Source: Kutzneria kofuensis
GTDB taxonomy: Bacteria > Actinomycetota > Actinomycetes > Mycobacteriales > Pseudonocardiaceae
Assembly (NCBI RefSeq): GCF_014203355.1
Contig: NZ_JACHIR010000001.1
Coordinates: 3,412,038 to 3,476,037, forward strand
Length of the DNA stretch: 64,000 nucleotides
Direction of reading: 5' to 3'
Below, piece after piece: positions 1-64,000 of this stretch. Under the pieces are notes generated by a model, which had not been told where the DNA came from, did no database searches, and saw nothing but the letters and a program-made list of their open reading frames with translations. Both the position numbers and the translations under genes were made by a program. The stretch's first letter is position 1, and each line of letters begins with the position of its first letter.

Positions 1-1198
1 CGTGGTCACCGGTGTCGGCGAGGACCTCGGCGAGGTCGGCCAGCAGCGGCGCCGGGCGGGTCCAGGTCCGCGGATCGGACGTGATGCCGGCGCGTTGGTA
101 GGTCGCGGTGATCGCCCGGTCCAGCGCTGCCCGTTCGGTCGCCGACAACTCCGCGCCGAGTAGTACTGAGATCACGGTGTGCAGGAACAGCGACCGGCGG
201 ATCAGCGCGTCGCGGGGCGCGGTGCGGCGCCCGTCCGGGCGCGTGTGGATCGGCAGGTCCATCGGGTTGAGGCGGACCTGCTCGGCGCCGAGGTGCACGT
301 ACGTCCCGCCGACCGCGGCGGCCAGCCGGGCGTACTCGTCCTCGGGGTCGATGACGTGGATCTCGATCCCGCGGTACAGCGACCGCAGCAACTCCAGCTT
401 CACCAAGTAGCTCTTGCCCGCGCCGGAGCGGCCGAGGATCACGCTGTTGTGGTTGTCCAGCGCGAACCTGTCGTGATGCACGAGCCCCTGGCTGCCGACG
501 TTGAAGCCGTAGAGCACGCCGCTCGGCGCACCGACCGAGGTCGGGTCCGGCGGCGGCAGGTCGGGCGAGGTGAACGGGAACGCCGCGGACAACGCCGAAG
601 TGTCGAACGTCCTCCTCATTCCCACCAGATCGAGGCCCATGGGCAGGCTGGTGATCCAGCCCTGCAGGCTGCGATACGTGGTCGGTTTGCAGTCCAGCAG
701 CAGCGACGCCGCCAACGACCGGATCGCCGCGACCTCGTCGCCGAGGGCTTCCTCGGTGGGGGCGTGCACGGTCAGGTACAGCCCGAGCCGGTAGAGCTTG
801 CCCTCACCACGAGCGACCCGTGCGGACAGGTCGTAGGCATCCTCGGTGGCTGCTTCGACGTGCGGGTCGATCAACCGTCCCTTCTCGCTCGTGTGCCGGC
901 GACCGGACTCCAGTTTCGACAGCTGCTTCTTGAGCCGGTTGGCCGCGGTGACCGGGTCGATCGGCTCGATGTGCAGCGAGACGTCGACCCGTCCGGGGTA
1001 GGTCAGCAGCGGCTGCAACCAGCCGGGGTGGACCTCGCGCGGGTAGCCGACGACGGCGAAGCTGGCGACCCATTCGCCGCCGACTTCCAGCGCGCGGGGG
1101 CGCACGGAGATGGCGTCCGGGGTGAACGCGCTGGCCCGCCCGAGCGGCGGCTGCACGGCCTGGGCCTTCCGGCCGCGGCGCTTGGCCGTGGTCTTCAT
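1..1198 (-). CDS. VirB4/TraC-like conjugation ATPase, 5' part
   Basis: N-terminal 399 codons of an ATPase that powers a type IV secretion-like DNA transfer channel at the inner membrane; the rest lies beyond the left edge. Walker A GRSGAGKS is at about residues 256-263, followed by the IHVIDPEDEY stretch typical of VirB4/TraC near residue 280. About 250 residues of N-terminal domain precede it, as usual in the family. The ATG at 1196-1198 overlaps the stop of the PrgI-like gene upstream (ATGA), so the two are translationally coupled. VirB4 membership is strong; whether transfer is functional cannot be judged because the C-terminal part (Walker B, relaxase, coupling protein) is not in the window. 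Confidence 0.85.
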   Translation of the reverse strand, partial: MKTTAKRRGRKAQAVQPPLGRASAFTPDAISVRPRALEVGGEWVASFAVVGYPREVHPGWLQPLLTYPGRVDVSLHIEPIDPVTAANRLKKQLSKLESGRRHTSEKGRLIDPHVEAATEDAYDLSARVARGEGKLYRLGLYLTVHAPTEEALGDEVAAIRSLAASLLLDCKPTTYRSLQGWITSLPMGLDLVGMRRTFDTSALSAAFPFTSPDLPPPDPTSVGAPSGVLYGFNVGSQGLVHHDRFALDNHNSVILGRSGAGKSYLVKLELLRSLYRGIEIHVIDPEDEYARLAAAVGGTYVHLGAEQVRLNPMDLPIHTRPDGRRTAPRDALIRRSLFLHTVISVLLGAELSATERAALDRAITATYQRAGITSDPRTWTRPAPLLADLAEVLADTGDH

Positions 1199-2430
1199 GA
1201 GCGGTACCTCCCCGCGGAGTTGGCGTAGTCGTCGGGGTCCTCGGCGGTGTCGTCGAAGCCGTCGTCCCAGGCGTCCTCGGCCTCGCCGAACTCGGCGTCG
1301 GTGGGGAACGCGGCGCGGCCGAACGCGCTTGCGTCCCAGCCGTCGTCCGGGGCGGTGGTGATGACCTCGTCCGAGCCGGCGAGACCGGAGTTCGGCGGGA
1401 TCACGCTGTCGGGGTTGCAGGCCGCGGCGAGCACCGCGGTGGCCTGTCCGGCGTCCAACGGGGTGACCACGATCCCGGACGGGGACAGCAGCTCGACCGC
1501 CTCGCCGAGCCGGCGGACCAGCCGGGCTTCGGCGGCACGGCGGGTGGCGTCGTCGACCGAGGCGGCTTGCTTGGCGGCCCGGCGTTTCGCGGTCAACGCG
1601 GCCAGCGGTGAGGCGTCGCCGAGCCCGTCAGTCGGCGCCGTGGTCAGCAGCGGTTCGCGCAGGATCAGCAGGACCTGGCGACGCAGCAGGTCGGTGGCGC
1701 GGCCGAGCTGGTCGAGGTACTCGGCGTGCTCGCGCGCAGCCCGTTCCAGCGCCGGGTGCGGCAGGCCGCCGGCCTGGTCGCGGAGCTCGGCGATCTGCCC
1801 GGACAGGTCCAGCCGTTCCGCCCGCACCAGCACCTGCACCGGTGCCGTCAAGCTGTGTAGGTAGCGTCCGAAGGAGGCGACGAGGGACTCCTGCTCGGCC
1901 GGGGTCCGCAGCCCGAAGTTGATCGTGGAGCAGACCGCGACCACGGCGACGCCGTCCTTACCGAGGTCGATGACACCGGTGTCGGTGACCGCTTCGGCGG
2001 GCAGCCGCAGCGCGGCCGGCGAGACCGTCGATGCCGCGGCATCCGTGCCGCCCGCGCTGTCCTTCCGCTTGGCGCGGCCCGTGCTGCTGGTGTTCGCGAC
2101 CTGGCTGCCCAGCCACTCTGGGGCCGGGCGGATGCCTTCCGGCGCGGCCACCCGGTGCTGCGGGCTCATCCGCTGCCGCAGCGCCGCCAGCACCAACCGG
2201 TCCATGGTGATGCCGTCGCGCTGGCCCAGCGCGAGGAACGCGGCGGTCACCCCGATCGGGATGGCGACGATGAGGAACGCCACCAGCGGCACGAACTCGC
2301 GGGTGAGCGTGTACGCCCCGTACAGCACGATCCCGGTGACGGCGAGGATGAGCAGCTGCCGCGCGGTCAGCGGACCGATGACGCGGTCCTCGCGATCGAC
2401 GTCGGCGGGAATCCTTACCGGCTGGCTCAT
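1195..2430 (-). CDS. PrgI-like T4SS inner-membrane protein
   Basis: 411-residue protein with two membrane segments near the N terminus (about residues 23-43 and 46-68, from ARQLLILAVTGIVLYGAYTL) followed by a long soluble tail. This is the PrgI layout found directly upstream of virB4 in Gram-positive conjugation modules. The tail, much longer than the ~120-residue PrgI core, contains Ala-rich helical stretches and an acidic C terminus (EDAWDDGFDDTAEDPDD). It overlaps both neighbours by 4 bp (ATGA), so it belongs to one operon with the TrbL-like gene upstream and virB4 downstream. Inferred role: membrane component of the transfer channel. The function of the tail is unknown. Confidence 0.75.
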   Translation of the reverse strand: MSQPVRIPADVDREDRVIGPLTARQLLILAVTGIVLYGAYTLTREFVPLVAFLIVAIPIGVTAAFLALGQRDGITMDRLVLAALRQRMSPQHRVAAPEGIRPAPEWLGSQVANTSSTGRAKRKDSAGGTDAAASTVSPAALRLPAEAVTDTGVIDLGKDGVAVVAVCSTINFGLRTPAEQESLVASFGRYLHSLTAPVQVLVRAERLDLSGQIAELRDQAGGLPHPALERAAREHAEYLDQLGRATDLLRRQVLLILREPLLTTAPTDGLGDASPLAALTAKRRAAKQAASVDDATRRAAEARLVRRLGEAVELLSPSGIVVTPLDAGQATAVLAAACNPDSVIPPNSGLAGSDEVITTAPDDGWDASAFGRAAFPTDAEFGEAEDAWDDGFDDTAEDPDDYANSAGRYRS

Positions 2431-4517
2431 TTCCCTTCACCTCCTGAAGTGGGCTTCGGTGCGCGGAACACCGGCGGCGGAACGGACTGGGTGCGCCGGT
2501 AGGCGTCACCGATGCGCGGCTCGGGCTGGGCTTGCCGGAACACCGGCGCGGCAGGAGCGGATGCCGGCCTGGGTGGCGGCGACGGCTGCGGCGCGGGTGG
2601 CGTGGCTGGCCGGAACTGCAACTGCGGGGGCACCGACGCGGTGCGGATCGGGCGGGCCGGCGGTGCCGTGGCGCCGCGACGACGCGGCCCTCCGGCGGCC
2701 TGAAACTGCGGTGCCGATCCAGGCCGCGACCCTCGCCGCGGCGGGGAGATCGGCGTGGCTGGCGTGGGTGCGGAACTGAACTCAGGAGGCATGGCTGGTC
2801 CCTGGTTCGCCGGGGTGACGGCGGGGTCGTGGGTGGTGTCTTGGGGTGAGGGCTGCAGGAACTGCGGCGCCTGCGACGGCAGCCGCGACCGGCGGGCCGC
2901 GCGGGCGCGCTCGGCGTCATGGGCCGCCTTGAGCCGCTTGTTGACCATCTCCGGCGTGGGGGCGAGGCGCGGCTGCGCGGGCCACGGCGGATCCGCCGAG
3001 CCGCCTCCGCGGCCCCCTCCGCCTCCGCCTCCGCCGCCCCGGCCGCCGGTCTTCGCGGTGCCTGCGGCACCGGCCTTGCCAAGCGCGCCGGTCTTGCCGG
3101 CGACCATGCCGAAGGTCTTCGCCGCGATGTAGGCACGGGCCAAGCCACCGAGGAAGGAACGGCCAGAGCCGACCTTGACCGCCTTCAACAGCCAGAAGGG
3201 GATCTTGAACAGGATGAAGAACAAGGCGATCGCGGCGACCAGCGTGCCGAGCGCGGACAGGGTCGAGCCGAACAAGTGCACGCCGCCGGACAGGAACGTG
3301 CGGACCGCGGTGATCAGCACCAGCGCCTGGGCGAACTGAATGGCCAAGGTCGCGGTCAGGGCCTTCCACCACCAACGCGCGAGCGGGTCGGTGTGCGGTA
3401 GGGCATGGCACATCAGGAACAGCGGTCCACTGATGATCAGAACCAGGGTGATGACGATCCGGACGACGTAGACGACCAACAGTGCGAGGCCGACCACGAC
3501 CAGCACCAGTCCGACCAGGATGATGAACAGCCCGCCGCTCGCGATGCCCTGGACGGCGTCCTGGAGCGTGTTGCCCAGCGAGGGCGCGTTCACCCCGTCG
3601 CCGAGCACGCCCAAGGTCAGCGCGTTGGCCAGCTTGATGAACTTGTCAGCGAAGAACAGCGACAGGGCCGAGGCCAGGAACGCGATCGGGATCCGCGGGC
3701 CGATCTCCTTTATGGAGTAGCGCGCTTGGACGCTCTCGTGACCCATCAGCAGGATGCCGCCGCCGAGGATGAAGAAGCCGTAGAGGGCGAGGACGAGCTC
3801 CCAGGAGTTGTTCCAGAGCTCACCGATGCCCGGCAGGTCGCTGATGGCCGGGGTGGACAGTGCGGTGTGACCGATCAACTCCAGGATCGGGGAAAGTGCG
3901 GCGTCGACGATGCTGCGGAACGCCGAGTTGATGGCCTCGGTGATGCACGCGCCGATGTCGGTGATGCCGCAGTCCGAGTCGCTGTCGCCGTTGCCGGCGC
4001 CCGGCTGTTGCGGGCCGGTGTTCGGTGGCGGCGTGGTCGGCTGCGGGATGCAGTCCTCACCGGTGCACGGCTTGCTCGGCGCCGTGGTCGGTGAGGACGA
4101 GGTGCAGCCGATCTGGCCGGGGAAGGTGCATGTCGTTGGCGCGGGCAGCCCAGTCGGCAGCGGCAGTGGCGCGGTGGGAAGCGGCTTGGTCGTGGTTGGT
4201 GCGGGCAGGTGGCAGACCGGCAGCGGCGAATCCGGCGTGCACGGGTCGACGGTCGGGAGCGGCAGCGGCGGCGGAGGCTGCTGCGGCGCGGCGGGCGAGG
4301 CCCACGCGCTCACCGCGAGGACGCCGACCAGGAGCACGACGATGCTCAGCGCCAGCATCCAGCCCGCGCGCCAGCGCCGCCGCGGACCGGCCGGCGGCCG
4401 GTCCGCGCTGCCGTCGGAGACCGGGGAGAGCGTCGCTCGGTCTGCGGCGGCAGCGGTCGCGACCGGGCCGCCGGACCGGCGGTGCGGGCGAACCGTGGGC
4501 GGGGTGCTGACGGCCAT
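2427..4517 (-). CDS. TrbL/VirB6-like polytopic conjugation channel protein
   Basis: 696-residue membrane protein. One TM segment near residues 53-75 is followed by a Pro/Thr-rich extracytoplasmic stretch with paired cysteines, then a cluster of about five or six hydrophobic helices (roughly residues 235-450), then a Gly-rich linker and a Pro/Ala/Arg-rich cytoplasmic tail of ~200 residues. The hydrophobic core resembles TrbL/VirB6 channel subunits of type IV secretion systems. It sits between the VirB2-like gene and the PrgI-like gene (4-bp overlap). The low-complexity tail is variable in this family and gives no functional clue. Assignment rests on topology and operon context rather than on a diagnostic motif. 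Confidence 0.7.
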   Translation of the reverse strand: MAVSTPPTVRPHRRSGGPVATAAAADRATLSPVSDGSADRPPAGPRRRWRAGWMLALSIVVLLVGVLAVSAWASPAAPQQPPPPLPLPTVDPCTPDSPLPVCHLPAPTTTKPLPTAPLPLPTGLPAPTTCTFPGQIGCTSSSPTTAPSKPCTGEDCIPQPTTPPPNTGPQQPGAGNGDSDSDCGITDIGACITEAINSAFRSIVDAALSPILELIGHTALSTPAISDLPGIGELWNNSWELVLALYGFFILGGGILLMGHESVQARYSIKEIGPRIPIAFLASALSLFFADKFIKLANALTLGVLGDGVNAPSLGNTLQDAVQGIASGGLFIILVGLVLVVVGLALLVVYVVRIVITLVLIISGPLFLMCHALPHTDPLARWWWKALTATLAIQFAQALVLITAVRTFLSGGVHLFGSTLSALGTLVAAIALFFILFKIPFWLLKAVKVGSGRSFLGGLARAYIAAKTFGMVAGKTGALGKAGAAGTAKTGGRGGGGGGGGGRGGGSADPPWPAQPRLAPTPEMVNKRLKAAHDAERARAARRSRLPSQAPQFLQPSPQDTTHDPAVTPANQGPAMPPEFSSAPTPATPISPPRRGSRPGSAPQFQAAGGPRRRGATAPPARPIRTASVPPQLQFRPATPPAPQPSPPPRPASAPAAPVFRQAQPEPRIGDAYRRTQSVPPPVFRAPKPTSGGEGK

Positions 4518-4520
4518 CGG

Positions 4521-5030
4521 TCAGGCCCCCACGATCCCTTTGAGGATCTCCACGACCAGCGGCGCGAGCGCCGCCAGGCCGTAGCCCCAGCCCGCGGACT
4601 TGAACGCGGTCTTGGCCTTCTCGATCTCGCCGGGGTCGCCGCCGCCCATCACGTAGCGGACGCCGCCGATCGACAGGAACACCGTGGCCAGACCGGCCAA
4701 GATGCCCATGATCCAGTTGCGGACGTTGTTCAGGACGTCGGTGACCGAGCCGGCGAGGGCGACGACCATCGTGTCGGCGTGCGCCGCCGACGCCGACGCC
4801 AGCAGCGCGAGGATCGCCAGCTCGGCGATCAGCGCTACGTGCGACCACCGCCGGGGACGGACCGGAGTCCAGTCCTCCGGCGAAATGATCGGAGCATTCG
4901 ACGGCCCGCCGCTGGTGAGCTCGTCCGGCGTACGCGCCTCCGTGTGCTGGGCCAACGGCTGCGGATTGCCGTCGAGACGGGCGCTGTGTGGCCCGCTCAC
5001 GGCGGGGAGGAAACGATCGATCAGGCGCAT
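4521..5030 (-). CDS. VirB2/TrbC-like small membrane protein
   Basis: 169 residues, starting MRLIDRFLPAVSG. The start was chosen because GGAGG lies 8 nt upstream of the ATG at 5028-5030; longer in-frame starts lack a site. It has a signal-like hydrophobic stretch ending at SASAAHAD, then two hydrophobic helices separated by a short polar loop (VMGGGDPGEIEKAKTAFKS). This is the layout of VirB2/TrbC pilins of Gram-positive systems, where the GGxDPxxxxKAK loop is common. Its start overlaps the end of the upstream HTH gene by 10 bp. Inferred role: channel-lining or pilin-like subunit of the transfer machine. Confidence 0.7.
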   Translation of the reverse strand: MRLIDRFLPAVSGPHSARLDGNPQPLAQHTEARTPDELTSGGPSNAPIISPEDWTPVRPRRWSHVALIAELAILALLASASAAHADTMVVALAGSVTDVLNNVRNWIMGILAGLATVFLSIGGVRYVMGGGDPGEIEKAKTAFKSAGWGYGLAALAPLVVEILKGIVGA

Positions 5031-5998
5031 TGAGGCACCTCCGAAGGTCGGGCTGAGCGCGGGTGTGTCCCGCAGCCCTGAACTCCGGATTTCGCGTCCG
5101 TTTTGGACACGCGACCCTGAACTTTCTGCTCCGATCCAACCTCGGCGACGGATACGGACAGTGACGAACGTGGCAAGTCGCGGGTCGGCGTGACCGGGCG
5201 CGCCAGGGCCACCGCAGTGGCCACCTGGTCGGTCAGCGGGTCGGTCGGATCGGTCTCGGCGGCGCCGTCGCGCAAGTACGCGGCGAGCCGGAGCTCGGCG
5301 CGTTTGCGCGTCTTGTAGACCGCCCACTCGCCGATCTGGTGCGCCGCGGCCCAGTCCGCGACGGGCACCTCTTCCAACCGGGTCGCACCGATCAGCGCGG
5401 CCTCGGTCTGGGTCAGGACTCCGTCCGCGACCGCGCGAGCGAGGACCAGATCCGGGTGTCCCCACGGCGTGTGCGGCGGGGTGGATCGGAAGCCCGGCGC
5501 GACCGGAGTCGGACCCGCCAGCGCCTCGGCGAGCGCGTCATATCCGGACCGGTAGGCGGCCCACCGAAGCCGCAGCATGATCCGCGGCGGACGCAGATCG
5601 ATGGTCGACAACGCGGTCAGAAAGCCGCGCAAGACCTCGGCGTGAACATCGGCCGGATCGCCGGCGAACCGATCGGACAGGGTGGCCGCGACCGAGGTCA
5701 GCGCGGGCAGCGCGACCCCGACCGCGGCGACCGTCCAGGTCGCCCCTTCAGTACGGGAGCGCAGCACCAGATGCGCCCATACCGCGTCCCGCGTCGCCTG
5801 CGGGCACCGGCGCGCCAGCAGCCGGTCGCGGACCTCGTCCAGCGGGATGTGTCGGTCGGGCAGGCCAGGGAAGAGCCGGCCGTTCAGCGACACCGGGTGC
5901 GGCCCGGTCACCAGCCAGGTAAACGTGTCCCGCGCGATATCCAACGAGTTCGGGACAGCCTCGTCGCCACGGCGACGAAAAACGAATTGTGCTGCCAT
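5021..5998 (-). CDS. Element-encoded protein with sigma-region-4-like HTH
   Basis: 325 residues, first gene of the leftward transfer operon; a GGGAG ribosome site lies 8 nt before the ATG. I recognise no named family. The N-terminal two thirds is helical and soluble. Residues about 210-260 (LTQTEAALIGATRLEEVPVADWAAAHQIGEWAVYKTRKRAELRLAAYL) read like the helix-turn-helix of sigma-factor region 4 or of related regulators. Because it is promoter-proximal and directly downstream of a repeat-rich control region, a role in regulating transfer or replication is a reasonable inference. It could equally be a structural transfer protein with a chance HTH-like segment. Confidence 0.6.
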   Translation of the reverse strand: MAAQFVFRRRGDEAVPNSLDIARDTFTWLVTGPHPVSLNGRLFPGLPDRHIPLDEVRDRLLARRCPQATRDAVWAHLVLRSRTEGATWTVAAVGVALPALTSVAATLSDRFAGDPADVHAEVLRGFLTALSTIDLRPPRIMLRLRWAAYRSGYDALAEALAGPTPVAPGFRSTPPHTPWGHPDLVLARAVADGVLTQTEAALIGATRLEEVPVADWAAAHQIGEWAVYKTRKRAELRLAAYLRDGAAETDPTDPLTDQVATAVALARPVTPTRDLPRSSLSVSVAEVGSEQKVQGRVSKTDAKSGVQGCGTHPRSARPSEVPQCA

Positions 5999-6076
5999 GT
6001 CGTGACTCCCACGGCGTCGATGTGAACAACAACGACGTCAGGAAGCCACGACCGATACCACGGAAATACCACGGCA

Positions 6077-6247
6077 TTACTAGGCGCCAACTAGCAAACC
6101 GCGCCGAGGCTACTAGCGAACTACTATTTCGCCCCACGAACGGGGTCGATCAAGATCAACAAACCGGCCCCATGAAGCGAGCGCCTTGATCGACGCTAGT
6201 AGCCGATTATCTGCGGTTATAGTCGCTCGCTAGTAGTGCGCTAGTAG
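6077..6247. repeat. Opposed CTAGTAG repeat arrays around an inverted repeat
   Basis: Perfect CGCTAGTAG copies lie on the plus strand at 6194-6202, 6228-6236 and 6239-6247. The reverse form CTACTAGCG is at 6110-6118, with imperfect copies at 6077 (TTACTAGGC), 6088 (CAACTAGCA) and 6121 (CTACTATTT). Within each array the starts are 11 bp apart or near multiples of 11, so a protein would bind the same helix face. Between the arrays lies a perfect 10-bp inverted repeat, GTCGATCAAG (6145-6154) and CTTGATCGAC (6185-6194). The block sits in the 540-bp gap between the divergent transfer and accessory operons. Candidate operator of a cooperative regulator, or an iteron-type replication origin. Confidence 0.7.
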
Positions 6248-6541
6248 GCGCGCGGGCGCCGGTGCGAGCCAGGAGTGAAGATCAACCTGGTGGCGGCGAA
6301 AAAATCTTAAAAATTTGACTCAGGGCCGGTCCAGAGGACAGTTCTGGGCGGGCCCGGAGTGACCGAACCGGTAACTCTCAAGCCGTAGCTTTGACAGAAC
6401 TGTTCGAGCCCTTTTGAGGTGCGAGCAACGCGGGCAGTCGTGATGCAGAGAAATTTGACGAGGCGTGTCCAAAACGGGGTCGAAATACGGAGTTAAGGGG
6501 CGTCAGAACGCACAGCACCCCCTCGCCGGAGGAGACCCGCG

Positions 6542-7534
6542 ATGACCCCGACACACGGCAACGACTCACCAGGAGACGGCTCCCAGGAGCATGGCCCGAC
6601 CGACCCGCCGACCGTCCCGATCCCGCTCCCACAGAGGCGGCGAACACCGCGTCTGCGAGCCCTGCGCCTCACGCTGCGCCATCCGCGTCCGGTCCGGCCG
6701 AGCACCGTCTGGCCGTGCGCTCAGGACGACCTTCAGGAAGGCACCGGACTGCTCGCCAACTGGCTGCTGACCGCAGTCATCAAGCTCGTCACCACCTACA
6801 CCCAGCCCGGCCAACGGGTCCTTCTGCTCGACCCCGCGCCCTACCTCGCGCCACCCGCGTCGTGGTCACCCACCGGGAGCCGCAGCCAGTCCCGGCCCGG
6901 CCCGTACGCCGGACTGCACGAAGCCAGCTGGACCGTGGTCCGACTCGGCCGCGGCGTCCAAACCCAGACCGCCGTCGCGCACCCCGACCCGGTCGACGAA
7001 CCCGCCGATGCCGCGGCAGCCGAGTCCGAGTCCGGACCCCGACCGAACCCCGACAGTCCGACCACCGACCAGCCCGCCGGACCGTCGACAGGCCGCCGGA
7101 CCGGATCCGATCCGACTGCAACCGGCGTCGGTCCGGACCGCTACGACCTCGTCATCACCGCGGCCGACCGGCGCACCCTCGACTGGTTCCGCCCCGCCGA
7201 CTGGGCAGGCTTGCTCACCCCGACCGGCACCCTCGCCGTCATCACTCACGGTGACCGTTCCCGTGATCGACTCACCGACCCCGCCGGCTCGCTAGTGCGC
7301 GCCGCGCACCGCACTGGACTGCGCTACCTCGATCGCATCGCACTGCTGCGTGTCCCCGTCCGCGACGGCGCGCTCGCGGTCGCGACCCCCGCCCCGCACC
7401 CCCGGCCGCAGGGCCCAACGCCACCGCTCGCGACCCCCGCTCGGCACACCCAGGTGCATGACGACCTCCTGGTGTTCACCCGCCAGCCGGCCCTGACCGA
7501 CACCGCCGACGGGGAGGAGACCTCCGATGCCTGA
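6542..7534 (+). CDS. Methylase-fold protein without catalytic motif (first of pair)
   Basis: 330 residues, first gene of a tightly overlapping five-gene operon. GGAGGAG lies just upstream of the ATG. Two stretches resemble class I methyltransferases: GLLANWLLTAVIKLVTTYTQPGQRVLLLDPAPYL (about residues 60-95), placed like the SAM-binding loop of DNA methylases, and a later DLVITAADRRTL...LLTPTGTLAVITHGD, placed like the catalytic strand and following helix. The expected [ST/D]PPY catalytic motif is absent; TAADRRT stands in its place. A Pro/Ser-rich insertion separates the halves. It may be a non-catalytic partner of the next gene. No precise family is known to me. Confidence 0.6.
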   Translation: MTPTHGNDSPGDGSQEHGPTDPPTVPIPLPQRRRTPRLRALRLTLRHPRPVRPSTVWPCAQDDLQEGTGLLANWLLTAVIKLVTTYTQPGQRVLLLDPAPYLAPPASWSPTGSRSQSRPGPYAGLHEASWTVVRLGRGVQTQTAVAHPDPVDEPADAAAAESESGPRPNPDSPTTDQPAGPSTGRRTGSDPTATGVGPDRYDLVITAADRRTLDWFRPADWAGLLTPTGTLAVITHGDRSRDRLTDPAGSLVRAAHRTGLRYLDRIALLRVPVRDGALAVATPAPHPRPQGPTPPLATPARHTQVHDDLLVFTRQPALTDTADGEETSDA

Positions 7535-8480
7535 CCGTCCCACGTCGCCCTGGCCGCTCCCCCTACCGCCGGGGGAGGAGCCGCTGATGCCGCCGCTGTC
7601 GGTCTGGCCGACCGGCCAGCGTGACCCGCTCGCGCAACTGCGCGACGCCGGCTGCGTGCCCGGCACCGAGACCGACACCGAGCGGATTCCGCCCGCCGTC
7701 GCCGCCCACGCGATCGCCCTCTACTCCCGTCCCGGCGACCTCGTTCTCGACCCCGACTGCGGCGCGGGCACCGCCCTCGTGGAGGCGCTGCGCGCCGGCC
7801 GTCACGCGCTCGGACTGACCGCCCGCACCCGGTGGTGGACGCTCACTCGCGCCAACGTCACCGCCGCCAAGACCGCGGGCGCCTGGCGCGACGGCTCGGT
7901 CCTCGACGCTCGCCCGAAAGTCCTCGCGACCGTCCGGGCCGCCGGGTTGATCGGCCGAGTCGGACTCGTCCTGACCGCCCTGCGCACCGCGCCAGCCGAC
8001 CCCAACAACCAGGCGAGCGGTCCGGACCGCGACCCGGTCGAGTCCACCCTCGCTGACCTCGCCGCGACGCTGCTCTACTGCGAGCCGCTGCTGCGCTCCG
8101 GCGGGCACGTCGCCGTCATCGCGCGACCGTTCCGGCACCCGGACGGCTCGCTGGTTGACCTGACCAGTCGGCTCATCGCCGCCGCCACCGCGGCCGGGTT
8201 GGCGCCGGTCGAGCGGTGTATCGCGCTGACCGCCGGCCTGCGCGGCAGCCGATTGGTCACCCGAGCCTCGCTCGCCGAGCGTCGCGCTGCTGCCCGAGCC
8301 CGCGCCGCCGGTGCGCCGACCGCGCTGACGGCGCACCACGAGGTGCTCGTCTTCCAACTCGCCCACGACGCCGAACTCGCCGCCGCGACGGCAGCCGGCA
8401 TCCCGTGGCCGACTGAGGACGACGTCATCCGGCCCGCCGTCAACGGCGTCACCTACCCCGGCTGGAGGCGAGCGGCATGA
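7527..8480 (+). CDS. N4/C5-type DNA-methylase-like protein, catalytic motif missing
   Basis: 317 residues. RIPPAVAAHAIALYSRPGDLVLDPDCGAGTALVEALRAGRHALGL (about residues 50-95) is the SAM-binding module of beta-class DNA methylases (normally DPFxGSGT). The catalytic TSPPY/DPPY motif expected about 65 residues later is replaced by LTALRTAP. LRSGGHVAVIARPFRHPDGSLVDL matches the strand after the motif. It therefore looks able to bind SAM or a nucleotide but not to methylate by the usual route. It overlaps the upstream gene by 8 bp and the downstream gene by 4 bp. Similar genes are often annotated as DNA methylases in actinobacterial elements; enzymatic activity is doubtful here. Confidence 0.65.
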   Translation: MPDRPTSPWPLPLPPGEEPLMPPLSVWPTGQRDPLAQLRDAGCVPGTETDTERIPPAVAAHAIALYSRPGDLVLDPDCGAGTALVEALRAGRHALGLTARTRWWTLTRANVTAAKTAGAWRDGSVLDARPKVLATVRAAGLIGRVGLVLTALRTAPADPNNQASGPDRDPVESTLADLAATLLYCEPLLRSGGHVAVIARPFRHPDGSLVDLTSRLIAAATAAGLAPVERCIALTAGLRGSRLVTRASLAERRAAARARAAGAPTALTAHHEVLVFQLAHDAELAAATAAGIPWPTEDDVIRPAVNGVTYPGWRRAA

Positions 8481-9271
8481 CCACCCGCCTGTACTGCCGC
8501 GAGTGCGGCTGGCACCCCGAGTTCCGCCGCAAGCGCGCTGCCCTCCGTGCCGCCGCCCGGCATCAGTGCACTGGCACACCGGTGGCGGAGATCCGTCCAC
8601 CGTGGTGGTCCCGATTGTGGACAAATCTGTGGACAACTAGGTCGGATGCATCCGTCATCGACACCGAAGACGGGGCGGTCGACCAGGCCGGTGACGACGT
8701 ACTGGCCGACGCTCACGGCAACCGGATCCAGTGGGCTGCGCTCTCGGCGCACCACGCCGAGACCACTCGTCGCGCCCGCGCCGCGATGGTCGAACTCGTC
8801 CTGGCCGGCTACCAGATCGGGCCGCCGCCCTACGGCTACCGTGCCTTGCGCATCCGGGTCACCGACCCCAGCGGACACAGCAAGCTGCGGGCGGTCCTCG
8901 TCCCGGACTGGCAGACCGCCGCGGTCGTCAAGCAGATCTTCATCTGGCGCGCCGACCACGGCCTGACGTTCGCCGTCATCGCCGCACAGCTCAACAACGA
9001 CCCCCGCCAGTACCCGGCTCCGGTGCCCAACGGGCGGTGGACCGCCAAGGCCGTCCGGCGGATCGTCACCAACGTCAAGTACACCGGGCGCCAGGTCTGG
9101 GCCCGCACCGTTGCCGGCCGCCCGGCACCGGTCGAGCAGTGGGTCACCTCGGCGCCGAAGGTGCACGAACCACTGGTTGACGAACGCACGTTCCACCGCG
9201 CCCAGCCCGGCGCCGCCGACAGTCCGCCCGATGCGGAGAACTCGGCCGATACCCGGCCGAGTGCGGCATGA
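8477..9271 (+). CDS. Zinc-finger plus recombinase DNA-binding domain, no catalytic domain
   Basis: 264 residues. The N terminus has a possible zinc site (C7-x2-C10 and H28-x2-C31 in LYCRECGW...AARHQC). Residues about 95-245 match the Recombinase domain of large serine recombinases: GPPPYGYRAL, AAVVKQIFIWRADHGLTFAVIAAQLN, WTAKAVRRIVTNVKYTGRQVW, EPLVDERTFHRAQ. The resolvase catalytic domain, with its YxRxS serine, is absent from the gene and from its upstream neighbour. It overlaps both flanking genes by 4 bp, so this is a stable gene rather than a random fragment. Possible roles: DNA-binding regulator, directionality factor or competitor of the integrase at 14.4 kb. Confidence 0.7.
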   Translation: MTTRLYCRECGWHPEFRRKRAALRAAARHQCTGTPVAEIRPPWWSRLWTNLWTTRSDASVIDTEDGAVDQAGDDVLADAHGNRIQWAALSAHHAETTRRARAAMVELVLAGYQIGPPPYGYRALRIRVTDPSGHSKLRAVLVPDWQTAAVVKQIFIWRADHGLTFAVIAAQLNNDPRQYPAPVPNGRWTAKAVRRIVTNVKYTGRQVWARTVAGRPAPVEQWVTSAPKVHEPLVDERTFHRAQPGAADSPPDAENSADTRPSAA

Positions 9272-9789
9272 CCACCCGCCGGCGGCGCGTCGCCGCCGGG
9301 ATCCTGGTCGCCGCGTACGCGGCGACGATCGCCGGAGCGAACTGGGCAACGACGCTCTGGCCGGCGGTGGCGGTGGCGGGCCTGCACGTTCCCGCAGGCT
9401 CGCTCCTCGCCGGGCTCGCGTTCACCGTCCGAGACCTTCTGCAGGACGCTGTCGGCGCCCGGACAACGCTGCTCGCGATCTGCCTCGGCGCGGCGTTGTC
9501 CGGCCTGGTCGCCGAGCCGCGCATCGCGCTTGCCAGCGCGGCGGCGTTCGCCGTCTCGGAACTGGTCGACCTCGCCGTCTACACCCCGCTGCGCGACCGG
9601 AGTCGCCTTGCCGCCGTGGGTGTGTCGAACGCGGTGGGATTGCTCGTCGACAGCCTGCTGTTCCTGCCGATGGCCTTCGGCTCGCTGACCTACCTCACCG
9701 GCCAACTCGTCGGGAAGACCGCCACCACGCTCTTGGCGGTCGCTGTGCTTGGTGTTGTCCGCGCTCGCCGGAGGGCGGTGCCGGCGTGA
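9268..9789 (+). CDS. VUT/YhhQ-family (queuosine-precursor-type) transporter
   Basis: 173 residues with five or six hydrophobic helices. The spacing and motifs (AGANWATTLWP, VPAGSLLAGLAFTVRDLLQDAVG, AVSELVDLAVYTPLR, NAVGLLVDSLLFLP) are those of the VUT/YhhQ family, whose studied members import 7-deazaguanine queuosine precursors. The conserved F-x2-RD-x2-Q segment and the SE-x2-D-x2-VY segment are both present. It overlaps the genes on both sides by 4 bp, and its stop is coupled to the GTG of the TGT-like gene, which would use such a substrate. The substrate is inferred from family and neighbour. Confidence 0.8.
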   Translation: MTTRRRRVAAGILVAAYAATIAGANWATTLWPAVAVAGLHVPAGSLLAGLAFTVRDLLQDAVGARTTLLAICLGAALSGLVAEPRIALASAAAFAVSELVDLAVYTPLRDRSRLAAVGVSNAVGLLVDSLLFLPMAFGSLTYLTGQLVGKTATTLLAVAVLGVVRARRRAVPA

Positions 9790-10574
9790 AGTTCTACCTC
9801 GGCGTCCACCAGCCCATCTGGCTGACCCGCGTGCCGGACATTCCCCTGCTGGTGTCGCACCGGCGGCTCGGCCACCGCCGCACCCTGCCCCGCGCCACCA
9901 CGGAATGGGCCCTCGACTCCGGCGGCTTCACCGAGCTGCAGCTTCACGGGCGTTGGCAGATCGAGGAGAAGGACTACGTCCGGGCGGTCCGGCGCTACGC
10001 CGACGAGATCGGCAACCTCGCCTGGGCGGCGCCGCAAGACTGGATGTGCGAACAGCGCATCCTGAAACGCACCGGCTTGACGGTCCGCGAGCATCAACGG
10101 CGGACCGTGCGCAACCTCGTCCGCCTGCGGGAACTCGCGCCTGAACTCCCGTGGGTGCCGACGCTGCAAGGTTGGACTCTGTCGGACTACGAACGCTGCG
10201 CCGACCTCTACGAGCGGGCCGGGATCGACCTGGGCGCCGAGCCGCTCGTTGGGATCGGCACGGTGTGCCGGCGGCAGAGCAGCGCCGACGTCGAGCGCAT
10301 CATGCGCGCCTTCGCCACGCGCGAGTTGAACCTGCACGGTTTCGGCATCAAGATCACCGGCCTTAGCCGGTACGCCGAAGCTCTCTCCAGTTCGGACTCG
10401 ATGTCCTGGAGCATGCGCGGTCGATACGTACCCGGATGCGGTCCGAGCCATCGCACCGAGTCGAACTGTCTGCGCTTCGCGCTCAGCTGGTATCGGCAGA
10501 TCCGAACCACGCTGGGGTCGGCAGGACTGTCCGCGGACAACGTGTCCCCGCAGGTATCGAGGAGGGCTGCGTGA
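9786..10574 (+). CDS. TGT/DpdA-like transglycosylase-fold protein
   Basis: 262 residues, GTG start overlapping the transporter stop (GTGA). ATTEWALDSGGFTELQ (residues 37-52) carries the DSGGF motif of tRNA-guanine transglycosylases and DpdA proteins, with D44 as the candidate catalytic Asp. Further family-like stretches are WVPTLQGWTLSDYERC, PLVGIGTVCRR, LHGFGIKITGL and SSDSMSWS (a second Asp candidate). No CxCx2C zinc motif is visible, and the protein is far shorter than bacterial Tgt (~380), so it is closer to phage/mobile-element DpdA-like proteins. Inferred reaction: exchange of guanine for a 7-deazaguanine in DNA or RNA. It is the last gene of the operon. Confidence 0.7.
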   Translation: MKFYLGVHQPIWLTRVPDIPLLVSHRRLGHRRTLPRATTEWALDSGGFTELQLHGRWQIEEKDYVRAVRRYADEIGNLAWAAPQDWMCEQRILKRTGLTVREHQRRTVRNLVRLRELAPELPWVPTLQGWTLSDYERCADLYERAGIDLGAEPLVGIGTVCRRQSSADVERIMRAFATRELNLHGFGIKITGLSRYAEALSSSDSMSWSMRGRYVPGCGPSHRTESNCLRFALSWYRQIRTTLGSAGLSADNVSPQVSRRAA

Positions 10575-10603
10575 TGGCCGTCGCCGCGTCCGCCGCCGCG
10601 AGC

Positions 10604-10882
10604 TCACTGCTCGCCGCGGGACTCCGTGGTGTCCGGTTCGACGAGCGAGACATCGCGTGGCGTGTCGATCCCGAACAACTCGTTGGGCGTGCACCGCAGC
10701 GTCGTGCACAGCGCCTGCAAGGTAGCCACCTTCACCTGGATCGGCTGCTTCTTGATCAGCACGTCAACCGACTGGAGGGACAGTTCGAACCCAGCGCGCT
10801 GGATGAGGAGTTCGCGCAGCTGGGTCGCGGTCCAGACGTCGCGGGAGGCCATGACCTTCCGCAGCCGCCACTCGATCTCCAC
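10604..10882 (-). CDS. XRE-family HTH regulator (HTH_26 type)
   Basis: 92 residues, GTG start. EIEWRLRKVMASRDVWTATQLRELL, LSLQSVDVLIKKQP and VKVATLQALCTTLRCTPNELFGID form a compact Cro/C1-type helix-turn-helix, ending in the usual C-terminal ELF.I segment. It is convergent with the TGT-like gene (30 bp apart) and divergent from the 11-kb region, where paired direct repeats lie. Small XRE repressors of this kind commonly control excision or transfer of actinobacterial elements, and a regulatory role over one or both flanking operons is inferred. The target site is not proven. Confidence 0.8.
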   Translation of the reverse strand: MEIEWRLRKVMASRDVWTATQLRELLIQRAGFELSLQSVDVLIKKQPIQVKVATLQALCTTLRCTPNELFGIDTPRDVSLVEPDTTESRGEQ

Positions 10883-11026
10883 CCGCTGCCGCCCGTGTTC
10901 GTCGCTCCGAGGCGCTTCGCGCCGTCGCCAACCGACGCTCAGTGTCCCCGATGGCGACGAATGCCGGCCGCCGTACGTCCGGCGTGTTCAGTAGCCACGC
11001 ACGATCAACAGGCAAAGAATGAGCTA

Positions 11027-11059
11027 TTCAGGCTGTACCAGATTTACTCAGGTGCTACC
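11027..11059. promoter_or_regulatory. Two 13-bp direct repeats upstream of 11068
   Basis: TTCAGGCTGTACC (11027-11039) and CTCAGGTGCTACC (11047-11059) are 20 bp apart, two helical turns. They lie in the divergent region between the XRE gene and the plus-strand frame that begins at 11068. TACCTT inside the second copy could be a -10 box for a leaderless start at ATG 11068. Plausible operator for the XRE regulator; not proven. Confidence 0.4.
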
Positions 11060-11067
11060 TTAGTTGA

Positions 11068-11525
11068 ATGACAGACCTATCCCCGGTTCGGGAGAGAGGA
11101 GGTGCTTCGGCGCACGTCACGTTCATCGCCATGCCGACGCGCCGCCGTCCGCGGCCAGCGCCGGTAGAGATCTTCTGGACTCGCGTCGACCGCTCATCTC
11201 GCGCTGACGAGGTGACCCAGTACCCGTTCGGCCAGGCTCACGGTCCTGTCGAACGGCAAGAGTCCAGCACGGCCACGAGCGCCGGCCCCGCACACGTGCA
11301 CTCGGGGAGTAGAGGCCCGTTGGTCGTGACAGCTTCGGCGGTCCCAGCTCATTCAACGCATGTCATGGTGCGTGCCCGCGTCGCCGCGAAACCCGCCTCG
11401 CGCGGACCGGCGACCGCAGGTGTCGGCGGCTGGGAGTGCCCGCTGTGTCGACGGTTCCTGTCGCCGACCAGCAGTCCCATGAACCCCCGCCAACCGCGGG
11501 CTTCATGGGCACGAAGGGGGCGCTC
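11068..11525 (+). other. Possible decayed small gene, otherwise no clear gene
   Basis: One frame is open from ATG 11068 and reads APVEIFWTRVDRSS, VTQYPFGQAHGPVE, SAGPAHVHSGSRG and GGWECPLCRRFLSP, which is protein-like and ends in a CxxC pair. Codon third positions are less GC-rich than in neighbouring genes, and no stop occurs before the frame runs on into the recombinase relic at 11.9 kb, so a frameshift or stop loss is likely if this was a gene. It starts 7 nt after a possible -10 box. I cannot assign a function, and it may be non-coding. Confidence 0.3.
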
Positions 11526-11843
11526 ATGTGCGCTCAACCTCGCACCCCTGACCAGCCCAACGACAACTGCGCCGACGTTCCTGCTCCGGCCAACCAGGAG
11601 CAGGAAAGCCCCATCAGTGCGCCGAACAGGCAACCCCGACGACGCGTTGGCGCGGGCCGAGCCGTGCGCAATGTGGTGGTGCGCGGCGTCCGCCGCGATC
11701 CACCCGACATGCACAAGCTCGCGCGTGTGGTCGCCAGCCTCGCAGCTGACTTGGTGCAGGCCGAAGCCGGCGAACAAACGCTGCCCGCCGAGCCAGGCAC
11801 TGCGGGCGTCGACCACCGCGACCACCGCCGCGACGCGGCATGA
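11526..11843 (+). CDS. Small hypothetical protein of the element
   Basis: 105 residues. An AAGGGGG ribosome site stands 5-8 nt before the ATG. The first 50 residues are polar and probably disordered. The second half, AVRNVVVRGVRRDPPDMHKLARVVASLAADLVQAEA, is a well-formed basic amphipathic helical segment and the only part likely to be structured. It lies upstream of the recombinase cluster on the same strand. No family is recognised; the basic helix suggests nucleic-acid or recombinase binding, but this is speculation. Confidence 0.5.
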   Translation: MCAQPRTPDQPNDNCADVPAPANQEQESPISAPNRQPRRRVGAGRAVRNVVVRGVRRDPPDMHKLARVVASLAADLVQAEAGEQTLPAEPGTAGVDHRDHRRDAA

Positions 11844-11922
11844 CGCCGCGCATTCGCGCTTGCGCAACGAACGCAACAGATCGAAGCCGCACGCCATCGA
11901 CTCGAAAGGACGGTCCAGCACA

Positions 11923-12429
11923 ATGCCGCCTGTCACTTGCGATCCCCGCAGTTCTCGCGACACACACCCGCGGGCTCGATGCTCGATACGCGTCGGTCTC
12001 TACCAGCGGTGGCCCACTCTCCGCGAAAGTGACCACCTGCAGACCTACGTCGCGTCTCAACCCGGTTGGTACATCGCTCTCCGCGGCAGCGATTACGCAT
12101 CAGGCGGCACGCTGAAACGTCCAGGGCTGCAACGGATATTGGCAGCGGCCCGATCCGGTGACATCGACGTGCTCGTCGTCAATCATCTGTACAGCCTGTC
12201 CCGCAAGACGCAGCACCTCGCCTTCGTTCTCAGCGAGCTGACGTCCCGAGGCGTGCGGGTCGTCTCGGCCGCTGATCCCGCCCTCGACACAGAGACCGCG
12301 CACGGCCTCTTTCTCGTCCGCGTGGTGACTGCCGTCGCGGAGATCGAGCAGACCGGGGCAGTCGCAGATCGACGCGACCGTCGTCGGCACGAGCAGCGAT
12401 CCGGCGACGAGTCGCCGCTCGCGGGCTAG
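11923..12429 (+). pseudogene. Degenerate serine-recombinase catalytic domain
   Basis: 168 residues from ATG 11923 (AAAGGA 12 nt upstream). YVASQPGWYIALRGSDYASGG, LKRPGLQRILAAARSGDIDVLVV, LYSLSRKTQHLAFVLSELTSRGVRVVSAADP and the HGLFLVRVVTAVAEIEQ helix match the resolvase domain. The catalytic serine segment (normally YxRxS) reads LYQRWPTLRES, so the nucleophile is lost or displaced. The whole DNA-binding half is missing after a stop at 12429. Best read as a decayed recombinase, possibly still expressed as a stand-alone fragment. Confidence 0.6.
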
Positions 12430-12498
12430 CCGCAATCCCGCCGCGGCCCACTCCGCCGAACAACACCATCCAATCCGAACGACCCACAACGAGGTGTC

Positions 12499-12795
12499 AT
12501 GACCAGCGCCTACGCCAACTCGGTCAACGAAGGTCAGCAGCGCTGTCCTGTCCCTACACAGCGACCGTCGGATGCCCCCGCGACCGACGCCCGAGCCGTG
12601 ATCTACAGACGCGTGGCCTCCGACCGGGCCGAGAGCGAGCACAGCGTCACGGCCCAGCGTGAGGCATGTCTGCGCAGGGCCAGGGAACTGGGCTTGTCGG
12701 TCATCGACGAGTACGTCGCCCCACGCGCTCGACTCTGGCCCTGGCCGAAGTGCCAACCGTTCCGACGCATCCTCGCGCGGTTCCGCAGCCGGTGA
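12499..12795 (+). pseudogene. Truncated duplicate of the serine recombinase N terminus
   Basis: 98 residues that align directly with the intact recombinase at 14369: the same MTSAYA start with the same gaggtgtc leader, then TDARAVIYRRVASDRAESEHSVTAQREACLRRARELG versus GTRAVIYLRVSST...SIPAQREACLRKARELG, then VIDEYV and QPFRRILARFRSR versus QQMLARVRSQ. The catalytic S is changed (RRVAS for LRVSS), part of the region is deleted, and a stop follows at 12795. The IS110 element lies between this fragment and the intact copy. It is a relic of a tandem duplication. Confidence 0.7.
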
Positions 12796-14340
12796 GACAC
12801 AGCAACCCGTCATTACTTCGCCGCTCGTCGGTAGCGCGCGATCCAGCCGCCAGGACCCACTCGCCGGTTGCCCGGTCCTCCGTCCAAACCGCCCCCAGAA
12901 GGAGTTTCAATGATCGTGTCAAGCGGCATCGGCCGTGAGTTGTGGTGAGCGATGGAATTCTCGGCCGTCGCGCAGCAGTGCCCAGATGACGTCGACAAGT
13001 CGGCGTGCCAGAGCGATGAGAGCCTGCGTGTGAAGCTTGCCTTCGTCTCGTTTGCGCAGGTAGAAGCGCCGGGATGGGCTGTCCTGGACTTTGATCGAGG
13101 ACAGGGCTGCCAGGTAGAAGACGCGGCGCAGGCCGCGGTGGTAGCGCTTGGGCCGGTGCAGGTTGTCCCGTACTCGTCCGGAGTCGTGCGGGACCGGCGC
13201 GAGCCCGGCGTAGGCGGCCATGCGGCCCGAGTTGCCGAATGCCGCGCGCAAGTCGCCACCGGTATCAGCGAGCAGCTGTGCGCCCAGAATCGGGCCGAAC
13301 CCGTCAACGCTGGTGATCGGGCCGGCGTGCGGATGCTCGCCGAAGCGTCCCGCGATGTGCTTGTCGAGGTCCTTGATCTCGCGGTTGAGGTCAAGCAGCT
13401 GCCGAGCCAGCCTCATGGTCAGCGGTGCGGTGGCGGTTTCTCCCGGCAGGGCAACGGTTTGCTCGCCCGCCGCGGCGATGGCTTTGTCCACTATGGACGG
13501 GATGCTCTTCGGCCAGGCGCCGCCGGAACGCAGGTGCTCGGTCAAGCCTGCCCGTCCCGCGTCCCGGATGCCGTCAGGGGTGCAGCAGCCGGTCAGCAAG
13601 ACCAGCGCCGAACGGGTGGAGTAGTCGAAAGCACGTTCCAGGGCAGGGAAAATCGAGGCGAGCAGCTCACGCAGCCGATTGATCCCGCGCACCCAGTCAC
13701 CCATCAGGTCCTCTCGCCGCGAGGTCAGGATCCGCAGCTCGGCCACGAGCTCGTCCGGGTGCGTGACCGGAGCCAGGTCACCACGCAGGCGCGCGGTCTC
13801 GGCGATCGTGCGCGCGTCCTTGGCATCGGTCTTGCCCTCGCCGGGGAACGCCCCTGCCATCCGGTTGACCAACCGGCCCGGCACATACAGCACCGGCTGA
13901 CCCGACCCGAGCAGCAACGCCAGCAACAACCCGGCAGAGCCCGAGGTCATGTCCACCGCCCAGACCACCGCGCGAGCCTTACGGCCGGCGCGCATGATCA
14001 GCTCCTCGATCGCGGACTGGCCGTTGACCACCTTCTGGCTGAATACGACCTTGCCGGTGTCGTCGACCGCGCACGCATGGTGGCCGGCCTTGCCGACATC
14101 GACGCCCACCCAGATCTTCTCGCGCACCGCCACGCGGTCCGCCCTCCCGTTCTCGCAGCTCAACCCCGTGGACGGCCCGCCAGCAGCTCCATAAACAGCG
14201 ACACGCAAGGAACACGCGCACAGATCTCAATCAGCGGCAGGGCGTCCAGGACGACGAGGCGGCCACTCCCAAGAAGCCACCCGACGACAAGGAATCATCA
14301 GCCACACCTCACCGTCCTGGGCATTCAGAACATCCCGTTC
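12796..14340 (-). mobile_element. IS110-family insertion (ends not resolved)
   Basis: An IS110-type transposase with non-coding flanks sits between a truncated and an intact recombinase gene. IS110 elements lack obvious terminal inverted repeats and make little or no target duplication, so the limits given are only outer bounds: the stop of the relic at 12795 and the leader of the intact recombinase. A reading frame entering the intact gene (…SEHPVLNIDKLMEVS, stop overlapping its ATG) is present at 14223-14372 and may be the tail of the interrupted gene. In known IS110 members the non-coding flank 5' of the transposase encodes the bridge RNA. Confidence 0.5.
12919..14133 (-). CDS. IS110-family transposase (DEDD/Tnp20)
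   Basis: 404 residues. The GTG at 14133 is preferred over upstream starts because GGGAGG lies 9 nt before it. The N-terminal RuvC-like DEDD domain begins KIWVGVDVGKAGHHACAVDD (first Asp) and continues through VVWAVDMTSG (Glu replaced here by Asp in this segment) and GKTDAKDARTIAETAR. The C-terminal Transposase_20 domain holds ITSVDGFGPILGAQLLADTG and FGNSGRMAAYAGLAPVPHDSG with its conserved Ser, then the YHRGLRRVFYLAAL helix. Length is normal for the family, so the element may be active. It inserts in or beside duplicated recombinase genes, in the opposite direction to them. Confidence 0.9.
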   Translation of the reverse strand: MAVREKIWVGVDVGKAGHHACAVDDTGKVVFSQKVVNGQSAIEELIMRAGRKARAVVWAVDMTSGSAGLLLALLLGSGQPVLYVPGRLVNRMAGAFPGEGKTDAKDARTIAETARLRGDLAPVTHPDELVAELRILTSRREDLMGDWVRGINRLRELLASIFPALERAFDYSTRSALVLLTGCCTPDGIRDAGRAGLTEHLRSGGAWPKSIPSIVDKAIAAAGEQTVALPGETATAPLTMRLARQLLDLNREIKDLDKHIAGRFGEHPHAGPITSVDGFGPILGAQLLADTGGDLRAAFGNSGRMAAYAGLAPVPHDSGRVRDNLHRPKRYHRGLRRVFYLAALSSIKVQDSPSRRFYLRKRDEGKLHTQALIALARRLVDVIWALLRDGREFHRSPQLTADAA

Positions 14341-14368
14341 TGAACATCGACAAGCTTATGGAGGTGTC

Positions 14369-17047
14369 ATGACCAGCGCTTATGCCGACCTCATCGATGA
14401 ACTGCAGCAGGACGTCACCATCCCCATCCAGCCACCGATGGACGACCTTGCCCCCGGCACCCGCGCAGTGATCTACCTGCGCGTGTCCTCGACCGGGCAG
14501 GTCCGAACCGACTACAACCCGGAAGGCATCTCCATCCCGGCCCAACGGGAAGCGTGCCTTCGCAAGGCGCGCGAACTGGGCGTCACGGTCATCGACGAGT
14601 ACGTCGAACCCGGACGCTCGGGAACGGAGATGACCAAACGCGAAGCATTCCAACAGATGCTCGCGCGGGTCCGCAGCCAGGGCGACGTCGACGTCATCAT
14701 CATCTACCAGCTCTCGCGCATGGCGCGGAACCGCTACGACGACGCGATCGTCATGGCAGACCTGCGCAAGCGCGGCGTCACCCTGGTCTCGGCCACCGAA
14801 GCCATCGACGACACCCCGGTCGGCCAGCTGATGCACGGCATCCTGGCCACGTTCAACGAGTACCAATCCCGCCAGTCCGGTGCCGACATCGCCTACAAGA
14901 TGGGCCAGAAGGCCCGCAACGGCGGCACCCTCGGCCGCGCGAAGCTCGGCTACCTCAACCACATCGACCACTCCGACGGCCGCGTGATCCGCACGATCAT
15001 CGTCGACCCCGACCGGGCGCACTTTGTACAGCTGGGTTTCGAGCTCTTCGCCACCGGCGACTACACGCAAGAAGAGCTGGCTGACGAGCTCTACGACCGC
15101 GGCCTACGCACCAGGGCCACCCGGCGACACCCCGCCAAGAAGGTCTCCGAGAACAAGATCTCGCAAATGCTGCGCGATCGCTACTACCTCGGATACGTCG
15201 AGTACGACGGCGAAGAAATCCAGGGGCGGCACGAGCCCCTCATCGACGAGGACCTCTTCGACACCGTCCAGGAGATCCTCGAATCTCGCATGACGGCACA
15301 AGAACGCCGTCGCGTCCACCACCACTACCTCAAGGGATCACTCTTCTGTGGACGCTGCCAACGCGACGGCATCAAGCGGCGGATGATCATCCAACGCACC
15401 ATCAACTCGAAGGGCGCCGAGTACCTGTACTTCTTCTGCCGCGGCCGGCAGAAGGGGCTGTGCCAAGCACCCCACGTCAACGTCACGCTCGTCGAGGACG
15501 CGGTTGAGCGCCACTACTCCGCGATTCGCTTCAGCCAGCCGTTCATCGCTGACATGCGCGACCAGATCGATGCCGTGCTCGGCGAGCAGGAAAAGGCCGC
15601 ACGGCTGCTGCGCAAGCAGATCACCGCACAGCTCAAGGAACTCGACACGAAGGAGGAGAACTTGATCGACCTCGCTGCCGACAGCACACTGCCTCGGACC
15701 AAGGTCAAGGAGAAGCTACGCGACATCGCCCGCGAACGCCGCCGGCTGGAGGAGCGCCTCGACACAGCCAACGCCGACCTCACCGACAGCGCCCAACTCG
15801 TCAACGCCGGCCTTGCCCTCCTCGAACAGCCCGACCAGCTGTACCGACGCTGCAACGACCAACAGCGACGCCTACTCAACCAGGCGATCTTCCACGCCCT
15901 CTACATCGAGGACGACAAGATCACAGACGGTGAGCTTCGTGAGCCCTTCGGCGAGCTCCACGCCATCCAAGATCAGCGGGCCGGAGCAACCGGCGCGGAG
16001 GGTGCAAGCAAAAGGACCACCCGCGATGCGGGTGGTCCTTGCACGCCTTCAGGCGTCGCGGTCCTACTTCGTGGCCTTCATTCAGGCACTTGTTCTAGTA
16101 AGACCTCTAAGGTGGAGCTGAGGGGAATCGAACCCCTGACCTTCTCGATGCGAACGAGACGCGCTACCAACTGTGCTACAGCCCCGTCGTACTTCCGCTG
16201 TCGCTTCCGTACGTGGAGAACTATAGCAGGGCCGGCGGGGTGGTTTTCACACCCCCCTGGTTCAGCCGGCGACGCGTCGGTAGCCGCGGCGGTGGGGCAG
16301 GTCGAGGTCGTCGAACGCGGGGTCTTCGTCGTCGATGTCGACGAGGGTGGTGCCGTTGCGGAGGGGCTGGGGCCGGTAGGGAGCGCGCGCGGGGGTGGAG
16401 CGGGGCGCGTCCTCGTACTCGGACAGCTCGGGTTCGGCGGGTTCGGGCGCGACCGGCTCGACGGACTCGACGACGGGGGCGGGCTCGGTGTAGTCGGCCT
16501 GCTCGTAGTCGGTCTGGTCGTACTCGGTCTCGACGAATTCGGCTTCGTCGGCGACGCGGCCGCGGATGCGGGCCTGTCGGCGCTCGCGCACGTCGGCTTC
16601 GATGCGCACCTGCCGGCGCAGGTAGACGAGGTAGCCGACGAGCAGGACGTCGACGCCGCCGTGGCCCCACCAGACGATGGGCATGACGAGCCCGGCGAAC
16701 AGGGCGCTGAGCACGGAGAGCACGAGCAGCAGCAGCACCATGCGCTGCCGGAACGCGTACTTGGCCCGTGCGGCGCTGGCGGCGGCTTCGGGGTCGTACC
16801 CGCCGCGTCCGGGCCGGTAGGGCCGGGACGTGTCCCGGTCGCCGCGGTAGTCGTCGTCCGTGATCGCTGTATCGGACTCGTCGACGATCATGTCGAACTC
16901 CTCCTCAACATCCTCGGGACCACCGCCGTGGACCACGCGGGCGGCCATCGCCGACTCGGAGGTCTTGGCCACCTCCTGGCGCTTGCGCGCGATCATCGGG
17001 ACCAGGACGACGAGCCATGCCACGACCAGGGCGACGATGATCAATGA
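14369..17047 (+). CDS. Large serine recombinase (integrase); frame runs through tRNA-Ala
   Basis: The catalytic domain has TRAVIYLRVSSTGQ (S40/S41), YQLSRMARNR and the long E helix. The Recombinase domain has GYLNHIDHS, FELFATGDYTQEELADELYDRG, ISQMLRDRYYLGYVEYDG and EPLIDEDLFDTV. A zinc ribbon (FCGRCQRD...YFFCRGRQKGLC) and a C-terminal coiled coil to about residue 540 follow. GGAGGTGTC precedes the ATG. No in-frame stop occurs where homologues end (~16.0 kb). The frame crosses a terminator, then the antisense of tRNA-Ala (VELRGIEPLTFSMRTRRATNCATAP), and stops only at 17047 inside sepX on the other strand. Integration of the element at this site is the likely cause. The functional protein probably ends near 16.0-16.2 kb. 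Confidence 0.85.
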   Translation: MTSAYADLIDELQQDVTIPIQPPMDDLAPGTRAVIYLRVSSTGQVRTDYNPEGISIPAQREACLRKARELGVTVIDEYVEPGRSGTEMTKREAFQQMLARVRSQGDVDVIIIYQLSRMARNRYDDAIVMADLRKRGVTLVSATEAIDDTPVGQLMHGILATFNEYQSRQSGADIAYKMGQKARNGGTLGRAKLGYLNHIDHSDGRVIRTIIVDPDRAHFVQLGFELFATGDYTQEELADELYDRGLRTRATRRHPAKKVSENKISQMLRDRYYLGYVEYDGEEIQGRHEPLIDEDLFDTVQEILESRMTAQERRRVHHHYLKGSLFCGRCQRDGIKRRMIIQRTINSKGAEYLYFFCRGRQKGLCQAPHVNVTLVEDAVERHYSAIRFSQPFIADMRDQIDAVLGEQEKAARLLRKQITAQLKELDTKEENLIDLAADSTLPRTKVKEKLRDIARERRRLEERLDTANADLTDSAQLVNAGLALLEQPDQLYRRCNDQQRRLLNQAIFHALYIEDDKITDGELREPFGELHAIQDQRAGATGAEGASKRTTRDAGGPCTPSGVAVLLRGLHSGTCSSKTSKVELRGIEPLTFSMRTRRATNCATAPSYFRCRFRTWRTIAGPAGWFSHPPGSAGDASVAAAVGQVEVVERGVFVVDVDEGGAVAEGLGPVGSARGGGAGRVLVLGQLGFGGFGRDRLDGLDDGGGLGVVGLLVVGLVVLGLDEFGFVGDAAADAGLSALAHVGFDAHLPAQVDEVADEQDVDAAVAPPDDGHDEPGEQGAEHGEHEQQQHHALPERVLGPCGAGGGFGVVPAASGPVGPGRVPVAAVVVVRDRCIGLVDDHVELLLNILGTTAVDHAGGHRRLGGLGHLLALARDHRDQDDEPCHDQGDDDQ
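16012..16040 (-). terminator. Terminator of tRNA-Ala, inside recombinase frame
   Basis: A 13-bp perfect stem (AAGGACCACCCGC 16012-16024 with GCGGGTGGTCCTT 16028-16040) and GAT loop. On the minus strand it is followed by TTTT, about 70 nt after the tRNA 3' end. Outer GTGCAAG/CTTGCAC extend the symmetry. It overlaps the 3' part of the plus-strand recombinase frame. Confidence 0.7.
16113..16185 (-). tRNA. tRNA-Ala (CGC)
   Basis: Full cloverleaf on the minus strand: acceptor GGGGCTG/CAGCTCC with the G3-U70 pair that identifies alanine tRNAs, D arm with AGTTGGTA, anticodon stem TCTCG/CGAGA with loop TTCGCAT giving anticodon CGC, and T arm with GGTTCGATTCC. CC but not CCA is encoded after A73. The recombinase gene of the element abuts its 3' side, so the gene is the probable attachment site. 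Confidence 0.95.
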
Positions 17048-17056
17048 GCTGGGCAC
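16262..17056 (-). CDS. sepX: SepX/GlpR divisome membrane protein (gephyrin-like receptor)
   Basis: 264 residues. The GTG at 17056 is preferred because GGGGGAGG sits 8 nt upstream and the family starts MPSSLI. The N-terminal TM helix (LIIVALVVAWLVVLVP), IARKRQEVAKTSESAMAARVV, an acidic linker, two further TM helices (about residues 108-150) and a long acidic disordered tail are characteristic of SepX of Streptomyces and GlpR of Corynebacterium. These anchor cell-division proteins and bind the gephyrin-like Glp, whose gene lies two positions upstream in the same operon. Intact despite the element inserted at the adjacent tRNA; the antisense part of the recombinase frame overlaps it. Confidence 0.88.
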   Translation of the reverse strand: MPSSLIIVALVVAWLVVLVPMIARKRQEVAKTSESAMAARVVHGGGPEDVEEEFDMIVDESDTAITDDDYRGDRDTSRPYRPGRGGYDPEAAASAARAKYAFRQRMVLLLLVLSVLSALFAGLVMPIVWWGHGGVDVLLVGYLVYLRRQVRIEADVRERRQARIRGRVADEAEFVETEYDQTDYEQADYTEPAPVVESVEPVAPEPAEPELSEYEDAPRSTPARAPYRPQPLRNGTTLVDIDDEDPAFDDLDLPHRRGYRRVAG

Positions 17057-17201
17057 GTTCGTCACCTCCCCCGTCAGTTCGATGGGCGTGCGCTGACCGC
17101 AGACGCCACGTTAGTCACAACAGTCACACGTGTCTCCGAGGCGCGCCGGGGATACACCGTTCCGCAAGTGTGGCGAAAAGCGCACTATCGGGTGAACTCG
17201 A

Positions 17202-17870
17202 TTACCCGTGCTGGGCGCGTCCGGCTGCGACCAAACGGTCTACCAGGCCGTCGGTGACCTCTTCGGCCGTCAGGGCGAAGCAGATGTGGTCCCGCCAGCC
17301 GCCGGCCACGTCCAGATAGCGGCGGAACAGGCCCTCCTCGCGGAACCCGAGCTTGGTGAGCACCCGGATGCTGGGGGTGTTCTCGGGCCGCACGGTGGCC
17401 TCGATGCGGTGGAGTGCCGCGTGACGGAAGCAGTGGTCGACGACGAGCGCGGTGGCGGCGGTGGCCACGCCCCCGCCGGTGACCTCGCTGTCCACCCAGT
17501 AGCCGACCCAGGCGGAGCGCAGCGATCCCCGCAGCACATTGCCGACGGTGACCTGGCCGGCCAGCACGCCGTCGACCAGGATCATGAACGGCAGGGTCTG
17601 CCCGCGCCGGGCCAGGCCGCGCAACGCCGACCACTGGCTGGGCCAGGCCAGCACGCCGTTGCGCTCCTCCCAGCTGCCGGGCGCGGTCGGCTCCCAGTTC
17701 TCCAGGTGCGAGCGCTCCCGGATGCGGATACGGGACCAGGCGCCGGCGTCGAACAGCCGGGGCGGGCGCAGCTCGACCACGCCGGCGGCCACGGTCAGCG
17801 GGCCGAGGCGCACCGGCCAGCCCGGGTGCCGACCGCCGCCGAACTCGGCGATCTCCACGGGCTCACCCAC
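17202..17870 (-). CDS. RimJ/RimL-type GNAT N-acetyltransferase
   Basis: 222 residues, GNAT fold. VVELRPPRLFDAGAWSRIR begins the domain; GQVTVGNVLRGSLRSAWVGYWVDSEVTGGGVATAATALVVDHCF contains the acetyl-CoA-binding loop (normally Q/RxxGxG/A, here VTGGGVA); and RIEATVRPENTPSIRVLTKLGFREEG is the typical RimJ C-terminal signature. Members acetylate protein N termini such as that of ribosomal protein S5. It overlaps the glp gene by 8 bp and precedes sepX, an order conserved in actinobacteria. The substrate here is not known. Confidence 0.85.
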   Translation of the reverse strand: MGEPVEIAEFGGGRHPGWPVRLGPLTVAAGVVELRPPRLFDAGAWSRIRIRERSHLENWEPTAPGSWEERNGVLAWPSQWSALRGLARRGQTLPFMILVDGVLAGQVTVGNVLRGSLRSAWVGYWVDSEVTGGGVATAATALVVDHCFRHAALHRIEATVRPENTPSIRVLTKLGFREEGLFRRYLDVAGGWRDHICFALTAEEVTDGLVDRLVAAGRAQHG

Positions 17871-19086
17871 GCTGGGCGAGGAAGCACACCTGGATCTCCT
17901 CCCCGACGCCGACGTCGGTGACGTCCTCGTCGACCACGGCCAGGCAGTTGGCCTCCGCGAGCGACGCCAGCAGGTGCGAGCCGGACGTGCCCAGCGGTTG
18001 CAGCAGGAAGTCGTCGGTGCCGCTGTCGCGCAGCAGCTGCCCGCGCAGGAAGCCGCGCCGGCCCTTGGTGGACGTCAGCGGCGACAGCAGCCGAGCGGTG
18101 ACCATCCGCCGGTACGGGTTGGCCTTGCCGAGGGCGGTCCGGATGAGCGGCCGGACGAACACCTCGAACACCACCAGCGCGCTCATCGGATTGCTGGGCA
18201 GCAGGAACGTCGGCACGGAGTCCGGCCCGAGCCGGCCGAAGCCCTGCGCGGAGCCGGGGTGCATGGCGACCCGGGTGGTGTCCAGCTCACCGAGGTCGGC
18301 CAGCGCCGTCCGCACCTCGTCGCCGCCGGTGCCGCCGACCCCGCCGGCGATCACGACGATCTCGGACAGCAGCAGCCGGCCCTCCACGACCTCGCGCAGC
18401 CGCCGCGGGTCGCCGGGCACGATGCCGACCCGCGACACCTCGGCCCCGGCGTCCCGGGCGGCGGCGGCCAGCGCGTACGAGTTGACGTCGTAGACCTGGC
18501 CGGGGCCGGGTGTGCGGTCGATGTCGACCAGCTCGTCACCGACGCAGATGATCGACACCCGCGGCTTGGGGTGCACCAGCACCTTGTCCCGGCCCACGGC
18601 GGCCAGCAGGCCGACCTGGGCGGAGCCGATGGTGGTGCCACTGCGCACGGCGACGTCGCCGGTCTGCACGTCCTCGCCGGTGCGCCGGACGAACGCCGCC
18701 GACGGCACCGACATGTTCACGGTCACCTTGGCCGGGTGGCCGTCGGTGTAGCCGAGCGGGACCACGGCGTCGGCCAGGGTCGGCAGCGGCGCCCCGGTGG
18801 CCACCCGGACCGCCTGCCCCGGCTGCAGCCGGCGGGGCTGCCGGGAGCCGGCGGCGATCTCCCCGACCACCGGCAGCGCGACCGGGCTGTCGTTGGCCGG
18901 CTGCACGTCGACGCTGCGCACCGCGTAGCCGTCCACGGCGGCCTGGTCGAAGCCGGGCAGGGCGCGTTCGGCCACGACCTCCTCGGCACACAGCAGGCCC
19001 TGTGCCTCGGAGATCGCCACCCGAACGGGCGAGGGCCGGACCGCGGCCCCGAGTACCCGGGTGAGCTGCTCGTCTACTGACCTCAT
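17863..19086 (-). CDS. glp: Gephyrin-like Glp / MoeA-family molybdotransferase
   Basis: 407 residues from ATG 19086 (MRSVDEQLTRVLGAAV), the family start; longer in-frame starts are antisense to galU. MoeA domains are in order: LPGFDQAAVDGYAVRS (molybdopterin-binding motif), VRVATGAPLPTLADAVVP, a MogA-like domain with SIICVGDELVDIDRTPGPGQVYDVNSYALAAA and IVVIAGGVGGTGGDEV, LPSNPMSALVVFEVFVRP, and the C-terminal beta domain. GGVGGTGGDE replaces the GGxSxGDxD of true MoeA enzymes, as expected of the Glp paralogues that act with SepX/GlpR in division. It sits 10 bp after galU and overlaps the GNAT gene. Confidence 0.85.
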   Translation of the reverse strand: MRSVDEQLTRVLGAAVRPSPVRVAISEAQGLLCAEEVVAERALPGFDQAAVDGYAVRSVDVQPANDSPVALPVVGEIAAGSRQPRRLQPGQAVRVATGAPLPTLADAVVPLGYTDGHPAKVTVNMSVPSAAFVRRTGEDVQTGDVAVRSGTTIGSAQVGLLAAVGRDKVLVHPKPRVSIICVGDELVDIDRTPGPGQVYDVNSYALAAAARDAGAEVSRVGIVPGDPRRLREVVEGRLLLSEIVVIAGGVGGTGGDEVRTALADLGELDTTRVAMHPGSAQGFGRLGPDSVPTFLLPSNPMSALVVFEVFVRPLIRTALGKANPYRRMVTARLLSPLTSTKGRRGFLRGQLLRDSGTDDFLLQPLGTSGSHLLASLAEANCLAVVDEDVTDVGVGEEIQVCFLAQRG

Positions 19087-19096
19087 CGTCGTCCGC

Positions 19097-19987
19097 TCAA
19101 GCCTTCCCGATTCGACCCTCCAGCCAGTTGCGCAGGTCAGCGCCATACTCCGGGTGGTCGAGGGCGAAGTCCACCGCGGCACGCAGGAAACCACCCGGGT
19201 TTCCCAGGTCGTGCCGGCCGCCACGATGGACCACGACGTGCACGGGGTGACCTTCGTTGATCAGCATCGCGATGGCGTCGGTGATCTGCAACTCGCCGCC
19301 CGCGCCGGGGGTGATGCGCTTGATCGCGTCGAAGATCGCCCGGTCGAGCAGGTAGCGGCCGGCGGCGGCGAAGGTGGACGGGGCGTCCTCGGCCTTGGGC
19401 TTCTCCACCATGCCGACGACCTGCTTGACGTCGTCGTCGCCGGTGTCGCGGACGTCGAACACGCCGTAGGCGGAGATCTCCTCGCGCGGGATGTCGAACG
19501 CGCACAGCACGGTGCCGCCCAGCTTGGCCCGCACCTCGGCCATCTTGGTCAGCACGCCGGTGGGCAGCACGAGGTCGTCGGGCAGCAGCACGGCGACGGC
19601 GTCGTCGGAGCCGTCGAGGTTGCCCTCGGCGCAGCCGATGGCGTGGCCGAGGCCGAGCGGCTTGTCCTGGATGGCGGTCTCCACCGACAGCAGCCTGGTG
19701 GCGCGCTGCACCTTGGCCAGCAGCTCGGTCTTGCCGCGGGCCTCCAGCGTCTCCTCCAGCTCGGGCTGCGGCCGGAAGTAGTTGGCGACGGCGTCCTTGC
19801 CGGGCGAGGTGACGATGACGAGCTTCGTGGCGCCCGCCTGCGCGGCCTCCGTAGCCACCAGCTCGATGCCGGGTGTGTCCACCACGGGCAGCAGTTCCTT
19901 GGGGACGGCCTTGGTCGTCGGCAGGAAGCGGGTGCCCAGGCCGGCAGCGGGCACGATGGCCGTGTGGAAGGCGCTTGGCGAGCTCAT
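19097..19987 (-). CDS. galU: UTP-glucose-1-phosphate uridylyltransferase
   Basis: 296 residues, full length. Makes UDP-glucose from UTP and glucose 1-phosphate. AIVPAAGLGTRFLPTTKAVPKELLPV is the nucleotide-binding signature; LGLGHAIGCAE, VLLPDDLV (metal and nucleotide site) and GMVEKPKAEDAPS follow, with GGELQITDAIAML and RHDLGNPGGFLRA in the C-terminal part. It heads the galU-glp-GNAT-sepX operon and is divergent from the cyclo-ligase gene with only 38 bp between start codons. UDP-glucose also feeds the GalT step encoded at 33 kb. Confidence 0.95.
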   Translation of the reverse strand: MSSPSAFHTAIVPAAGLGTRFLPTTKAVPKELLPVVDTPGIELVATEAAQAGATKLVIVTSPGKDAVANYFRPQPELEETLEARGKTELLAKVQRATRLLSVETAIQDKPLGLGHAIGCAEGNLDGSDDAVAVLLPDDLVLPTGVLTKMAEVRAKLGGTVLCAFDIPREEISAYGVFDVRDTGDDDVKQVVGMVEKPKAEDAPSTFAAAGRYLLDRAIFDAIKRITPGAGGELQITDAIAMLINEGHPVHVVVHRGGRHDLGNPGGFLRAAVDFALDHPEYGADLRNWLEGRIGKA

Positions 19988-20025
19988 GGACGAAAAGACT
20001 ATCCGTCACTCTGCGAGGTGGGATC

Positions 20026-20601
20026 GTGACACCGACGGGCCGCGACCCCGAGAAGGATTCCTGGCGGAAACGCCTGGTCAAGGCCCGGGCCGAGTTGTCA
20101 AGCGAGGTTCGGGAGGCGGAGGCGCAAGCGCTTGCCGAGGCGGTGCCGGCGGTGGGCTGGCCGGCCTCGACGGTGTGCGCGTACGTGCCGGTCGGCACCG
20201 AGCCCGGTTCGCTGGCGCTGCTGGACGCCCTGCGTGCGGCCGGCCGGCGGGTGCTGCTGCCGATCGTCACCGGCAAGGAGCCGCTGGACTGGGGCGTCTA
20301 CTTCGGTCCGGACAGTCTCGTGCCCGGTCCGTTCGGCCTCCGCGAGCCGGCGGGGCTGAGGTTGGGACGGGGCGCGGTGGCCAACGCGGACGCGGTGCTG
20401 ATACCGGCGCTGGCGGTGGACCGTCGGGGTGTGCGGCTGGGCCGCGGCGCCGGGCATTACGACCGGTCCCTGGTCGGCGTGACCGCCCCGCGCATCGCCG
20501 TCGTCCGCGCGGAGGAGTTCGTCGACCGCCTGCCGGCGGAGCCCCATGACGTGCTGATGACGGCGGTACTCACCCCATCGGGTGGTTTTGTGCGACTGTG
20601 A
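20026..20601 (+). CDS. 5-formyltetrahydrofolate cyclo-ligase
   Basis: 191 residues from GTG 20026, with GAGGTGG 5-8 nt upstream. Converts 5-formyl-THF to 5,10-methenyl-THF with ATP. The N-terminal basic helix DSWRKRLVKARAEL, VCAYVPVGTEPGSLALLDALRAAGRRVLLPIV, the PVGTEP motif and RRGVRLGRGAGHYDRSL (substrate-phosphate site) define the family. Divergent from galU, a pairing common in actinobacteria. The C terminus VLTPSGGFVRL is typical. Confidence 0.92.
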   Translation: MTPTGRDPEKDSWRKRLVKARAELSSEVREAEAQALAEAVPAVGWPASTVCAYVPVGTEPGSLALLDALRAAGRRVLLPIVTGKEPLDWGVYFGPDSLVPGPFGLREPAGLRLGRGAVANADAVLIPALAVDRRGVRLGRGAGHYDRSLVGVTAPRIAVVRAEEFVDRLPAEPHDVLMTAVLTPSGGFVRL

Positions 20602-20702
20602 CGATTCCCCTTGCTGTTTGCATGGTCACGCCGTCGTGGCGCATCATCGTCTTGGCACTCTCCGCTCCCGAGTGCCAAAACTGACTGCCCGCGGAGGAAC
20701 CC

Positions 20703-21020
20703 GTGCCGACCTACCAGTACGCGTGCACCGCATGTGGACACCGCTTCGACGCGGTCCAGTCCTTCAGCGACAGCGCGCTGTCCGAGTGCCCCGAGTGCGG
20801 CGGCAAGCTGCGCAAGCTGTTCGGCTCCGTGGGCGTGGTCTTCAAGGGCAGCGGCTTCTACCGCACCGACAGCCGCAACGGCTCCACCGCGTCGTCGCCG
20901 GCCGCCAGCAGCTCGGAGTCGAAGTCCGAGACCAAGAGCGAGACCAAGTCGGAGTCGAAGCCGGCCGCGGCGAAGGCGGAGAGTAGCTCATCCGCGCCGG
21001 CGAAGGCCGCCGTCAGCTGA
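20703..21020 (+). CDS. FmdB-family zinc-ribbon protein
   Basis: 105 residues, GTG start. PTYQYACTACGHRFDAVQSFSD...CPECGGKLRKLFGSVGVVFKGSGFYRTD is the FmdB regulatory-protein zinc ribbon, with four cysteines (C8, C11, C30, C33) as Zn ligands. A Ser/Lys/Glu-rich low-complexity tail follows from residue ~60. Family function is poorly defined; members were first seen as regulators next to formamidase/amidase genes. It follows the cyclo-ligase and is closed by a strong stem-loop. Confidence 0.85.
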   Translation: MPTYQYACTACGHRFDAVQSFSDSALSECPECGGKLRKLFGSVGVVFKGSGFYRTDSRNGSTASSPAASSSESKSETKSETKSESKPAAAKAESSSSAPAKAAVS

Positions 21021-21032
21021 GTTGTCCACAGG

Positions 21033-21071
21033 GAACACCGGTTGTCCACAGGTCGTGGACAACCGGTGTTC
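21033..21071 (+). terminator. Strong stem-loop after fmdB, with DnaA-box-like sequence
   Basis: A 17-bp perfect stem (GAACACCGGTTGTCCAC 21033-21049 with GTGGACAACCGGTGTTC 21055-21071) and a 5-nt loop lie 12 bp after the fmdB stop. TTGTCCACA, the form of the actinobacterial DnaA box, occurs at 21022-21030 and 21042-21050, with an inverted 8/9 match in the other arm. Confidence 0.65.
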
Positions 21072-21102
21072 TTGCTGTTCACGGCCCCCTAGCGTGGATC
21101 GC

Positions 21103-21726
21103 ATGGGCGCCAAGCGCACGACTCGACTCCGCCGCCTGCTGACCACGTCCAGCTGGGCGCGCACCATCCTGTTCCGCCGCGCCGCGGCCGCGCTGCTGGC
21201 CGTGCTCGCCGTCGCGCTGGCCGCGGCGACGATGCTGCACGGCCGCGAGAACACCGTCCCCGCGCTGGTCGCGGCGCGGGACGTGCCGGCGGGAGCCACG
21301 CTGACCCGTGACGACGTGCGAATACGCGACCTGCCGGCGGCCTGTGCGCCGGCGGGGACGCTGCGCGACGTCGGAACGGCGGTCGGGCGGGTGCTGACCG
21401 GGGCGGCGAGAGCCGGCGAGCCGATCACCGACGTGCGGCTGGTCGGCCCGGAGAACACGCTGCTGGCCACGGGCAATCCGGACGCCGTCGCGGTGCCGGT
21501 GCGGCTGACCGACGCGGCCGTGGCCGACCTGCTGCGGCCGGGCAGCCGGGTGGACGTGGTCGGCGATCCGGCGGTGCTGGCGAACGACGCCGTTGTGGTG
21601 GCGGTGCGACCGAGCGAGGGTGCGTCGGCGAAGGGCCGGCTCGTGGTCGTGGCGCTGCCCCGGCAGGCCGCGGCCAAGGTGGCGGCCGCGTCATTGGCGC
21701 AATCGGTCACCGTTACTCTGCGCTGA
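21103..21726 (+). CDS. SAF-domain / CpaB-like membrane-anchored protein
   Basis: 207 residues (ATG 21103; an in-frame GTG lies 9 bp earlier). One N-terminal TM helix (AAALLAVLAVALAAATML) is followed by an SAF domain: VPALVAARDVPAGATLTRDDVRIRDLP and GRVLTGAARAGEPITDVRLVG. The C-terminal part, VAVPVRLTDAAVADLLRPGSRVDVVGD, matches CpaB/RcpC-type Flp pilus assembly proteins. In actinobacteria the gene often stands beside mscL without other pilus genes, as here, so a true pilus role is doubtful; an extracytoplasmic envelope role is inferred. Confidence 0.8.
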   Translation: MGAKRTTRLRRLLTTSSWARTILFRRAAAALLAVLAVALAAATMLHGRENTVPALVAARDVPAGATLTRDDVRIRDLPAACAPAGTLRDVGTAVGRVLTGAARAGEPITDVRLVGPENTLLATGNPDAVAVPVRLTDAAVADLLRPGSRVDVVGDPAVLANDAVVVAVRPSEGASAKGRLVVVALPRQAAAKVAAASLAQSVTVTLR

Positions 21727-21751
21727 TCGTTCGTCCCACCGAGGAGTCGCC

Positions 21752-22135
21752 ATGCTGAAGGGTTTCCGGGACTTCCTGTTCCGCGGCAACATCGTCGACC
21801 TGGCCGTCGCCGTCGTCATCGGCACCGCCTTCACCGCGCTGGTCACGGCGCTCGGCAACGCCTTCATCAACCCGCTGGTGAAGGCCATCACCGGCGGCAA
21901 GATCGGCGGCACGTTCACCGTGGTCGGCGTGACCTTCGACTACGGTCTGTTTATCACGGCGGTGATCAACTTCGTCATCATCGCCGCAGTGGTCTACTTC
22001 CTGGTCGTGGTGCCGGTGCAGCGCATCACCAACCGGTTCAAGAAGCAGGAGGAGGAGAAGCCCTCCGCGCCGACCGACATCGAGCTGCTCACCGAGATCC
22101 GCGACCTGCTGCGGGCCCAGCAGGGCCAGCGCTAG
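21752..22135 (+). CDS. mscL: Large-conductance mechanosensitive channel
   Basis: 127 residues, GAGGAG upstream of the ATG. LKGFRDFLFRGNIVDLAVAVVIGTAFTALVTALGNAFINPLV is the N-terminal amphipathic helix plus the pore helix M1. A periplasmic loop follows, then M2 (FINAVINFVIIAAVVYFLVVVPV-like segment) and the cytoplasmic ITNRFKKQEEE helix and C-terminal bundle. Opens on hypo-osmotic shock to release solutes. Full length and apparently intact. Confidence 0.95.
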   Translation: MLKGFRDFLFRGNIVDLAVAVVIGTAFTALVTALGNAFINPLVKAITGGKIGGTFTVVGVTFDYGLFITAVINFVIIAAVVYFLVVVPVQRITNRFKKQEEEKPSAPTDIELLTEIRDLLRAQQGQR

Positions 22136-22320
22136 CGGTCCTCGTGGTGGGGCGGTCGGTTCTCCTCGTACCAACTGTCGCGGCTGTCCGTCCGGCGCTC
22201 CGGATCGCGCTCGTCGGAGGTGGTCTCGGGCAGCACCTCGCCGAACACGTCGTCGAGGCGGCGGGTGGGTTCGCGTTGTTCGCGTGGCTCGCTCACCCGA
22301 CCATCGTCCATCATTGACAA
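22132..22320 (-). CDS. Small conserved acidic protein next to mscL
   Basis: 62 residues, highly charged, with RRLDDVFGEVLPETTSDERD and SWYEENRPPHH segments. No membrane segment and no known domain. Its last bases overlap the mscL stop on the opposite strand. I recall similar short proteins beside mscL in related actinomycetes, which supports it being real, but no function is known. An internal start at MDDGRV (two codons later) is also possible. Confidence 0.6.
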   Translation of the reverse strand: MSMMDDGRVSEPREQREPTRRLDDVFGEVLPETTSDERDPERRTDSRDSWYEENRPPHHEDR

Positions 22321-22358
22321 CAGAGGCTGTCAGCGAGCAGGAAACGGGGGAACCCCAC

Positions 22359-22640
22359 GTGAGCTTCTTCGACAAGGCCAAGGAGATGGCCAACGACCTG
22401 GCCGACAAGGCCGCTCCGCTGCGGGACAAGGCCGCCGAGGTGGCCAACGACCTGGCGGAGAAGGCCGAGCCGCTGCGCGAGAAGGCCGCGCCCTACCTGG
22501 AGCAGGCCAGCGAGGCGATCAACAAGGGCGCGGACGTCGCCGCGACCAAGATGGACGAGCTGACCGGCGGCAAGTTCAGCGAGGGCGTGCGCGCCGTCGG
22601 CGACAAGGTCGAGGAGCTGTTCAACCGCGACAAGAAGTGA
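22359..22640 (+). CDS. MT0933/Rv0909-like small helical protein
   Basis: 93 residues from GTG 22359 (GGGGG upstream). Eleven-residue repeats ADKAAPLRDKAAEVANDLAEKAEPLREKAAP form a long amphipathic helix, followed by ATKMDELTGGKFSEGVRAVGDKVEELFNRDKK, which matches the MT0933-type antitoxin family (DKxTGGKYxxxVDxxxDKVxxxL). No toxin gene is adjacent, so the antitoxin label should be taken only as a family name. The repeated part resembles apolipoprotein-like or stress proteins and may bind membranes. Confidence 0.65.
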   Translation: MSFFDKAKEMANDLADKAAPLRDKAAEVANDLAEKAEPLREKAAPYLEQASEAINKGADVAATKMDELTGGKFSEGVRAVGDKVEELFNRDKK

Positions 22641-22812
22641 GCGGACGCGGTCGGGGCCCGCGGTGACGGGCTCCGACCGGCCGCTCGACGGATCAAGGCG
22701 CTGCCCGTACCGACCGAGCGCGATCAGCCATTGTCCGCGCGGCACTACCGACCACGGACCGATGTTCCGTCGGGCGGGGTCGATCGCGGCGGCGTCGATG
22801 GATACGGTCGGA

Positions 22813-22832
22813 GGCCCGCCGGGTGGCGGGCC
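22813..22832 (-). terminator. Stem-loop after moaB/mogA gene
   Basis: GGCCCGCC (22813-22820) pairs with GGCGGGCC (22825-22832) around a 4-nt loop, starting 17 bp beyond the stop of the minus-strand molybdopterin gene. No T run follows, as is common in high-GC terminators. Confidence 0.45.
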
Positions 22833-22848
22833 CTCGACCGGAAACAGG

Positions 22849-23346
22849 TCAGTCGTCCAGGCTGGACAGTTGCTCGATGACGTGCGGCACCAGCGCCGAC
22901 AGGGTGGCCATGCCGTCGCGGACGGCGCCGCGGGAGCCGGCCAGGTTGACGACGAGGGTGCTGCCGGAGACGCCGACCAGGCCGCGGGAGATGCCGGCGT
23001 CCACGGCGCCGGCGGCGAGGCCGGAGGAGCGGAGCGCCTCGGCGATGCCCGGGATGGGGCGGTCCAGCACGCCCTGGGTGGCGTCGGGCGTCTGGTCGCG
23101 CGGCGACACACCGGTGCCGCCGACGGTGACGACCAGGTCGACGCCGCCGATGACGGCGGTGTTGAGCGCGTTGCGGATGCCCACCACGTCGCCGGACACC
23201 GCGACGACGCCGTCGACGATGAAGCCGGCCTCCTCCAACAGCTCGGTCACCAGCGGCCCGATGGTGTCCTCGTGCTCGCCGTGCACCACCGCGTCGTTGA
23301 CGATCACGACGAGGGCACGGCCGAGACGCTGCGCACTGCGTTCCAT
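22849..23346 (-). CDS. MoaB/MogA-family molybdopterin protein
   Basis: 165 residues. The MoCF_BD fold shows ALVVIVNDAVVHGEHEDTIGPLVTELLEEAGF, VDLVVTVGGTGVSPRDQTPDAT (molybdopterin-binding GGTGxSPRD motif) and LAGSRGAVRDGMATLSALVPHVIEQL. Members adenylate molybdopterin or act as MoaB2-type proteins in molybdenum cofactor synthesis. It is divergent from the epimerase gene; a molybdopterin oxidoreductase lies 6 kb to the right. MogA and MoaB cannot be separated by eye. Confidence 0.88.
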   Translation of the reverse strand: MERSAQRLGRALVVIVNDAVVHGEHEDTIGPLVTELLEEAGFIVDGVVAVSGDVVGIRNALNTAVIGGVDLVVTVGGTGVSPRDQTPDATQGVLDRPIPGIAEALRSSGLAAGAVDAGISRGLVGVSGSTLVVNLAGSRGAVRDGMATLSALVPHVIEQLSSLDD

Positions 23347-23440
23347 GGCACCAACCTAGCGGTCGAGTGGATCTGACGGTTCTGTGACGTACCGGGTCAC
23401 GGACGACCACGGCGGCGGGTCTGCCCATAACGTCGGCACG

Positions 23441-24502
23441 GTGCGAGTCCTCATCACCGGCGGGGCCGGTTTCATCGGCTCCCACGTCGCCGACGAACTG
23501 GCCGACCGCGGGCACGACGTGATCCTCCTCGACGCGCTGCTGCCGAAGGCGCACGGCACCGCGCAGCCGCCGCCGTGGACGGAACGGCACGACATCGTGC
23601 TCGGCGACGTGCGGGACGGCGAGTTGCTGGACAGCGTGCTGACCGGCGTGGACGTGGTGTGCCACCAGGCGGCGGTCGTCGGCCACGGCGTCGATCCCTC
23701 GGACGCCCCGGAGTACGCCGCCCACAACGACTACGGCACCGCCGTGCTGCTCGCCGCCATGCACCGCGCGGGCCTGCGGCGGCTGGTGTTGGCGTCGTCG
23801 ATGGTCGTGTACGGCGAAGGCCGCTACTTCTGCGCCGAGCACGGCATCGTCCGGCCGCTGCCGCGGCAACAGTCCGATGTGGATGCCGGCCGCTACGACC
23901 CGCGCTGTCCGTGCTGCGGGGCCGAGCTGGGTTGGCGCAAGGTGCCCGAGGACGCGCCGCTCGATCCCCGCAGCACCTACGCCGCCACGAAGCTGGCGCA
24001 GGAGCACCTCGCCGCCGCGTGGGCGCGACAGACCGGCGGCAGCGTGTGGGCGCTGCGCTACCACAACGTCTACGGGCCGCGGATGCCGCGCGACACCCCG
24101 TACGCCGGCGTCGCTTCCCTGTTCCGGTCCGCGCTCCGCAACGGGCAGGCGCCGACCGTGCTGGAGGACGGCCGGCAGATGCGGGACTTCGTGCACGTCA
24201 CCGACGTGGCGCTGATCAACGCCCTCGCCACCGAGCAGCCCGCCCCGGACGGCGTGCTGGAGGCCGTCAACGTGTGTTCCGGCGATCCGCACACTGTCGG
24301 CGAGCTCGCCGCGGAGCTGGCCGCCGCCTGCGACGGTCCCGCCCCGCGGATCGTGGGCGGCGCGCGGCCGGCGGACGTGCGGCACGTCGTCGCCGATCCG
24401 GCGAAGGCGGCTGAGCTGCTCGGCTTCAAGGCGCGGGTGGAGTTCGCCGCCGGCGTAGCCGACTTCGCCACAGCCCCGCTGCGAGACCCCGTCCGCCTCT
24501 GA
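23441..24502 (+). CDS. NAD-dependent sugar epimerase/dehydratase (SDR)
   Basis: About 353 residues from GTG 23441 (VRVLITGGAGFIGSHVADELADRG), the Rossmann start. TAACGT at 23428-23433 lies 8 nt before it with no ribosome site, suggesting a leaderless mRNA. It has the catalytic Ser (LASSMVVYG) and the YAATK catalytic Tyr-Lys pair, and RDFVHVTDVA later. Inserted between them is RYDPRCPCCGAELGWRKVP, a cysteine-rich loop absent from standard GalE/RmlB but seen in some actinobacterial epimerases. Probably acts on an NDP-sugar for the glycosyltransferases of this locus. Exact substrate unknown. Confidence 0.85.
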   Translation: MRVLITGGAGFIGSHVADELADRGHDVILLDALLPKAHGTAQPPPWTERHDIVLGDVRDGELLDSVLTGVDVVCHQAAVVGHGVDPSDAPEYAAHNDYGTAVLLAAMHRAGLRRLVLASSMVVYGEGRYFCAEHGIVRPLPRQQSDVDAGRYDPRCPCCGAELGWRKVPEDAPLDPRSTYAATKLAQEHLAAAWARQTGGSVWALRYHNVYGPRMPRDTPYAGVASLFRSALRNGQAPTVLEDGRQMRDFVHVTDVALINALATEQPAPDGVLEAVNVCSGDPHTVGELAAELAAACDGPAPRIVGGARPADVRHVVADPAKAAELLGFKARVEFAAGVADFATAPLRDPVRL

Positions 24503-24519
24503 TTTGCCACGCTGGGGTG

Positions 24520-25527
24520 TCAGACGGCGATGGGGAGCTTGACCTCGAAGCGGCAGCCGGGCCCGTGGTTCTGGGCGGCGATCTGGCCGCGGTGGGCCTC
24601 GACGAGGCCACGGGCGATGGCGAGGCCGAGGCCGGCGCCGCCGTCGCCGGAGGGGGTGCGGGCGGAGCTGCCGCGAAAGGCGACGTCGAAGACGCGGTCG
24701 AGCTCGTGGTCGGGGATGCCGCCGCAGGCGTCGTCGACACGGACGACGGCGTGGTCGTCCTGGGCGTCGACGTGGACGGCGACGGTGCCGTCGGCGGGGG
24801 TGTGGCGGATGGCGTTGGAGAGCAGGTTGCGGATGACCCGGGCCAGCTCGGGGTCGCTGCCGAGCACGACGGGCCACGCCTCGGCGTTGGCCTCCAGGTG
24901 CACGCCCTTGCGCGCGGCGACGGGGCCCTCGGCGGCGACGGCCTCGCTGATCACGTCCCGCAGCGGCACGGCGGACATGGTGAGCCGCAATGCGCCGGCG
25001 GTGATCTTGGAGAGCTCGAACAGGTCGTCGACCATGCCGGACAGGCGCTGCGTCTCGGTGCTGATGCGCGAGGCGTAGCCGGCGACGTCCTCGGGTGAGG
25101 AGACGACGCCGTCGGACAGGGCGTCGGCCATGGCCCGGATGCCGGCGAGCGGGGTGCGCAAGTCGTGGCTGATCCACGCGACGAGTTCGCGCCGGGACGC
25201 CTCGGCGGCGCGTTCCCGGGACCGGGCCTCGCGTTCCCACACGGTCCGCTTGGCGATGCCGCGCCCGAGCAGCAGGGCGGCCGGCACGGTGACCAGCGCG
25301 ACCCACAGGTAGACGAGCATGGTGGTGTTGAGCATCGGCGTGAACATGAAGCCGCTGACCCCCAGCACGCCGACGGCGGTGGCGATCAGCGGCACCAACA
25401 CCAGCACGGTCATGGACGTGGCCAGAGAGCGCTCTCTGAGCCACTGGAGCAGCACCAGGCCCAGCAAAGCGATCGGCAGCGTGAAGGCGATCGCGTACGG
25501 GGCGATGTGCATCAGCTCGACGAGCAC
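24520..25527 (-). CDS. Sensor histidine kinase
   Basis: 335 residues, GTG start. The N terminus has three TM helices with little extracytoplasmic sequence (about residues 10-30, 38-60, 68-88), so it probably senses a membrane-internal signal. The HisKA motif [10 protein letters not shown] has H121 as phosphoacceptor; the N box is [18 protein letters not shown] boxes are VDDACGGIP and [19 protein letters not shown]. It lies 3 bp after the response-regulator gene and is convergent with the epimerase (17 bp). Its partner is the OmpR-type regulator at 25531. Confidence 0.92.
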
Positions 25528-25530
25528 GGG

Positions 25531-26220
25531 TCACCTCATCCCGTCGAAGCGGTAGCCGACGCCCCAGACGGTGACGATCCGCTTGGGGTTGGCCGGGTCC
25601 TGCTCGATCTTCTCCCGCAACCGTCGCACATGGACGGTCACAGTGGACTGATCGCCGAAGTCCCAACCCCACACGCGTTCCAGCAGCTGAGGTCGGCTGA
25701 ACGCCTGGCCGGGGTTGACCATGAAGAACACCAGCAGGTCGAACTCCCGTGTGGTCAACGACAACGGGGAGCCGTTCAGGGTCGCGCTGCGGGCTACGGT
25801 GTCCAGCCGCAGATCTCCGTCCTCGATGACGCCCATCGACGGCCCCGACGGCACGCCCTTGGCGCGCCGCAGCACCGAGCCGACGCGCAGCGCCAGCTCG
25901 CGGGGGCTGAACGGCTTGGTGACGTAGTCGTCCGCGCCGAGCTGGAGCCCGACGACGCGGTCCTCCTCCTCGCCGAGCGCGGTGAGCATGACGATCGGCA
26001 CCGAGTGGCGCTGCCGGAGCCGCCGGCACACCTCGAGGCCGTCGATGCCGGGCAGCATCAGGTCCAGCACGATCAGGTCGGGCAGCTGCTTGGCGACCAG
26101 TTGGAGAGCGCTCTCTCCGTCTCCGGCGACGACCACCTCGTGTCCGTCGCGCTCCAGGTAGCGGCGCACCACGTCGCGCACCGTCTCGTCGTCGTCGACG
26201 ACCAGGACCCGTCCAGTCAT
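25531..26220 (-). CDS. OmpR-family response regulator
   Basis: 229 residues. The receiver domain has DDD at 9-11, phosphoacceptor Asp in DLIVLDLMLPGIDG, MLTALGEE and the Lys of YVTKPFSPREL. The C-terminal winged helix reads LTTREFDLLVFFMVNPGQAFSRPQLLERVWGWDFGDQSTVTVHVRRLREKIE. It is 4 bp downstream of the GT-C gene, so the order is GT-C, regulator, kinase in one operon. A locus-specific regulator of envelope genes is the likely role. Confidence 0.92.
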   Translation of the reverse strand: MTGRVLVVDDDETVRDVVRRYLERDGHEVVVAGDGESALQLVAKQLPDLIVLDLMLPGIDGLEVCRRLRQRHSVPIVMLTALGEEEDRVVGLQLGADDYVTKPFSPRELALRVGSVLRRAKGVPSGPSMGVIEDGDLRLDTVARSATLNGSPLSLTTREFDLLVFFMVNPGQAFSRPQLLERVWGWDFGDQSTVTVHVRRLREKIEQDPANPKRIVTVWGVGYRFDGMR

Positions 26221-26224
26221 GTCC

Positions 26225-27568
26225 TCACCAGTTCGTCAGCACCAGATGGTTGACCGCGAGCGCGGTCAGCGCCTGCGCCGCCAGCCACCACCGGCGGGTC
26301 GACGCCGGCAGCAGCGCCGCCGCCGGCACCAGCCACACCGTGAACGGTAGCCAGATGCGTTCCACTTCCGCCTTGCTCAACCCGGTGACGTCGGCCAGCA
26401 GGATCGCCAGCACGGCGGCGCCGGTCAGCAGCAACAACGGCGATCCCGGCAGCCGCCGCAGCCCGGCGATGGCCGCCGGGCCGGCCGCGAGCACCAGGGC
26501 GGCCAGGTCCGCCCATACCCAGTAGGAGTACGGCCGCAGGGCGCCGATGCCCTGGTAGTAGCGCTCGACCACCAGGTGGTAGCCGTCGAACCACCAGAAC
26601 CCGGACGCAGCGAAGGCGGCCATGACTGCGAGTGCCGCGACAACGGCCACTCCCAGTGCGACCCAGCGTCGGCTCATGACCAGGGCCGCCAGCGCGACCA
26701 GACCGAACAGCAGCAGCCCGTAGGAGAGGAACACCGAGTAGCCGAGCAGCAGCCCGCCGGCGACCCAGGCGATCCAGTGCCGCTGCACCAGCAGCGCGAC
26801 GGCCAGCGCTGTGACGCCTGCGAACAAGCCGTCGGCGGAGACGCCCATCCAGACGGCTCCCGGCAGCAACACCGAGAACGGCACGACGGCGGAAGCCAGC
26901 TCGCCGGTGCTGACGGAGCGAGTCGTCGAGGCGGGATCGGCACGGCGCCACGGCCACGGCCACGGCACCACCGTCGACGCCAGCTCGGTGTTGCCGAGGG
27001 ATCGGATCGTCCACGGCACGGCGAAGGCGGTGAGGCTGCCGATGAGGATCACGAACACGCCGGCCCACGCGCCGCCGCCGAGGCCGAGCCGGTCCAGCCA
27101 CACGAAGATCAGCAGCGCGCCCGGTGGGTGTCCGGCGACGTGCGTGGTCCACGAGTCGGGCTGGAAGTCGAGGATCCGGCCGCTGAACGACCGGAGCATC
27201 GCCGCGATGTCGTGCACGCCGGGCACCTCGTGCAGGTACTCGTCCCTGGAGGTGAGCCGGTCGGCGATGCCGCGCTGCCAGCCGTCGATCAACGCCAGCG
27301 AGAAGGTCCAGGCGACCGCGAGCGGATAGGCGAATCGCAGCGGCGGCCGCCAGGCGATCACCACGACGGCGACGAGAATCGCGAGCGGGGTGCCGATGCC
27401 GACGTGCGGCATCCATTGCGCGAACAGCGGGGGCGCTGCCGCGAAAACGTTCGGCACGGCGAGTCCGACCGCCGTGGCGATGCCCACGAACACCAGTGCC
27501 GCGCCGCCCACGACGAGATCAAGGCGCAAGCCGGTGCGTTGGGCCACGGAGGACACGGTAGCGGCCAC
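26225..27568 (-). CDS. Polytopic membrane protein, GT-C glycosyltransferase-like
   Basis: About 447 residues; starts at GTG 27568, 27556 and 27547 are all possible and none has a ribosome site, so it is probably leaderless. It has 10-12 TM helices. An extracytoplasmic loop after the second or third helix (WQRGIADRLTSRDEYLHEVPGVHD...WTTHVAGHPPGALL) resembles the acidic first loop and HPPG motif of GT-C enzymes, which use polyprenyl-phosphate sugars. It is divergent from the GT2 gene and heads the two-component operon. Likely an envelope glycan transferase; donor and acceptor unknown. Confidence 0.7.
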   Translation of the reverse strand: MAATVSSVAQRTGLRLDLVVGGAALVFVGIATAVGLAVPNVFAAAPPLFAQWMPHVGIGTPLAILVAVVVIAWRPPLRFAYPLAVAWTFSLALIDGWQRGIADRLTSRDEYLHEVPGVHDIAAMLRSFSGRILDFQPDSWTTHVAGHPPGALLIFVWLDRLGLGGGAWAGVFVILIGSLTAFAVPWTIRSLGNTELASTVVPWPWPWRRADPASTTRSVSTGELASAVVPFSVLLPGAVWMGVSADGLFAGVTALAVALLVQRHWIAWVAGGLLLGYSVFLSYGLLLFGLVALAALVMSRRWVALGVAVVAALAVMAAFAASGFWWFDGYHLVVERYYQGIGALRPYSYWVWADLAALVLAAGPAAIAGLRRLPGSPLLLLTGAAVLAILLADVTGLSKAEVERIWLPFTVWLVPAAALLPASTRRWWLAAQALTALAVNHLVLTNW

Positions 27569-27666
27569 GCTGGCCGAACCCGTGGTTCGCAAGAACTCCG
27601 TAAGACTTTTCGAGCCGTCAGCTTTCGGTAAGCAGGCAAAGGGTTCTGCCGGTTCCGGCGCGGTCC

Positions 27667-27672
27667 TAACTT
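27667..27672 (+). promoter_or_regulatory. -10 box of leaderless GT2 operon
   Basis: TAACTT ends 7 nt before the GTG at 27680, with no ribosome site between, fitting a leaderless transcript. The region to 27568 is also the promoter region of the divergent GT-C gene. Confidence 0.45.
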
Positions 27673-27679
27673 CGGCCGG

Positions 27680-28330
27680 GTGGATACCGTCGATGTGGTG
27701 CTGCCGTGCCTGGACGAGGCATTGGCGCTGCCGGCCGTGCTGACCGCGCTGCCACCGGGATATCGCGCGATCGTCGTCGACAACGGATCGTCGGACGGCT
27801 CGCCGGAAGTCGCCGCGGCGCACGGCGCAATGGTCGTGCGTGAATCGCGGCGCGGTTATGGCGCCGCCGTGCACACCGGCTTGGAGCACGCGACCGCCGA
27901 CATCGTCTGCTTCCTGGACGCCGACGGGTCGTTGAACCCCCGGCAGTTGCCGGCGCTCGTGCGCACAGTGCAAGGCGGCGCGGATATGGCCGTGGGACGG
28001 CGAATTCCGCAGGGACGTGGCAGTTGGCCGTGGCATGCCCGTCTGGGCAACCGAATTCTCGCCGCGCTGATGCGGAAACGGGGACTCAAGGTGAGGGACA
28101 TCGCGCCGATGCGGGCCGTCCGCCGCGAGCGACTGCTGGCTCTCCAGGTCGAGGACCGGGCCTTCGGCTATCCGCTCGAACTGCTCATCCGTGCCGCCGA
28201 GGCGAACTGGCGGGTCGTCGAGTCGGACGTCACGTACCGGCCGCGGACCGCCGGCACGAAGTCCAAGGTTTCCGGTTCGGTGCGCGGGACTCTGCGGGCC
28301 GTGCACGACATGGCGGGGGTGCTCCGATGA
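27680..28330 (+). CDS. Family 2 glycosyltransferase
   Basis: 216 residues. VDVVLPCLDEALALPAVL, AIVVDNGSSDGSPEVAAAHGAMVV, GYGAAVHTGLEHATADIVCFLDADGSLNP (DxD metal site) and GRRIPQGRGSWPWHARLGNRIL define a short GT2 of the DPM/polyprenyl-sugar synthase type without TM helices. First gene of a rightward operon; its stop overlaps the next ATG (ATGA). Probably makes a lipid-linked sugar that the adjacent GT-C protein could use. Confidence 0.85.
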   Translation: MDTVDVVLPCLDEALALPAVLTALPPGYRAIVVDNGSSDGSPEVAAAHGAMVVRESRRGYGAAVHTGLEHATADIVCFLDADGSLNPRQLPALVRTVQGGADMAVGRRIPQGRGSWPWHARLGNRILAALMRKRGLKVRDIAPMRAVRRERLLALQVEDRAFGYPLELLIRAAEANWRVVESDVTYRPRTAGTKSKVSGSVRGTLRAVHDMAGVLR

Positions 28331-28989
28331 CCGATCGTGCCTGCGTGCTGGTGGTGGCGAAGGCCCCGGTGTCGGGTCTGGCCAAGACCCGGCTGACTCC
28401 GGCCGCGACGCCGGAGCAGGCCGCCGAGGTGGCCGCCGCGTCGTTGCTGGACACGCTGGATGCCGTGTTGTCGGTGCCGCGCGTCCGGCGAGTCGTCGCG
28501 ATGACCGGCGACCTCGAGAAGGCGGCGCGGTCCGCCGAGCTGCGCCGGATGTTGCGTTGGTTCGACGTGATTCCCCAGCGCGGCAACGACTTCGCCGAAC
28601 GACTTGCGAACGCGCATCACGACGTCGCCGACCTGCCGGTGGTGCAGATCGGCATGGACACGCCGCAGGTGACGCCCTGGCTGCTCGGCTCGGCGGTCGT
28701 CAGCACGCTCGCCGGCGACGCCGCGCTCGGCCTCGCCGAGGACGGCGGCTGGTGGGCGCTCGGTCTGAAGGATCCGTTGCACGCCATGGCCCTGCGCCGT
28801 GTCCCGATGTCGCAGCCGGACACCGGGAGCCGAACCCTGGACGCGTTGCACGACCTGGATCTGCAGGTCTCGCCGCTGCCGGTCTTGTCCGACGTGGACA
28901 CGATCGAGGACGCGAGAAGGGTGGCGGCGTTGTTGCCGCGCAGCAGGTTCGCGGCCGCGGTCAGTGTGGTGAGGCAGCCCGTCTCGTGA
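28327..28989 (+). CDS. TIGR04282/DUF2064-type nucleotidyl-sugar-transferase-like protein
   Basis: 220 residues. CVLVVAKAPVSGLAKTRLTPAATPEQAAEVAAASLLDTLD is the N-terminal signature of the TIGR04282/DUF2064 family (K-x-PxxGxVKTRL), and VVQIGMDTPQVTPWLL plus ALGLAEDGGWWALGL give the acidic site with GxDGGWW. The fold is GT-A-like; biochemical activity is poorly known. Overlaps the GT2 stop and the methyltransferase GTG by 4 bp each, so the three proteins are co-translated. Confidence 0.85.
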   Translation: MTDRACVLVVAKAPVSGLAKTRLTPAATPEQAAEVAAASLLDTLDAVLSVPRVRRVVAMTGDLEKAARSAELRRMLRWFDVIPQRGNDFAERLANAHHDVADLPVVQIGMDTPQVTPWLLGSAVVSTLAGDAALGLAEDGGWWALGLKDPLHAMALRRVPMSQPDTGSRTLDALHDLDLQVSPLPVLSDVDTIEDARRVAALLPRSRFAAAVSVVRQPVS

Positions 28990-29603
28990 CCACCACCGAG
29001 TTCGATCCCGGGCTGCTCGGCGAGCACTGCTGGCTGGAGTGCGCGAACGGGGAGCGAGTGATGCTGCCGGTGACCAGGTGGCAGGAGCTGGACAGCACGG
29101 ACGAGCCGCTGCTGGCCGCGTGTCTCGGGCCGACGCTGGACGTCGGCTGTGGGCCGGGTCGGCTGGTCGAGGCGCTGACGCGGCGCGGCGTGATCGCGCT
29201 CGGCGTGGACGTCTCGCCGATCGCCGTCGAGCTGACCCAGGCCCGCGGCGCGCCCGCGCTGTGCCGGGACGTGTTCGAACGCATCCCCGGCGAAGGCCGC
29301 TGGCGGCATGTTCTGTTGGCCGACGGCAACATCGGCATCGGCGGCGACCCGGTCGCGTTGCTACGCAGGGCCCACGAGCTACTCCGGCCCGACGGCAGTG
29401 TGCTGGCCGAACTCGATCCGCCCGGCACCGGCCTGCGCCGCCAGCAGGTTCGACTGTCCAGCGTGGACAGCAGCGGCGGCTGGTTCGACTGGGCCCGGCT
29501 CGGCCCGGACGGGTTGGAGCGCACAGCCGGCGAGGCCGGCTTGGAGATTCGATGGTTGACGGAAAGGGGCGGCCGGTGGTTCGCCGAGCTCCAGCGGCAC
29601 TGA
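28986..29603 (+). CDS. SAM-dependent class I methyltransferase
   Basis: 205 residues, GTG start overlapping the upstream stop. GPTLDVGCGPGRLVEALTRRGVIALGVDVSPIAVELTQAR is motif I and post-I; ALCRDVFERIPGEGRWRHVLLADGNIGIGGDPVALLRRAHELLRPDGSVLAELDPPG gives the later motifs. Soluble. Probably methylates an intermediate of the locus; substrate unknown. TGATG junction with the next gene. Confidence 0.85.
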   Translation: MTTTEFDPGLLGEHCWLECANGERVMLPVTRWQELDSTDEPLLAACLGPTLDVGCGPGRLVEALTRRGVIALGVDVSPIAVELTQARGAPALCRDVFERIPGEGRWRHVLLADGNIGIGGDPVALLRRAHELLRPDGSVLAELDPPGTGLRRQQVRLSSVDSSGGWFDWARLGPDGLERTAGEAGLEIRWLTERGGRWFAELQRH

Positions 29604-30751
29604 TGCGGCGGCGCGGTGTGAAAAGCCTCCGGGAGACCGTGAGCCGGCTGCAGGACAAGGCGTTCGGGCTGCTGAGGTTCAAGAGCCTGGTGCACGATCC
29701 GCGGGTCACCTCACGCATCGGAACCTGGCTGGGCATCGCCTTCACGGTCTGCTTCGTCACGGGCGTGATCAGCCACTTCATCCAGCACCCGGCGAGTTGG
29801 TTCTCCTGGCCGAGCCGGCCGGTCAACCTGTACCGGATCACGCAGGGGGCGCACGTCATCTCCGGCGTGGCGGCGATTCCGTTGCTCATCGCCAAGCTGT
29901 GGACGGTCTACCCGAAGCTGTTCGAACGGCCGGCGGTGAAGTCGGTGCTGCACGCGCTGGAGCGGATCTCCATTCTGGTGCTGGCCGGCGCGGCGTTCTT
30001 CGAACTGGCCTCCGGCACGTTCAACGCGGCGCAGAACTACCCGTGGAGCTTCTTCTTCACCACGGCGCACTATGCGGTCGCGTGGATCGCGTTCGGCTCG
30101 CTGCTGGTGCACATCGCGGTGAAGCTGCCGCTGATCCGGGAATCGCTGGGCAAACGCGAGATCGACGTGAGCCGCCGGGCGTTCCTGCGCACGACGTGGC
30201 TGACCAGCGGCGTCGCCGTGCTGGTGTTCGGCGGCAGCACGATTCCGTTCCTGCGCAACGTGTCCGCCCTGTCGGAGCGGTCCAACGGCGGCCTGCAGGG
30301 GCTGCCGGTGAACCGCACCGCCAAGGAGGCCAACGTGAACACGGTCGATTCGAGCTGGCGGCTGGAGGTCGTCGGCCCCAACGGCACCTCGACGTTCTCC
30401 CGCGAACAGCTCCAGTCGATGCGGCAGACCACCGCTGAGCTGCCGATCGCGTGTGTCGAGGGCTGGAGTCAGACCGCCACCTGGACCGGTGTGCCGGTGA
30501 TGGACCTGCTCGCAGCGGTCGGGGCGCCGGCAGGGGCGTCGATCCGGGTCAGCTCGCTGGAGAAGGGCGGGCTGTACAACTCGACCACGTTGCCCGGCAC
30601 CCACACCTCGGATCCGTTGACGCTGTTGGCATTGAGGCTGGAGGGCAAGGTGCTCGACCTCGATCACGGCTACCCGTGCCGGATCATCGCCCCGAGCCGG
30701 CCCGGTGTGCTGCAGACCAAGTGGGTTCGCCGGCTGGAGGTGATCACGTGA
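29603..30751 (+). CDS. Membrane-anchored sulfite-oxidase-type molybdopterin oxidoreductase
   Basis: 382 residues in two parts. The N-terminal half has four or five TM helices with histidines placed as in cytochrome b-like proteins (GVISHFIQHP, GAHVISG, TTAHYAVAW, LVHIAVKLP). After a fifth hydrophobic segment near residue 205, the C-terminal half (SWRLEVVGPNG, TAELPIACVEGWSQTATWTGVPVMDLL, YPCRIIAPSRPGVLQTKWVRRLEV) is a sulfite-oxidase-like molybdopterin domain with the ligating Cys in ACVEGW. It would face the outside. No TAT signal, so the TM half anchors it. Electron donor and substrate unknown. GTGA overlap with the next gene. Confidence 0.85.
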   Translation: MRRRGVKSLRETVSRLQDKAFGLLRFKSLVHDPRVTSRIGTWLGIAFTVCFVTGVISHFIQHPASWFSWPSRPVNLYRITQGAHVISGVAAIPLLIAKLWTVYPKLFERPAVKSVLHALERISILVLAGAAFFELASGTFNAAQNYPWSFFFTTAHYAVAWIAFGSLLVHIAVKLPLIRESLGKREIDVSRRAFLRTTWLTSGVAVLVFGGSTIPFLRNVSALSERSNGGLQGLPVNRTAKEANVNTVDSSWRLEVVGPNGTSTFSREQLQSMRQTTAELPIACVEGWSQTATWTGVPVMDLLAAVGAPAGASIRVSSLEKGGLYNSTTLPGTHTSDPLTLLALRLEGKVLDLDHGYPCRIIAPSRPGVLQTKWVRRLEVIT

Positions 30752-31170
30752 GGACCACGCGGGCGATCCTGAGCCTGCTCGGGCTGGCGGCGCTGGTCTG
30801 GGGCGGGTGGATGGCGTATCCGATGGCCAAGGACATCTACCAGTGGTTCATCGGCCCGCCGCTGCTCGACGACGCCATCGTGCTGCCGATCGCCGGCCTG
30901 CTCAGCCTGGCCGTGGCCCGGTTCACCAGCACCGCCTGGCGCTGGCCACTGCACTTCGGCATCGCGGCCACCGCGGTCATCGCCTACCTGGCCGTCACGG
31001 AGATCTGGCGGCCGTACGGCTTCCCGCCGAAGCCGGGGCTGCACGACCGGGACTACGTCACCGGCACGCTGATCACGCTCGCTGTGCTGTGGGCGGTCGT
31101 GCTGCTGGCGGGGCTGCTGCGGACCCGGTGGAACCGGCGAATACAACGGGACCAGATGCCAAGCCGGTGA
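30748..31170 (+). CDS. Small four-TM membrane protein of the oxidoreductase operon
   Basis: 140 residues, GTG start overlapping the oxidoreductase stop. Four hydrophobic helices (about residues 5-22, 40-58, 66-84, 106-126) with short polar loops and a basic C terminus. No cofactor motif is visible. Position suggests it is an accessory or membrane partner of the molybdopterin protein. Last gene of the GT2 operon. Confidence 0.65.
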   Translation: MRTTRAILSLLGLAALVWGGWMAYPMAKDIYQWFIGPPLLDDAIVLPIAGLLSLAVARFTSTAWRWPLHFGIAATAVIAYLAVTEIWRPYGFPPKPGLHDRDYVTGTLITLAVLWAVVLLAGLLRTRWNRRIQRDQMPSR

Positions 31171-31236
31171 GGGGGAGGCCGGCGAGGCGTCTGGTCCCGT
31201 TGGCCCGACCCGAGGGCGGGGGGTCGGGGGCGGTCC

Positions 31237-31275
31237 GGACGGGCGACCCCACCCCGAATGGGGGCCGGCCCGTCC
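31237..31275. terminator. Stem-loop between convergent operons
   Basis: GGACGGGC (31237-31244) pairs with GCCCGTCC (31268-31275), with a smaller CCCC/GGGG helix inside. It lies between the end of the GT2 operon and the end of the HtrA gene and could serve both. No T run. Confidence 0.4.
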
Positions 31276-31285
31276 AGGTCTGTGC

Positions 31286-32836
31286 TCAGTTCTGCACGTC
31301 GATGGTCTTCCCGGTCAGGGTGGCCTTGACGCTGGAACCGTTGGACAGCGTGATCGTCACGGTGTCGCCCGGCGCCTGGGCGTGCACGGCGGCGACGAGG
31401 CTGTCCGAGTCGGTGATCACCCGGTCGTTGATCTTGGTGACCACGTCGTTCTTCTTGATGCCGGCCTTGTCGGCGGCCCCGCCGGCGACGATGTCGCTGA
31501 TCACCGCGCCGCCCTGGCCGTTGGTCGGGTCGGTGACGCTGACGCCGAGCTGGGCCTGGGTGGCCTTGCCGGTCTGGATGATCTGCTGCGCGGTCCGCTT
31601 GGCCTGGTCGATCGGGATGGCGAAGCCGATGCCGACCGAGCCGCCCTGGCTCTGCGCGCTGGAGTTGGGGCTGGAGATCGCCGAGTTCATGCCGATCACC
31701 TGGCCCTGCATGTTCACCAGCGGGCCGCCGGAGTTGCCGGGGTTGATGGCGGCGTCGGTCTGGATGGCGTCCAGCACGGTGTCCTGTCGCACCTGCGGGC
31801 CCTGCTGCTGTTGCTGCTGGCCGCCGCCGAAGCCGGGGAAGCCGCCGAACCCACCGCCGCCCTGGCCCTGGCCCGGTCCCTGGCCCTGGTTCAACTCGTC
31901 GCCGACGTTGACCGGCCGGTGCATCGAGGACACGATGCCGGTGGTCACGGTGCCGGCCAGGTCGAACGGCGAGCCGATGGCCACCACCTGCTGGCCGATC
32001 TGCAGGTTGTTGGACGTGCCGAGGGTGGCGGTCGGCAGCCCGGAGACGTTCTGGGCCTTGATCACGGCCACGTCCGTCGTCGGGTCCCGGCCGATGATCT
32101 TCGCCGACGCCGTCTTGCCGTTCTGGAAGTCGACCTCGATCTGGCCGCCGCCGGCGGCGGAGGCGATCACGTGGTTGTTGGTGATGATCTGCCCGTCGGA
32201 GGAGACGATGAAGCCGGAGCCCTCGCCCTCCTGCGTCTTGATCTCGACGACGGTCGGCAGCACCTTGTTGGCCACGTCCGTCACCGACCCCGGCGTCACG
32301 TTGGACGCGTTGGCCGCCGGCGGCGCGGCGAACACCGAGTTGTAGCTGCCGGCGCCGTTCGAGGCGGCCAGGTAGCCGCCGAGCGCGCCGGCGCCGCCGC
32401 CGACGAGCAGCGCCAGCACGGCGACGCCGACCACCAGCTTGGTGCGGGTGGGCTTGCGCGGCGTGGTGTACACCCCGTGCGGCTGCTCGGCCGTCAGGTT
32501 GTACGGGTTCGCGCCGGGCGGCATCTGAGCGTAACCCGGCTGCGCGAAGGCAGCCGTCTGTTGGGGGCCGCCGACGGGCTGCTGCGCGGCACCCTGCTGC
32601 CACGGCTGCCCGGTCGGCGGTTCCTGACCCGGCAGGCCCTGCTCCTGCGCGGGTCGCTCCTGGCCCTGCGGAGCCCACGGGCTCCACTCGGGCGCGCCCG
32701 GGTGGCCGGTCGGCTGGGCGGCCACCGGCGGGGTCGCCTCGTGTTGGGCCGCCGAGTCGTGCTGGGTCGCCTGCTCAGCGGGCTGTTCGGGCCGCTCGGG
32801 CGTGGGCCCAGCGGCACCCGGGATGTTCTCCGTCAT
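31286..32836 (-). CDS. pepD: HtrA/PepD-type membrane-anchored serine protease with PDZ
   Basis: 516 residues. A ~130-residue Pro/Gln-rich cytoplasmic region and one TM helix (about 133-155) precede the extracytoplasmic trypsin-like domain with H222 (TNNHVIA), D255 (TTDVAVIKA) and S369 (INPGNSGGPLV). A Gly/Gln-rich insertion occupies residues 315-350. The C-terminal PDZ domain has QAQLGVSVTD and GIKKNDVVTKINDRVITDSDSLVAAV. Degrades or refolds misfolded envelope proteins. A CCTGAGAG direct-repeat site 23 bp before its start, identical in design to that of mprA at 42.5 kb, indicates control by that regulator, as known for PepD in mycobacteria. Confidence 0.93.
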   Translation of the reverse strand: MTENIPGAAGPTPERPEQPAEQATQHDSAAQHEATPPVAAQPTGHPGAPEWSPWAPQGQERPAQEQGLPGQEPPTGQPWQQGAAQQPVGGPQQTAAFAQPGYAQMPPGANPYNLTAEQPHGVYTTPRKPTRTKLVVGVAVLALLVGGGAGALGGYLAASNGAGSYNSVFAAPPAANASNVTPGSVTDVANKVLPTVVEIKTQEGEGSGFIVSSDGQIITNNHVIASAAGGGQIEVDFQNGKTASAKIIGRDPTTDVAVIKAQNVSGLPTATLGTSNNLQIGQQVVAIGSPFDLAGTVTTGIVSSMHRPVNVGDELNQGQGPGQGQGGGGFGGFPGFGGGQQQQQQGPQVRQDTVLDAIQTDAAINPGNSGGPLVNMQGQVIGMNSAISSPNSSAQSQGGSVGIGFAIPIDQAKRTAQQIIQTGKATQAQLGVSVTDPTNGQGGAVISDIVAGGAADKAGIKKNDVVTKINDRVITDSDSLVAAVHAQAPGDTVTITLSNGSSVKATLTGKTIDVQN

Positions 32837-32858
32837 GGCAGTAACTGTGCCGGGTCAG

Positions 32859-32876
32859 CCTGAGAGCTGCCTGAGA
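32859..32876 (-). promoter_or_regulatory. MprA-like direct repeat upstream of protease gene
   Basis: CCTGAGAGCTGCCTGAGA on the plus strand (TCTCAGG-N4-TCTCAGG direction on the coding strand). The two heptamers are 11 bp apart and end 23 bp before the start codon, where a -35 region would lie. The same sequence, one base different, stands 22 bp before the response-regulator gene at 42502. Confidence 0.75.
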
Positions 32877-32913
32877 TGAGCCTTGGGGTGTTGTGAGGAT
32901 CGAAACCCCAAGA

Positions 32914-34020
32914 TCAAATGGCCCGCAGCCGCTCGGCCACCTGTTCCGGCGCGGTGTCGTTGATCCACACGGCCATGCCCGACTCCGACCCGGCCAGGTA
33001 CTTGAGCTTGTCCGCGGTGCGCAGCACCGAGAACACTTCCAGGTGCAGCCAGGCCAGGTCCCGCCCGGTGCGCACCGGCGCCTGGTGCCAGGCGGCGATG
33101 TAGGGCAGCGGCCGGTTGTACAGGCCGTCCAGCCGTCGCAGCACCTCCAGGTACAGCACCGCGAAGTCGTCACGCTCCACTTCGGACAACGCGGGCAGAT
33201 CGGGCACCTGGCGGTGCGGCACCACGTGCACCTCGACCGGCCAGCGGGCGGCCGAGGGCACGAAGGCCGTCCAGTGGTCGGACGACGCGACGACCCGAGC
33301 CCCGGCGGCCCGCTCGGCGGCCAGCACGTCACCGAGCACGTGAGTGCCATGCGCCGCAAGGTACTCCCCGGCGACCTCCAGCATGCGCGAGGTCTTCGGC
33401 GTGACGAACGGGTAGCCGTAGATCTGCCCGTGCGGGTGGCTCAGGGTGACGCCGATCTCCTCGCCGCGGTTCTCGAACGGGAAGACCTGCTCGACGCCGG
33501 GCAGCTTGGCGAACGCCTCGGTGCGGTCGGCCCACACGTCCACCACCGTGCGCACCCGGCGCGGGGTCAGCGCGCCGAAGGAGCTGTTGTGGTCGGAGGT
33601 GAAGCAGACGACCTCGCAGCGACCCCGGCCCGGCCCGCGCGCCACCATCGGCATGCCGTCCACAGTGGACGGGACGTCCGGCACCGACTCCGCGAACGAC
33701 GGGAACCGGTTCTCGAACACCACCACGTCGTAGCTGGACTCGGGCACCTCGGTCGGCCGGCCCGGCGAGGTGGGGCACAGCGGGCACAGGTCGGCCGGCG
33801 GCTTGTAGGTGCGGGTCTGCCGGTGCGCCGCGATGCCGACCCACTCGCCGGTCAGCGGGTCACGGCGGACCTCGCTGTGCGGCGCCTGCTCGGGCAGGTC
33901 ACGGGTGTCGACGGCGACACGCTCGGGCGCGCCCGGGGTGTCGTCGAAGTAGATGATCTCGCGGCCGTCCGCCAACCTCCTTGACGTGCGCCGGATGCTG
34001 CTGGTGGATGCCTCGGTCAC
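32914..34020 (-). CDS. galT: Galactose-1-phosphate uridylyltransferase
   Basis: 368 residues, GTG start overlapping the regulator stop (GTGA). Transfers UMP from UDP-glucose to galactose 1-phosphate (Leloir pathway). The catalytic HPH (SHPHGQIYG) is at residues 195-197 with the nucleophile at H197. The zinc pair CPLC is at 79-82; FENRFPSF, CFTSDHNSSFGAL and the C-terminal WHLEVF-like segment (LAWLHLEVFSVLR) follow. Together with the beta-galactosidase and DeoR regulator it forms a galactoside-use operon. Confidence 0.93.
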   Translation of the reverse strand: MTEASTSSIRRTSRRLADGREIIYFDDTPGAPERVAVDTRDLPEQAPHSEVRRDPLTGEWVGIAAHRQTRTYKPPADLCPLCPTSPGRPTEVPESSYDVVVFENRFPSFAESVPDVPSTVDGMPMVARGPGRGRCEVVCFTSDHNSSFGALTPRRVRTVVDVWADRTEAFAKLPGVEQVFPFENRGEEIGVTLSHPHGQIYGYPFVTPKTSRMLEVAGEYLAAHGTHVLGDVLAAERAAGARVVASSDHWTAFVPSAARWPVEVHVVPHRQVPDLPALSEVERDDFAVLYLEVLRRLDGLYNRPLPYIAAWHQAPVRTGRDLAWLHLEVFSVLRTADKLKYLAGSESGMAVWINDTAPEQVAERLRAI

Positions 34021-34823
34021 GCACCGACTCCCTGTTCCTGTGCCTGCTTCACCTGCTCGGCCAGCCGAAGCTCGCCCACGCTCTCGCCCAACACCTGCCG
34101 CGCCTGCTCGGACAGACCGCTGTCGCTGACTAACACGTCGGCCTCGTCGAGATCGGCGATGGTGGAGATGCCGACGGTGCCCCACTTGGTGCTGTCGGCG
34201 ACGACGACCACCCGGCCGGCGGCGTCCACCAGCGCGCGGTTGGTCTCGCTCTCGTTCAGGTTCGGGGTGGTGAAGCCGGCGCGCGGGGCCATGCCGTGCA
34301 CGCCGAGGAAGACCACGTCCAGGTGCAGCGAGCGCAGCGCCTGCACGGCGACCGGCCCGACCAGCGCGTCCGACGGCGTGCGCACGCCGCCGGTCAGCAC
34401 CACGGTCCGGTCGGTGCGGCCGCGCTGCTGGAGCACGTCGGCGACGCGGATGGAGTTGGTGACGACGGTCAGGTCCGGCACGTCGTCGAGGAAGCGGGCC
34501 ATCGTCCAGGTGGTGGTGCCGGCGGACAGGCCGATCGCGGTGCCCGGCCGGACCAGGTCGGCGGCCAGCCGCGCGATCGCCTCCTTCTCCGGCAGCTGCC
34601 GCACCGACTTGGCCTCGAAGCCGGGCTCGTCGGTGCTGCGGCCGCCGACGGTGGTCGCGCCGCCGTAAACCTTTTCCAGCAGTCCCCTGCCGGCCAGCAC
34701 GTCGAGGTCGCGCCGGACGGTCATGTCCGAGACCCCGAGCCGGACCACCAGGTCGCTGACCTTGACGGCGCCGATCCGCCGGATCTCCTCCAGGATCACC
34801 GCCTGCCGCTGCCGTGCGAGCAC
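34017..34823 (-). CDS. DeoR-family sugar-responsive repressor
   Basis: 268 residues from GTG 34823 (VLARQRQAVILEEIRRIGAVKV), where GGGAGG lies upstream; longer starts run into the beta-galactosidase. The N-terminal HTH (VSDLVVRLGVSDMTVRRDLDVLAGRGLLEKVYGGA) is the DeoR signature. The C-terminal DeoRC sensor has GLSAGTTTWTMARFL, TVVLTGGVR and VVVADSTKWG. Probably senses a sugar phosphate and represses the operon and perhaps the divergent importer. It lies between galT (overlap) and the beta-galactosidase gene (1 bp). Confidence 0.92.
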   Translation of the reverse strand: MLARQRQAVILEEIRRIGAVKVSDLVVRLGVSDMTVRRDLDVLAGRGLLEKVYGGATTVGGRSTDEPGFEAKSVRQLPEKEAIARLAADLVRPGTAIGLSAGTTTWTMARFLDDVPDLTVVTNSIRVADVLQQRGRTDRTVVLTGGVRTPSDALVGPVAVQALRSLHLDVVFLGVHGMAPRAGFTTPNLNESETNRALVDAAGRVVVVADSTKWGTVGISTIADLDEADVLVSDSGLSEQARQVLGESVGELRLAEQVKQAQEQGVGA

Positions 34824-34824
34824 C

Positions 34825-36816
34825 TCACACCTCCCGGACCACGGCGACCCCGCCCGCCGGGACCGGCAGACCGCCGGACGTTTCGACACCGGAGATCAGT
34901 TCCACGCCTTCCACCGGCAGGACCACGTCCGTGCCGGTGTGGTTGATCGCCACCAGCCAGGATATCCGTTCCCCGCGTCGCCGCACGACTTCCACCCCGG
35001 ACGGGGCAGTCGTGACCGGCTCGACGCCGGCCCCCGCGAGGACGTCGGCGAACATCGTGACCGCGCTGTCGGGGTCGAGCGTGGTCGCCAGGTACCACGC
35101 GACACCGTCGCCGAAAACGTTCCGGGTCACGGCCGGCACGCCTCGCAGGTCACCGTCCACATAGGAGGAAATGACCTCGCAGCCGTTGGGGTGCAGCAGT
35201 TCCGACCAGGTCGTCGCCGACAGCCCGCCGGTCAGCTTCACGTTGTCGCCGACCGGCAGCGGGAAGAACTCCTCCACCCTTACGCCGAGCAGCTCACGGA
35301 ACGCGCCCGGGTAGCCACCGAGCCGGACGCGGGAGTTCTCGTCGGCGATGCCGGAGAACCACGTCACCACGGCATGACCGCCGGCGCGGACGTAGTCCTC
35401 CAGCCAGCGGGCTTCGTTGTCGGTCACCTGGTACAGCGACGGCGCCACGACCAGACGGTAGCCGGACAGGTCGGCCGACGGTGGCACAACGTCGACAGTG
35501 ACGCCAACCCGCCACAGCGCCCGATACACGCCGAGCACCGTGCCGTAGTAGTCGAAGTCGGAGGTCGGGTGGGCCGGCTGCTCGGCCGCCCACGCCGACT
35601 CGAAGTCGTAGACGAGCGCCACCTGCGCGTCCACAGTGGACCCGAGGAGCTCGGACAGCCGCTGGTACTCCTCGCCCACCTGGGTGACCTCGCGGAACAC
35701 CTTCGTGTCCTCGCCGGCGTGCGGCAGCATCGCGGAGTGGAAGCGCTCGGCGCCGGCCCGGGACTGCCGCCACTGGAAGAACAGCGTGCCGTCGGCGCCG
35801 CGGGCCAGGTGCGAGAACGAGTTGCGGCGCAACTCGCCGGCCAGCTTGGCGAAGTTGCGCGGCTGCCAGTTCACCGCCGAGGTGGAGTGCTCCATCAGCA
35901 GCCACGGCTCGCCGCGGGACAGCCCGCGCACGAGGTCCGCGGACAGCGCGAGCTCGATGTGCCGCTCGGGGTCCTCGGCCCGCGTGTAGTGGTCGTTGGA
36001 GACGAAGTCGACCTCGGCGGCCCAGTGCCAGTAGTTGAGCGCCTTGAACGTCCAGTTGGCCATGAAGTTCGTGGTGACCGGCACGTCCGGCGTGACGTCG
36101 GAGAGCACGTCCCGCTCAGCACAGAACAGGTCGAGCAGCGCATCGGAGCAGAACCGAGCAAAGTCCAACACCTGCCCGGGATTCTGGAACGTCGGCGTCA
36201 CCCGCGGCGGCAGCACCTGCTCCCACGACGAGTAGTGCTGGCTCCAGAAGTCGGTGCCCCAGGCCCGGTTCAGGCCGGCCAGGTCGTAGCGGGCGCGCAG
36301 CCAGTCGCGGAACACCTCGGCGCACCGGTCGCAGTAGCAGCGCGACACGTGGCAGCCGTACTCGTTGTTGACGTGCCAGGCGGCCAGCGCCGGGTGCTCC
36401 CCGTAGCGCAGCGCGATCTTCTCGGTCAGCGCGATCGCCCGGTCGCGGTACACCGGCGAGGTCGGGCAGTACGCCTGGCGCGAGCCGTGCGACAGCCGCA
36501 CGCCGTCGGCGCGCACCGGCAGCATGTCCGGGTTCGCGCTGGTCAGCCAGGGCGGCGGGGACGCGGTGGCATTGGCCAGGCACACCCGGATGCCGCCCTC
36601 GTGCAGCTGGTCGAGGATCTGGTCCAGCCAGCCGAAGTCGAACCGGTTGTCGGCGACCTCGATCCGGGCCCAGGCGAAGATGCCGACGCTGACCAGGTTC
36701 ACCCCGGCCCGCTTCATCAGCTCCACGTCCTGCGTCCAGACGTGCTCGGGCCACTGCTCGGGGTTGTAGTCACCACCCCAGCCAGGTCCCTGCAGTCCGG
36801 TCGGCCATCCGGTCAC
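34825..36816 (-). CDS. GH42 beta-galactosidase
   Basis: 663 residues from GTG 36816. GGDYNPEQWPEHVWTQDVELMKRAGVNLVSVG is the GH42 start; the acid/base is E152 (WHVNNEYG) and the nucleophile E309 (WLLMEHSTSAVNWQ). A cysteine cluster at 155-165 (CHVSRCYCDRC) is the structural zinc site. The middle trimerisation domain and small C-terminal beta domain (WLVAINHTGTDVVLP) are present, so it is full length. No signal peptide: acts on imported galactosides in the cytoplasm. First gene of the operon and divergent from the sugar ABC importer. Confidence 0.92.
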   Translation of the reverse strand: MTGWPTGLQGPGWGGDYNPEQWPEHVWTQDVELMKRAGVNLVSVGIFAWARIEVADNRFDFGWLDQILDQLHEGGIRVCLANATASPPPWLTSANPDMLPVRADGVRLSHGSRQAYCPTSPVYRDRAIALTEKIALRYGEHPALAAWHVNNEYGCHVSRCYCDRCAEVFRDWLRARYDLAGLNRAWGTDFWSQHYSSWEQVLPPRVTPTFQNPGQVLDFARFCSDALLDLFCAERDVLSDVTPDVPVTTNFMANWTFKALNYWHWAAEVDFVSNDHYTRAEDPERHIELALSADLVRGLSRGEPWLLMEHSTSAVNWQPRNFAKLAGELRRNSFSHLARGADGTLFFQWRQSRAGAERFHSAMLPHAGEDTKVFREVTQVGEEYQRLSELLGSTVDAQVALVYDFESAWAAEQPAHPTSDFDYYGTVLGVYRALWRVGVTVDVVPPSADLSGYRLVVAPSLYQVTDNEARWLEDYVRAGGHAVVTWFSGIADENSRVRLGGYPGAFRELLGVRVEEFFPLPVGDNVKLTGGLSATTWSELLHPNGCEVISSYVDGDLRGVPAVTRNVFGDGVAWYLATTLDPDSAVTMFADVLAGAGVEPVTTAPSGVEVVRRRGERISWLVAINHTGTDVVLPVEGVELISGVETSGGLPVPAGGVAVVREV

Positions 36817-36875
36817 GGCAGAAGCGTGGACTACACACCCACCAAACGTCAACACACTCAAACAGGCTACGACTT

Positions 36876-36888
36876 GATAACTGTTATC
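36876..36888. promoter_or_regulatory. Perfect palindrome in divergent sugar promoter region
   Basis: GATAACTGTTATC, a 6-bp inverted repeat with one central base, stands 60 bp before the beta-galactosidase start and about 155 bp before the sugar-binding-protein gene. Candidate operator for the local DeoR regulator or another sugar repressor. Confidence 0.45.
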
Positions 36889-36962
36889 CCCATCACCCGC
36901 CATTGCCGCCTGAGCGGACCGTTCCGACTGCTCTACAGGGAGCAACCAGGTGAAACTGGGGC

Positions 36963-36991
36963 TTGACATCTGTTGTGACGGGTACAACATT
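36963..36991 (+). promoter_or_regulatory. Promoter and inverted repeat of sugar ABC operon
   Basis: TTGACA (36963-36968) and AACATT (36986-36991), 17 bp apart, fit a vegetative promoter about 54 bp before the ATG. TGTTGT (36971-36976) and ACAACA (36984-36989) form an inverted repeat covering the spacer and -10 box, placed to act as a repressor site. Confidence 0.5.
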
Positions 36992-37044
36992 GTGCGCAAC
37001 TTTGTTTGAGTCCGTTGGTTCATACTCGACACGGGAGGGGCCCG

Positions 37045-38361
37045 ATGGCGCGCCCAAGACCAGGCCAACTGCCCACACTCGACCGGCGGTCGGTGCTCAA
37101 GGTGCTGCTCGCGGGTGCCGGTCTCGCGGCCGTGCCCGGCCTCGCCGCCTGTGGCTCCGGCGGCTCGACCGCCGCCGACCCGAACACCGTCACGTTCGGC
37201 TCGAACGGCTCCGACGCCAAGCCCAAGCAGGCCTACCAGGCGGTTCTCGACGCCTTCGCCAAGCAGTCCGGCGGCCTCAAGGCCAAGCCGAACGTGCAGG
37301 ACCACCAGGCGTTCCAGCAGAACATCAACAGCTACCTGCAGGGCACGCCGGACGACGTGTTCACCTGGTTCGCCGGGTACCGGATGCAGTTCTTCGCCAA
37401 CAAGAACCTGCTGAGCCCGATCGACGACGTCTGGGACAAGATCGGCGCCAACTTCCCGCAGGCCGTCAAGGACCTGTCGAAGAACCCCCAGGACGGGCAC
37501 TACTACTTCGTGCCGATCTACAACTACCCGTGGGGCGTGTTCTACCGGAAGAGCCTGTTCCAGGAGAAGGGCTACACGGTCCCGAAGACCTTCGACGACT
37601 TCATCAACCTGGCCAAGAAGATGCAGGGTGACGGCCTGTCGCCGTTCGTGCAGGGCTTCGGCGGCGGCGAGAGCTGGATGCTGCTGGGCACGTTCGACTA
37701 CCTGAACATGCGCACCAACGGCTACCAGTTCCACATGGACCTGATGCACGGCAAGGAGTCCTGGTCCGACAAGAAGGTCAAGGACGTGATGGACTCCTGG
37801 AAGCGCATGCTGCCCTACTACCAGGCGGGCGCCTCCAGCAAGAAGTGGGAGGACGCGTCGGCCGCGCTGGTGAACAAGACCGGCGGCATGATGGTCATCG
37901 GCATGTTCGTCGGCCAGTCCTTCACCAACCAGGCCGACTACGAGGACCTGGACTTCTTCGCCTTCCCGGAGATCAATTCCCAGTACGGCACCGACGCCGT
38001 CGAGGCGCCGATGGACGGCTTCCTGCTGTCGAAGAACCCGAAGAACCCGGACGGCGCCAAGAAGCTGCTGGAGTACCTGGGCAGCGCGGAGGCGGAGAAC
38101 ACCTACCTGTCCATCGACTCGTCCAACCTGGCGGTCAACGACAAGGCGGACACCAGCAAGTACGGGACGCTGCAGAAGAAGGCCGTGCAGTTCGTGGCCG
38201 ACGCCAAGCAGCTGTCGCAGTTCGGCGACCGGGACAGCGACCCGGGCTTCATCCAGAACGTCGTCGAGCCGGCGTTCGCGCAGTTCGTGCAGAACCCGAA
38301 CACCTCCGATTCGCTGCTCACCCAGATCCAGTCGCAGAAGTCGCAGTACTTCCAGTCCTGA
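37045..38361 (+). CDS. Sugar ABC transporter substrate-binding lipoprotein (TAT)
   Basis: 438 residues; GGGAGGGG precedes the ATG. The signal reads LDRRSVLKVLLAGAGLAAVPGLAAC: twin arginine and lipobox LAAC, so it is exported folded and lipid-anchored. The mature part is a family 1 solute-binding protein (PYYQAGAS, WEDASAALVNKTGGMMVIGMF, KNPKNPDGAKKLLEYLGSAEAEN). Binds a sugar or oligosaccharide for the two permeases that follow. Its position opposite the GH42 operon suggests galactosides. Confidence 0.92.
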   Translation: MARPRPGQLPTLDRRSVLKVLLAGAGLAAVPGLAACGSGGSTAADPNTVTFGSNGSDAKPKQAYQAVLDAFAKQSGGLKAKPNVQDHQAFQQNINSYLQGTPDDVFTWFAGYRMQFFANKNLLSPIDDVWDKIGANFPQAVKDLSKNPQDGHYYFVPIYNYPWGVFYRKSLFQEKGYTVPKTFDDFINLAKKMQGDGLSPFVQGFGGGESWMLLGTFDYLNMRTNGYQFHMDLMHGKESWSDKKVKDVMDSWKRMLPYYQAGASSKKWEDASAALVNKTGGMMVIGMFVGQSFTNQADYEDLDFFAFPEINSQYGTDAVEAPMDGFLLSKNPKNPDGAKKLLEYLGSAEAENTYLSIDSSNLAVNDKADTSKYGTLQKKAVQFVADAKQLSQFGDRDSDPGFIQNVVEPAFAQFVQNPNTSDSLLTQIQSQKSQYFQS

Positions 38362-38369
38362 GGTAGGCC

Positions 38370-39335
38370 ATGACCGTCATCACCGACGCGGCCGAGAACG
38401 TCGCCGGAGCCGGGGTTCCCGGCTCCGGCCGCGTGCGCCGGCTCACCGGTCGGGACAAGATCGTGCTTGGCCTGATGGTCGGCATCCCCACCCTGCTGCA
38501 CGTCGTGCTGGTGTGGGTGCCGACCCTGGTGTCCGTGCTGCTGTCGTTCACGCGCTGGGACGGCATCGGCGGGCTGGCCACGATCAAGTTCATCGGCGTC
38601 CAGAACTACAGCACGATGTTCACGGTGTCGCCGACCTTCTGGCCGGCCGTCCAGCACAACGTGATCTGGCTGGTGTTCTTCGTGCTGCTGCCGACGCCGT
38701 TCGGCGTGTTCCTGGCCTACCAGCTGGACAAGAGCATCCGGTTCACCCGCTTCTACCAGACCGCGATCTTCCTGCCCGTGGTCATCTCGGCCGCGGTGAC
38801 CGGGTTCATCTGGCAGACGATCTACGACCCGGACAACGGTCTGGTCAACAGCATCCTGGGCACCAACAAGCCCGGCGGCACCTACATCGAGTGGCTCGGC
38901 AACTCGCACCTGAACCTGTGGGCGGTGCTGGTCGCGGCCAGCTGGAAGCAGGCCGCGTACATCATGATCCTGTACCTGGCCGGGTTGAAGGGCGCCGACC
39001 CGTCGCTGCGTGAGGCGGCGGCGCTGGACGGCGCGAGCGAGTGGCAGACGTTCATGCGGGTCACGTTCCCGGCGCTCAAGCCGATCAACATCATCATCCT
39101 GGTGGTGACGATCATCGAGTCGCTGCGCGCCTTCGACCTGGTGTACGTGGTCGCCGGCACCAACGGCACGAAACCGGGCCTCGAGCTGCTGTCCATCCTG
39201 ATCGCCAACAACATCCTCGGCGAGTCCAGCCTGGTCGGCTACGGCTCGGCGCTGGCCGTGGTGCTGCTGGTGATCTCGCTGGCGCCGATCCTGTCGTACG
39301 TGTTCCAGACCTTCCGCAAGGAGCAGCAGTCATGA
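38370..39335 (+). CDS. Sugar ABC permease (MalF/UgpA type)
   Basis: 321 residues, six TM helices. LREAAALDGASEWQTFMRVTFPALKP is the EAA loop that contacts the ATPase. Eight bp after the binding-protein gene, with its stop overlapping the next ATG. No ATP-binding gene is in the operon, so a shared MsiK-like ATPase elsewhere is expected, as usual in actinomycetes. Confidence 0.92.
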   Translation: MTVITDAAENVAGAGVPGSGRVRRLTGRDKIVLGLMVGIPTLLHVVLVWVPTLVSVLLSFTRWDGIGGLATIKFIGVQNYSTMFTVSPTFWPAVQHNVIWLVFFVLLPTPFGVFLAYQLDKSIRFTRFYQTAIFLPVVISAAVTGFIWQTIYDPDNGLVNSILGTNKPGGTYIEWLGNSHLNLWAVLVAASWKQAAYIMILYLAGLKGADPSLREAAALDGASEWQTFMRVTFPALKPINIIILVVTIIESLRAFDLVYVVAGTNGTKPGLELLSILIANNILGESSLVGYGSALAVVLLVISLAPILSYVFQTFRKEQQS

Positions 39336-40258
39336 CGGCCGTCGCAGAAGTCCCGGCCGCGGCGGAGTCCTCCCGGCCGGTCGCCGTGCGGCGGCGCAAG
39401 CGGGTCCGGCCCGCTCGCGTCGTGCTGCACGTGTTCCTGACCGTGACCGCGCTGGTGTGGCTGGTGCCGCTGGTGTGGGCGGTGTACACGTCGCTGCGCA
39501 CGTTCGCGGACACCTCGCAGCACGGCTACTTCTCCCTGGCCACCGCGCTGACGTTCGAGAACTACGAGAACGCGTGGGAGCAGGCGGGGCTGCCGCACTA
39601 CTTCCTCAACTCGGTGATCATCACCGTCCCGGCCGTGCTGCTGACGCTGCTGTTCTCCGCGTCGGTGGCGTTCTTCGTGTCGCGGTTCAACTTCAAGGTC
39701 AACCTGTTCCTGCTGATGCTGTTCACCGCGGGCAACCTGCTGCCGCCGCAGGTGATCATCACGCCGCTGTTCCGGATGTACCTGCTCATCCCGCTGCCGG
39801 ACTGGCTGTCCAACGGCTCCGGGCTGATGTACAACTCGTTCTTCGGCGTGATCATGATCCACGTGGCGTTCCAGAGCGGGTTCTGCACGTTCGTGCTCAG
39901 CAACTACATGAAGACCATTCCGCACGAGCTCACCGAGGCGGCGCTGGTCGACGGCGCGTCGGTGTTCCGGCAGTTCTGGCAGATCATCCTGCCGCTGTGC
40001 CGGCCCGCCTTCGCCGCGCTGGCCACGCTGCTGACCATCTGGATCTACAACGACTTCTTCTGGGGCCTGGTGCTGTTCCAGACCGGCGCGGACCGGCCGA
40101 TCACCTCGGCCATCTCCAGCCTGCAGGGGCAGTACTTCAGCAACCAGAACCTGATCGCGGCCGGCGCGCTGCTCACCGCGATCCCCACCCTGGCCATCTA
40201 CCTGGCGCTGCAGCGGCAGTTCGTCAGCGGCCTCACGCTCGGCGCCAACAAGGGCTGA
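39332..40258 (+). CDS. Sugar ABC permease (MalG/UgpE type)
   Basis: 308 residues, six TM helices, ATGA overlap with the first permease. The EAA loop is HELTEAALVDGASVFRQFWQIILPLCRP. The C terminus QRQFVSGLTLGANKG is the usual MalG-type end (QRxFVxGLxxGAxKG). Pairs with the upstream permease to form the channel. Confidence 0.93.
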   Translation: MTAVAEVPAAAESSRPVAVRRRKRVRPARVVLHVFLTVTALVWLVPLVWAVYTSLRTFADTSQHGYFSLATALTFENYENAWEQAGLPHYFLNSVIITVPAVLLTLLFSASVAFFVSRFNFKVNLFLLMLFTAGNLLPPQVIITPLFRMYLLIPLPDWLSNGSGLMYNSFFGVIMIHVAFQSGFCTFVLSNYMKTIPHELTEAALVDGASVFRQFWQIILPLCRPAFAALATLLTIWIYNDFFWGLVLFQTGADRPITSAISSLQGQYFSNQNLIAAGALLTAIPTLAIYLALQRQFVSGLTLGANKG

Positions 40259-40339
40259 GCCGCTCCCCCAGTCGCCGGCCGGCGTCGGGTTCTCACTGTG
40301 GCGGCGGGAAAGCCCGACCCGGCCGGCTCCCCTGCGTTA

Positions 40340-40424
40340 CCCCGGCGAGTCCCGCTCAGCGTCACACCGAATGCATGAATCGGTTTCGTACATTCGGTGT
40401 GACGGTAGGCGGGACTCGCCGGGG
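40340..40424 (+). terminator. Very long interrupted inverted repeat after importer operon
   Basis: An outer perfect 16-bp stem (CCCCGGCGAGTCCCGC 40340-40355 with GCGGGACTCGCCGGGG 40409-40424) and an inner perfect 13-bp stem (GTCACACCGAATG 40361-40373 with CATTCGGTGTGAC 40391-40403) are separated by symmetric 5-nt bulges, with a 17-nt loop. CTTTTCTT follows on the plus strand, fitting a terminator. It is far longer than needed for termination and may be a dispersed palindromic element. Confidence 0.65.
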
Positions 40425-40430
40425 CTTTTC

Positions 40431-41810
40431 TTATGCCGGGCTTGGGCGGCCGGGGAGCCGCAGGGTCATCAGGGCCCCGCCTTCCGGCGCCCGGCCGGCG
40501 TAGGCCCGGCCGCCGTGGCGTTCCACGGCCTGGGCGACGATCGCCAGGCCGAGCCCGGAGCCCGGCAGCGTCCGCGCCTCCGAGGACCGGTAGAACCGCT
40601 CGAACACGTGCGGCAGGTCGGCCTCGGCGATGCCGGGGCCGCTGTCGGCGACCTCGATCAACATCGTGCCGTCGCCGACCGGCTTCATCTCCAGCCGGAC
40701 CACGCCGTCCGCGGGCGTGAACTTGACCGCGTTGTCGAGCAGGTTGAGCACGGCCCGCTCCAGCGCGTGCGCCTCGCCGAGCAGGTACCACGGCTGCAGG
40801 CTCACCAGGAACTGCTGGCCGGCGGCCCGCCGGCGGGCCCGGTCCAGCGCCCGCTCGACCAGCTCCACCATGTCCACGGGTTCGTGCACGGCCTGCGGAG
40901 CGTCCTCGCGGGCCAACTCCACCAGGTCGCCGATGAGCGTGGTCATCTCGGCGATCTGGGCCTGCACGTCGTCGTAGATCTCCTGCCGGTCCTCGGCGGA
41001 CAGCTTGGGCGCTCCGGGTTTCTCCGACGCCAGCAACAGCTCCAGGTTGGTGCGCAACGAGGTCAGCGGCGTACGCAGCTCGTGGCCGGCGTCGCCGACC
41101 AGCCGTCGTTGCCGTTCCTGCGACTCCGCCAGGGCGCCGAGCATCGTGTTGAAGCTCGTGGTGAGCAGCGCCAGCTCGTCGTCACCGGTGACCGGAATCG
41201 GGCGCAGGTCACCGGTGGCCGTGATGTGCTCGGTCGCCTGCCGCAGCCGGGTCACGGGCCGCAGACCGCCCTGGGCCACCGCCGTTCCGGCCAGCGCCGC
41301 GACGAGCACACCGCCGATGCCCACGAACACCAGCACCAGCGCCAGCTTCTGCAGCACGCCCTGGGTCGGCTTCAGCGACTGGGCCGCCACCACCGCCTTG
41401 CCCGGGGCATAGGTGCAGCCCATCACCAGCACCGTCGCCGCGGTGTCGGTGCGCTGCGGGGAACAGGTGCCCGGCGGGCTGTCGACCAGGTCCTGCTCGG
41501 TCGTGCTGAGCCTGATCGGGGACCGGTTGGTCTCCGTGGTCATGCCGCTCTCGTCGAGCAGGGCGAAGGTCAGGTCGGTCGGACCGATGGGCGCCAGACC
41601 CCGGTACTGCCCGGACTGCAGGGTGCCGGCGGCCTGCTTGACGGTGATCTCCAGCGACTCCGCCACCTGGCTGTTCAGGTTGCTGCTGACCACCATGAAC
41701 GCGCCGATCGAGGCCAGCGCCACCGCCCCGGCCACGCACACCGCCGTGAGCAGGATCACCCGCGAGCGCAGCGAGACGTTCCGCTTGCCCTCGGCCTGCG
41801 GCATCGTCAC
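40431..41810 (-). CDS. mprB: MprB-like sensor histidine kinase
   Basis: 459 residues; the GTG at 41810 overlaps the regulator stop (GTGA); an ATG two codons later is possible. TM1 (about 17-41), an extracytoplasmic sensor of ~110 residues with two cysteines (C116, C132), TM2 (about 154-178), HAMP ([21 protein letters not shown]), HisKA with H243 ([11 protein letters not shown]), N box [11 protein letters not shown] and G boxes DSGPGIAE and [18 protein letters not shown]. Senses envelope stress in mycobacterial counterparts. Partner of the regulator at 41807. Confidence 0.9.
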
Positions 41811-42502
41811 GGAGGGGTCTCCCTGAGCACGTAGCCAACTCCGCGCACCGTGTGCAGCAGCCGCGGCTCGCCGTCGGCCTCGGTCTTTCGCCTCAAGTAG
41901 CCGACGTAGACCTCCAGGGCGTTCCCGGAGGTCGGGAAGTCGTAGCCCCATACGTCCTCCAGGATCCGGCCCCTGGTGAGGACCTGCTTGGGATGGGCGA
42001 GGAACAGTTCGAGCAGGCTGAACTCGGTGCGGGTGAGGCTGATCGACCGCTCGCCGCGGCGCACCTCCCGGGTGCCCGGGTCCAGCTCCAGGTCGGCGAA
42101 GCGCATCACGGCCGACGGGGCGTTGGCCGCCGCGTCGTCGGCGACCGCGCGGCGCAGCAGCGCCCGCAGCCGGGCCAGCAGCTCCTCCAGCGCGAACGGC
42201 TTGGGCAGGTAGTCGTCGGCGCCGGCGTCGAGGCCGGCCACCCGGTCGGACACCGCGTCCCGGGCGGTGAGCACCAGGATCGGCAGGTCGTCACCGGTGC
42301 CGCGCAGCCGCCGGCACACCTCCAGGCCGTCCAGCCTGGGCATCATGACGTCGAGGACCATCGCGTCGGGACGCTGCGCGGTGACGGCGTCCAGCGCTTG
42401 CTGACCGTCGCCGGCCAGCTCGACCTGGTAACCGTTGAACTGCAGCGAGCGACGGAGCGACTCGCGCACGGCCCGGTCGTCGTCCACTACGAGGATGCGC
42501 AT
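41807..42502 (-). CDS. mprA: MprA-like OmpR-family response regulator
   Basis: 231 residues from ATG 42502 ([20 protein letters not shown]). Receiver: DDD 7-9, [32 protein letters not shown]-binding winged helix: [51 protein letters not shown]. The sequence is close in style to mycobacterial MprA. An 11-bp-period direct repeat precedes it and is repeated upstream of the HtrA/PepD gene, supporting autoregulation and control of the protease. Confidence 0.9.
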
Positions 42503-42523
42503 AAAGGAAGTGTTACCTGCGGG

Positions 42524-42541
42524 CCTGAGAGGTGCCTGAGA
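42524..42541 (-). promoter_or_regulatory. MprA-like direct repeat upstream of mprA
   Basis: CCTGAGAGGTGCCTGAGA on the plus strand, two heptamers 11 bp apart, starting 22 bp before the mprA ATG. Differs by one base from the site before the protease gene at 32859-32876 and has the same distance to the start codon. TAACAC between site and start could be the -10 box. Confidence 0.75.
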
Positions 42542-42634
42542 GAGGCCCAAGGACAGGCACAATTTCACCGACCGGGTGAGCTGCCGCCCGACTACCCCTC
42601 GTGACGGCTTGACCTCTACTTAACCAGAGGTTCC

Positions 42635-43150
42635 ATGCTGGCCCGCATGGACCTGCCCGACCTCGCCCGCCCGGACGTCGCGGGCATCGTGATCCGCACC
42701 TGGCGGACCGACGACCAGCTCCGCGCCGCCGACGCGGCCATGAAGACCTGGCGGTCGCGGCCGTGGCCGGCCGACTGCCTGACCCGCAGCGTGCTGCTCG
42801 GCGTGGACGGCCGGCTGGTGCTGCACTACGAGCAGTGGAGCAGCCACCAGCTCGGCTACCGTCTCGTGCACGCGTCCGAGCCCGTGTCCTCCTCGGAGAT
42901 CATGATCGTCTCGTTCGGCGTGAGCAAGGTGGCCCAGCAGCGCCGGCTCGTCGACGTGATGCGTGCTCATGTCACGCCCGGCACCTACCTGCACGCCAGC
43001 ACCGACGGCACCGGCGTGGTCGCCTGGACCACCCGCGACACGTGGCAGCACCTCGACGGGCTGCCGTGGGTGGAGCGGCTCAGCTCGCAGCGGTTCCGTC
43101 CGCACGCGGCACTGGCGCATTCCAGTGCCGCCACAGCGCGATCAGCCTGA
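42635..43150 (+). CDS. Hypothetical protein, possible ABM-like dimeric fold
   Basis: 171 residues (ATG 42635; a second ATG four codons later). AGIVIRTWRTDDQLRAADAAMKTWRS, RSVLLGVDGRLVLHYEQWSSHQL and MIVSFGVSKVAQQRRLVDVMRAH look like repeated ferredoxin-like units of the antibiotic-biosynthesis-monooxygenase superfamily, but no catalytic residues can be assigned. The C-terminal 24 codons overlap the convergent channel gene. Function unknown. Confidence 0.6.
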   Translation: MLARMDLPDLARPDVAGIVIRTWRTDDQLRAADAAMKTWRSRPWPADCLTRSVLLGVDGRLVLHYEQWSSHQLGYRLVHASEPVSSSEIMIVSFGVSKVAQQRRLVDVMRAHVTPGTYLHASTDGTGVVAWTTRDTWQHLDGLPWVERLSSQRFRPHAALAHSSAATARSA

Positions 43151-43691
43151 TCGCCACCACCAGCGCCGAGCCGATCACCGTGCCCCACAGGTCCGGCAGG
43201 CCCAGCCGGGCCGTGAGCGGCACCACCACCGCGCCGGCCAGCGCCGCCACCGCGTAGATCTCCTTGCGCAGCACCATCGGGATCTCCCGAAGCAGGACGT
43301 CCCGGATCGCGCCGCCGCCGATGCCGACCGTCATGCCGATCAGGCAGGCCGTGTACGCCGGCACCTGGTGCTGCAACGCCGTTGTCGTGCCGGCCGTGAC
43401 GAACACGCCGAGGCCGACCGCGTCCGCCAGCAGGACCGCCCTGCGCAGACGGGCAACCTGCGGGTGGAAGAAGAACACCACGATTCCGGTCAGCGCCGCC
43501 GTGAGCAGGTAGGGCCAACTACGCAGCGTGGTCGGCGGGTGGATGCCGAGCAGCACGTCCCGGATGATGCCGCCGCCCAGCGCCGTCGTCAGGCCCAGCA
43601 CGACCACGCCGAACAGATCCAGCTTCGCCCGCACGGCGGCCAGCGCTCCGGACGCCGCGAACGCCACTAGACCGATCAGCTCAATGACCAC
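43080..43691 (-). CDS. TRIC/UPF0126 family cation channel protein
   Basis: 203 residues, GTG start. Two repeats of three TM helices, each with a glycine-rich kink: FAASGALAAVRAKLDLFGVVVLGLTTALGGGIIRDVLLG and GVFVTAGTTTALQ...GMTVGIGGGAIRDVLLREIP. The GGGxxRDVL motif in both repeats is the TRIC signature; bacterial members conduct K+ or similar ions as trimers. Its 3' end overlaps the convergent upstream gene by 71 bp, which is long but both frames look genuine. Confidence 0.88.
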   Translation of the reverse strand: MVIELIGLVAFAASGALAAVRAKLDLFGVVVLGLTTALGGGIIRDVLLGIHPPTTLRSWPYLLTAALTGIVVFFFHPQVARLRRAVLLADAVGLGVFVTAGTTTALQHQVPAYTACLIGMTVGIGGGAIRDVLLREIPMVLRKEIYAVAALAGAVVVPLTARLGLPDLWGTVIGSALVVAIRLIALWRHWNAPVPRADGTAAS

Positions 43692-43765
43692 GGTTGCGCA
43701 GCGTACGGGTCCTACTATCCGTAGAGATGGATGCTCCGGTTGGAGCCGACCGGAGAATGGGAACC

Positions 43766-44428
43766 ATGCGGATCATCCTGGTACGGCACGGGGAGAGCCT
43801 CGGCAACGTCGACGAGCTGGCGTACTGCCGGATCCCCGACCACGCGCTGCCGCTGACGCCCCACGGCGAACAGCAGGTCGCCGACACCGCCCCGGAGATC
43901 AGGGCGCTGCTGGCGCCCGGGCCGGTCGCCGCGTACGTGAGCCCGTACCTGCGGACCAGACAGACCCTGGAGCTGCTCGGCGTGCGGGACCTGACCGAGC
44001 GGATGATCGCCGAGCCGCGGCTGCGGGAACAGGACTGGGGCAACCTGCAGGACCCCGTCGAGCAGGAGGTGCAGAAGCGTCTTCGGCACGAGTTCGGGCA
44101 CTTCTTCTACCGGCTGCCCCACGGCGAGTCCGGCGCCGACGTCGACGACCGCGTCGCCAGCTTCCTCGCCGAGCTGGAGCTGCGGATGCTCCAGCAGGCC
44201 AGCCACCCGACCACCGTGCTGGTGGTGTCCCACGGCCTGGCCATGCGGCTGCTGTGCCGGCGGCTGTTCTCGTGGAGCATCGAGCTGTTCGAGTCGCTGT
44301 CCAATCCCGGGCACTGCGAGTACCGGGTGCTGGAGCGGGCCGCCGACGGGGAATGGACGATCGACCGTCCGTTCGGCCAGTGGCGGCAGTCGCCGGACGG
44401 CTCCACCCAGAAGACGTCCGTGCGCTGA
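43766..44428 (+). CDS. Histidine phosphatase (phosphoglycerate-mutase-like)
   Basis: 220 residues from ATG 43766 (MRIILVRHGES), the usual family start. In-frame ATGs at 43757 and 43727 exist, and TACTAT at 43713-43718 could give a leaderless start at 43727. RHGE holds the catalytic His; SPYLRTRQT the phosphate-binding Arg; EQDWGNLQ the acidic residue; VSHGLAMR the second His. Substrate unknown; member of the cofactor-dependent phosphatase branch. Confidence 0.85.
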   Translation: MRIILVRHGESLGNVDELAYCRIPDHALPLTPHGEQQVADTAPEIRALLAPGPVAAYVSPYLRTRQTLELLGVRDLTERMIAEPRLREQDWGNLQDPVEQEVQKRLRHEFGHFFYRLPHGESGADVDDRVASFLAELELRMLQQASHPTTVLVVSHGLAMRLLCRRLFSWSIELFESLSNPGHCEYRVLERAADGEWTIDRPFGQWRQSPDGSTQKTSVR

Positions 44429-44429
44429 G

Positions 44430-46535
44430 TCAGGTCGACGCACGGTCGGCGGGCACCGACAGTCCGGTGCGCGCCAGCTTGTGCCAGGGCAACCGCGCGC
44501 CCGCCAATGCCGTCATCACCGACTGCAGCACCACCAGGTACATCAGCTGCCGGTACACGAACTGCTGCAACGGCAGCGCCAGCAGTGGCCCGAGCCGCTC
44601 GCGGTCCAGCCGGAAGGCGATGATCGCCGGAACCACCTGCATCGCCAGGAAGGCCAGCCAGTACACGAGCGTCGACAGCCAGTCGCCGGTGACGATCCCG
44701 AAGACCGCCGCCACGTCGACGAACGGCCCGAGCACCGGCAGCGCCACCTGGAACAGCAGCAGGTACGGGATGCCGCGGCGGCCGAGCCGCCCGGCCGGGC
44801 CGCGCTCGACCACCGCCCGGCGGTGCTTCCACACCGCCTGCAACGTGCCGTAACACCAGCGGTAGCGCTGCTTCCACAGCTGCCCGAGGGTGGCCGGAGC
44901 CTCGGTCCAGGCCAGCGCCTGCTGTTCGTAGACGACACGCCAGCCGTCCCGCTCCAGCGCCATGGTGAGGTCGGTGTCCTCGGCCAGGGTGTCGGTGGGC
45001 ATTCCGCCGAGCGCCAGCACGGCGTCGCGGCGGAACGCGCCGATCGCCCCCGGCACGGTGGGCATGCACTCCAGCACGTCGTACATCCGCCGGTCGAGGT
45101 TGAAGCCGATGACGTACTCGATGTGCTGCCACTTCCCGAGCAGCCCGCCCCGGTTGCCGACCTTCGCGTTGCCCGACACGGCGCCGACCCGCGGGTCGGC
45201 GAAATGGCCGACCACGGTCCGCACGGTGCCGCGTTCGAGCACCGTGTCGCCGTCCACCATCACGACCAACTCGGTGCGCGCCGCCGCCAGCCCGGCGTTC
45301 AACGCCGCCGGCTTGCCGGCGTTGGCCTGCCGGATCAGCACGACTCGGCGCAGGTTCAGCCGCTCGACGACCTCGGCCGTGCCGTCGGTCGAGCCGTCGT
45401 CCACGACGATCACCCAGACCGGATGGTCGGAGGCCAGCACCGAGCGCACGGTGGCCTCGATGCCCGCCTTCTCGTTGTAGGCCGGCACGATCACGGTCAC
45501 CGGCTCGTCGGGAGCCCACAGCGGCCGGCCCCGGGCGCGCCGGACGTGGGCCGCGGTGGCGACGAGCACCAGGATCGTGCGGAGCACGGCGAGCGCGCTG
45601 GCCGCCAGCAGGACGAACCGGAGGGTCGCGGCGAGCCAGTCGCTGAGCTGCACGGCGGCGACGAGGAGCCAGCCGCCGAACCGGGTTTGCGGCTCGGCCG
45701 CCGCGTTGGTGCCGCTGATGCCCACCGTGTGGCTCACGGTGTCCAGCTGCCAGCCGGCGGCCTGCATCGCCGGCACGAACCGGTCCAGCGCCGCGACGGT
45801 CTGCGACCTGTCCCCGCCCGCGTCGTGCATCAGCAGCACCGCGCCGTGGCCGCCCCGCGGCGTCGCGTTCGCGATGATCTTGTCGACGCCCGGCAGCCGC
45901 CAGTCCTCGGAGTCCAGATCGGACAGCACGACCAGCCTGCCGTCGGCGCCGATCCGACGGATCGACTGCCACGCCAGGTCGTCGACCGAGTCGGGCGTCG
46001 CCGAGTAGGGCGGCCGCACCAGGGACGTCGCGACGCCGGCCGCACCGGCCAGGGCGAGATCCGTCGCGTGCAACTCGACGCCGGTACCGGTCGGGCCGGC
46101 GTCGCGCAGGTCCGCGTGCGTGGCGGTGTGGTTGCCGATCTCGTTGCCGCGCGCCAGGATCTCGCGAATCAGGTCGGGGTGCTGAGCCGCATGCGCGCCG
46201 GTGACGAAAAACGTCGCGTGCACGTGGTAGCGATCGAGCACAGCCAGCACCTTCGGTGTCCACGTGGGATCCGGACCGTCGTCGAAGGTCAGCGCGAGCG
46301 TGTGGTCGCGGGGACCGCGCGTGGCGGGCGCCGCTCCCCGGGGGTCGATCACCGCCTGGCCGGTGCGCACGGCGGTCGGCACCGCATTGGTCGGCCCCTG
46401 CGGAGTCGACTCGTCCGCGTGGAACTCGCCGAGTACGAGGCCGTGCAGCGTGAGCAGAGCCGTGGTCGCCAACAGCAGCGCGCCGAGGAGCACCCAGTGC
46501 GCCCGCGGTGGCGGGGTGCGGTGGTGCGTCGGCAA
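44430..46535 (-). CDS. Fusion of polysaccharide deacetylase and membrane GT2 synthase
   Basis: 701 residues, TTG start with GAGGA 9 nt upstream. An N-terminal TM helix (14-36) precedes a NodB domain outside the membrane: LALTFDDGPDP (D85, D86), NHTATHAD (metal His), RPPYSA and LMHDAGG. A second TM near 310-335 leads to a cytoplasmic processive GT2 (VTVIVPAYNEKAG, VVDDGSTDG, VMVDGDTVLE, TLAEDTDLT, QRYRW), with C-terminal TM helices. Combines synthesis and deacetylation of a surface polysaccharide, possibly poly-N-acetylglucosamine-like. Co-transcribed with the small protein upstream. Confidence 0.92.
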   Translation of the reverse strand: MPTHHRTPPPRAHWVLLGALLLATTALLTLHGLVLGEFHADESTPQGPTNAVPTAVRTGQAVIDPRGAAPATRGPRDHTLALTFDDGPDPTWTPKVLAVLDRYHVHATFFVTGAHAAQHPDLIREILARGNEIGNHTATHADLRDAGPTGTGVELHATDLALAGAAGVATSLVRPPYSATPDSVDDLAWQSIRRIGADGRLVVLSDLDSEDWRLPGVDKIIANATPRGGHGAVLLMHDAGGDRSQTVAALDRFVPAMQAAGWQLDTVSHTVGISGTNAAAEPQTRFGGWLLVAAVQLSDWLAATLRFVLLAASALAVLRTILVLVATAAHVRRARGRPLWAPDEPVTVIVPAYNEKAGIEATVRSVLASDHPVWVIVVDDGSTDGTAEVVERLNLRRVVLIRQANAGKPAALNAGLAAARTELVVMVDGDTVLERGTVRTVVGHFADPRVGAVSGNAKVGNRGGLLGKWQHIEYVIGFNLDRRMYDVLECMPTVPGAIGAFRRDAVLALGGMPTDTLAEDTDLTMALERDGWRVVYEQQALAWTEAPATLGQLWKQRYRWCYGTLQAVWKHRRAVVERGPAGRLGRRGIPYLLLFQVALPVLGPFVDVAAVFGIVTGDWLSTLVYWLAFLAMQVVPAIIAFRLDRERLGPLLALPLQQFVYRQLMYLVVLQSVMTALAGARLPWHKLARTGLSVPADRAST

Positions 46536-46549
46536 CGTCGGATTCCTCG

Positions 46550-46990
46550 CTACGGGCTGGGCGCGGTGGTGTCGGTGTGCTTGCTACGGCCGGGAGGCGT
46601 GGTCGGGGCGTGCGAATTGCGGTTGCCCGTGGTCGCGGTTGTGGTGGCAGTCGTCGTCACGGACTGCGTGTTCGTCCGTGTCAGCGACGGCGTCGCCGTT
46701 CTTGTTACACCTGGGGTCGCGGTGGTGGTCACCGCCCCGCCGGCCTGGGGCCGCTGCTGGCCCGGCTGGTTGTCGGCGGTGGTCGACGTGACGGTGTCGG
46801 CCGGGGACGCGGGCAGGGGAAGCAGCGCCGACGGCGGGATCGGGGCGCCGGAAAGCGCGGCGCACAACAAGATCACGTACACGGCCAGCGCCGAGCAGGC
46901 GCCGATGGCGATGCGGCGGACGACCCGGCGGCGGCGGCCGCTCGGGTCGACGAAGACCGGTCTGTCGGAGAGATCGCTTGGGGTGGGCAT
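46550..46990 (-). CDS. Small single-TM Thr-rich protein
   Basis: 146 residues from ATG 46990 (MPTPSDLSDRPVFVDPSGRRRR). A basic cytoplasmic segment, one TM helix (IAIGACSALAVYVILLCAALSG) and an extracytoplasmic tail of Thr/Pro/Ala repeats, likely a wall-spanning stalk. Ends 14 bp before the deacetylase-GT2 fusion, so it is probably an accessory membrane protein of that machine, as seen with similar pairs in actinomycetes. Confidence 0.65.
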   Translation of the reverse strand: MPTPSDLSDRPVFVDPSGRRRRVVRRIAIGACSALAVYVILLCAALSGAPIPPSALLPLPASPADTVTSTTADNQPGQQRPQAGGAVTTTATPGVTRTATPSLTRTNTQSVTTTATTTATTGNRNSHAPTTPPGRSKHTDTTAPSP

Positions 46991-47081
46991 CCTCTGACTC
47001 CGTTGGGGGCGGCCCACCCTAAGCCACGCTGCCCGGTTTGCCGAACATCTCACGCACGGTCATCCGACCGCTACCCGAGAG

Positions 47082-47114
47082 GACGGGGCCGGCCGCCGGG
47101 CGGCCGGCCCCGTC
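47082..47114 (-). terminator. Stem-loop after sedolisin gene
   Basis: A 14-bp perfect stem (GACGGGGCCGGCCG 47082-47095 with CGGCCGGCCCCGTC 47101-47114) and a 5-nt loop lie 9 bp beyond the stop of the minus-strand protease gene. No T run. Confidence 0.6.
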
Positions 47115-47123
47115 GAAATCCGA

Positions 47124-48305
47124 TCAGAACGCGCCGGTTCCGTTGGGAGTGCCCAACCCGGTCGGGCCGTCGAAACCGCTCACCGCGGTGCAGAGGTAGG
47201 TGCCGCCGCAGCTTCCGTTGCTGCCGCCCGACACGTCGTACAGCGCCGAGGTGTGGCTGTAGATCGACGAGGCGTAGGTCAGCGAGGAAGCGTTGCCCGC
47301 CAACGCATAGATCGATCCGATGATCGGCGAGGCGACGCTGGTGCCGCCGAACACCAGCCAGCCCTTGCGACCCTGGTACGACGTGCTGTCGTAGACGGCG
47401 ACGCCGGTGTTGGGGTCGGCCACCGCGCTCACGTCCGCGACGGTCCGCCGGGCGCAGCCGGAATCGGTCTGCCACGACGGCTTGGTGACGTAGCCGGAGC
47501 AGCCGCTACCGGCGCCGCTCCACGCCGTCTCGCTCCAGCCACGGGAGTTGCTCGCCTTGGCCAGGCTGGTGCCGCCGACCGCGGTGACGTAGCGGGACGC
47601 GGCCGGGAACTCGACACCGTAGCCACCGTCGCCGGAACTGGCCGTGATGGCGACGCCCGGGTGGTTGTAGTACGTGCTTTCCGAGCCTGTTTCCGAGGAT
47701 GACTCACTTCCGCCGTAGCTGTTGCTCACCGCGTTCGCGCCGAGCCTGACGGCGGTGTTCACCGCGGTGCCCAGGTTGGTCAGCGACGCGCTGCTCGCCT
47801 CGACGAGCAACACGTTGCACTTCGGACAGATCGCCGACGCCATGTCCAGGTCGAGCGAGATCTCCTGGGCCCAGCCGCCGTTGGCGCGCGGGTAGCTGGT
47901 GCCGCCGTTCTGGTCGGCCTTCGCGAAGCACGCGGTGGTGCTCGACTTGATCGTCGACGGGGTGCACGAGCCCAGCGCGGCGATGCCGTACTGCGCGCGG
48001 TAGACGTTGACGTCGGCGAAGGCTGTCGGGTCGTCGTAGGCGTCCACGATCGCGATCGTCTGGCCGGCGCCCGCGGTCGTCGACGTCGTGAGGTTGTAGG
48101 CCGACCGCAGGTCGGACGGCCCGTAGCCGGACGGGGTCGCGTTCGGCGTGACGCGGTCGCTCAGCCACGCCTCGCAAGCCGCCTGGCCGGCGGCGGGCCG
48201 GTCGCACACGCGGTGCGCGGAGTGCGTCGCGGCCGCGCCGACGGCGGTTCCGGTCAGGGACATCGCCAGCACCAGGCCGGCCAGCAGGGGGATTGTTCTA
48301 CGCAA
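47124..48305 (-). CDS. Secreted S53 (sedolisin) peptidase
   Basis: 393 residues from TTG 48305 (MRRTIPLLAGLVLAMSLTG), chosen because GGAGG lies 6 nt upstream and it gives a normal signal peptide; the frame is open to 48374. Catalytic Glu and Asp are E148 and D152 in WAQEISLDLDMA, with the Ser in FGGTSVASP. SSGDGGYGVEFPA contains the oxyanion Asp. Calcium-site residues near the C terminus are not obvious. The prodomain is very short, as in some bacterial members. Extracellular, probably acid-active. Confidence 0.88.
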   Translation of the reverse strand: MRRTIPLLAGLVLAMSLTGTAVGAAATHSAHRVCDRPAAGQAACEAWLSDRVTPNATPSGYGPSDLRSAYNLTTSTTAGAGQTIAIVDAYDDPTAFADVNVYRAQYGIAALGSCTPSTIKSSTTACFAKADQNGGTSYPRANGGWAQEISLDLDMASAICPKCNVLLVEASSASLTNLGTAVNTAVRLGANAVSNSYGGSESSSETGSESTYYNHPGVAITASSGDGGYGVEFPAASRYVTAVGGTSLAKASNSRGWSETAWSGAGSGCSGYVTKPSWQTDSGCARRTVADVSAVADPNTGVAVYDSTSYQGRKGWLVFGGTSVASPIIGSIYALAGNASSLTYASSIYSHTSALYDVSGGSNGSCGGTYLCTAVSGFDGPTGLGTPNGTGAF

Positions 48306-48428
48306 AGCGGACCTCCACTTTGGCAGGGACCGGGTCTGCGGAACCCGGTTTGTCCGCGCATCGTGCATCCCCACTGGACGGATGTCAGCTCTGGACCGAT
48401 ACCGGTGAATTTCAAAGCAGCGGCTTGA

Positions 48429-48602
48429 TCACTGTTGACGGGGCCGCAGGAAGCCCCTGTGGTAGGCGGGAACCAGGTGGCGCGGCACCAGGATCCGCCG
48501 CCCTTCCAGCACGATCGGCACCAGCTCCGGGGCGGTCGCCTTCCACTGCGAGCGGCGGTGCCGGGTGTTGCTGCGTGACGTCCTGCGCTTGGGCACGGCC
48601 AT
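48429..48602 (-). CDS. rpmF: Ribosomal protein L32, zinc-free paralogue
   Basis: 57 residues: [21 protein letters not shown] is the L32 start. The four zinc cysteines of the standard L32 are absent, so this is the C-minus form made in zinc shortage. TGATG junction with the L31 gene. Part of the mrf operon downstream of a Zur-box-like site. Confidence 0.9.
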
Positions 48603-48853
48603 CAGCGGATCCTCTTTCCGTAGCGGCGGTTGAACTTCTCCACGCGACCGGCGGTGTCGACGAGCCGCTGCGCGCCGGTCCAGAACGGGTGCGAGTCGGC
48701 GGTGATGTCGACCACCAGCAACGGATAGGTGTTGCCGTCGTGCCATTCGACGGTCCGGTCCGAGGTGGCGGTCGACCGGGTCAGGAACGACGTCCCGGTC
48801 GAGGAGTCCTGGAACACCACGGGGTGGTAGTCGGGGTGGATGCCCTTTTTCAT
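48602..48853 (-). CDS. rpmE2: Ribosomal protein L31 type B, zinc-free
   Basis: 83 residues: [20 protein letters not shown]...[26 protein letters not shown] is the type B L31 pattern. No cysteines, against CxxC pairs in the zinc form. ATGA overlap with mrf and 1-bp overlap with rpmF. Confidence 0.93.
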
Positions 48854-49959
48854 CGCAGTTCGTCCTCACGGTCGGTGAACAGGAACGGGTCGCGGTAGCC
48901 GTCCCAAGCGGACAGTCCGGCGGCGAGTTCGGCGTCGGTGACGAGCGCGTGCCGCAGCGCGGCGGTGATCTCGGCGTGGTCGGCGCCGTCGGTGAGCACG
49001 ACGATCTCCTGGCCGCGGTCGCCGTAGTACGGATCCCAGTTGAGGGCGGCCATGGCTCGGCGGTCGTCGTCGATGCCGTCCCACTCGTCGATGGCGGCCA
49101 GCCACGGGCCGGCATGCCCGATCTGGAGTCCGCCGCCGGCGGATTCCAGCCACAGCGCGATGTCGGGACGGCTGGCGACCCAGAACCGGCCCTTGCCGCG
49201 CACAACGCCGTCGAGGAGCACATCGATGTTCGAGTGGAAACGTTCTGGATGAAACGGCCGGCGCTCGCTGAACAGCAGCAGTTCGAAGCCGTCCTCCCGG
49301 TGCAGCGGCGGCTCGCCGCGCAGCAACGGCCCGTGCGCGCTGTCGGAGCGTCCCCGCCGGGCGTTCGCCGGCAGCTTCGACAGCCACCCGACGCCGCCGA
49401 GCGGAACCTGCAGCGCGGTCGGCGCGAGCCGCCGGAACGCGGCGTCGAGGCGGCCGGCCGGACCGGTGAGCACGAGCACGTCGGCGAACTCGGCCTGGCC
49501 GACCGCGACCTGGGCGACCGTGCGCTCGTCGTCGGCGCTGCCGCCGAGGCCGCGTTCGTACATCGCGTCGTCACCGGTGGCGTCTTCGAGCCAGCGTTCG
49601 TGGTCGACGGCGGTGATCACCGCCTGGATCCGCGACCGGTCCAGCGCCCAGCAGACCGGCTCCGGCTCGATGCGGGGGTCGAGGTGCAGCACGATCCGGC
49701 TGACGTCGTCACGCTCGGACAGGCGAGCCACCAGCGGCAGCAGGTCCTCGCGCAGCGTGCAGGACACGCAGCCGTGGCCAAGCTCCAGCACCGTCCAGCT
49801 GTCCTCGCCGCGGTGCCGCAGCCGTCGCCGCACCACCCCCTCGGTCACCCGGCACAGGTCGTGGTGCACGACGGCGGTGCCGCCGCCGGCCAGTTCGTCG
49901 GCTATCGACTCGGCCGCCGTCGCCGCCAGGCCGCCGACCAGCACGATCGGTACGGACAC
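48850..49959 (-). CDS. mrf: Mrf, ribosome hibernation factor-recruiting protein (COG0523-like)
   Basis: 369 residues, GTG start. CobW/COG0523 layout, but the P-loop is lost: [20 protein letters not shown] stands where GxxxxGKT should be. The metal-binding segment is [21 protein letters not shown] (family GCxCC), as in mycobacterial Mrf, which recruits the hibernation factor Mpy to zinc-free ribosomes. The C-terminal CobW_C domain has [19 protein letters not shown] and [20 protein letters not shown]. Its place in the C-minus ribosomal protein operon, with a Zur-like site 12 bp before the start, supports the call. Confidence 0.88.
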
Positions 49960-49970
49960 GAGCCCTCCTA

Positions 49971-49987
49971 TCGAGAACGATTTCCAT
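49971..49987 (-). promoter_or_regulatory. Zur-box-like site upstream of mrf operon
   Basis: TCGAGAACGATTTCCAT resembles the Zur consensus TGAnAAnGATTTTCA. It lies 12 bp before the mrf GTG, where bound Zur would block transcription when zinc is plentiful. Confidence 0.65.
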
Positions 49988-50025
49988 CTACGGCGTCCGC
50001 CACGCTACCCTGCCGAGGGAATTTT

Positions 50026-50043
50026 TGAAAACGAATGTCGTTA
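50026..50043 (+). promoter_or_regulatory. Zur-box-like site upstream of rpmB operon
   Basis: TGAAAACGAATGTCGTTA, with inverted AACGA/TCGTT halves, ends 14 bp before the rpmB ATG. Forms a divergent pair with the site at 49971-49987, so both arms of the cluster are probably repressed by Zur. Confidence 0.65.
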
Positions 50044-50057
50044 CAAGGAGGTGCAGC

Positions 50058-50297
50058 ATGGCCAAGCGCTGCCAGGTGACCGGCAGCGGCCCCGGCTACG
50101 GCAAGCAGGTGTCGCACTCGCACCGGCGGACCTCCCGCCGGTGGGAGCCCAACCTCCAGCGCCGCCGCTACTGGGTGCCGTCCCAGCGGCGCTGGGTGAC
50201 GCTGCGACTGTCCGCCAAGGCGATCAAGACCATCGACCGCAAGGGGATCGACGCGGTCCTGGCCGGAATGGGTGTTCCAGCCCGAAAGGAGTCGTAA
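50058..50297 (+). CDS. rpmB: Ribosomal protein L28, zinc-free paralogue
   Basis: 79 residues; AAGGAGGT precedes the [42 protein letters not shown] is L28. Standard zinc forms read VCxVCGKxPxxG; only the first Cys remains, so zinc binding is lost. The stop overlaps the rpmG ATG by one base. Confidence 0.92.
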
Positions 50298-50461
50298 TGG
50301 CTCGCAACGAGGTTCGACCGATCGTGAAGCTGCGTTCCACGGCGGGCACCGGCTTCACCTACGTCACGCGCAAGAACCGCCGCAACGACCCGGACCGTCT
50401 GGTGCTGCGCAAGTTCGACCCGGTGGCCCGCAAGCACGTCGACTTCCGCGAGGAGCGCTGA
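50297..50461 (+). CDS. rpmG: Ribosomal protein L33, zinc-free paralogue
   Basis: 54 residues: [54 protein letters not shown]. The CxxC pairs of the zinc form are absent. Directly followed by rpsN. Confidence 0.92.
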
Positions 50462-50767
50462 ATGGCGAAGAAGTCCAAGATCGCCAAGGACGCGCGGCGC
50501 CGGGAGACCGTGGCCCGCTACGCACAGCAGCGGGCCCGGCTGAAGGTCGTCGTCTCGTCTCCGACGGCGACCCAGGCCGAGCGCGAGGCCGCCGGGCTGC
50601 TCCTGCAGAAGCTGCCCCGCGACGCCAGCCCGACCCGGCTGCGCAACCGGGACGTGGTCGACGGCCGGCCGCGCGGCTTCTTCCGCAAGTTCGGGCTGTC
50701 CCGGCTGCGGCTGCGCGAGGCGGCGCACCGCGGCGAGCTGCCCGGCGTGAGCAAGTCGAGTTGGTGA
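50462..50767 (+). CDS. rpsN: Ribosomal protein S14, zinc-free (long) paralogue
   Basis: 101 residues: [24 protein letters not shown]...[51 protein letters not shown]. The ~100-residue length and lack of CxxC mark the C-minus form, against 61 residues for the zinc S14. Adjacent to rpmG (0 bp). Confidence 0.95.
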
Positions 50768-50771
50768 GGAC

Positions 50772-51011
50772 ATGCCCAGGACCGATCGGCGCCCGGCACG
50801 GCGCAAGGTGAACATCCTCCGCCGCGAGGGCGTGACCCGAGTGGACTGGACCGACGTCTCGCTGCTGCGCAAGTTCATCTCGGACCGCGGCAAGATCCGC
50901 TCCCGTCGCGTGACCGGGCTGACCCCGCGGGAGCAGCGCGAGGTCGCCACCGCGATCAAGAACGCGCGCGAAATGGCCCTCTTGCCCTATCCGGGGCCCT
51001 CGCAGCGCTGA
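50772..51011 (+). CDS. rpsR: Ribosomal protein S18, zinc-free paralogue
   Basis: 79 residues: [65 protein letters not shown] is S18. The N-terminal cysteines of the zinc form are missing. Last gene of the rightward C-minus operon, which is closed by the long inverted repeat at 51019. Confidence 0.94.
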
Positions 51012-51018
51012 GTTATGT

Positions 51019-51067
51019 CACATGCGCTTCCTACTTGACCGCTGGAGTCAAGTAGGAAGCGCATGTG
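51019..51067 (+). promoter_or_regulatory. 21-bp perfect stem-loop covering the bluB start
   Basis: The arm at 51019-51039 (starting CACATGCGC, ending TACTTGAC) is exactly complementary to 51047-51067, with a 7-nt loop. The right arm contains the AGGAAG ribosome site and the GTG start of bluB (51065-51067), so folding would hide both. It begins 8 bp after the rpsR stop and could also end that operon. The inner TACTTGAC/GTCAAGTA may instead be a protein operator. Confidence 0.7.
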
Positions 51068-51700
51068 CATCCTCTCTACGACGTGCTGTACCGCCGGCGC
51101 GACACCCGGCGCGAGTTCACCGGCGAGCCGATCGACCCCGCCGTGCTGGAACGGGTGCTGGGAGCCGCGCATGCGGCGCCGAGCGTCGGGCTCTCCCAGC
51201 CGTGGGACTTCGTTCTCGTATCGGACGAACGGGTGCGGCGGGAGTTCCGCGATCACGTGCTCACCGAGCGCCGGGTGTTCGAGGCCTCGCTCGATCCCGA
51301 GCGGGCCGCGGTGTTCGACCGGATCAAGATCGAGGGTGTGCTGGAGTCCAGCCTCGGCGTCGTCGTCTGCTACGACCCGTCGCGGGGCTCGCCGGCGGTG
51401 CTCGGCCGGCACGCCATCGCCGACGCCGGCCTGTACTCCGTGTGCCTGGCGATCGAGAACCTGTGGCTGGCGGCCACCGCCGAGGGCCTCGGTGTGGGTT
51501 GGGTGAGCTTCTATCGTGAGGACTTCCTGCGCCGGCTGCTCGGCGTGCCCGCGGGGGTGCGTCCGGTGGCCTGGCTGTGTCTCGGCGGGGTACGCGACCT
51601 GCCCGATGTTCCCGATCTGGAGCGACACGGGTGGCGTGAACGGTTGCCACTCGATGACGTTGTCCACCATGAGCGGTACGGTCAGCGGCCAGGCCGGTAG
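51065..51700 (+). CDS. bluB: 5,6-dimethylbenzimidazole synthase
   Basis: 211 residues from GTG 51065. YDVLYRRRDTRREFTGEPIDPAVLERVLGAAHAAPSVGLSQPWDFVLV is the BluB start of the nitroreductase fold, with RRRDxRxEF and PSVGxSQPW typical. HAIADAGLYSVCLAIENLWLAATAEGLGVGWVSFY and the C-terminal CLGGVRDLPDVPDLERHGW follow. Oxygen-dependent conversion of FMNH2 to the lower ligand of vitamin B12. No other cobalamin gene is nearby. Confidence 0.92.
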   Translation: MHPLYDVLYRRRDTRREFTGEPIDPAVLERVLGAAHAAPSVGLSQPWDFVLVSDERVRREFRDHVLTERRVFEASLDPERAAVFDRIKIEGVLESSLGVVVCYDPSRGSPAVLGRHAIADAGLYSVCLAIENLWLAATAEGLGVGWVSFYREDFLRRLLGVPAGVRPVAWLCLGGVRDLPDVPDLERHGWRERLPLDDVVHHERYGQRPGR

Positions 51701-51750
51701 CCTGGCCCGAGTCGAACCGCATCGAAGAAGCAGGGGACGTCGAGGACCCA

Positions 51751-53250
51751 GTGGAGCAGGACGATTCGCTCGTAGGGGGACAGCTCCCGCAGCAGGATCA
51801 GCGCGTGCGCCTGCTGCTCAACGCTGGCCGCCTCGCGGAGGCGAACACCCTCTTCGAACAGGTCGTCTCCCGGGGGCCGACCAGCGCGGACCGGTGGGGC
51901 CGGTCCTATCTGCTCGTGCACCGGGCGACGATGGCATGGCGGCTGCGCCGGATCCCGCTGGCGCTGGAGCTGGCCGCCGAGGGCTGGACCGAGATGGACT
52001 CCGAGCGGCCGACCGGCGTGCTCGCGTCCCGTGCGCTCGGGCAGCTCGGCTACCTGTTGGAGGGCATCGGCCATCGGCGGGCGGCGCTGGACATGGTGCG
52101 GCTGGCGCTGCACGTGGCGAGGGAGGCCGGCGACCCGTCGGCGCTCGCGCAGTGCCTGCAGCGGCTCGGCGGCACGCTCAACTTCCGTGCGGTCGACGGC
52201 ACGCCCGTCAACGCGCACGAGATCTTCGGTGAGGCGCGGCAGCACCTGGGCGAGGGGCTCACGCTCGTCGGCAAGGACGACGTGAGCTACTGGCCGCTGC
52301 TCGGGGCGTACTCCCGCTCGCTGGCCGGCACCGGCGACCTCGAGCTGGCCGCGCGCCACGCCACCGAGGTGCTCGCCCACGGTCTCGAGGTCGACGATCT
52401 GTGGACGGTCGCCGTCGGCAACTGGGTGCTCGGCTGCGTGCACAGTGGCCTCGGCGAGCTCGTGCAGGCCCGGACCTTGGCCAGCCGGGCCGTGAACGCG
52501 GCCAACAAGATCAACGACAACTCCTTGCTGCTGCGGTTCTCCCTGGACCTGGCCGACATCTGTGCGTCCATGGAGGACGAGGTCGGCGAGGCCGCCGCGC
52601 TGCGGTGCAGCGTGGCCGCCAGCCGGATCGCCACCGAGACCCTGCAGGAGGGGCTCGGGCAGGCGCTGGAGCAGCGGCGGCTGGCCGTGCAGGCGCAGAA
52701 GCTCGCGATGGCCGCTCAGGAGGCCGCCGCCCGGGATCCGTTGACCGGCCTGGCCAATCGGCTCGGCTTGGAGCGCAGCGCCCAGCAGCTGTTGGAGGGC
52801 ACCGCTTCCAAGGGCAAGGTGCCGTGGCTGGTGCTCGTCGACGTCGACTGGTTCAAGGACGTCAACGACGATGCCGGGCACGCCGCCGGCGACGCCGCGC
52901 TGCGGGAGATCGCCCGGCTGCTGCGGCGGGAGTGCCGGAGCGGGGATCTGGTTGCCCGGTGGGCCGGCGACGAGTTCGTTGTGCTGCTCGGCGATGCCGG
53001 TCCCGGCACCGACGTCGGTCCGGCCGTCGCCGAACGGATTCGGGCCGCCGTCGACCAGCACGACTGGCGGATCGTCCTCGGCACCGCGCGGCGGCCCACG
53101 GTGTCGATCGGCGTCGCCGGCGGCCCCGCCAAGCTGGACCAGCTGTTCGCCGCCGCCGACATCGCGCTGTACCGGGCCAAGCGGCAGGGCCGCAACCGCG
53201 TCGAGGTGCACGAGACGATGGCCCGGTTGGGCGAGCTCTCGGAGAGCTGA
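51751..53250 (+). CDS. Diguanylate cyclase with TPR-like N terminus
   Basis: 499 residues, GTG start with GAGGA upstream. The first ~320 residues are helical repeats (tetratricopeptide-like: GRLAEANTLFEQVV, ALGQLGYLLEGIGHRRAALDMVRLAL, LGCVHSGLGELVQARTLASRAV). A coiled linker then leads to the GGDEF domain: RDPLTGLANRLGLERS, DVDWFKDVNDDAGHAAGDAALRE and WAGDEFVVLL (AGDEF at 405-409, a variant seen in active cyclases). DIALYRAKRQGRNRV ends the domain. No TM helix: a cytoplasmic c-di-GMP synthase. Confidence 0.9.
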   Translation: MEQDDSLVGGQLPQQDQRVRLLLNAGRLAEANTLFEQVVSRGPTSADRWGRSYLLVHRATMAWRLRRIPLALELAAEGWTEMDSERPTGVLASRALGQLGYLLEGIGHRRAALDMVRLALHVAREAGDPSALAQCLQRLGGTLNFRAVDGTPVNAHEIFGEARQHLGEGLTLVGKDDVSYWPLLGAYSRSLAGTGDLELAARHATEVLAHGLEVDDLWTVAVGNWVLGCVHSGLGELVQARTLASRAVNAANKINDNSLLLRFSLDLADICASMEDEVGEAAALRCSVAASRIATETLQEGLGQALEQRRLAVQAQKLAMAAQEAAARDPLTGLANRLGLERSAQQLLEGTASKGKVPWLVLVDVDWFKDVNDDAGHAAGDAALREIARLLRRECRSGDLVARWAGDEFVVLLGDAGPGTDVGPAVAERIRAAVDQHDWRIVLGTARRPTVSIGVAGGPAKLDQLFAAADIALYRAKRQGRNRVEVHETMARLGELSES

Positions 53251-53352
53251 CCCTCCACTTGCAACTTGCAGTCCGCAAGCATCGCTCGATTGTTCACGGT
53301 TGCGCGTGATGATCTTCCACCCGATCGGCGCAAGGGACCGTCGAGCGCGAAG

Positions 53353-53380
53353 AAGGGCCCCGGCCGATGCCGAGGCCCTT
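53353..53380. terminator. Stem-loop between convergent GGDEF and regulator genes
   Basis: AAGGGCC (53353-53359) pairs with GGCCCTT (53374-53380), with CGGC/GCCG pairing possible inside. It lies between the two converging genes, 16 bp from the regulator stop. Confidence 0.5.
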
Positions 53381-53395
53381 CCCGAGAACAACGAC

Positions 53396-54043
53396 TCAGG
53401 CGATGAGCCCGCCGCGGTAGGCGACCAGCGCCGCCTGCACCCGGTTCACCGCGCCGATCTTGCCCAGCACGGACGACACGTAGCCCTTCACGGTCGCCTC
53501 CGACAGGTGCAGCGCCCCACCGATCTCGGCGTTGGACATGCCCTGGCCGATGAGCTGGAGCACCTCCCGCTCACGCTCGGACAGCGACGTCAGCAGCCGG
53601 CGGGCGGGCTCGGCGGCACGCTCGCCGTCGGCGACGGCGGCCAGCACGCGGGCGGCGACGCCCGGGTCGAGCACGGCCCCGCCGCGGGCGAGATCGCGGA
53701 CGGCCTTGACGAGTTGCTCGGGCTCGGTGTCCTTGAGCAGGAACCCACTGGCGCCCAGCCGGAGCGCCTCGGACACGTACTCGTCGACGTCGAACGTGGT
53801 CAGCATGGCGACGCGCGGCGGCTCGGGCAGCGTGCGCAGCCTGCGCAGCGCGACGAGCCCGTCAGCCGAACGCATGCGCACGTCGAGCAGCACGACGTGC
53901 GGCCGGTGCTGCCGCGCGAGATCGGCGACGAGCAGGCCGTCATCGCACTCGGCGACCACCTCGATGTCGCCGGCGCTGCTGAGAATCATCCTGAGGCCGG
54001 ATCGGACGAGATCCTCGTCGTCAGCCAGCATCACTTTGATCAC
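53396..54043 (-). CDS. NarL/LuxR-family response regulator
   Basis: 215 residues from GTG 54043, with GGGGAGG upstream. Receiver: IKVMLADDEDLVRSGLRMIL, HVVLLDVRMRSADG (phosphoacceptor Asp), TTFDVDEYVSEALRLGASGFLLKDTEPEQLV. C-terminal LuxR HTH: LTSLSEREREVLQLIGQGMSNAEIGGALHLSEATVKGYVSSVLGKIG. No kinase is adjacent, so its partner is elsewhere or it is an orphan. Confidence 0.93.
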   Translation of the reverse strand: MIKVMLADDEDLVRSGLRMILSSAGDIEVVAECDDGLLVADLARQHRPHVVLLDVRMRSADGLVALRRLRTLPEPPRVAMLTTFDVDEYVSEALRLGASGFLLKDTEPEQLVKAVRDLARGGAVLDPGVAARVLAAVADGERAAEPARRLLTSLSEREREVLQLIGQGMSNAEIGGALHLSEATVKGYVSSVLGKIGAVNRVQAALVAYRGGLIA

Positions 54044-54226
54044 CGGACGCCTCCCCGATTCGGCGCTGCGTGCTCGCATTAGCCAAGCATCACTCATCTT
54101 GACGCAACCACGGGTTACCGCGGTGTTATCTCATCATGTGGTCCCGGTTTTGCCTAGAAGTTCCGGTGACTTGACGCCCGCACCGAAATATCAACGGTTT
54201 CCAAACCTGTGAATCGGCTTGCACGA

Positions 54227-54448
54227 TCAGGGGAGGCTGTGCCGTCCGGCGGCACGCAGACTGCGCGCGGCGACGAGTGTCAAGCCGCCGAACAGCCACC
54301 CGCCGACCGTCCAGAGCACCGCACCGGTCAGCCCGGCGCCGTGCAGCATGGCGACAAGACCACCGGCGCCGCCGCTGGCCCGCATCTGCCATCGCCCCTG
54401 GTCACGGGCGAGTTCCTCGTCGATCCACCGCACCACGGCTCCGGCCAC
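54227..54448 (-). CDS. Possible small membrane protein
   Basis: 73 residues, GTG start with AAGGG about 8 nt upstream. RWIDEELARDQGRWQMRAS is followed by a hydrophobic stretch GLTGAVLWTVGGWLFGGLTLVAA that fits one or two TM helices. Third-codon GC is high, in line with coding. Divergent from the penicillin acylase gene. No family recognised; it could still be a chance frame. Confidence 0.45.
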   Translation of the reverse strand: MAGAVVRWIDEELARDQGRWQMRASGGAGGLVAMLHGAGLTGAVLWTVGGWLFGGLTLVAARSLRAAGRHSLP

Positions 54449-54510
54449 TCGCTCACCCTTCAGAGTGAATGTCTAACGTGAAGCTCTTTCGCGTTGACCT
54501 ACTCGGAAGT

Positions 54511-54525
54511 AACGTGCGTCACGTT
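54511..54525. promoter_or_regulatory. Perfect palindrome before penicillin acylase gene
   Basis: AACGTG-CGT-CACGTT, 25 bp upstream of the acylase ATG and beside TTGACC (54494-54499). Placed as an operator for a dimeric regulator controlling the acylase gene. Confidence 0.4.
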
Positions 54526-54549
54526 CCCTCCCGGAGAGGACCCCTGCGC

Positions 54550-57500
54550 ATGTCGCGAAGCTCTCGCCTCGCACTCGCCGCGACCCTGATCGTGGCGACG
54601 TCGACCACCCTGCTGTCCGCGGCACCGGCCAGCGCCGCCCCGGCCAACAACGACTACTGCCTCGGGCAGTGCAACGACATCCTGCCGCCGGGTGAGAACG
54701 GCAACGCCACGCTGGCACAGATCCTGGCCAACAAGGCCTTCGGCAGCCGTCCCGCGCACACCGACGACCAGCTCGGCAAGTACGCCAACCTGGTCAACGG
54801 CTACACCGGCCTGACCAACGGCCAGCTCTCGAACTTCTTCGACGACTCCTCCTTCGGGGTTCCCGCCGCCCAGGTGGAGTCGACGATCAAGCCCCGGTCG
54901 GACGTCACCATCGTGCGCGACAAGGCAACCGGGGTGCCGCACATCACCGGCACCACCCGCTCCGGCACCGAGTTCGGCGCCGGCTACGCGGCGGCGCAGG
55001 ACCGGCTCTGGCTGATGGACGTCTTCCGCCACGTCGGCCGGGGCGAGCTGACCTCGTTCGCCGGCGGCGCGGTCGGCAACCGCGGGCTGGAGCAGACGTT
55101 CTGGCAGGCCGCCCCGTACACCGAGCAGGACCTGCAGAACCAGCTGACCTCGGCCGCGGCGGCGCACGGCGCCCGCGGCGCGCAGGCGCTGCAGGACGCG
55201 ACCGACTACGTGGCCGGCATCAACGCCTACATCACGCAGGCGTACAACAACCGGACCTTCCCCGGCGAGTACGACCTGACCGGGCACATCGACCCGGTCA
55301 CCAACGCCGGCGGCATCGACCCGTTCAAGCTCACCGACATGGTGGCCATCGGCAGCGTGGTGGGCGCCCTGTTCGGCTCGGGCGGCGGCGGCGAGGTGCA
55401 GTCGGCGCTGGTGAAGCTGGCCGCTGACGCCAAGTACGGCGTCACCGATGGCGACAAGGTGTGGAACGCGTTCCGGGAGCAGAACGACCCCGAGGCGGTC
55501 ACCACCGTCCACGACGGCAGCTTCCCGTACGGGAAGGACCCGGCCAACCCGCAGGGCGTCGCGATGCCCGACCCGGGTTCGGTCACGCCGCAGCAGCTGG
55601 TGTTCGACCCGACCGGCTCGGCCCAGTCCGCGGCCGAGGTCAAGGCCGCCGACCAGCCGGCCGCGAAGACGGCGGACGAGGAGAAGGCGCGCGGCATCTT
55701 CGATGACGGCGTGCTGCCGGCCGACCTGATCTCGGCCAAGCACGGCATGTCCAACGCGCTGCTGGTGTCCGGCAAGTACACCGACACCGGCAACCCGGTC
55801 GCGGTGTTCGGCCCGCAGACCGGCTACTTCGCGCCGCAGCTGCTGATGCTGGAGGAGCTGCAGGGCCCGGGCATCAGCGCCCGCGGCGCCGCGTTCGCCG
55901 GCGTCAGCCTGTACGTGGAGCTGGGCCGCGGCCAGGACTACTCGTGGAGCGCCACGTCGGCCGAGCAGGACATCACCGACACGTACGCGCTGCACCTGTG
56001 CGACCCCAGCGGCAAGCCCGCCACCAAGGACTCGAACTTCTACCTGTACCACGGCCAGTGCACCGCGATGGAGCCGCTGGAGCGGGACAACTCGTGGAAG
56101 CCGACCATCGCGGACGGCACCGCCGAGGGCTCGTACAAGCTGATCGCGTTCCGCACCAAGTACGGCATCGTGCAGTCGCGGGCGACCGTCGGCGGCGCCC
56201 CGGTGGCGTACGCCAGCCTGCGGTCCAGCTACCAGCACGAGGTGGACTCGATCATCGGGTTCCAGGAGTTCAACGACCCGTCCGCGGTGCACGACGCGGC
56301 CAGCTTCCAGAAGGCCGCCCAGGACGTGAACTACACGTTCAACTGGTTCTACACCGACTCCAAGGACATCGCGTACTACAACTCGGGCAACAACCCGGTG
56401 CGGGCCGCGAACACCAACCCGAACCTGCCCATCTGGGCCGACCAGCAGTACGAGTGGCAGGGCTGGGACCCGGCGACGAACGTCGCGACCTACACCGGCC
56501 CCGCGCAGCACCCGAACTCGATCGACCAGGACTACTACGTCAGCTGGAACAACAAGCAGGCCAAGGACTTCAGCGAGGCCATGTACGGCGACGGCTCGGT
56601 GCACCGGGTGAACCTGCTCGACAGCCGGGTGAAGAAGCTGATCTCCAGCGGGCAGAAGGTGACGCGGGCGGCGCTGACCTCGGCGATGGCGGACGCGGCC
56701 AACGTCGACCTGCGGGCCGAGGACGTGCTGCCCGAGGTGCTGCGGGTGCTGGGCAGCGCGCCCATCACCGACCCGACGCTGGCAGGAGCGGTCAAGCAGC
56801 TCACCGCGTGGCAGCAGGCCGGTTCGCACCGCCTGGAGACCTCGCCGGGCAGCCACACCTACGCCAACGCCGACGCGATCCGGATCATGGACGCCTGGTG
56901 GTCGCCGCTGGTGCAGGGCGAGTTCCAGCCGGCGATGGGCAACGACCTGTTCACCAGCATGACCGGCGCGATCCAGATCAACGAGTCCCCGTCCGGCGGC
57001 CAGAACATCGGCACCACCGACGGCAGCGCGAACAACTCCCAGCCGCACAAGGGTTCCTCGTTCCAGTACGGCTGGTGGTCCTATGTGGACAAGGACCTGC
57101 GCGCGGTGCTCGGCGACAGCGTGCAGGGCGGACTGTCGCGGACCTTCTGCGGCAACGGCAACCTGGCGCAGTGCCGGCAGTCGCTGCTGACCAGCCTGCA
57201 GCAGGCGGTCGGCCAGACGGCGGCGCAGGTGTACCCGGGTGACGCGGACTGCTCGGCCGGCGACCAGTGGTGCGCCGACTCGATCATCCAGCGGCCGCTC
57301 GGCGGCGTCACCGACGACAAGATCAGCTGGCAGAACCGGCCGACCTTCCAGCAGGTCGTGCAGTACCCGGCACACCGCGGCGACAACGTGGCCAACCTGG
57401 CGCAGGGCCGGACCGTCACCGCGACCAGCCACGAGACCGGCGCGTACGACTCGCCGCCGGCCTACGCGGTGGACGGCAAGGCGGACACCCGGTGGGCGAG

Positions 57501-57783
57501 CGACTGGAGCGACAACCAGTCGATCACCGTCGACCTCGGCTCCGTGCAGACCGTCGGGCGGGCCATCCTGACCTGGGAGTCCGCGTACGCCAAGGGGTAC
57601 CGGATCGACGTCTCCACCGACGGCGCCACCTGGCGCACGGCGTGGTCGACCACGGCGGGCGACGGCGGCACCGACAACGACGCGTTCACCCCGACCGACG
57701 CGCGCTACGTGCGGATGACCGGGGTGCAGCGCGGCACCAAGTACGGCTACTCGCTCTACGAGTTCCAGGTCTACTCGCTGTGA
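54550..57783 (+). CDS. Secreted penicillin acylase-family amidase with F5/8C domain
   Basis: 1077 residues from ATG 54550; GGAGAGGA lies 10 nt upstream. Signal peptide ALAATLIVATSTTLLSAAPASA. The Ntn-hydrolase precursor has an alpha part (DVTIVRDKATGVPHITG, GYAAAQDRLWLMDVFRHVGRGEL), a linker, and the beta-subunit nucleophile S401 in KHGMSNALLVSG, where self-cleavage would occur. NYTFNWFYTD and GYWWS-like segments follow. The last ~140 residues (NLAQGRTVTATSHETG...AVDGKADTRWASDW...YSLYEFQVYSL) are an F5/8 type C carbohydrate-binding domain. Could hydrolyse acyl-homoserine lactones, lipopeptides or related amides. Its end overlaps the convergent gene by 13 bp. Confidence 0.9.
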   Translation: MSRSSRLALAATLIVATSTTLLSAAPASAAPANNDYCLGQCNDILPPGENGNATLAQILANKAFGSRPAHTDDQLGKYANLVNGYTGLTNGQLSNFFDDSSFGVPAAQVESTIKPRSDVTIVRDKATGVPHITGTTRSGTEFGAGYAAAQDRLWLMDVFRHVGRGELTSFAGGAVGNRGLEQTFWQAAPYTEQDLQNQLTSAAAAHGARGAQALQDATDYVAGINAYITQAYNNRTFPGEYDLTGHIDPVTNAGGIDPFKLTDMVAIGSVVGALFGSGGGGEVQSALVKLAADAKYGVTDGDKVWNAFREQNDPEAVTTVHDGSFPYGKDPANPQGVAMPDPGSVTPQQLVFDPTGSAQSAAEVKAADQPAAKTADEEKARGIFDDGVLPADLISAKHGMSNALLVSGKYTDTGNPVAVFGPQTGYFAPQLLMLEELQGPGISARGAAFAGVSLYVELGRGQDYSWSATSAEQDITDTYALHLCDPSGKPATKDSNFYLYHGQCTAMEPLERDNSWKPTIADGTAEGSYKLIAFRTKYGIVQSRATVGGAPVAYASLRSSYQHEVDSIIGFQEFNDPSAVHDAASFQKAAQDVNYTFNWFYTDSKDIAYYNSGNNPVRAANTNPNLPIWADQQYEWQGWDPATNVATYTGPAQHPNSIDQDYYVSWNNKQAKDFSEAMYGDGSVHRVNLLDSRVKKLISSGQKVTRAALTSAMADAANVDLRAEDVLPEVLRVLGSAPITDPTLAGAVKQLTAWQQAGSHRLETSPGSHTYANADAIRIMDAWWSPLVQGEFQPAMGNDLFTSMTGAIQINESPSGGQNIGTTDGSANNSQPHKGSSFQYGWWSYVDKDLRAVLGDSVQGGLSRTFCGNGNLAQCRQSLLTSLQQAVGQTAAQVYPGDADCSAGDQWCADSIIQRPLGGVTDDKISWQNRPTFQQVVQYPAHRGDNVANLAQGRTVTATSHETGAYDSPPAYAVDGKADTRWASDWSDNQSITVDLGSVQTVGRAILTWESAYAKGYRIDVSTDGATWRTAWSTTAGDGGTDNDAFTPTDARYVRMTGVQRGTKYGYSLYEFQVYSL

Positions 57784-58652
57784 GCCGGGCGGGGGCGGTC
57801 CCGGCCGCCCCCGTCCAGCTGCGGCAGTTCGCTGGCCAGATCCGGGCTGCCGTAGTGGGAGAAGACGTCCGCCAGGTTGCTCAGCAGCCGCCAGCGGGCC
57901 CCCTCCGGCAGCCGATCGACGAAGCGGTCCACAAGGGACGCCACGGTGTCCGTTGTGGACCGTTCGTCGTTCTCGGTCATGATCTGGGCCAGTTTGCGCA
58001 GCTTGGCCGACATCTCGACGGCCTGGTCGACCTGGTTGTCGTTGTTCTGCAGCCACCACACGGTGGCCATGGCCGGGTCGCTGAGGATGTCGTCCTTGAG
58101 GTGGCGCAGCTCGTCCAGCTTGAGGTCGCGGTCCCAGCCACGCACCAGCCGACGCCGTTGCAGCTCCTCGAAGAGCTCCGTCGCCGCCTTCGCCTCGTCC
58201 GTGCAGGTCAGCTCGATCTCCACCAGCTGCACGGCGATCCGGGCGTCGTCGAGCTTGGTCACGTAGCCGAGCTCGGCCTCCAGCTTGTGCTGCAACTGCT
58301 CGCACTGCGTCACCCGGCCGTTGGCCAGGATGGCGGCCGCGCGGCGTTCGATGTCGCTGCGGGCAATGGATTCCGGCTTGGCATGGGTGGTCTCGCCGAT
58401 CGCCTCCCACGCGACCGTGCAGGTCGCGGTGAACTCCGCGTGCGGCACGGCGCTGGGCAACACCGCCGTGAACACCACCGTCGGCCGCTTGGGCGCGGGC
58501 GGCGGCTGCCGCAGCTGGATCGTGGCGCCCGGCTGCTTGCCGTAGATCCAGTCGTGTTCGGCCTGCTGGCGGCGTCTGAGGAAACGCTGCCACCAGCCGC
58601 CCATCTTGCCGCGCACGGTCGGCTTGACCTCCGACCACGGGTCCGTCGCCAT
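57771..58652 (-). CDS. Uncharacterised soluble protein, partner of the P-loop protein
   Basis: 293 residues, no TM. A basic N terminus (MGGWWQRFLRRRQQAEHDWIYG) is followed by a beta-rich stretch (PTVVFTAVLPSAVPHAEFTATCTVAWEAIG) and a long helical region (RSDIERRAAAILANGRVTQCEQLQHKLEAEL, ARIAVQLVEIELTCTDEAKAATELFEELQRRR). This order, beta domain then charged helices, recalls SPFH-like or scaffold proteins, but no family is certain. It starts 13 bp after the stop of the P-loop gene, so the two are co-transcribed. Function unknown. Confidence 0.65.
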   Translation of the reverse strand: MATDPWSEVKPTVRGKMGGWWQRFLRRRQQAEHDWIYGKQPGATIQLRQPPPAPKRPTVVFTAVLPSAVPHAEFTATCTVAWEAIGETTHAKPESIARSDIERRAAAILANGRVTQCEQLQHKLEAELGYVTKLDDARIAVQLVEIELTCTDEAKAATELFEELQRRRLVRGWDRDLKLDELRHLKDDILSDPAMATVWWLQNNDNQVDQAVEMSAKLRKLAQIMTENDERSTTDTVASLVDRFVDRLPEGARWRLLSNLADVFSHYGSPDLASELPQLDGGGRDRPRPAHSE

Positions 58653-58665
58653 CGTTCCCCTTGTT

Positions 58666-60222
58666 TCAGCTCGAGATCGCGGACCGCAGCAGCGGGTCCA
58701 CCCCGTTCAGCTTCGCCTGCAACTGGTCGTGCACGTCGCGGGAGCCGCCGTCGCGGCGCCACTCGAAGGCCGCCAGGTCGAGGGCACCCAGCTCGGTCGG
58801 CCGACCGCCGGCCGCCTGCACCAGCAGGTTGAGCAGGGTCTCCCGGTGCTGCGGCTGCGCCGCCGCCTCGTCCAGCAGCGCCCGCACCGCCAACGCCCTT
58901 CGCGCCTCGTCGGTTTCCCGTAACCAGCGCGCCAGTCTCGTCACCACTTGGGCGAACTGGCTTTCACCAGCCATTGTGGACAGTGCCGCGGCGACCTGGT
59001 CCGTCAGCTCCGGCCGTTTGACGAAACTGCCCAGTCTGGTCAGCGCCACGTGCGGGAACCGGCTCCCCAGCTCACCGCCGCAGACCGCGATCACCACTTC
59101 GCTCAGCGCCGTCGGCAGATCGCGCCGCCTGGACCAGTCTCGGATCGTGCGCCGGATCTCGGATCCTCTCGCCGGGTCCAGCGCGGCCGCCGCGAGCAGC
59201 CCACGCGCCAATGGGAGAGCGTTTTCCGACCACACCGTGACCGCTTCGACGACCGGCCCCGTGCCGAGATCGAGCAGTCTGAGCGCCACACGTTTGCCGT
59301 CTTCGTCCGGGAGTTTCGGGGCCAGCGCGATCAGCCAGGCTACGAGGGGTTCCCGCAGCGCCGGGAAGTCCGTCCAGACATGGTTGATCACCGCGTCCGC
59401 GTAGCCCGGCTTGTCGAAGGTCACCGTGCCCGCTGACGCCCCGACCGCCGCCAGCCGCGCCGCCAGGCCCTCCCCCGCCAGCGGATGCGGTTTCGGGCCC
59501 TCGTAACGGCTTTCCTCCAGCAGCTCATCCGCCGCCGCGTGCACCACGTCCTGGTGCGCGCCCTCCAGGAACGCCGCCGCCAGCAACAGCGCCCGCCACG
59601 GCACGTCCTCGTGCCGCTTGAACTCCTCGCACAGGTGGCTCGACCAGTTCGTGTACGCCCCGAGCACGTCCTGCCGGTCCTCCACGCTCACCAGCAGCTC
59701 CGCCAGCCGGGCCGCCTGCGCCGGCGTCGTCGGCAGCTCCTCCAGCGCCGGGTCCATGCCGTCCAGGTGCGCCGTGAGGACCTCCGCCGGCCTCGGCGTC
59801 CCCAGGCGCACCGCGTCGAACCCCGCCGCCCGATCGTCGTCGACGATCACCACCAGCGAGCTGTCCTCCTGGTCCAGCGCCTTCGTGAACTCCGCCAGCG
59901 ATGCCCTGACCTGCTCCACCGTCGCGTCGTCCGCCGCCGTCAGGTCCAGCAGGTAGCCCTCCTTCGCCGCCACCGGGTGCCTCGCCAGCGTCGCCTCGTC
60001 GTCCACCGCGATCTCCACCAGGTGCAGGCCGCCCAGGCGGTCCAGCAGCACCGTCGCCGCCGTGCGCCGGCCCGTGCCGCTCGGGCCCGCCAGCACCACC
60101 GCCCTGCTGCCCAGCAGCTTCGCCAGCGCTTCCAGGAACCCCTCCGGCTCCACGAACCGCCTCGCCGCCCGCCTGGCGTCCAGGCGGGTCCGCTCCAGCA
60201 GCCGGGTCGCGTCGGTGGTCAA
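58666..60222 (-). CDS. P-loop NTPase-like protein with degenerate Walker A and helical repeats
   Basis: 518 residues, TTG start with GGAGGGG upstream. SRAVVLAGPSGTGRRTAATVL (about 39-59) is a Walker A in which the Lys is Arg (GPSGTGRRT). SSLVVIVDDDRA (about 122-133) fits Walker B. The C-terminal ~300 residues are HEAT-like helices (LARWLRETDEARRALAVRALLDEAAAQPQHRETLLNLLVQ). The architecture resembles STAND-type switch NTPases, but no known effector or sensor domain is seen. First gene of a pair with the 293-residue protein. Confidence 0.65.
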   Translation of the reverse strand: MTTDATRLLERTRLDARRAARRFVEPEGFLEALAKLLGSRAVVLAGPSGTGRRTAATVLLDRLGGLHLVEIAVDDEATLARHPVAAKEGYLLDLTAADDATVEQVRASLAEFTKALDQEDSSLVVIVDDDRAAGFDAVRLGTPRPAEVLTAHLDGMDPALEELPTTPAQAARLAELLVSVEDRQDVLGAYTNWSSHLCEEFKRHEDVPWRALLLAAAFLEGAHQDVVHAAADELLEESRYEGPKPHPLAGEGLAARLAAVGASAGTVTFDKPGYADAVINHVWTDFPALREPLVAWLIALAPKLPDEDGKRVALRLLDLGTGPVVEAVTVWSENALPLARGLLAAAALDPARGSEIRRTIRDWSRRRDLPTALSEVVIAVCGGELGSRFPHVALTRLGSFVKRPELTDQVAAALSTMAGESQFAQVVTRLARWLRETDEARRALAVRALLDEAAAQPQHRETLLNLLVQAAGGRPTELGALDLAAFEWRRDGGSRDVHDQLQAKLNGVDPLLRSAISS

Positions 60223-60410
60223 CAGCCCCTCCTCGCATCGTCGTGCCCCTAGCGACTATGCGGGACGATGTGCTCGGCTGGGGGAAAGTTCAACTGTTCG
60301 TCGGCCTACCGCCCCGCCCCACCTGCACCGCCTGTGACCGTTACTACTCCACCCGGCGTATCCACCCACCGCCGCGCGCCCCCGTCCACGCCCGGTATGC
60401 TGCTCCCAGC

Positions 60411-60486
60411 GCCTTCGTAGCTCAGGGGATAGAGCATCGGTTTCCTAAACCGTGTGTCGTAGGTTCGAATCCTACCGAGGGCACCA
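60411..60486 (+). tRNA. tRNA-Arg (CCT)
   Basis: Acceptor GCCTTCG/CGAGGGC, D arm AGCTCAGGGGATAGAGC, anticodon loop TTCCTAA (CCT, reads AGG), T arm GTAGGTTCGAATCCTAC, then A73 and an encoded CCA. The first pair of the anticodon stem is a mismatch (T27-T43). No integrase or element flanks it. Confidence 0.95.
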
Positions 60487-60502
60487 CCTTTCACCGGGTG
60501 AA

Positions 60503-60540
60503 ATCGGCCCCTCACCAGCGCAAGCAGGTGAGGGGCCGAT
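60503..60540 (+). terminator. Terminator of tRNA-Arg
   Basis: A 14-bp perfect stem (ATCGGCCCCTCACC 60503-60516 with GGTGAGGGGCCGAT 60527-60540), 10-nt loop, followed by CTTGTTC. Begins 17 bp after the tRNA CCA. Confidence 0.75.
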
Positions 60541-60581
60541 CTTGTTCAGTCCGGGCGGACACCGGCGCGCTCCGGAGTCGC

Positions 60582-60953
60582 TCACACCTGCAGCTCGACC
60601 TCGATACGCTTGAGCTGGTGCCGGGCCAGCGCGAGGTTCGACGACTCCCGCTCCAGCACCAGGTACAGGAACAGGGAGCTGCGGGTCTTCATCGAGTTCA
60701 TCAGCCGGATCAGGTGGTACTGCCGGTGCAGGGTGATCAGGATGTCCTCGATGCTGTCGTTGAGCGCGAGCGTGGACATCACCCGGAGTTTGGACCGCAC
60801 GACCTCGGTGTTGCCGGCGGCGGCGAGCTCCAGGTTCAGCCAGTCGCCGCCGCCGCTGGTGCCGAGCGACATGCCGCTCTCGTAGTCGACCAGCGCGACG
60901 CCGACCGCGCCGGCGATGCTCATGGCTTCCTTCAGGGCGGTATCGATGTTCAT
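60582..60953 (-). CDS. Roadblock/LC7-family protein
   Basis: 123 residues from ATG 60953, GGAAG upstream. ALKEAMSIAGAVGVALVDYESGMSLGTSGGG begins the roadblock fold; SIEDILITLHRQYHLIRLMNSMKTRSSLFLYLVLERESSNLALARHQLKRIE ends it. Such proteins regulate small Ras-like GTPases in actinobacterial conservons. No GTPase gene is present here. Confidence 0.8.
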   Translation of the reverse strand: MNIDTALKEAMSIAGAVGVALVDYESGMSLGTSGGGDWLNLELAAAGNTEVVRSKLRVMSTLALNDSIEDILITLHRQYHLIRLMNSMKTRSSLFLYLVLERESSNLALARHQLKRIEVELQV

Positions 60954-60998
60954 CGGACACACTTCCTTAGCTGACGGGGGCTATCGGGGGACAAGGGG

Positions 60999-61367
60999 CT
61001 ACGGGGTGAGGATCGAGCCGATGCGTTCGGTCACGGGACGCGACTCGTAGAGGAGGCGGCCGAGATTCAGGCCGCTGTCACCGAGCACCACCAGCAGCGC
61101 GATCCGACCGATGGCGTAAACGGCCATGTAACCGCCGCTGCTGAACACGACGGTCTGGTTGAGCGTGCCCTGGCGGGTCACCTCGGCCGCCTGCCGCGCG
61201 ATCCCGAGATTGGCGGCGGCGAGCGCGGATATGTTCAGTGGATCGACGCTGTCCGCGACGTCCGAGATTATCGGAATTCCGTCGACCGCCGCGATCACCG
61301 TGTCCGTCACGCCGGCGACGCTTTCCCTGAGCTTGCGAAGCTCGGCGGCTAACGCGTCGTAATCCAC
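60999..61367 (-). CDS. Second Roadblock/LC7-family protein
   Basis: 122 residues from GTG 61367; AAGGGAAGAG lies 7 nt upstream. LRKLRESVAGVTDTVIAAVDGIPIISDVADSVDPLNISALAAANLGIARQAAE and TVVFSSGGYMAVYAIGRIALLVVLGDSGLNLGRLLYESRPV fit a roadblock domain in which the central strand and helix are closer to the MglB type. Middle gene of three; probably forms a heterodimer with the first. Confidence 0.75.
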   Translation of the reverse strand: MDYDALAAELRKLRESVAGVTDTVIAAVDGIPIISDVADSVDPLNISALAAANLGIARQAAEVTRQGTLNQTVVFSSGGYMAVYAIGRIALLVVLGDSGLNLGRLLYESRPVTERIGSILTP

Positions 61368-61423
61368 GATTTTTCTCTTCCCTTTCAGAAAGGCCGGCCG
61401 ACGCCGGGGGAAGCGCGCCACCG

Positions 61424-61987
61424 CTAAGGCCCCGGGCCCGGTCCGGCGCCCGCCGCGGCCCGTCCCGGACGGCGCACGGGCAGTGGATCCGTCCACTCGG
61501 CGACGGCGGCCGGCGGCGACGCAGCCCTGGGACGCAGCGCGGCGGACGCGTGGTGCACACGGCCGGCGAACATCGAGGAGGGAACGATCGCCAGCACGTC
61601 CTCGCCCAGCATCCGGGCGATGTCCACGGTGACCGGATGGACGCCGCGGCCGATCGCGAACGCGATGTCCCGCGCGGTGCGCCTGCCGGTCGCGTGCGCG
61701 ACGATCTCCCGGAAATCCGTGGTCGGCTCAACGCGGCCCGTCGGCACCAGGCGCTCACGGTAGGGCGACACGGGGCAGGGCGATGCGGCTAGCACGGCCA
61801 GCCGGACGGCGACCTGCCCGAGCAGCCGGCCCGGGGAGGCACCGTCCGACGCGGGCGACAGGACGTCCACGGTGTCGTCGACGGCGTAGTGCGCGATGCT
61901 GCCGACGGCGATCGCGAACGCCGCGTCCGCCATGGCCGCTCTGGCCAGGTCCGGCATTTCCAACGCGCCCACACGCAGAGCCTCCAC
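61424..61987 (-). CDS. Putative HTH-like regulator of the roadblock cluster
   Basis: 187 residues, GTG start. FREIVAHATGRRTARDIAFAIGRGVHPVTVDIARMLGEDVLAIV reads as a winged-helix unit similar to those in DUF742-type conservon proteins, but the N-terminal half (PDLARAAMADAAFAIAVGSIAHYAVDD) is not from that family. A Pro/Ala-rich tail follows. First gene of the roadblock trio. No exact family recognised. Confidence 0.6.
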   Translation of the reverse strand: MEALRVGALEMPDLARAAMADAAFAIAVGSIAHYAVDDTVDVLSPASDGASPGRLLGQVAVRLAVLAASPCPVSPYRERLVPTGRVEPTTDFREIVAHATGRRTARDIAFAIGRGVHPVTVDIARMLGEDVLAIVPSSMFAGRVHHASAALRPRAASPPAAVAEWTDPLPVRRPGRAAAGAGPGPGP

Positions 61988-62287
61988 CCCGGGCGCGCCG
62001 GGACTGTCTACCGCGATTACCGCACCATCACGGAAGTGGATCGCCCCACCGGGATCACCGGCGATGACCAGAGTCGCGGTGATTCGGTCGGCATGGCACT
62101 GCGTCAGCGCATGCGCGAGGACGTCAAAGGATGTTCGATAAGCGCGTCTCAGGACTCACTCCGCGTGAACTCGGGACCGAAAGCCGGCGACAGTGGCACG
62201 TCGATCAGCCGATCGGACTCCCCTTCTGTCACGGGGAGCCACCACCCGCCGTACTTTGTACCCGCCTACCCACCATTTGCACATCAA

Positions 62288-62309
62288 CCTTCACACGATC
62301 GTGTGAAGG
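62288..62309. promoter_or_regulatory. 22-bp perfect palindrome with second palindrome nearby
   Basis: The half-site CCTTCACACGA (62288-62298) is followed directly by its exact complement to 62309. A second perfect palindrome, GGTTGATCAACC, is at 62334-62345. ATCAACCT (62283-62290) and AGGTTGAT (62333-62340) also pair across the two. They lie in a 430-bp non-coding stretch upstream of the roadblock trio and before a possible small gene. Strong candidate operator for a dimeric regulator. Confidence 0.6.
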
Positions 62310-62415
62310 CATTCCACTCAGTGTAACAGCGCAGGTTGATCAACCATTTTCACCGACGGTTTAGGCCGAATGCAGCCATTCGACAATGATCGTTTGACGA
62401 TGAAAAGGACTACAG

Positions 62416-62538
62416 ATGGGCAGCGAAAACGACCGCCGTGAATGGCCGGAGGCGGCGGCCGGCCCCGCAGGGCGCGGCAGGGCGCCGGAACGTGGTCCGC
62501 CCCGGGGACGAGCCGGCCGGGTCAGCCGCCGCAGGTGA
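62416..62538 (+). CDS. Possible 40-residue small protein
   Basis: ATG 62416 with AAAAGGA 7 nt upstream; encodes MGSENDRREWPEAAAG and an Arg/Gly/Pro-rich tail. It overlaps the end of the convergent VanW gene by 17 bp. Composition is low-complexity and no family is known. The good ribosome site and the palindromic region upstream are the only support. Confidence 0.25.
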   Translation: MGSENDRREWPEAAAGPAGRGRAPERGPPRGRAGRVSRRR

Positions 62539-64000
62539 TCTTGGGAGCGGGGTCGTAGACCTTCTTGCGGGTGTGGCGGGAGACCTCGCGGCCGGCCAGG
62601 TCCTTGATCACGCGGGTGTCGGTGGCGGTGAAGCCGGGCCCGCCGGCGGAGGGGTGGCAGTTGGTGGCGGGGCCGGGGCGGGGCTGCGGGTCGACGAAGT
62701 TGGTGCGTTCACCGGGGACGGACTCGACCTGGTAGCGCTTGGTGCCCCAGAGACGGACCGTGATGTTCTGGGGAGTCCAGATGGTCTGGATGGCGATGCC
62801 GGTGGGCCCGTCGTTGGTGAACTTGAGATCGATGACGCTGCTGCCGTCGGGGTTCTGGAAGACGGTGGCCTCACGGGCGGCCGGGTAGCGACTGATGTAG
62901 TAGCTGTGCTCGGTGTGCCCGGCGTCGGCCATGCCGGCGAAGTAGGAGGCGTTGTAGAGGGTGGTGGCGAACTGGGAGATGCCGCCGCCGACGGCGGTGC
63001 CCGGGGCGCCGTTCTCGATGATGCCGGCCTCGACGTAGCCCTGCTTCGCGGTGCGCGGGCCGGTGTAGCCGTTGAGACTGAAGGTCTCCCCCGGCTTGAC
63101 GACCGCGCCGTTGACCTTTTCCGCGACGACACGGATGTTGACGCCGGAATCGGCGGCGAAGCCGCCGGTGGTGAACTCGCCGACGACTTCCTTGATGCCG
63201 AGCTGGTTGGCCTGCTCGGTGGTGAGCTTGGCGGGCTGCTTGGCGTACTGGGCAGTGATGACGCGGTTGTCGCGGTGCGGCAGCAGGTCGGTGAGGCCGG
63301 CCAGGCTCTTGTCCCAGTCGACGCCGCGGCCGTCGACCGAGGGCTTCACGGAGGGCGTGTTGCCCTCGATCACGACCTGGGCGTCCTTGCCTGGCTGCTC
63401 GGTGCTGGCCAGCTGCGGCTTGAGCGCGTCGACAACCTTGCCGCGGTCGAGCTTCGGCACGAGCTTGCCGTCGTCACCGGGGGCGAACCCGAGCGCGGCG
63501 GCGATCGTGGCGGGCTGGAGCGTGGCGTCCTTGCCCTCGCCCTTCACGGTGACGGGACCGGAGACTGCCGGCTGGGCGTAGTTCTCGACGGCGGCGCGCA
63601 CCGCGTCGGCGCTCACCTTGGCCGGCGTGCTCGTCACCGGGAGCGCCACGGCAGAGCCGCCGATCCACTTGTCCACAATGGACTTCTTGGCCGTGGCGGC
63701 GTCCAGCTTCTGCCCGGACTGTGGGGTGACGGCGTTCGGGGTCGTGCCGTCGAAGCGAATGGAGCCCTCGACCGGGTCGCGGTCCACCTTGGGCCGCAAC
63801 CCGTCCAGCGCCTTGCCGAGCTTTGCGTCATCCACAGTGGACACGAAGGGCGAGTCGTGCCGCTCGAAGAAGGACGTCAGTCGCACGAACGGGTTGAGGG
63901 GCTGGGACGACGCCTGGTCCAGGGTGGCCGACCAGTCCGGGGCGAGCCCGGCCTGCTTGGGGTCGAGGGAGGCGTCCACGTCGCCGGCCCGGACCTTCAC
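62522..64000 (-). CDS. VanW-family cell-wall-associated protein, C-terminal part
   Basis: At least 492 residues; the start lies beyond the right edge. Two repeated peptidoglycan-binding-like modules (DDAKLGKALDGLRPKVDRDPVEGSIRFDGTTPNAVTPQSG, and the segment near VVIEGNTPSVKPSVDGRGVD) precede the VanW domain: GEFTTGGFAADSGVNIRVVAEKVNGAVVKPGETFSLNGYTGPRTAKQGY, AVGGGISQFATTLYNASYFAGM and HSYYISRYPAAREATV. Extracellular wall protein; VanW was named from vancomycin clusters but has no proven enzyme role. No resistance genes are nearby. Confidence 0.88.
   Translation of the reverse strand: MKVRAGDVDASLDPKQAGLAPDWSATLDQASSQPLNPFVRLTSFFERHDSPFVSTVDDAKLGKALDGLRPKVDRDPVEGSIRFDGTTPNAVTPQSGQKLDAATAKKSIVDKWIGGSAVALPVTSTPAKVSADAVRAAVENYAQPAVSGPVTVKGEGKDATLQPATIAAALGFAPGDDGKLVPKLDRGKVVDALKPQLASTEQPGKDAQVVIEGNTPSVKPSVDGRGVDWDKSLAGLTDLLPHRDNRVITAQYAKQPAKLTTEQANQLGIKEVVGEFTTGGFAADSGVNIRVVAEKVNGAVVKPGETFSLNGYTGPRTAKQGYVEAGIIENGAPGTAVGGGISQFATTLYNASYFAGMADAGHTEHSYYISRYPAAREATVFQNPDGSSVIDLKFTNDGPTGIAIQTIWTPQNITVRLWGTKRYQVESVPGERTNFVDPQPRPGPATNCHPSAGGPGFTATDTRVIKDLAGREVSRHTRKKVYDPAPKITCGG

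Follow-up and report, generated by a model that had tools for sequence, protein, structure and literature searches.

On a mobile element of the host, a gene for a VUT/COG1738 (YhhQ-family) transporter overlaps a gene for DpdA, a protein with the fold of tRNA-guanine transglycosylases (TGT), and our survey of genomes supports this coupling as a recurring unit. The best-supported reading of the pair, and the one we hold to be probable, is that VUT imports a 7-deazaguanine and DpdA inserts it into DNA. Specifically, the two proteins would form a salvage-and-insert module carried by an element that also has conjugation genes: VUT would bring a 7-deazaguanine, most likely preQ0, into the cell; DpdA would put the imported base in the place of guanine in DNA, in the simplest case that of the element itself or of the host; and the modified DNA would be cut less well by restriction enzymes. 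Coordinates (Table 1) refer to the window, i.e., the whole stretch of 64,000 nucleotides that was analysed, and negative values lie to its left.

Table 1. The gene pair, its neighbours, and other features of the element, in window coordinates
Feature	Position	Strand	Evidence and remarks
7-deazapurine-type cluster, same element	~ -47092 to -39648 (L021 9908-17352)		
VirB4/TraC-like ATPase, cut by the window's left edge	1..1198	-	TraC_F_IV 4.6e-8, TraG P-loop 8.6e-7
PrgI-family T4SS protein	1195..2430	-	PF12666 1.6e-22
TrbL-like membrane protein	2427..4517	-	TrbL_4 6.3e-4; 19.6 bits, under the Pfam cut-off of 27
Methyltransferase-like A	6542..7534	+	no Pfam match; same gene run as the pair
N6/N4 DNA methyltransferase-like B	7527..8480	+	N6_N4_Mtase 6e-7
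Recombinase-domain protein, no resolvase-domain match	8477..9271	+	PF07508 1.4e-13; overlaps the VUT start
VUT/COG1738 (YhhQ-family) transporter	9268..9789	+	ATG start, 173 aa, six hydrophobic segments; Vut_1, PHROG 4899, hydropathy, alignment
Stop/start overlap of VUT and DpdA, 4 bp	9786..9789	+	
DpdA, TGT-fold protein	9786..10574	+	GTG start, 262 aa; conserved D44, D85, Q128-G129, D204
Cro/C1-type HTH protein, convergent with the pair	10604..10882	-	PF13443 1.7e-8
Large serine recombinase, probable integrase	14369..16110	+	Resolvase 2.4e-28, Recombinase 2.9e-13
tRNA-Ala (CGC), right element end	16111..16185	-	similarity in relatives stops there

The original prediction had described a VUT/YhhQ-family transporter and a TGT/DpdA-like protein with a DSGGF motif, encoded in frames that overlap by 4 bp; both frames are present, and both family assignments hold. 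The transporter matches Vut_1 (PF02592; E = 2.1e-12, 48.1 bits against a cut-off of 27.2, residues 84-162) and PHROG 4899 (1.4e-35), and it scores below the NCBIfam cut-offs of TIGR00697, “queuosine precursor transporter” (40.6 against 50.95 bits), and of PRK11212. It has the Vut_1 family in common with E. coli YhhQ/COG1738, which is involved in preQ0 transport (PMC5372724), but differs from it in lying below these two cut-offs and in standing beside DpdA rather than beside tRNA queuosine genes. For the DSGGF protein, the search of DpdA-family profiles that had been suggested as a check returned DpdA PF23859 (E = 2e-81, 273.6 bits against a cut-off of 27, residues 2-240). The protein also matches PHROG 1279, “queuine tRNA-ribosyltransferase” (3.2e-86), and gives no match to PF01702, the tRNA-guanine transglycosylase family, at E up to 1. 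In the host genome, no PF01702 TGT was matched at E up to 0.01.

A comparison of the 262-residue protein with TGT and DpdA structures, likewise suggested earlier, found a TGT/DpdA-type fold. The TGT chains among the structural matches listed have 357-577 residues, and the bacterial DNA preQ0 insertase DpdA of solved structure 7ui4 is a 413-residue chain with 13% identity; unlike the system of the latter, the pair has no DpdB/DpdC or restriction gene recognised among its scanned neighbours. At the level of sequence, a profile-profile comparison with three TGT sequences gave Prob 1.1 and E = 0.048, in an alignment that pairs D44, D85, Q128-G129, and D204 with D89, D143, Q187-G188, and D264 of E. 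coli TGT. When this comparison was repeated with other settings, the score of 19.4 was equalled by 7 of 100 column shuffles and was therefore not significant. Since some column shuffles score as high, the sequence link to TGT is by itself no evidence, and the structure carries the link. Querying PDB sequences with alignment A2 likewise produced no hits at E up to 1. We take D44 and D204 to correspond to D89 and D264 of E. coli TGT, an assumption built on this non-significant alignment and on the TGT mechanism. The original prediction had also raised the possible loss of active-site Asp residues across homologues; D44, E89, H103, G158, C161, H184, and D204 are instead kept in all 87 distinct actinobacterial DpdA rows, with D44 and D204 kept in four sphingomonad rows as well. 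The conserved Asp residues are, judged by sequence, of the catalytic type, and insertion of a 7-deazaguanine into DNA is a putative activity of this PF23859 protein.

The coupling of transporter and enzyme, first proposed from this single locus, extends to many others. PF23859 is rare in a sample of the phylum (3 of 396 genomes, 2 of them above the cut-off), which we dropped for pairing statistics as too sparse, and occurs in 99 of the 390 genomes of the host's family. After 19 genomes whose matches were short or partial had been set aside, 80 of the 99 were analysed; they contain 98 DpdA places that score at least about 155 bits, with related strains counted separately. Vut_1 lies directly upstream on the same strand at 58 of the 98 places, and there is none at the other 40. 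Seen from the transporter, 58 of the 67 Vut_1 matches in these genomes adjoin DpdA, and six of the remaining nine lie within 1.5 kb of QueD. Vut_1 scores above its cut-off in 57 of the 80 DpdA-bearing genomes, versus only 1 of 80 DpdA-lacking genomes picked by handle number (3 of 80 at E up to 0.01). The overlap is in the same register in 55 of the 58 VUT-bearing rows, some loci being counted twice. None of the 55 paired genomes holds a full-length PF01702 TGT; the two genomes with one (G418 and G428) are unpaired. Among the 40 rows listed of 69 plasmid records, VUT stands alongside DpdA in four.

At unpaired DpdA genes, another transporter in the place of VUT was considered and rejected: the upstream frames (rows scoring 200 or more), which are open frames rather than confirmed genes, are mostly not membrane-like. 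At one unpaired locus (L092), methyltransferase-like frames are still present upstream, and no VUT can be recognised. A different arrangement was seen in genome G473 (locus L252, 1017-8587), where QueC-, QueE-, QueD-, and FolE2-like genes together with VUT face a 424-aa TGT-type DpdA and DndB-like genes. This gene order resembles that of dpd islands; profile searches gave QueD, VUT, and a weak TGT match, and the other names were assigned by eye from the sequence.

We placed 136 rows in a tree, comprising all paired viral rows and about half of the unpaired ones, with a bootstrap that had not settled. In one group, with a support of 89/91 (not starred), 47 of the 48 rows are paired. Over the whole tree, the pairing label requires 17 parsimony changes, at least 7 of them forced by starred branches, against a mean of about 46 for shuffled labels. 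This pattern suggests that one group has long been paired, with several gains or losses of the pairing in other parts of the tree.

Viral genomes extend the picture. Viral contigs hold 118 relatives of DpdA, and in 19 of the best 80 a VUT lies nearby on the same strand (11 of the best 80 with a narrower distance window): 13 directly upstream, 4 directly downstream, and 2 about 450-710 bases upstream, near-copies included. The viral scan with a single DpdA sequence confirmed nothing, whereas the alignment-based scan did. Among isolated phages, 399 records have a DpdA relative versus 22 with a VUT relative; for Mycobacterium phages, the figures are 391 with a PF23859-type DpdA and 12 with a VUT relative. 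PF23859 relatives, mostly of 49-52% identity (tblastn), are found in mycobacteriophages, many of them of 68 kb. These proteins, annotated “queuine tRNA-ribosyltransferase”, have their Pfam and PHROG families in common with the protein studied here, but the phages mostly lack VUT, whereas the DpdA gene of the window overlaps that of a transporter, and the element around it has conjugation genes. Phage Orion, whose DNA contains no 7-deazaguanine, is presumably a member of this mycobacteriophage group, and we therefore treat the activity of the PF23859 subfamily as putative. The lack of the base in Orion has been explained by missing preQ0 synthesis in both phage and host (PMC6884629). In the same 2019 survey, the largest phage group is the one with DpdA only, its modification status is called difficult to predict, and host or exogenous precursors are suggested as the source for such phages (PMC6884629).

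YhhQ transporters themselves are known from mobile genomes, some of them with DpdA or preQ0 genes: HCTV-1 and HCTV-16 carry YhhQ (PMC8651126), and the 2019 survey reports no correlation of YhhQ with any phage group (PMC6884629), whereas in one DpdA group studied here adjacency is the rule. In StevieRay, the one phage examined of the 12 Mycobacterium phage records with a VUT relative, and in ReqiPine5, VUT overlaps a different DpdA-like gene without a Pfam match, and in Aoka one small gene separates VUT from such a gene. This second, Pfam-less DpdA-like family thus stands beside VUT or one gene away from it in actinophages (L160 4413-5060, L161 4748-5374, and L165 3411-4031). Proteins near VUT in Pam5 and two Rhizobium phages align with it at 22-26% identity, at which kinship is uncertain, and in phiLM21 VUT comes after a PF23859 protein. 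Literature searches, which had incomplete journal coverage, gave no report of a coupled VUT-DpdA pair or of its spread on conjugation-type elements. Counting against import coupled to insertion are the 40 of 98 DpdA places without VUT and the mostly unpaired state of the isolated phages.

The main rival to a DNA target is that the pair modifies host tRNA, with DpdA acting as a small TGT in a host that has no TGT match of its own and with VUT supplying the base. We consider this unlikely. By Pfam, the protein belongs to the DpdA family and not to PF01702, and its relatives are common in phages; with 262 residues, it is shorter than the TGT chains; its neighbours are DNA methyltransferase-like genes; and one genome has VUT in a cluster resembling a dpd island. 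Phage DpdA puts preQ0 in DNA, and DNA modified in this way resists several restriction enzymes (PMC6884629). Altogether, the DpdA family, the methyltransferase neighbours, and the phage relatives would favour DNA over tRNA as the target.

The integrative element in which the pair was originally placed is borne out by a serine recombinase next to tRNA-Ala (16111-16185) and by PrgI, TraC-like, TrwB/TraD-like, Replic_Relax, and NlpC/P60-SLT genes; judging from its genes alone, the element appears to be of conjugation type. The open frame of the recombinase continues through the tRNA gene to 17047, and similarity in relatives runs up to about 16185. An IS110-family transposase (12919-14208) sits between the HTH gene and the recombinase and breaks the similarity to relatives, of which those that span this region have no IS110 copy; T2SSE secretion-ATPase and T2SSF pilus-like genes also lie inside the element (L022 8210-10917). 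From comparison with relatives, its left end likely lies at about -70093, where, as at the start of the elements in Amycolatopsis rubida (DSM 44637) and Pseudonocardia dioxanivorans (CB1190), the sequence GTGGAGGTTAGGGG is found. Given this end, the element would be about 86 kb long. The left-end sequence occurs in two copies about 18 kb apart, at -88406 (L037 ~8594) and -70093 (L038 ~6907), which gives the impression of two related elements integrated at one site. The host's element differs from both of the other elements in the region from about -68913 to -54407. Over long shared blocks, its identity is 94.5-99.4% with P. dioxanivorans and 94.8-98.8% with A. rubida; for the block that holds the pair, the values are 99.4% and 98.8%, respectively. 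Since the chromosomal flank is only about 70-78% identical to that of A. rubida, these near-identical blocks indicate that the element has moved between species and genera.

The origin of the base bears directly on import. The original prediction that no preQ0 synthesis genes are present is correct for the window, within which genome searches for QueC, QueD, and QueE gave no place, but not for the element. The QueC search of the host's own genome gave a match about 45 kb left of the window, and QueD, QueE-like, and QueC-like genes lie about 51-54 kb left of the pair, within the same element as bounded by the probable left end. The proposed salvage-and-insert module stands as regards its TGT-fold DpdA, its VUT, their recurring coupling, and the mobile setting, and has to accommodate an element that does carry such genes. 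The cluster comprises tandem QueD domains (TIGR03367 above cut-off), a QueE-like radical SAM protein, and a QueC-like protein remote from canonical QueC (26.5 bits against the TIGR00364 cut-off of 150.3), together with a nucleoside 2-deoxyribosyltransferase, an RPE-family protein, dTMP-kinase-like proteins, and an NsdA-family regulator. As such, it may belong to a nucleoside pathway and could make a nucleoside product.

We weighed the alternative that the element makes the base itself, with this cluster supplying DpdA and VUT serving as a helper or for recapture. The cluster lies inside the element both in the host and in A. rubida; between the two, the stretch has 98.7% identity and the QueE protein 100%. 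However, the P. dioxanivorans element keeps only the outer part of the stretch, without -45747 to -22553, and the QueE query finds nothing in this genome; across 14 genomes, the query matches in 7, and an identical copy lies on the pair's contig in 2. QueD above the cut-off was found within 100 kb on the same contig for 3 of the 58 pairs (the host, A. rubida G538, and G596 at 95 kb) and not for the other 55, some of which may lie on draft contigs shorter than that; one unpaired DpdA (G641) has QueD at 49 kb. This scarcity suggests that the cluster is an occasional passenger rather than a fixed partner. In addition, the QueC-like protein is far from canonical, and the company of the deoxyribosyltransferase, the kinase-like proteins, and the regulator looks like a separate nucleoside pathway. 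Self-supply is thus rather improbable as the explanation of the pair. Nevertheless, QueD scores above the cut-off in 14 of the 55 paired genomes (compared with 9 of the 25 others), which, together with the element's own QueD, QueE-like, and QueC-like genes, suggests that import may not be the sole source.

The genes around the pair concern what insertion would be for. VUT and DpdA close a run of five overlapping plus-strand genes that starts with methyltransferase-like A. Methyltransferase-like B keeps its SAM-motif region here and lacks the TSPPY motif, which is absent from the methyltransferase-like neighbours in the window's element. B lies upstream in 35 of 48 distinct paired loci, with TSPPY in 23 and without it in 12 including the window (two chance motif matches being discounted). 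Counted over fetched stretches of differing length, it is present at 35 of 49 paired versus 2 of 38 unpaired loci. This association fits a DNA-modification cassette and is not proof of one.

A related alternative casts the pair as the modification component of a defence system, whose restriction partner would recognise the modified DNA of host and element as self. Dpd islands combine DpdA with restriction genes in this manner, and about 9% of them contain YhhQ (PMC11888242, a preprint). VUT occurs in the one cluster resembling a dpd island, and methyltransferase-like B matches PADLOC type II methyltransferase models (8.6e-9). Yet PADLOC gives no DpdA hit and a VUT match at chance level (E = 0.08), and the scan of proteins from 6542 to 10882 revealed no restriction gene or DpdB. 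We regard a defence role of this kind as very unlikely. Least credible of all is that uptake and base exchange serve another purpose, e.g., trapping a toxic 7-deazapurine antibiotic, or that the pair is a decaying relic: the neighbouring methyltransferase-like genes lack the catalytic motif here and DpdA fragments are frequent in the family, but throughout the paired group both genes retain intact reading frames and their conserved residues.

Returning to import and insertion into DNA, we put forward a wider proposal tentatively, as possible but somewhat short of probable. The element would scavenge a 7-deazaguanine from other organisms and write it into DNA, host synthesis would not be needed, and protection from restriction would be set by what neighbours secrete; pairing would have arisen more than once, also with the second, Pfam-less DpdA-like family. 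A coupled transporter would answer where DpdA phages without preQ0 genes could obtain their base, and a system of two genes is testable by feeding. The pair extends the question posed by phages with DpdA only to conjugation-type elements common to actinomycete genera. If the proposal is true, the community around a cell would govern DNA modification.
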